Positions 1-7,966 of a stretch of DNA of 7,966 nt are shown here, in pieces; positions within the stretch are counted from its first letter, which is position 1; every line of letters starts with the position of its first letter. The stretch is from NCBI GenBank assembly GCA_905211185.1, contig CAJLZR010000035.1:1-7966 (forward strand), given 5' to 3'. The translations under genes and the position numbers were made by a program. The notes under the pieces are model-generated. The model did no database searches. It was not told the DNA's origin and saw only the letters and a list, made by a program, of their open reading frames with translations. This DNA comes from an uncultured Oscillospiraceae bacterium. GTDB taxonomy: Bacteria > Bacillota_A > Clostridia > Oscillospirales > Acutalibacteraceae.

Positions 1-579
1 GCCATCTTCTCTTGGCACACCATCTACACGCTTTCCAAGTCCGATCACGGTATGACGCAGCGCACGGTCATTCATATCCATACATCTTTTTATAAGTATT
101 CTTCTTGGGTCTATATTTAAGCAGTTGCCCTGATGAATGTGATTATCAAGTGCGGCGCATAAAAGGTTGTTGGCCGATGTTATTGCGTGCATGTCGCCGG
201 TAAAATGTAGGTTTATATCTTCCATGGGGAGAACCTGCGAATAGCCGCCGCCTGTTGCGCCGCCCTTTATCCCGAAAACGGGCCCTAAAGATGGCTCCCT
301 TAGTGCTATAACCGCATTTTTACCGATTTTGTGCATAGCTTGACCAAGGCCTATGGTCACGGTTGGTTTTCCCTCCCCCGCCGGAGTGGGGTTTATCGCC
401 GTTACCAATATAAGTTTTCCATTAGGACTACTTTTTAAGCGATCATATACGCTATCTTTTATTTTTGCTTTATAGTTTCCGTAAAGCTCGTATTCTTCGG
501 GGGATATGCCCAATTTTTTTGCTATTTCGGTAATTGGCTCAATTTTTGTTTGATTTGCTATTTCAATATCAGAAAGCAT
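1..579 (-). CDS. fhs: Formate--tetrahydrofolate ligase, N-terminal part (gene runs off the left edge)
   Basis: Cytosolic one-carbon enzyme that makes 10-formyl-tetrahydrofolate from formate, ATP and tetrahydrofolate. The first 193 residues are visible; the family is usually about 550-560 residues, so about two thirds lies outside. Family signatures are clear: [10 protein letters not shown] near residues 31-40, the nucleotide-binding loop PTPAGEGK at 64-71, LREPSLGP at 93-100, [12 protein letters not shown] at 102-113, [12 protein letters not shown] at 118-129, and DNHIHQGN at 145-152. The ATG start (577-579) has an AAAGGA-type SD about 9 bases upstream and gives the expected N-terminus. One oddity is that the residue after the loop lysine is Pro72, where homologues I remember carry Thr or Ser. 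The gene is divergent from the unknown gene at 736 and appears to have its own promoter. The identification is secure. Confidence 0.97.
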
Positions 580-609
580 GGTATCGTTCCTTTCTTGTAA
601 ACTTAGAAG

Positions 610-618
610 ATAATACCA
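610..618 (-). promoter_or_regulatory. Candidate extended -10 promoter for fhs
   Basis: On the minus strand the sequence reads TGGTATTAT, a TGn extended -10 with one mismatch to TATAAT, about 31 bases upstream of the fhs start codon. No good -35 is visible at 17 bases, only AT-rich sequence, as is common for extended -10 promoters. The predicted leader is only about 25 bases, which leaves no room for a riboswitch. This is inferred from motif match only. Confidence 0.4.
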
Positions 619-674
619 TAGATTTAAAAAAATTTAAAGATGCCAAAAATAATATAAAAAAACAACACAAAGTA

Positions 675-702
675 TTGACAAATTAAAAATATACTATAAA
701 AT
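675..702 (+). promoter_or_regulatory. Sigma-A-type promoter for the unknown gene at 736
   Basis: A perfect -35 TTGACA (675-680) is followed after 16 bases by TAAAAT (697-702), one mismatch from TATAAT. Transcription would start near 709, giving a leader of about 27 bases that contains the GAGGAG ribosome-binding site at 721-726. The gene therefore seems to be transcribed as its own unit, divergent from fhs. Confidence 0.6.
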
Positions 703-735
703 GTTGTTCATAACACGTGAGAGGAGTGCTAACAT

Positions 736-2136
736 ATGGGTTTAAGTACAATGATTTCAAAACATAATGTTGCTAAACAACAAAAACAGAATGAAGAAAT
801 GAGAAATAGGATGGCTACTTTGCGAAAAAAGCTGGTGACAAGTCCTAGTTACAAAAAGCTTAATAGTAAAGATGGTGATATTCCGTATGCAGTTAATACG
901 GAAATTATGAAACAGGAAGTGCGTGATAAAACCTCTGAATTAGCGCAAAAAGCCTTTTGGTTTTCGGAAAAAAACGCCATTATACAAGAAGTTAAGGCTA
1001 ATAATATTCTTTTGTATTTTCCTGTGTACAAATCATTTGAAAAAGATAAAATCAAAAACTGGAGAAGGCTGGAAGATGCCGTCTTTGATCCTAATAATTG
1101 GCTTATGCTTAATGCGGTAAAAGATACAAATGCGTATAAGCACCTTATTAATAGTCGTGATCATATAAAATCTTTGGCATCGTATTTTTCCAATGTTTTA
1201 CAAATAAAGCCACCGAAGGGTGCATTAGATATAGCTAAAAATTTGGCTCAACGAGCTAAAGATAAAATTGAGGATAAGCGTGAAGTCGCTAACGCCAAAA
1301 GAAATTTAACTTCTAAAATAAGTAATCATAAAGAGGTACTGTCCGATTTTTATAATAAATTTAAAAACGAGACTGATTGTCTTCCTCCTGATTTTGACAA
1401 TATTTTTTCAGATCTAAAAAGAGCCCTTAATGGTGGCAAACGGGGAGCGACTGATCTGAATTTTGATAATTTTGTCAAATCGTATTGCAAAAAATTGAAC
1501 GTTAAAGAAATTAGGTATGTTACTACGCTTATTGACAAAGCGGTATATTATGTCGGAAAAAATAAGAAGTTGGAAGAACAATTTAAATCGGAATCGGGTG
1601 GGGAAATGCTAAATAAAAGAATTGATAAAGTAAAACGATTCCATAAATTTAGATTTAATTGTAATTTTTTTGCTAAGTTAGAAGAATTTTACGAGGAATG
1701 CAAACTTCAGTATTACACATATCTATCAATGTCTTCAATGCTTGATTTAGATGAGAAATTTGATTATAAAAATTTGCACGAACAATTTCCTAAAGATGTG
1801 GTTAAACTGTATGGGCTTCCGGGTTTTGATAAGTATCACAAAGAGTTGTTAGAGAAAGTTGAAGATGGTCGTCTTGCTGCTAAGTTAGTTGTTAATCAGG
1901 AATATGAACAAACAACTGATAAAACGTTTAACAGAGATTTGGAAATGTTTGAGAAGTGCCGTAAAAAAACAGATGAATTTTTGGACAGTATGTATGAGTA
2001 CGTATGCAAACATCCTGGACAAAATGTCTCCCCAAGTGAAATTCCCAAATCTAGAGCCGATAAAGTTGAAGCCCTGTTTGATGAAATGACTAAACGACTA
2101 AAAGCAATGAGAGATAACTGGAAAAATTTATCTTGA
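736..2136 (+). CDS. Unrecognised 466-residue helical cytoplasmic protein
   Basis: I do not recognise this protein. The ATG at 736 has a strong GAGGAG SD nine bases upstream and a good promoter, so it is very probably expressed. No signal peptide and no membrane-length hydrophobic stretch is visible. The protein is rich in Lys, Glu, Asp and Asn, with long charged segments that look alpha-helical or coiled-coil (about residues 12-33, 163-200, 275-302, 398-420 and 440-463). A basic N-terminus precedes an aromatic, more hydrophobic patch at 89-125 (ILLYFPVY, NWRRLEDAVF, NNWLML). About six scattered cysteines (for example 215, 251, 309, 322, 408 and 424) do not form a clear metal motif. No catalytic motif, nucleotide-binding loop or DNA-binding fold is evident. 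It is monocistronic, flanked by divergent fhs and convergent ireB, and looks like an accessory insertion between housekeeping genes. A structural, phage-derived or stress-related role is possible but unsupported. Confidence 0.8.
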   Translation: MGLSTMISKHNVAKQQKQNEEMRNRMATLRKKLVTSPSYKKLNSKDGDIPYAVNTEIMKQEVRDKTSELAQKAFWFSEKNAIIQEVKANNILLYFPVYKSFEKDKIKNWRRLEDAVFDPNNWLMLNAVKDTNAYKHLINSRDHIKSLASYFSNVLQIKPPKGALDIAKNLAQRAKDKIEDKREVANAKRNLTSKISNHKEVLSDFYNKFKNETDCLPPDFDNIFSDLKRALNGGKRGATDLNFDNFVKSYCKKLNVKEIRYVTTLIDKAVYYVGKNKKLEEQFKSESGGEMLNKRIDKVKRFHKFRFNCNFFAKLEEFYEECKLQYYTYLSMSSMLDLDEKFDYKNLHEQFPKDVVKLYGLPGFDKYHKELLEKVEDGRLAAKLVVNQEYEQTTDKTFNRDLEMFEKCRKKTDEFLDSMYEYVCKHPGQNVSPSEIPKSRADKVEALFDEMTKRLKAMRDNWKNLS

Positions 2137-2161
2137 TTCCAATTACTTCTATTTTTGGAAT
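2136..2161 (+). repeat. Inverted repeat at the end of the unknown gene
   Basis: ATTCCAA (2136-2142) pairs with TTGGAAT (2155-2161) across a 12-base loop, starting on the last base of the stop codon. No run of T follows, so it is a poor intrinsic terminator. It may protect or shape the 3' end of the transcript. A second, weaker hairpin (ATAAT 2209-2213 / ATTAT 2218-2222), followed by a run of T at 2226-2231, could end plus-strand transcription just before ireB. Neither is strong. Confidence 0.25.
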
Positions 2162-2163
2162 TT

Positions 2164-2187
2164 AAAAAACAAATTCATTTTATGAAT
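2164..2187 (-). terminator. Weak candidate intrinsic terminator after ireB
   Basis: Read on the minus strand, a 6-bp stem ATTCAT/ATGAAT with an AAA loop is followed by TTGTTTTTT. It lies about 47 bases beyond the ireB stop codon. The stem is short and AT-only, so termination strength is doubtful. It sits in the 97-base convergent gap (2137-2233). Confidence 0.3.
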
Positions 2188-2233
2188 GCCACAGATATTA
2201 TTTCGACAATAATTTTTATTATGAGTTTTTTAA

Positions 2234-2479
2234 TTAATTACTCAAATAAAATTTAATCAAATGCTGTAGGAGTTCGAATCTATCTATTTTTTTCATAAGG
2301 CTTCTGACCCCACCATGCGTTGTTATGTATGTGGGGTCGCCCGATACAATATATCCTGCTATTTGACTTATTGGGTTATAGCCCTTTTCTAAAAGTGCGT
2401 CGTACACTGCAGTCAATGTGTTTTTAAGATCCAGTTCTCTATCATTTTCCAGCGAAAAGGTCATAGTTTTATCATACAT
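2234..2479 (-). CDS. ireB: IreB-family regulatory phosphoprotein (UPF0297)
   Basis: This small cytosolic protein is, in Enterococcus, a substrate of the PASTA-domain Ser/Thr kinase IreK and a negative regulator of cephalosporin resistance. Its 81 residues match the family's usual length of about 80-90. The diagnostic core TLTAVYDALLEKGYNPISQI (21-40) and the following AGYIVSGDPTYI (41-52) are intact, with the usual basic/hydrophobic C-terminal helix. Thr5 and Thr7 lie in the short N-terminal tail, where the phosphorylated threonines of the family occur. The ATG (2477-2479) has a GAGGTG SD seven bases upstream. In many Firmicutes ireB sits between alaS and ruvX; here it is last in a block after yqeG and the dehydroquinase-like gene. 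It may have its own promoter. Family assignment is firm; the phosphorylation role is carried over from homologues. Confidence 0.93.
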   Translation of the reverse strand: MYDKTMTFSLENDRELDLKNTLTAVYDALLEKGYNPISQIAGYIVSGDPTYITTHGGVRSLMKKIDRFELLQHLIKFYLSN

Positions 2480-2493
2480 AAGTTTTCACCTCA

Positions 2494-2534
2494 TAAAGAT
2501 ATGCCCAAGTGGCTTGTCTATTATGATATCTTTA
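2494..2534. repeat. 9-bp inverted repeat upstream of ireB
   Basis: TAAAGATAT (2494-2502) is the exact reverse complement of ATATCTTTA (2526-2534), separated by 23 bases that include a small CAAG/CTTG inner pairing. On the minus-strand RNA the 3' arm ends one base before the GAGGTG ribosome-binding site of ireB. It could form a hairpin that affects ireB translation in readthrough transcripts, or be a protein-binding site overlapping the candidate -10. Confidence 0.4.
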
Positions 2535-2551
2535 AGTTAAATAAAAATCAA
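2523..2551 (-). promoter_or_regulatory. Candidate promoter for ireB
   Basis: On the minus strand TTGATT (2546-2551) is followed after exactly 17 bases by TATCAT (2523-2528), each close to consensus. It lies in the 80-base gap between the dehydroquinase-like gene and ireB, so ireB could be transcribed independently as well as by readthrough. The right arm of an inverted repeat (2526-2534) overlaps the -10. Confidence 0.4.
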
Positions 2552-2559
2552 GTGTAGAA

Positions 2560-2997
2560 TTATATCAATTCTTTAAGGGCTTGCATGGCTAAAAAATAGC
2601 TATTTTTGCCAAAACCTGTTATTTGCCCTACGCATACATCAGAGATGACGGAGTGGTGCCTGAATTTTTCCCTTGCATATATATTTGTCATATTTACTTC
2701 CACGCATGGAATTTTAACAAAAGATATAGCATCCCTTATAGCATAGCTGTAGTACGCCAAAGCGCCGGCGTTTATTATATATCCATCGTGTGTATTTCTG
2801 CATTCATGAATTTTATCTATCAAAGCGCCTTCCCAATTGCTTTGAAAGACGTCACAATTTATTCCGAGTTTTTCGCCAAATGATGTTACTTGTGCCGTTA
2901 TACTTTCTGCCGTTTCCTCGCCATAAATGCCTTTTTCTTTTACTCCCGTCATGTTAAGGTTAGGACCAAGGAGTAATAATATGTTTTTGTTCTTCAT
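2560..2997 (-). CDS. Type II 3-dehydroquinate dehydratase-like protein with altered active site
   Basis: True AroQ enzymes dehydrate 3-dehydroquinate in the shikimate pathway as dodecamers. This protein has the family's length (145 residues) and fold signatures: GPNLN (11-15), IYG with the catalytic tyrosine (Tyr25), FQSNWEGALIDKIHE (51-65), DGYIINAG with Asn76, AIRDA (86-90), EV (100-101), and AREKFRHHS with Arg109 and Arg113. However, the segment normally reading EVHLSNIHARE reads EVNMTNIYARE here, so the catalytic histidine (His101 in the M. tuberculosis enzyme) is Asn102. The substrate-binding histidine of NPGAYTH is Tyr82, and the flap arginine is Lys20. It is probably not a normal dehydroquinase; it may be a repurposed paralogue or have a different substrate. 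The ATG has AAGGGG nine bases upstream. The gene overlaps the yqeG end by 38 bases, which suggests coupled translation. Homology is firm; function is open. Confidence 0.85.
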   Translation of the reverse strand: MKNKNILLLLGPNLNMTGVKEKGIYGEETAESITAQVTSFGEKLGINCDVFQSNWEGALIDKIHECRNTHDGYIINAGALAYYSYAIRDAISFVKIPCVEVNMTNIYAREKFRHHSVISDVCVGQITGFGKNSYFLAMQALKELI

Positions 2998-3535
2998 TTT
3001 CCGTAACCCCTTGCTTTTTTGTCATGTATTCCAGATCACTTAAATTTGATACTTGTAATTTTTTTCTAACTGATACTTCAAGTTTTCTTTTAAGTTTTAA
3101 AGTAAAATTTTTGGCCGGGCTCAGTGGATCGACGAGCACAGAATTGATCTTTGTGAATTTTGCGCCCAATACATCTGAAAAAACTTGATCTCCTACCATT
3201 AAAATATTTTCTTTTGGAAGCGAGAGCATTTCAATGGCTTTTTTGAGGCCTTTTCTAAATGGCTTTTTCGCTTCGTATATGTGAGGAACTTCAAGAATTT
3301 GTGCAAAATCCGAAACCCTTTTCTGTGAATTATTTGAAGCTATTACCATTTTAATTTTGTCTTCTTTTAGTCTTTTGACCCACTCTAAAACACTAGTTTC
3401 CGGATTTAAACATCCCAATGGGGCAAGGGTATCATCTATATCCAAAATTAAACCTTGGCAATTTACCCTAAACAAAAATTCAGTATCTATATCTATAACA
3501 CGTTTAAAAAAATAAGTGGGACTAAGTATAGACAT
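2960..3535 (-). CDS. yqeG: YqeG-family HAD phosphatase (HAD class IIIA)
   Basis: Soluble haloacid-dehalogenase-type phosphatase of the YqeG family, widespread in Firmicutes; its physiological substrate is not settled as far as I know. All four HAD motifs are visible. Motif I is LDIDDT, with nucleophile Asp32 and Asp34. Motif II is VIASNNS (about 64-70). Motif III is the lysine of EAKKP (88-92). Motif IV is GDQVFSD, with Asp116 and Asp121. The 191 residues slightly exceed the usual 160-175, owing to a charged C-terminal tail (about 172-191) encoded partly in the overlap with the downstream gene. The ATG (3533-3535) has a perfect AGGAGG SD, but 12 bases away, which is rather long. It lies downstream of rpsU, behind a strong hairpin. 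In Bacillus this family sits beside yqeH and aroE; pairing with a dehydroquinase-like gene here is a loose echo of that. Confidence 0.93.
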   Translation of the reverse strand: MSILSPTYFFKRVIDIDTEFLFRVNCQGLILDIDDTLAPLGCLNPETSVLEWVKRLKEDKIKMVIASNNSQKRVSDFAQILEVPHIYEAKKPFRKGLKKAIEMLSLPKENILMVGDQVFSDVLGAKFTKINSVLVDPLSPAKNFTLKLKRKLEVSVRKKLQVSNLSDLEYMTKKQGVTENEEQKHIITPWS

Positions 3536-3565
3536 ATTTATTTTTCGCCTCCTGTTTTAATATCT

Positions 3566-3571
3566 ATTATA
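3566..3571 (-). promoter_or_regulatory. Possible -10 element for yqeG
   Basis: A perfect TATAAT lies on the minus strand about 30 bases upstream of the yqeG start codon and just beyond the intercistronic hairpin. No credible -35 sits 16-18 bases upstream; TTGAAA at 3595-3600 is 23 bases away. It is a weak candidate for a secondary promoter separating yqeG from rpsU. Confidence 0.2.
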
Positions 3572-3578
3572 TACAACC

Positions 3579-3615
3579 TCCCCCTCATACTTTTTTTCAA
3601 AAGTTGTGAGGGGGG
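3579..3615. repeat. Long GC-rich intercistronic hairpin between rpsU and yqeG
   Basis: The outer stem CCCCCTCA (3580-3587) pairs with TGAGGGGG (3607-3614). The inner stem ACTTTT (3589-3594) pairs with AAAAGT (3599-3604), closing on a four-base loop. Only a 1x2 internal bulge interrupts 14 pairs. It stands out in AT-rich surroundings. No T-run follows on either strand, so it is not a classical intrinsic terminator. A likely role is 3'-end protection or processing of the rpsU message, or partial attenuation before yqeG. Confidence 0.6.
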
Positions 3616-3643
3616 AAAAGTAATAAATATATTCTACTTTATA

Positions 3644-4000
3644 TTACCACTTGTTATAGTACTTACCTTTTTTTCTGCGAGCCAGCTCTGATTTTTTCTT
3701 ACGCTTTACGGAGGGTTTTTCATAAGCTTCTCTTTTTTTGATTTCGGCAACTATACCGGAGCTTTGTCTTTTAAATCTTCTTAGTATGGATTCCAAAGAT
3801 TCGCTTTTCTTTTCAGGTTTAACTATATTTCCCTCGTTCGATTTTAAATTTTCTTCGAAAGCGTTACTTTTCGCAAGAATATTTTCGCCTGAGTTCGAAA
3901 CACTTTCGGAAACAACATCTTTTGCGATGTTTTCTTCATTGAGATTCGAATTTTCTGCAGGAATAGCATTCTCTACAACGTCTTTTGTTTCGTTATCCAT
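3644..4000 (-). CDS. rpsU: 30S ribosomal protein S21 (bS21) with a ~60-residue N-terminal extension
   Basis: The C-terminal half is unmistakable bS21: [12 protein letters not shown] (68-79), then [18 protein letters not shown] (88-105) and a basic tail. S21 sits on the 30S platform near the 3' end of 16S rRNA and aids initiation. The whole protein is 118 residues, while S21 is normally about 55-70. Residues 1-60 are a low-complexity, predicted disordered segment with about 13 Asp/Glu, 12 Asn and only 4 Lys, opposite in charge to the S21 domain. The start is well supported: ATG at 3998-4000 with AGGAGGG six bases upstream, behind a strong promoter. No ATG, GTG or TTG codon lies in frame near the domain boundary, so the extension is not a start-calling artefact. 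The S21 domain also looks about two residues shorter than usual between FKRQ and the EI/KKRE segment. The gene is the first of a probable rpsU-yqeG-dehydroquinase-like block. Confidence 0.95.
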
Positions 4001-4044
4001 TTGCTTCCCTCCTATCTGCCGAGATTAGGTCGTTTAAGGCATTT

Positions 4045-4058
4045 ATTTTAGCTAAAAT
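4045..4058. repeat. Perfect 14-bp palindrome in the rpsU leader
   Basis: ATTTTAGCTAAAAT is perfectly self-complementary and lies in the predicted 5' leader of rpsU, about 20-33 bases downstream of the expected transcription start. With no loop it resembles a dimeric-protein operator more than an RNA hairpin. No regulator can be named. Confidence 0.35.
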
Positions 4059-4084
4059 TCACACCTTTAAAACACACAAGGAGT

Positions 4085-4114
4085 ATTATACAATATTTTG
4101 TTTTTTGTTGTCAA
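4085..4114 (-). promoter_or_regulatory. Strong sigma-A promoter for rpsU
   Basis: On the minus strand a perfect TTGACA (4109-4114) is followed after 18 bases by a perfect TATAAT (4085-4090). The predicted start near 4078 gives a leader of about 78 bases ending in the AGGAGGG ribosome-binding site (4007-4013). Strong consensus elements fit a ribosomal protein gene. Confidence 0.8.
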
Positions 4115-4203
4115 GATATACCACATTTTATTTATGAAAAAAATTAAAAAAATATTTTGAATTTTGTGAAAAGCTCTATCATATTGGATTTTGGTACAAT
4201 CTA

Positions 4204-4232
4204 TTTACATAATTTTTCAAAAAAATTATAAT
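4204..4232 (+). promoter_or_regulatory. Sigma-A promoter for the glycosyltransferase/tar cluster
   Basis: TTTACA (4204-4209) is followed after exactly 17 bases by a perfect TATAAT (4227-4232). The predicted start near 4239 gives a leader of about 39 bases before the ATG at 4278. An extended -10-like TGGTACAAT (4192-4200) just upstream might be a second, weaker start. The remainder of the 277-base divergent region (4001-4277) is A/T tracts with no gene visible. Confidence 0.65.
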
Positions 4233-4277
4233 AAGTATAATTATTAAAAAATAAATTGTTTTTTGTGGAGTAAGTCT

Positions 4278-5303
4278 ATGAAACTTGAAAGTATGGATTC
4301 GATTTTTCCTGAAGAATGTGATAAAGTTTCGGTTGTGTTGCCGATTTTGAATGAAGAACGATATATAAGAAATTGCTTAGATTCAATTTTAAGCCAAGAT
4401 TATCCAAAAAATAATTTGGAAATTATTTTGGTTGATGGGAATTCGGAAGATAAAACAATTGATATTATTAAAGAATATACCCAAAAGTATAATTTTATAA
4501 AACTCTTTACAAATGAGAAAAAAACGGTTCAATATGCTCTAAATATCGGAATAAAAAATGCAACCGGTAAATATATAGTCAGAATGGACGCTCATGCAAG
4601 TTATGAAAATGACTATATCTCTAAATGCATAGAATATTTAAAGAAGACAAGATGCGCAAATGTTGGTGGAACAACGGTTGTAAGAGGTAAAAGTTTTATT
4701 CAGAAAATTATAGCGGCGGCATATCATTCGCCCTTTGCGCTCGGCGGAAGCAAACATTATGACGAAAATTATGAAGGATACGCGGATACGGTTGCCTGGG
4801 GGGCTTTTGAAAGAGAATATCTTTTAGAAATTGGTATGTATGATGAAAAATTGCCAAGAAGCGAAGATGATGACCTTAATTTCAGGATTACCGAAAGAGG
4901 CGATAAAATTTTCGTAACTCCAAAAATTAAAAGCGTTTATTATCCACGTGATACTTTTTCAAAGCTTTTTTTGCAATATTTTGGATATGGCAAATGGAAA
5001 GTTGCGGTAATAAAAAAACATCATAGACCTTCAAGAATAGCGCATTTAATACCAATGCTTTTTGTGGCGTTTTTGATTTTGGGAAGTATGATATCGTTGA
5101 TTGTACCTGTTTTAAGGCCTTTATTTGTTGGTGTGTTACTTATTTATCTTGCTATGAATTTTATTTTTTCTTTTAAAAACCCCTATACTAAAGATATTTT
5201 AAGTAAATTATTGCTTGTTTGGGCGCATTTTGTAATACATGTTTCGTATGGGCTTGGTTTTTGGGCCGGAATATTTAAATTTTTAAGTGTTAAATTTAAT
5301 TAA
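4278..5303 (+). CDS. Family 2 glycosyltransferase, ExoA-like, membrane anchored
   Basis: Probably adds a sugar from a nucleotide-sugar to a lipid-linked or growing polysaccharide at the inner face of the membrane. The GT-A domain fills about residues 16-250: VSVVLPILNEE (17-27), LVDGNSEDKT (51-60), the metal/nucleotide-binding region RMDAHA (102-107, the ExoA-type DXD variant), GG at 130-131, TVAWGAFERE (171-180), the acidic EDDD (196-199) holding the likely catalytic base, and QYFGYGKW (233-240) in the position of the QxxRW-like motif. Two or three hydrophobic membrane segments follow (about 256-298 and 308-336). This resembles the succinoglycan ExoA group. The start is set at ATG 4278, with GGAG seven bases upstream; an in-frame TTG at 4263 lacks a ribosome-binding site. 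It is the first gene of the surface-polymer cluster. Sugar specificity cannot be read from the sequence. Confidence 0.9.
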   Translation: MKLESMDSIFPEECDKVSVVLPILNEERYIRNCLDSILSQDYPKNNLEIILVDGNSEDKTIDIIKEYTQKYNFIKLFTNEKKTVQYALNIGIKNATGKYIVRMDAHASYENDYISKCIEYLKKTRCANVGGTTVVRGKSFIQKIIAAAYHSPFALGGSKHYDENYEGYADTVAWGAFEREYLLEIGMYDEKLPRSEDDDLNFRITERGDKIFVTPKIKSVYYPRDTFSKLFLQYFGYGKWKVAVIKKHHRPSRIAHLIPMLFVAFLILGSMISLIVPVLRPLFVGVLLIYLAMNFIFSFKNPYTKDILSKLLLVWAHFVIHVSYGLGFWAGIFKFLSVKFN

Positions 5304-5305
5304 TT

Positions 5306-6166
5306 GTGGTTGGTGATGTTGTTTTGGAAGATAAATTTTTAAAACTAAGCGACGAGGAGCTAAGAAGCCTACAGCTTAAAAGTTTAGAAATACTGCTTTA
5401 TTTTAAGAAGTTTTGCGAAGAACATAATTTGATGTTTTATTTTTGCGGTGGTTGTTGCATAGGGGTGCTGCGCCACCAAGGGTTTATTCCGTGGGACGAT
5501 GATATAGATATTTTTATGCCGCGTAATGACTATGAAAAACTTTTTAAAATTTGGAATAAATATGCAGATACCGAAAAATATTCGTGCAATCGTACAACAA
5601 AAGATGTGTTTATAGGAAACGTAATGACCACCATAACCGATAATCACACAAAAGTTATAAGGCCCTGGCAAAAAGGAAAAGATGGGGCAAAGGGTGTTAT
5701 GATAGATGTTTTACCTCTTGATGGCTGTGCTCCCAAAGGAATAAAGAGAAAAATGCAAATGTTTTGGAGTATGGTTTTTACTCTTTATTGTTCAAAAATG
5801 GTTCCTGTTAATCACGGAAAAATAATGTCTGCCATATGTAAAATTTTACTTGGTATTATTCCCGGTGATAAACTAAAATATAAAATTTGGAAGTTTGCCG
5901 AAAAGCAGATGAGCAAATATCCAATAAAGGATTCAAAATTTATAACCGAGCTTTGTGCAGGCCCCCATTATATGAAAAATGAATATCCAAAAGAAATATT
6001 CGAAAAGGCAGTATATAAGACTTTTGAAGGGTATCAGATGCCGGTGCCGGTTGGTTATGATAAGTATCTAAAAATGGCATTTGGGGATTATATGAAGCTG
6101 CCGCCGAAAGAAAAACAAATTCCGCATCATGATATAATATATATGAATTTAAATGAATCTCAATAA
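5306..6166 (+). CDS. LicD-family phosphotransferase (candidate ribitol-phosphate or phosphocholine transferase)
   Basis: LicD/fukutin-family proteins move a phosphorylated alcohol (phosphocholine, ribitol phosphate or similar) from a CDP donor onto a glycan. The N-terminal half has the hallmark layout: LSDEELRSLQL (14-24), FCGGCCIG (46-53), VLRHQGFIPWDDDIDIFMPR (54-73) with the metal-binding Asp64-Asp65-Asp66-Ile-Asp68, and DYEKL (75-79). The C-terminal YDKYLKMAFGDYMKLPP (251-267) is also typical. The cytosolic enzyme has no clear signal peptide. It starts two bases after the glycosyltransferase stop if the GTG at 5306 is used. The TTG at 5324 is an equally plausible start, with SD-like GGTGAT at 5312-5317, giving MEDKFLKLSDEE. 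Because tarI and tarJ follow directly, CDP-ribitol is the most likely donor; no choline genes are visible. Family firm, donor inferred. Confidence 0.92.
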   Translation: MVGDVVLEDKFLKLSDEELRSLQLKSLEILLYFKKFCEEHNLMFYFCGGCCIGVLRHQGFIPWDDDIDIFMPRNDYEKLFKIWNKYADTEKYSCNRTTKDVFIGNVMTTITDNHTKVIRPWQKGKDGAKGVMIDVLPLDGCAPKGIKRKMQMFWSMVFTLYCSKMVPVNHGKIMSAICKILLGIIPGDKLKYKIWKFAEKQMSKYPIKDSKFITELCAGPHYMKNEYPKEIFEKAVYKTFEGYQMPVPVGYDKYLKMAFGDYMKLPPKEKQIPHHDIIYMNLNESQ

Positions 6167-6189
6167 ATATTAAAATGGAGGATAATTTT

Positions 6190-6909
6190 ATGATTTTTGG
6201 AGCAATAGTTGCAGGTGGGGTAGGAAACAGAATGAACCTTTCGGGACTCCCGAAACAGTTTTTGCCACTGGGAAAATCCCAGAAGCCAATAATAATACAC
6301 ACTTTGGAAAAATTTCTTATTTGTGAAAAATTGGATTTTATTTATTTGGGTATAAATAAAGATTGGCTTGGGTATGCAGAGGAGCTTTTAGATAAATATG
6401 ATATTGATAAAAAGAAAGTTTTTATCGTGCCGGGTGGTGCCGATAGAAATTTGACTATTTTAAATATAATCGAAGCTATTGAAAAAAATCATGGCGAAAG
6501 CAAGGAACATATAATAGTCACTCATGATGCGGTCAGACCTTTTGTAACTCTTAGAATGTTAAACGAGAATATTGAAGCTGCCAAAGAATGCGGAGCGTGT
6601 GATACTGTAACCCCCGCAATTGATACAATAATTGAATCAAAGGACGGAAAATTTATTTCTTCGGTTCCGCAAAGGAGTTTTATGTACCAAGGCCAAACCC
6701 CGCAAACTTTTAATATGTCTGAACTTAAAAGGCTCTATAACGATCTTACGGAAGAAGAAAAAAGCATATTGACCGATGCATGTAAAATTTTTACGTTTAG
6801 GAACAAACCCGTTAAAATGGTTCAAGGTGATGCGTTTAATATTAAAATTACCACCGTTAGCGATTATAAAATAGCCGAAGCTATAATTGGGGGAAACCTG
6901 TGTGATTAA
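6190..6909 (+). CDS. tarI: TarI-type D-ribitol-5-phosphate cytidylyltransferase
   Basis: Joins CTP and ribitol-5-phosphate to give CDP-ribitol, the donor for ribitol-phosphate polymers. The 239 residues form a complete IspD/TarI nucleotidyltransferase: AGGVGNRM (8-15), LPKQFLPLG (20-28), the ribitol-family GGADRN (82-87), THDAVRPF (111-118), YQGQTPQTFN (166-175), TDACKI (195-200), and NIKITT (217-222). IspD is the main alternative, but residue similarity to staphylococcal TarI as I remember it, and the tarJ partner, favour TarI. The start is ATG 6190 with GGAGG eight bases upstream; an in-frame ATG at 6175 overlaps that ribosome-binding site and would precede the conserved N-terminus. The gene lies 23 bases after licD and overlaps tarJ by 8 bases. 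The visible catalytic motifs are intact. Confidence 0.93.
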   Translation: MIFGAIVAGGVGNRMNLSGLPKQFLPLGKSQKPIIIHTLEKFLICEKLDFIYLGINKDWLGYAEELLDKYDIDKKKVFIVPGGADRNLTILNIIEAIEKNHGESKEHIIVTHDAVRPFVTLRMLNENIEAAKECGACDTVTPAIDTIIESKDGKFISSVPQRSFMYQGQTPQTFNMSELKRLYNDLTEEEKSILTDACKIFTFRNKPVKMVQGDAFNIKITTVSDYKIAEAIIGGNLCD

Positions 6910-7918
6910 TTATGTTTATCAATTAATTAGACCCGGTGTGATTTCCATAAAATACGAAGATGTAGAATCAAAAAACGATGTTATTGTAAGGCCTTTATAT
7001 ATGGCGGTTTGTCATGCGGATCAAAGGTATTATAGGGGGATGCGTGATATTGATAAACTAAAAAATAAGCTTCCCATGGCTTTGATTCACGAGTGTGTAG
7101 GCGAGGTTGTTTTTGACCCTCATAATGCATTTGAAAAAGGGCAAAAAGTTACAATGATCCCAAACGTTAAATCTAAAATAAATGATGAAAGTATATACGA
7201 AAACTACCAAAAGGGTTCGGCTTTTCTTTCAAGCGGAAAAGATGGATTTATGCGTGAGTTTGTAAATTTAGATGCAGACAGGCTGGTAAGTATCGGGAGC
7301 GTTTCTTGCCAGTTTGCAGCTATTTCCGAATTTATAAGCGTTGGAGTGCATGCGGTTAACAGATTAATTAAAAACGCCAATAAAAATATGAATTCTTTCG
7401 GAATTTGGGGTGATGGAAGCCTTGCATATGTTGTTTCATGCATTATCAAACAAACATTTCCCAAAGCAAAGCTTTGCATTGTAGGTAGAGATTTATTTAA
7501 ACTATCACAATTTACGTTTGCAGATGAAACTTACTTTTCCGATAATATTCCGAAAGATTTTTGTATTGACCATGCCTTTGAGTGCGCAGGCGGCGAAGGA
7601 AGTTATTATGCCATTGATGATATTATAAAATATATAAATCCTCAAGGCACCGTTATGCTGATGGGCGTTAGCGAAAACAAAGTTGCCATAAATACGCGCG
7701 ATGTTTTGGAAAAATGTCTTAAGCTTATAGGTTCAAGTAGGTCCGGGCGAGAGGATTTTGAAAAAGCTGTGGAGTTTTTAAATGAGCCGACATTTCAAAA
7801 GAGAATTAGCAGAATTATATATGAAGACGCGCCTGTGGGCTCTATTTCTGATATACACAGAGTTTTTGAAACTGATTTAAAAACGCCATTTAAGACCGTA
7901 TTTAAGTGGAATTTATAA
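6902..7918 (+). CDS. tarJ: TarJ-type ribulose-5-phosphate reductase (zinc-dependent alcohol dehydrogenase family)
   Basis: Reduces D-ribulose-5-phosphate to D-ribitol-5-phosphate with NADPH, supplying TarI. Its 338 residues closely match known TarJ (about 340). Diagnostic stretches are INYVYQLIRPG at the N-terminus, VIVRPLYMAVCHADQRYY (27-44), LPMALIHECVGEVVFD (57-72), SSGKDGFMREFV (110-121), FGIWGDGSLAYV (166-177, the dinucleotide-binding turn), DHAFECAGGEGS (223-234), and LIGSSRSG (275-282). Probable zinc ligands are Cys37, His63 and Glu64, as in medium-chain dehydrogenases. The GTG start at 6902 overlaps the tarI end by 8 bases and gives the MIN-YQL N-terminus seen in staphylococcal TarJ; an upstream TTG at 6887 does not fit the family. 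A weak GGGGG (6889-6893) serves as the ribosome-binding site, consistent with coupled translation. Identification is strong. Confidence 0.95.
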   Translation: MINYVYQLIRPGVISIKYEDVESKNDVIVRPLYMAVCHADQRYYRGMRDIDKLKNKLPMALIHECVGEVVFDPHNAFEKGQKVTMIPNVKSKINDESIYENYQKGSAFLSSGKDGFMREFVNLDADRLVSIGSVSCQFAAISEFISVGVHAVNRLIKNANKNMNSFGIWGDGSLAYVVSCIIKQTFPKAKLCIVGRDLFKLSQFTFADETYFSDNIPKDFCIDHAFECAGGEGSYYAIDDIIKYINPQGTVMLMGVSENKVAINTRDVLEKCLKLIGSSRSGREDFEKAVEFLNEPTFQKRISRIIYEDAPVGSISDIHRVFETDLKTPFKTVFKWNL

Positions 7919-7948
7919 TTAATTTTTAGAGTTGGAGAAATATATATA

Positions 7949-7966
7949 ATGCCAGAGATAAGCGTA
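7949..7966 (+). CDS. Start of the next gene, probably another family 2 glycosyltransferase
   Basis: Only six codons (MPEISV) fall inside the window. They are preceded by GGAG (7934-7937) eleven bases upstream and lie 30 bases after the tarJ stop. The pattern MPxISV is a very common opening of family 2 glycosyltransferases, and one would fit this cluster. The call rests on a very short peptide plus context. Confidence 0.45.

What the first reader, a model, noticed from the sequence alone, without database searches (positions are those of the whole stretch)
3644..4000. Ribosomal protein S21 with a 60-residue acidic, Asn-rich N-terminal extension
Seen: a complete bS21 domain at residues ~60-112, preceded in frame by about 60 residues with ~13 acidic, ~12 Asn and 4 Lys. 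The only initiation codon in frame is the ATG at 4000, with a near-perfect SD and a consensus promoter upstream, and no alternative start lies near the domain boundary. Known: bS21 is normally 55-70 residues and sits beside the anti-SD end of 16S rRNA. Inferred: an acidic disordered tail there could alter mRNA docking, mask the basic domain before assembly, or recruit a partner. The domain also seems shortened by about two residues after FKRQ.
Basis: partly seen in the sequence, partly recalled or inferred. Interest (0 to 1): 0.7.

Follow-up and report, generated by a model that had tools for sequence, protein, structure and literature searches.

The report
Ribosomal protein S21 with disordered tail
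In one lineage of gut Clostridia with very small genomes, the small ribosomal protein S21 has roughly doubled in length by gaining a floppy, mostly negatively charged tail between its start codon and its RNA-binding core; the tail is real and inherited, but what it does is not known.

Summary
Window 3644-4000 (-) encodes a 118-residue bS21 (Pfam 47 bits, cut-off 27) with about 65 polar, acidic residues before the core and two residues missing after FKRQ. It is no artefact: the window shares gene order with six relatives and groups with two genomes of one genus (bootstrap 100) whose members are 0.8-1.3 Mb. In an rpoB tree of 28 genomes one clade (100/100) holds all 11 genomes with a tailed S21 plus three where no S21 was found; the 14 outside have ordinary-length S21. 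All 11 genus members match ATP/ADP translocase, one weakly, which fits a published endosymbiotic 'small genome clade' (PMC10579323). In 72 proteins picked as tailed, tails are 26-101 residues, 68 net negative, and all 72 share the two-residue deletion. A side branch keeps the ordinary N-terminal strand and has near-neutral tails. In one relative S21 alone has an N-terminal extension over 15 residues. Shine-Dalgarno use is normal, against altered mRNA docking. Most likely a working bS21 with a clade-specific disordered appendage; whether the tail is selected or merely tolerated is open.

The parts
3644..4000 (-). rpsU: bS21, 118 aa, including stop codon
3806..4000 (-). N-terminal tail, residues 1-65: 14 D/E, 7 K/R, net -7; no helix or strand in the model, block pLDDT 46-59 over residues 1-60
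3647..3805 (-). S21 core and C-terminus, residues 66-118, net +13; two helices in a low-confidence model (69-94, 98-110); two residues shorter after FKRQ; C-terminal end YYNKW
4007..4013 (-). Shine-Dalgarno AGGAGGG, six bases before the ATG
   Evidence: similar motifs before rpsU in relatives
4007..4029 (-). candidate leader hairpin whose 3' arm runs into the SD
   Evidence: the window itself reaches only 4 bp by the strict test; suggestive only
4085..4114 (-). consensus promoter TTGACA-18-TATAAT
2960..3535 (-). yqeG HAD phosphatase, conserved neighbour
2560..2997 (-). aroQ, type II 3-dehydroquinase, conserved neighbour
2234..2479 (-). ireB, neighbour in six relatives
4263..7918 (+). divergent GT2, LicD, ribitol-5-P cytidylyltransferase-like and dehydrogenase genes; same order in six relatives, not found beside rpsU in G558

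Best explanation
A genuine, apparently single-copy bS21 whose basic core still docks on the 30S platform, but whose N-terminus was rebuilt once in the ancestor of a small-genome clade of Clostridia. A polar, disordered segment grew between the start codon (with its SD) and the core. Two residues were lost after FKRQ. In most descendants the short N-terminal strand (xVxVK) was lost or diluted. Shown: reality, inheritance, one origin on the rpoB tree, co-occurrence with the deletion, mostly negative charge. Inferred: docking; that the tail stays solvent-exposed; and that it acts as an entropic and electrostatic brush that tempers RNA binding of the basic core before and during the late docking of bS21, without changing SD-dependent initiation.
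For: Family scores over cut-off. On the rpoB tree 11 of 11 S21s found inside a 100/100 clade are tailed and 14 of 14 outside are ordinary (G003 and G485 labelled from open-frame length only). Synteny and tree put the window inside. An SD and start stand next to the tail in relatives. 72 of 72 proteins picked as tailed have the deletion, 68 of 72 tails are net negative, median hydrophobic fraction of tails 0.23, core net +11 to +17. First-60-residue segments of 561 ORFs in one relative average +1.6, SD 4.2. In that relative no other ribosomal protein found has an N-terminal extension over 15 residues. The tail has no predicted secondary structure.
Against: No experiment shows ribosome incorporation or any tail function. 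Tail sequence is poorly conserved, and four of 72 tails are neutral or positive. The S21 core evolves fast in parts of the clade, as under relaxed constraint. Three of 11 genus genomes show no S21, from MAG gaps or loss. In the neighbour-gene tree G339 does not group with the genus, on weak support. The AlphaFold model is weak (mean pLDDT 59.1) and finds no structural match.
Confidence: 0.4

Rival explanations
1. The tail has no selected function. It is a low-complexity segment that grew by slippage and tandem duplication and is tolerated because bS21 is under weak constraint in a reduced-genome lineage.
For: Tail repeats in P0121 and P0148. Core distance relative to rpoB is 2.0 in the genus (1.65 without G558, 1.18 without G558 and G557) against 0.55-0.68 in canonical relatives. 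pN/pS of S21 is 0.79 in G392-G557 and 0.38 in G565-G560, the highest defined value at the locus in both pairs. No S21 was found in three of 11 genus genomes.
Against: The tail is present in all 11 clade members on the rpoB tree in which S21 was found, although their genomes are small. Tails are mostly net negative with few hydrophobics. Among the window and P0001-P0005 the core is almost invariant while the tail drifts. In G565 no other ribosomal protein found gained an N-terminal tail over 15 residues.
Confidence: 0.38
2. The tail changes translation initiation by acting near the anti-SD end of 16S rRNA, for example repelling or redirecting mRNA.
For: Published location and role of bS21 at the 16S 3' end in Flavobacterium (passages of PMC9976891). 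54 of 72 tailed proteins have an aromatic residue in the last four positions.
Against: An SD of at least 4 bases precedes 48-57% of ORFs in three tailed genomes with over 100 ORFs each and 29-56% in five canonical relatives, with shifted controls of 5-12%; small samples from G392, G557 and the window (7-15 ORFs) give 40-43% with controls of 14-20%. rpsU itself keeps a strong SD.
Confidence: 0.12
3. The tail is removed, by an internal start or processing, so that the mature protein is ordinary.
For: A TTG codon at residue 69. Two public records look like tailed S21 annotated from internal starts (P0150 compared with P0145, P0164 with P0162).
Against: No SD before the TTG, which would give only 50 residues. 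The SD and start upstream of the tail recur in relatives.
Confidence: 0.08
4. Frameshift, misassembly or fusion of two ORFs.
For: None found.
Against: Clusters from several sources encode the same layout and the locus is syntenic in related genomes.
Confidence: 0.01

Closest known systems
Canonical bS21 of Bacillota (Pfam PF01165, TIGR00030), 57-62 residues in the relatives printed
   Same: Core with [10 protein letters not shown] motif, SD before the start, rpsU-yqeG-aroQ locus in many relatives
   Different: No tail; N-terminal strand present; two more residues after FKRQ
bS21 of Bacteroidia (Flavobacterium johnsoniae), which with bS18 and bS6 sequesters the anti-SD
   Same: Strong SD before rpsU; bS21 with lineage-specific features
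   Different: There SD is little used and Tyr54 stacks on A1534; here SD use is normal; no such tail appears in the passages seen
Borrelia bS21 with a longer C-terminal helix, and uL30 with an N-terminal extension (PMC10618245)
   Same: Lineage-specific extension of a ribosomal protein
   Different: Ordered helical extensions, on bS21 at the other end (passages)
Acutalibacteraceae small genome clade, Candidatus Improbicoccus (PMC10579323)
   Same: Family (inferred), genome size, ATP/ADP translocase in relatives
   Different: A term search of the paper's main text found no S21, rpsU or 'ribosomal protein'

Membership tests
bS21 (PF01165 / TIGR00030) | Score over curated cut-off | tested here: met
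   47 vs 27 and 48.8 vs 28.95 bits
bS21 (PF01165 / TIGR00030) | Basic core with KPSVxRKxK motif, two helices | tested here: met
   Motif by alignment; helices 69-94 and 98-110 only in a low-confidence model
bS21 (PF01165 / TIGR00030) | N-terminal strand xVxVK (typical, not part of the curated cut-off) | tested here: not met
   Absent in window; kept in the G339 type
bS21 (PF01165 / TIGR00030) | Conserved chromosomal locus, single copy | tested here: inconclusive
   Synteny met; one S21 in 27 of 30 relatives, none in 3; copy number in the window's own genome could not be tested
bS21 (PF01165 / TIGR00030) | Present in 30S subunits | not testable with these tools
   No proteomics available
Small genome clade of Acutalibacteraceae | ATP/ADP translocase | tested here: inconclusive
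   Matched in all 11 genus genomes (G392 only by a weak match, 52.6 bits) and in G339; not testable in the window's own genome
Small genome clade of Acutalibacteraceae | Phylogenetic position | tested here: inconclusive
   Window groups with G392 and G557, bootstrap 100. That their genus belongs to the published clade is inferred from size, translocase and family: C. sporosphaeroides shares the family (GTDB name recalled) and one record is named Acutalibacteraceae (P0150). The published genomes were not compared
Bacteroidia-type anti-SD-occluding bS21 | SD-independent initiation genome-wide | tested here: not met
   SD enrichment normal in relatives

The most novel reading that the evidence does not exclude
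A host-dependent clade of Clostridia has evolved a selected, length-variable polyanionic tail on bS21 as a built-in RNA-mimic that controls when and how firmly this last-joining protein sits on the 30S platform, making a ribosome type not described before, with the two-residue deletion and strand loss as coupled refits.
Probability: 0.2. Interest if true: 0.75.

Novelty: new variant of a known kind. Interest (0 to 1): 0.5.

Why it matters
Here a bacterial ribosomal protein gained a long disordered tail, once as far as the rpoB tree shows, on the protein that sits next to the anti-SD end of 16S rRNA, in what looks like a clade published as intracellular energy parasites. Forms with tail plus old strand, full forms and very divergent forms all survive, so the remodelling of a ribosomal protein can be followed step by step. 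At least two public records seem to trim the tail from the start, so it is easily missed.

Tried and rejected
Alternative start or read-through origin: judged unlikely, because the SD and start upstream of the tail resemble those of canonical relatives, so the tail seems to have grown inside the ORF. Loss of SD use as the driver: not supported. A general habit of ribosomal protein tails: not seen at N-termini in G565 (46 of 49 queries, i.e. 48 ribosomal proteins and IF3, found in about 663 kb; S6, S18 and L19 not found; C-terminal surplus against E. coli in S16 +40, IF3 +29, S12 +18; start choice favoured SD-like sites). 16S 3' end: not tested, because RF00177 gave hits in only 3 of 30 genomes and the only genus hit (G564) is partial and runs into other sequence. 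Structure: AlphaFold mean pLDDT 59.1 and no Foldseek match. The deletion as a unique mark of the tail: rejected, since P0188 and P0189, without such a tail, also have it. A first core-divergence figure included a misaligned C-terminal insertion and was replaced. Rfam: no match in the window, none at rpsU leaders over gathering. The order-wide sample (295 genomes, 272 with a match) gave no match scoring like the tailed ones.

Full report
What is there. The window encodes on the minus strand, at 3644-4000, a 118-residue protein whose residues 64-111 match Ribosomal_S21 (47 bits, cut-off 27) and whose residues 65-113 match TIGR00030 (48.8 bits, cut-off 28.95). An AGGAGGG lies six bases before the ATG, and a 12-of-12 promoter match lies at 4114-4085. 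The only in-frame ATG/GTG/TTG besides the ATG at 4000 is a TTG at residue 69, without an SD.

It is real and shared. A protein search returned nine complete close homologues, P0001-P0009, of 104-123 residues, with the same layout: polar tail, FKRQSSG or FKKQSSG where canonical bS21 has forms such as FKRQCARAG, and an altered C-terminal end. A tenth, P0021, is cut short at its C-terminus and was left out of counts. Sampling 250 genomes from one family with an alignment of these gave three clear tailed genomes by score, G492, G392 and G339; three more divergent ones, G362, G469 and G545, came to light later. The genus of G492 holds 11 genomes, 8 with a match; sizes are 0.8-1.3 Mb. The family also contains Clostridium sporosphaeroides (L048 lies in G027; G027 is listed), which I recall as GTDB Acutalibacteraceae; one record is named Acutalibacteraceae bacterium (P0150).

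Where the window belongs. Among nine contexts fetched, the order rpsU, yqeG, aroQ, ireB, with GT2, LicD, a ribitol-5-phosphate cytidylyltransferase-like gene and a dehydrogenase running the other way, is the same in the window and in G492, G392, G563, G557, G565 and G560. G564 (3.5 kb contig), G558 and G339 show only rpsU, yqeG and aroQ; in G558 the contig reaches but the divergent genes and ireB were not found, and in G339 ireB was not found. A concatenated tree of these neighbours groups the window with G392 and G557 at bootstrap 100. Deeper forks in that tree are weak (several under 60), canonical rows hold only about 300 of 1600 residues, and G339 does not group with the genus there. The row called G485x_L048 is L048, which lies in G027. 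The window's own genome is not held.

Host-dependence marker. ATP/ADP translocase (PF03219) was found in 21 of 60 genomes searched: all 11 of the genus, G339, and nine of the 39 other small genomes; none of nine larger genomes and none of 14 control genomes had it. In G392 the only match is weak and divergent (52.6 bits). G469, which has a tailed S21, showed none. This fits the small genome clade of Acutalibacteraceae, described as putative energy parasites that include endosymbionts of termite-gut protists (PMC10579323; passages read). That the window's genus belongs to that clade is inferred; the published genomes were not compared. A term search of that paper's main text found no S21, rpsU or 'ribosomal protein'.

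One origin. In 30 genomes searched for S21, 27 had exactly one match and three (G559, G561, G562) had none. An rpoB search of 30 genomes (28 of these plus G010 and G485) gave 28 sequences. Their tree shows a 14-genome clade, support 100/100, in which all 11 genomes with an S21 have the tailed form and three have no S21 found; all 14 genomes outside have ordinary-length S21, including seven with the translocase. G469 and G010 were checked by reading their frames; G003 and G485 rest on open-frame lengths of 62 and 58. On this tree the tail arose once. The fork that makes G339 the first branch of the clade has support 88/79.

What changed, in what order. G339 and similar proteins (P0153, P0155, P0159, P0167) have the tail and the two-residue deletion but keep the N-terminal strand, for example KIVVGKNESL. 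The genus of G492 and the window have lost or diluted it. G362, G545, G469 and G558 are more divergent. A set of 72 tailed proteins was taken: the window, P0001-P0009, P0121-P0149, P0151-P0163, P0165-P0173 and eleven of P0179-P0194. Left out were P0021 (truncated), P0150 and P0164 (apparently annotated from internal starts), and canonical or chimeric entries; P0162 was kept although its start is annotated 12 residues too early. In this set tails are 26-101 residues (median 51.5), 68 of 72 are net negative, two are zero and two positive, and all 72 have five residues between the core Phe or Tyr and Gly instead of seven. Because the set was chosen for having tails, and comes from capped lists of the best 120 hits, it shows composition, not frequency. 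The five strand-keeping tails run from -3 to +2, so strong charge may have come after length; this is an inference.

Control for a general habit. In about 663 kb of G565, 46 of 49 E. coli translation-protein queries (48 ribosomal proteins and IF3) found a homologue. S21 has +27 residues at the N-terminus; the next are L24 (+15), L15 (+12) and S2 (+10), and no other exceeds +8. S16 (+40), IF3 (+29) and S12 (+18) have extra C-terminal residues. First-60-residue segments of 561 ORFs in this genome (mechanical ORFs of at least 150 codons) have mean net charge +1.6 (SD 4.2); 7 of 561 reach -9, the window's value.

Rates. Mean pairwise distance of the S21 core divided by that of rpoB is 1.88 for ten tailed genomes, 2.00 within the genus, 1.65 without G558, 1.18 without G558 and G557, against 0.68 and 0.55 for canonical relatives with and without translocase (7 and 4 genomes). 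At the locus, S21 has the highest defined pN/pS in two close pairs, 0.79 and 0.38; against the pooled neighbours Fisher p is about 7e-6 and 8e-6. Caveats: synonymous distances vary along the locus, and frames were taken from stop to stop, so some leader codons are included in the second pair. Against a simple decay story, the core is nearly invariant among the window and P0001-P0005, and two other close pairs show no marked excess (G565-G560 0.027 against rpoB 0.024; G492-G563 0.081 against 0.120).

Initiation. With the first ATG taken blindly, an SD of at least four bases precedes 48%, 57% and 50% of ORFs in G565, G563 and G492 (126-498 ORFs each), and 29-56% in five canonical translocase-bearing genomes (29-88 ORFs each); the shifted control is 5-12% in these. 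G392, G557 and the window, with 7-15 ORFs, give 40-43% with controls of 14-20%. SD-dependent initiation therefore looks intact. The 16S 3' end could not be read.

Structure. AlphaFold with ten sequences gives two helices, 69-94 and 98-110, and no structure in the tail, at low confidence. No Foldseek match was returned. By sequence, 24 distinct solved bS21 sequences match, all of 88 residues or fewer, with the match starting at chain residue 2-11, so none of these has such a tail.

How it most likely works. The core is kept basic (+11 to +17) and the locus and SD are kept, so I take it as a working bS21. bS21 is described as the last protein to join the 30S (passage of PMC12054373). A disordered polar and mostly acidic tail on a very basic late-joining protein would most simply reduce unspecific RNA contacts before docking and stay mobile afterwards. 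This step is inference. The main rival, a tolerated low-complexity expansion under weak constraint, is almost as likely; repeats in P0121 and P0148 and the fast core in part of the clade favour it, while persistence in 11 of 11 clade genomes with an S21 and the charge bias speak against it.

Novelty. Library searches for S21 or bS21 with N-terminal extension, for rpsU with leader or disorder, and for an acidic extension in endosymbionts (listings, with passages of five listed papers) showed no description of such a tail. The library lacks most subscription journals.

Noticed in passing
window 4007-4029 (-); leaders of L001-L080 and other loci: A hairpin such as ACCCAUGCC-loop-GGCAGAUGGGAGGG, whose 3' arm runs into the SD, precedes rpsU in many relatives: 20 of 80 distinct canonical leaders against 2.5 expected from shuffles by a strict test, 2 of 11 tailed ones (0.6 expected; the window itself only 4 bp). 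Relatedness inflates this. No Rfam family over gathering. Possible autoregulation of bS21.
   Followed up: partly
window 736-2136 (+): 466-residue ORF with an SD and no Pfam or NCBIfam match, and no relative found in the loci held.
   Followed up: no
G392 against G557 (L131, L134): rpoB differs at 0.4% of residues but the S21 core at 27%; a tail repeat of 18 residues was scored in the close protein P0121.
   Followed up: partly
G565 contig C2, rpsP: S16 has about 40 extra C-terminal residues of low complexity against E. coli.
   Followed up: no
P0150, P0164: Public records appear to annotate tailed S21 from internal starts, hiding the tail.
   Followed up: partly
P0188, P0189: S21 without such a tail but with the same two-residue deletion, so the deletion also occurs without it.
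   Followed up: no
G559, G561, G562: No S21 found although close relatives have it; MAG gap or loss.
   Followed up: no
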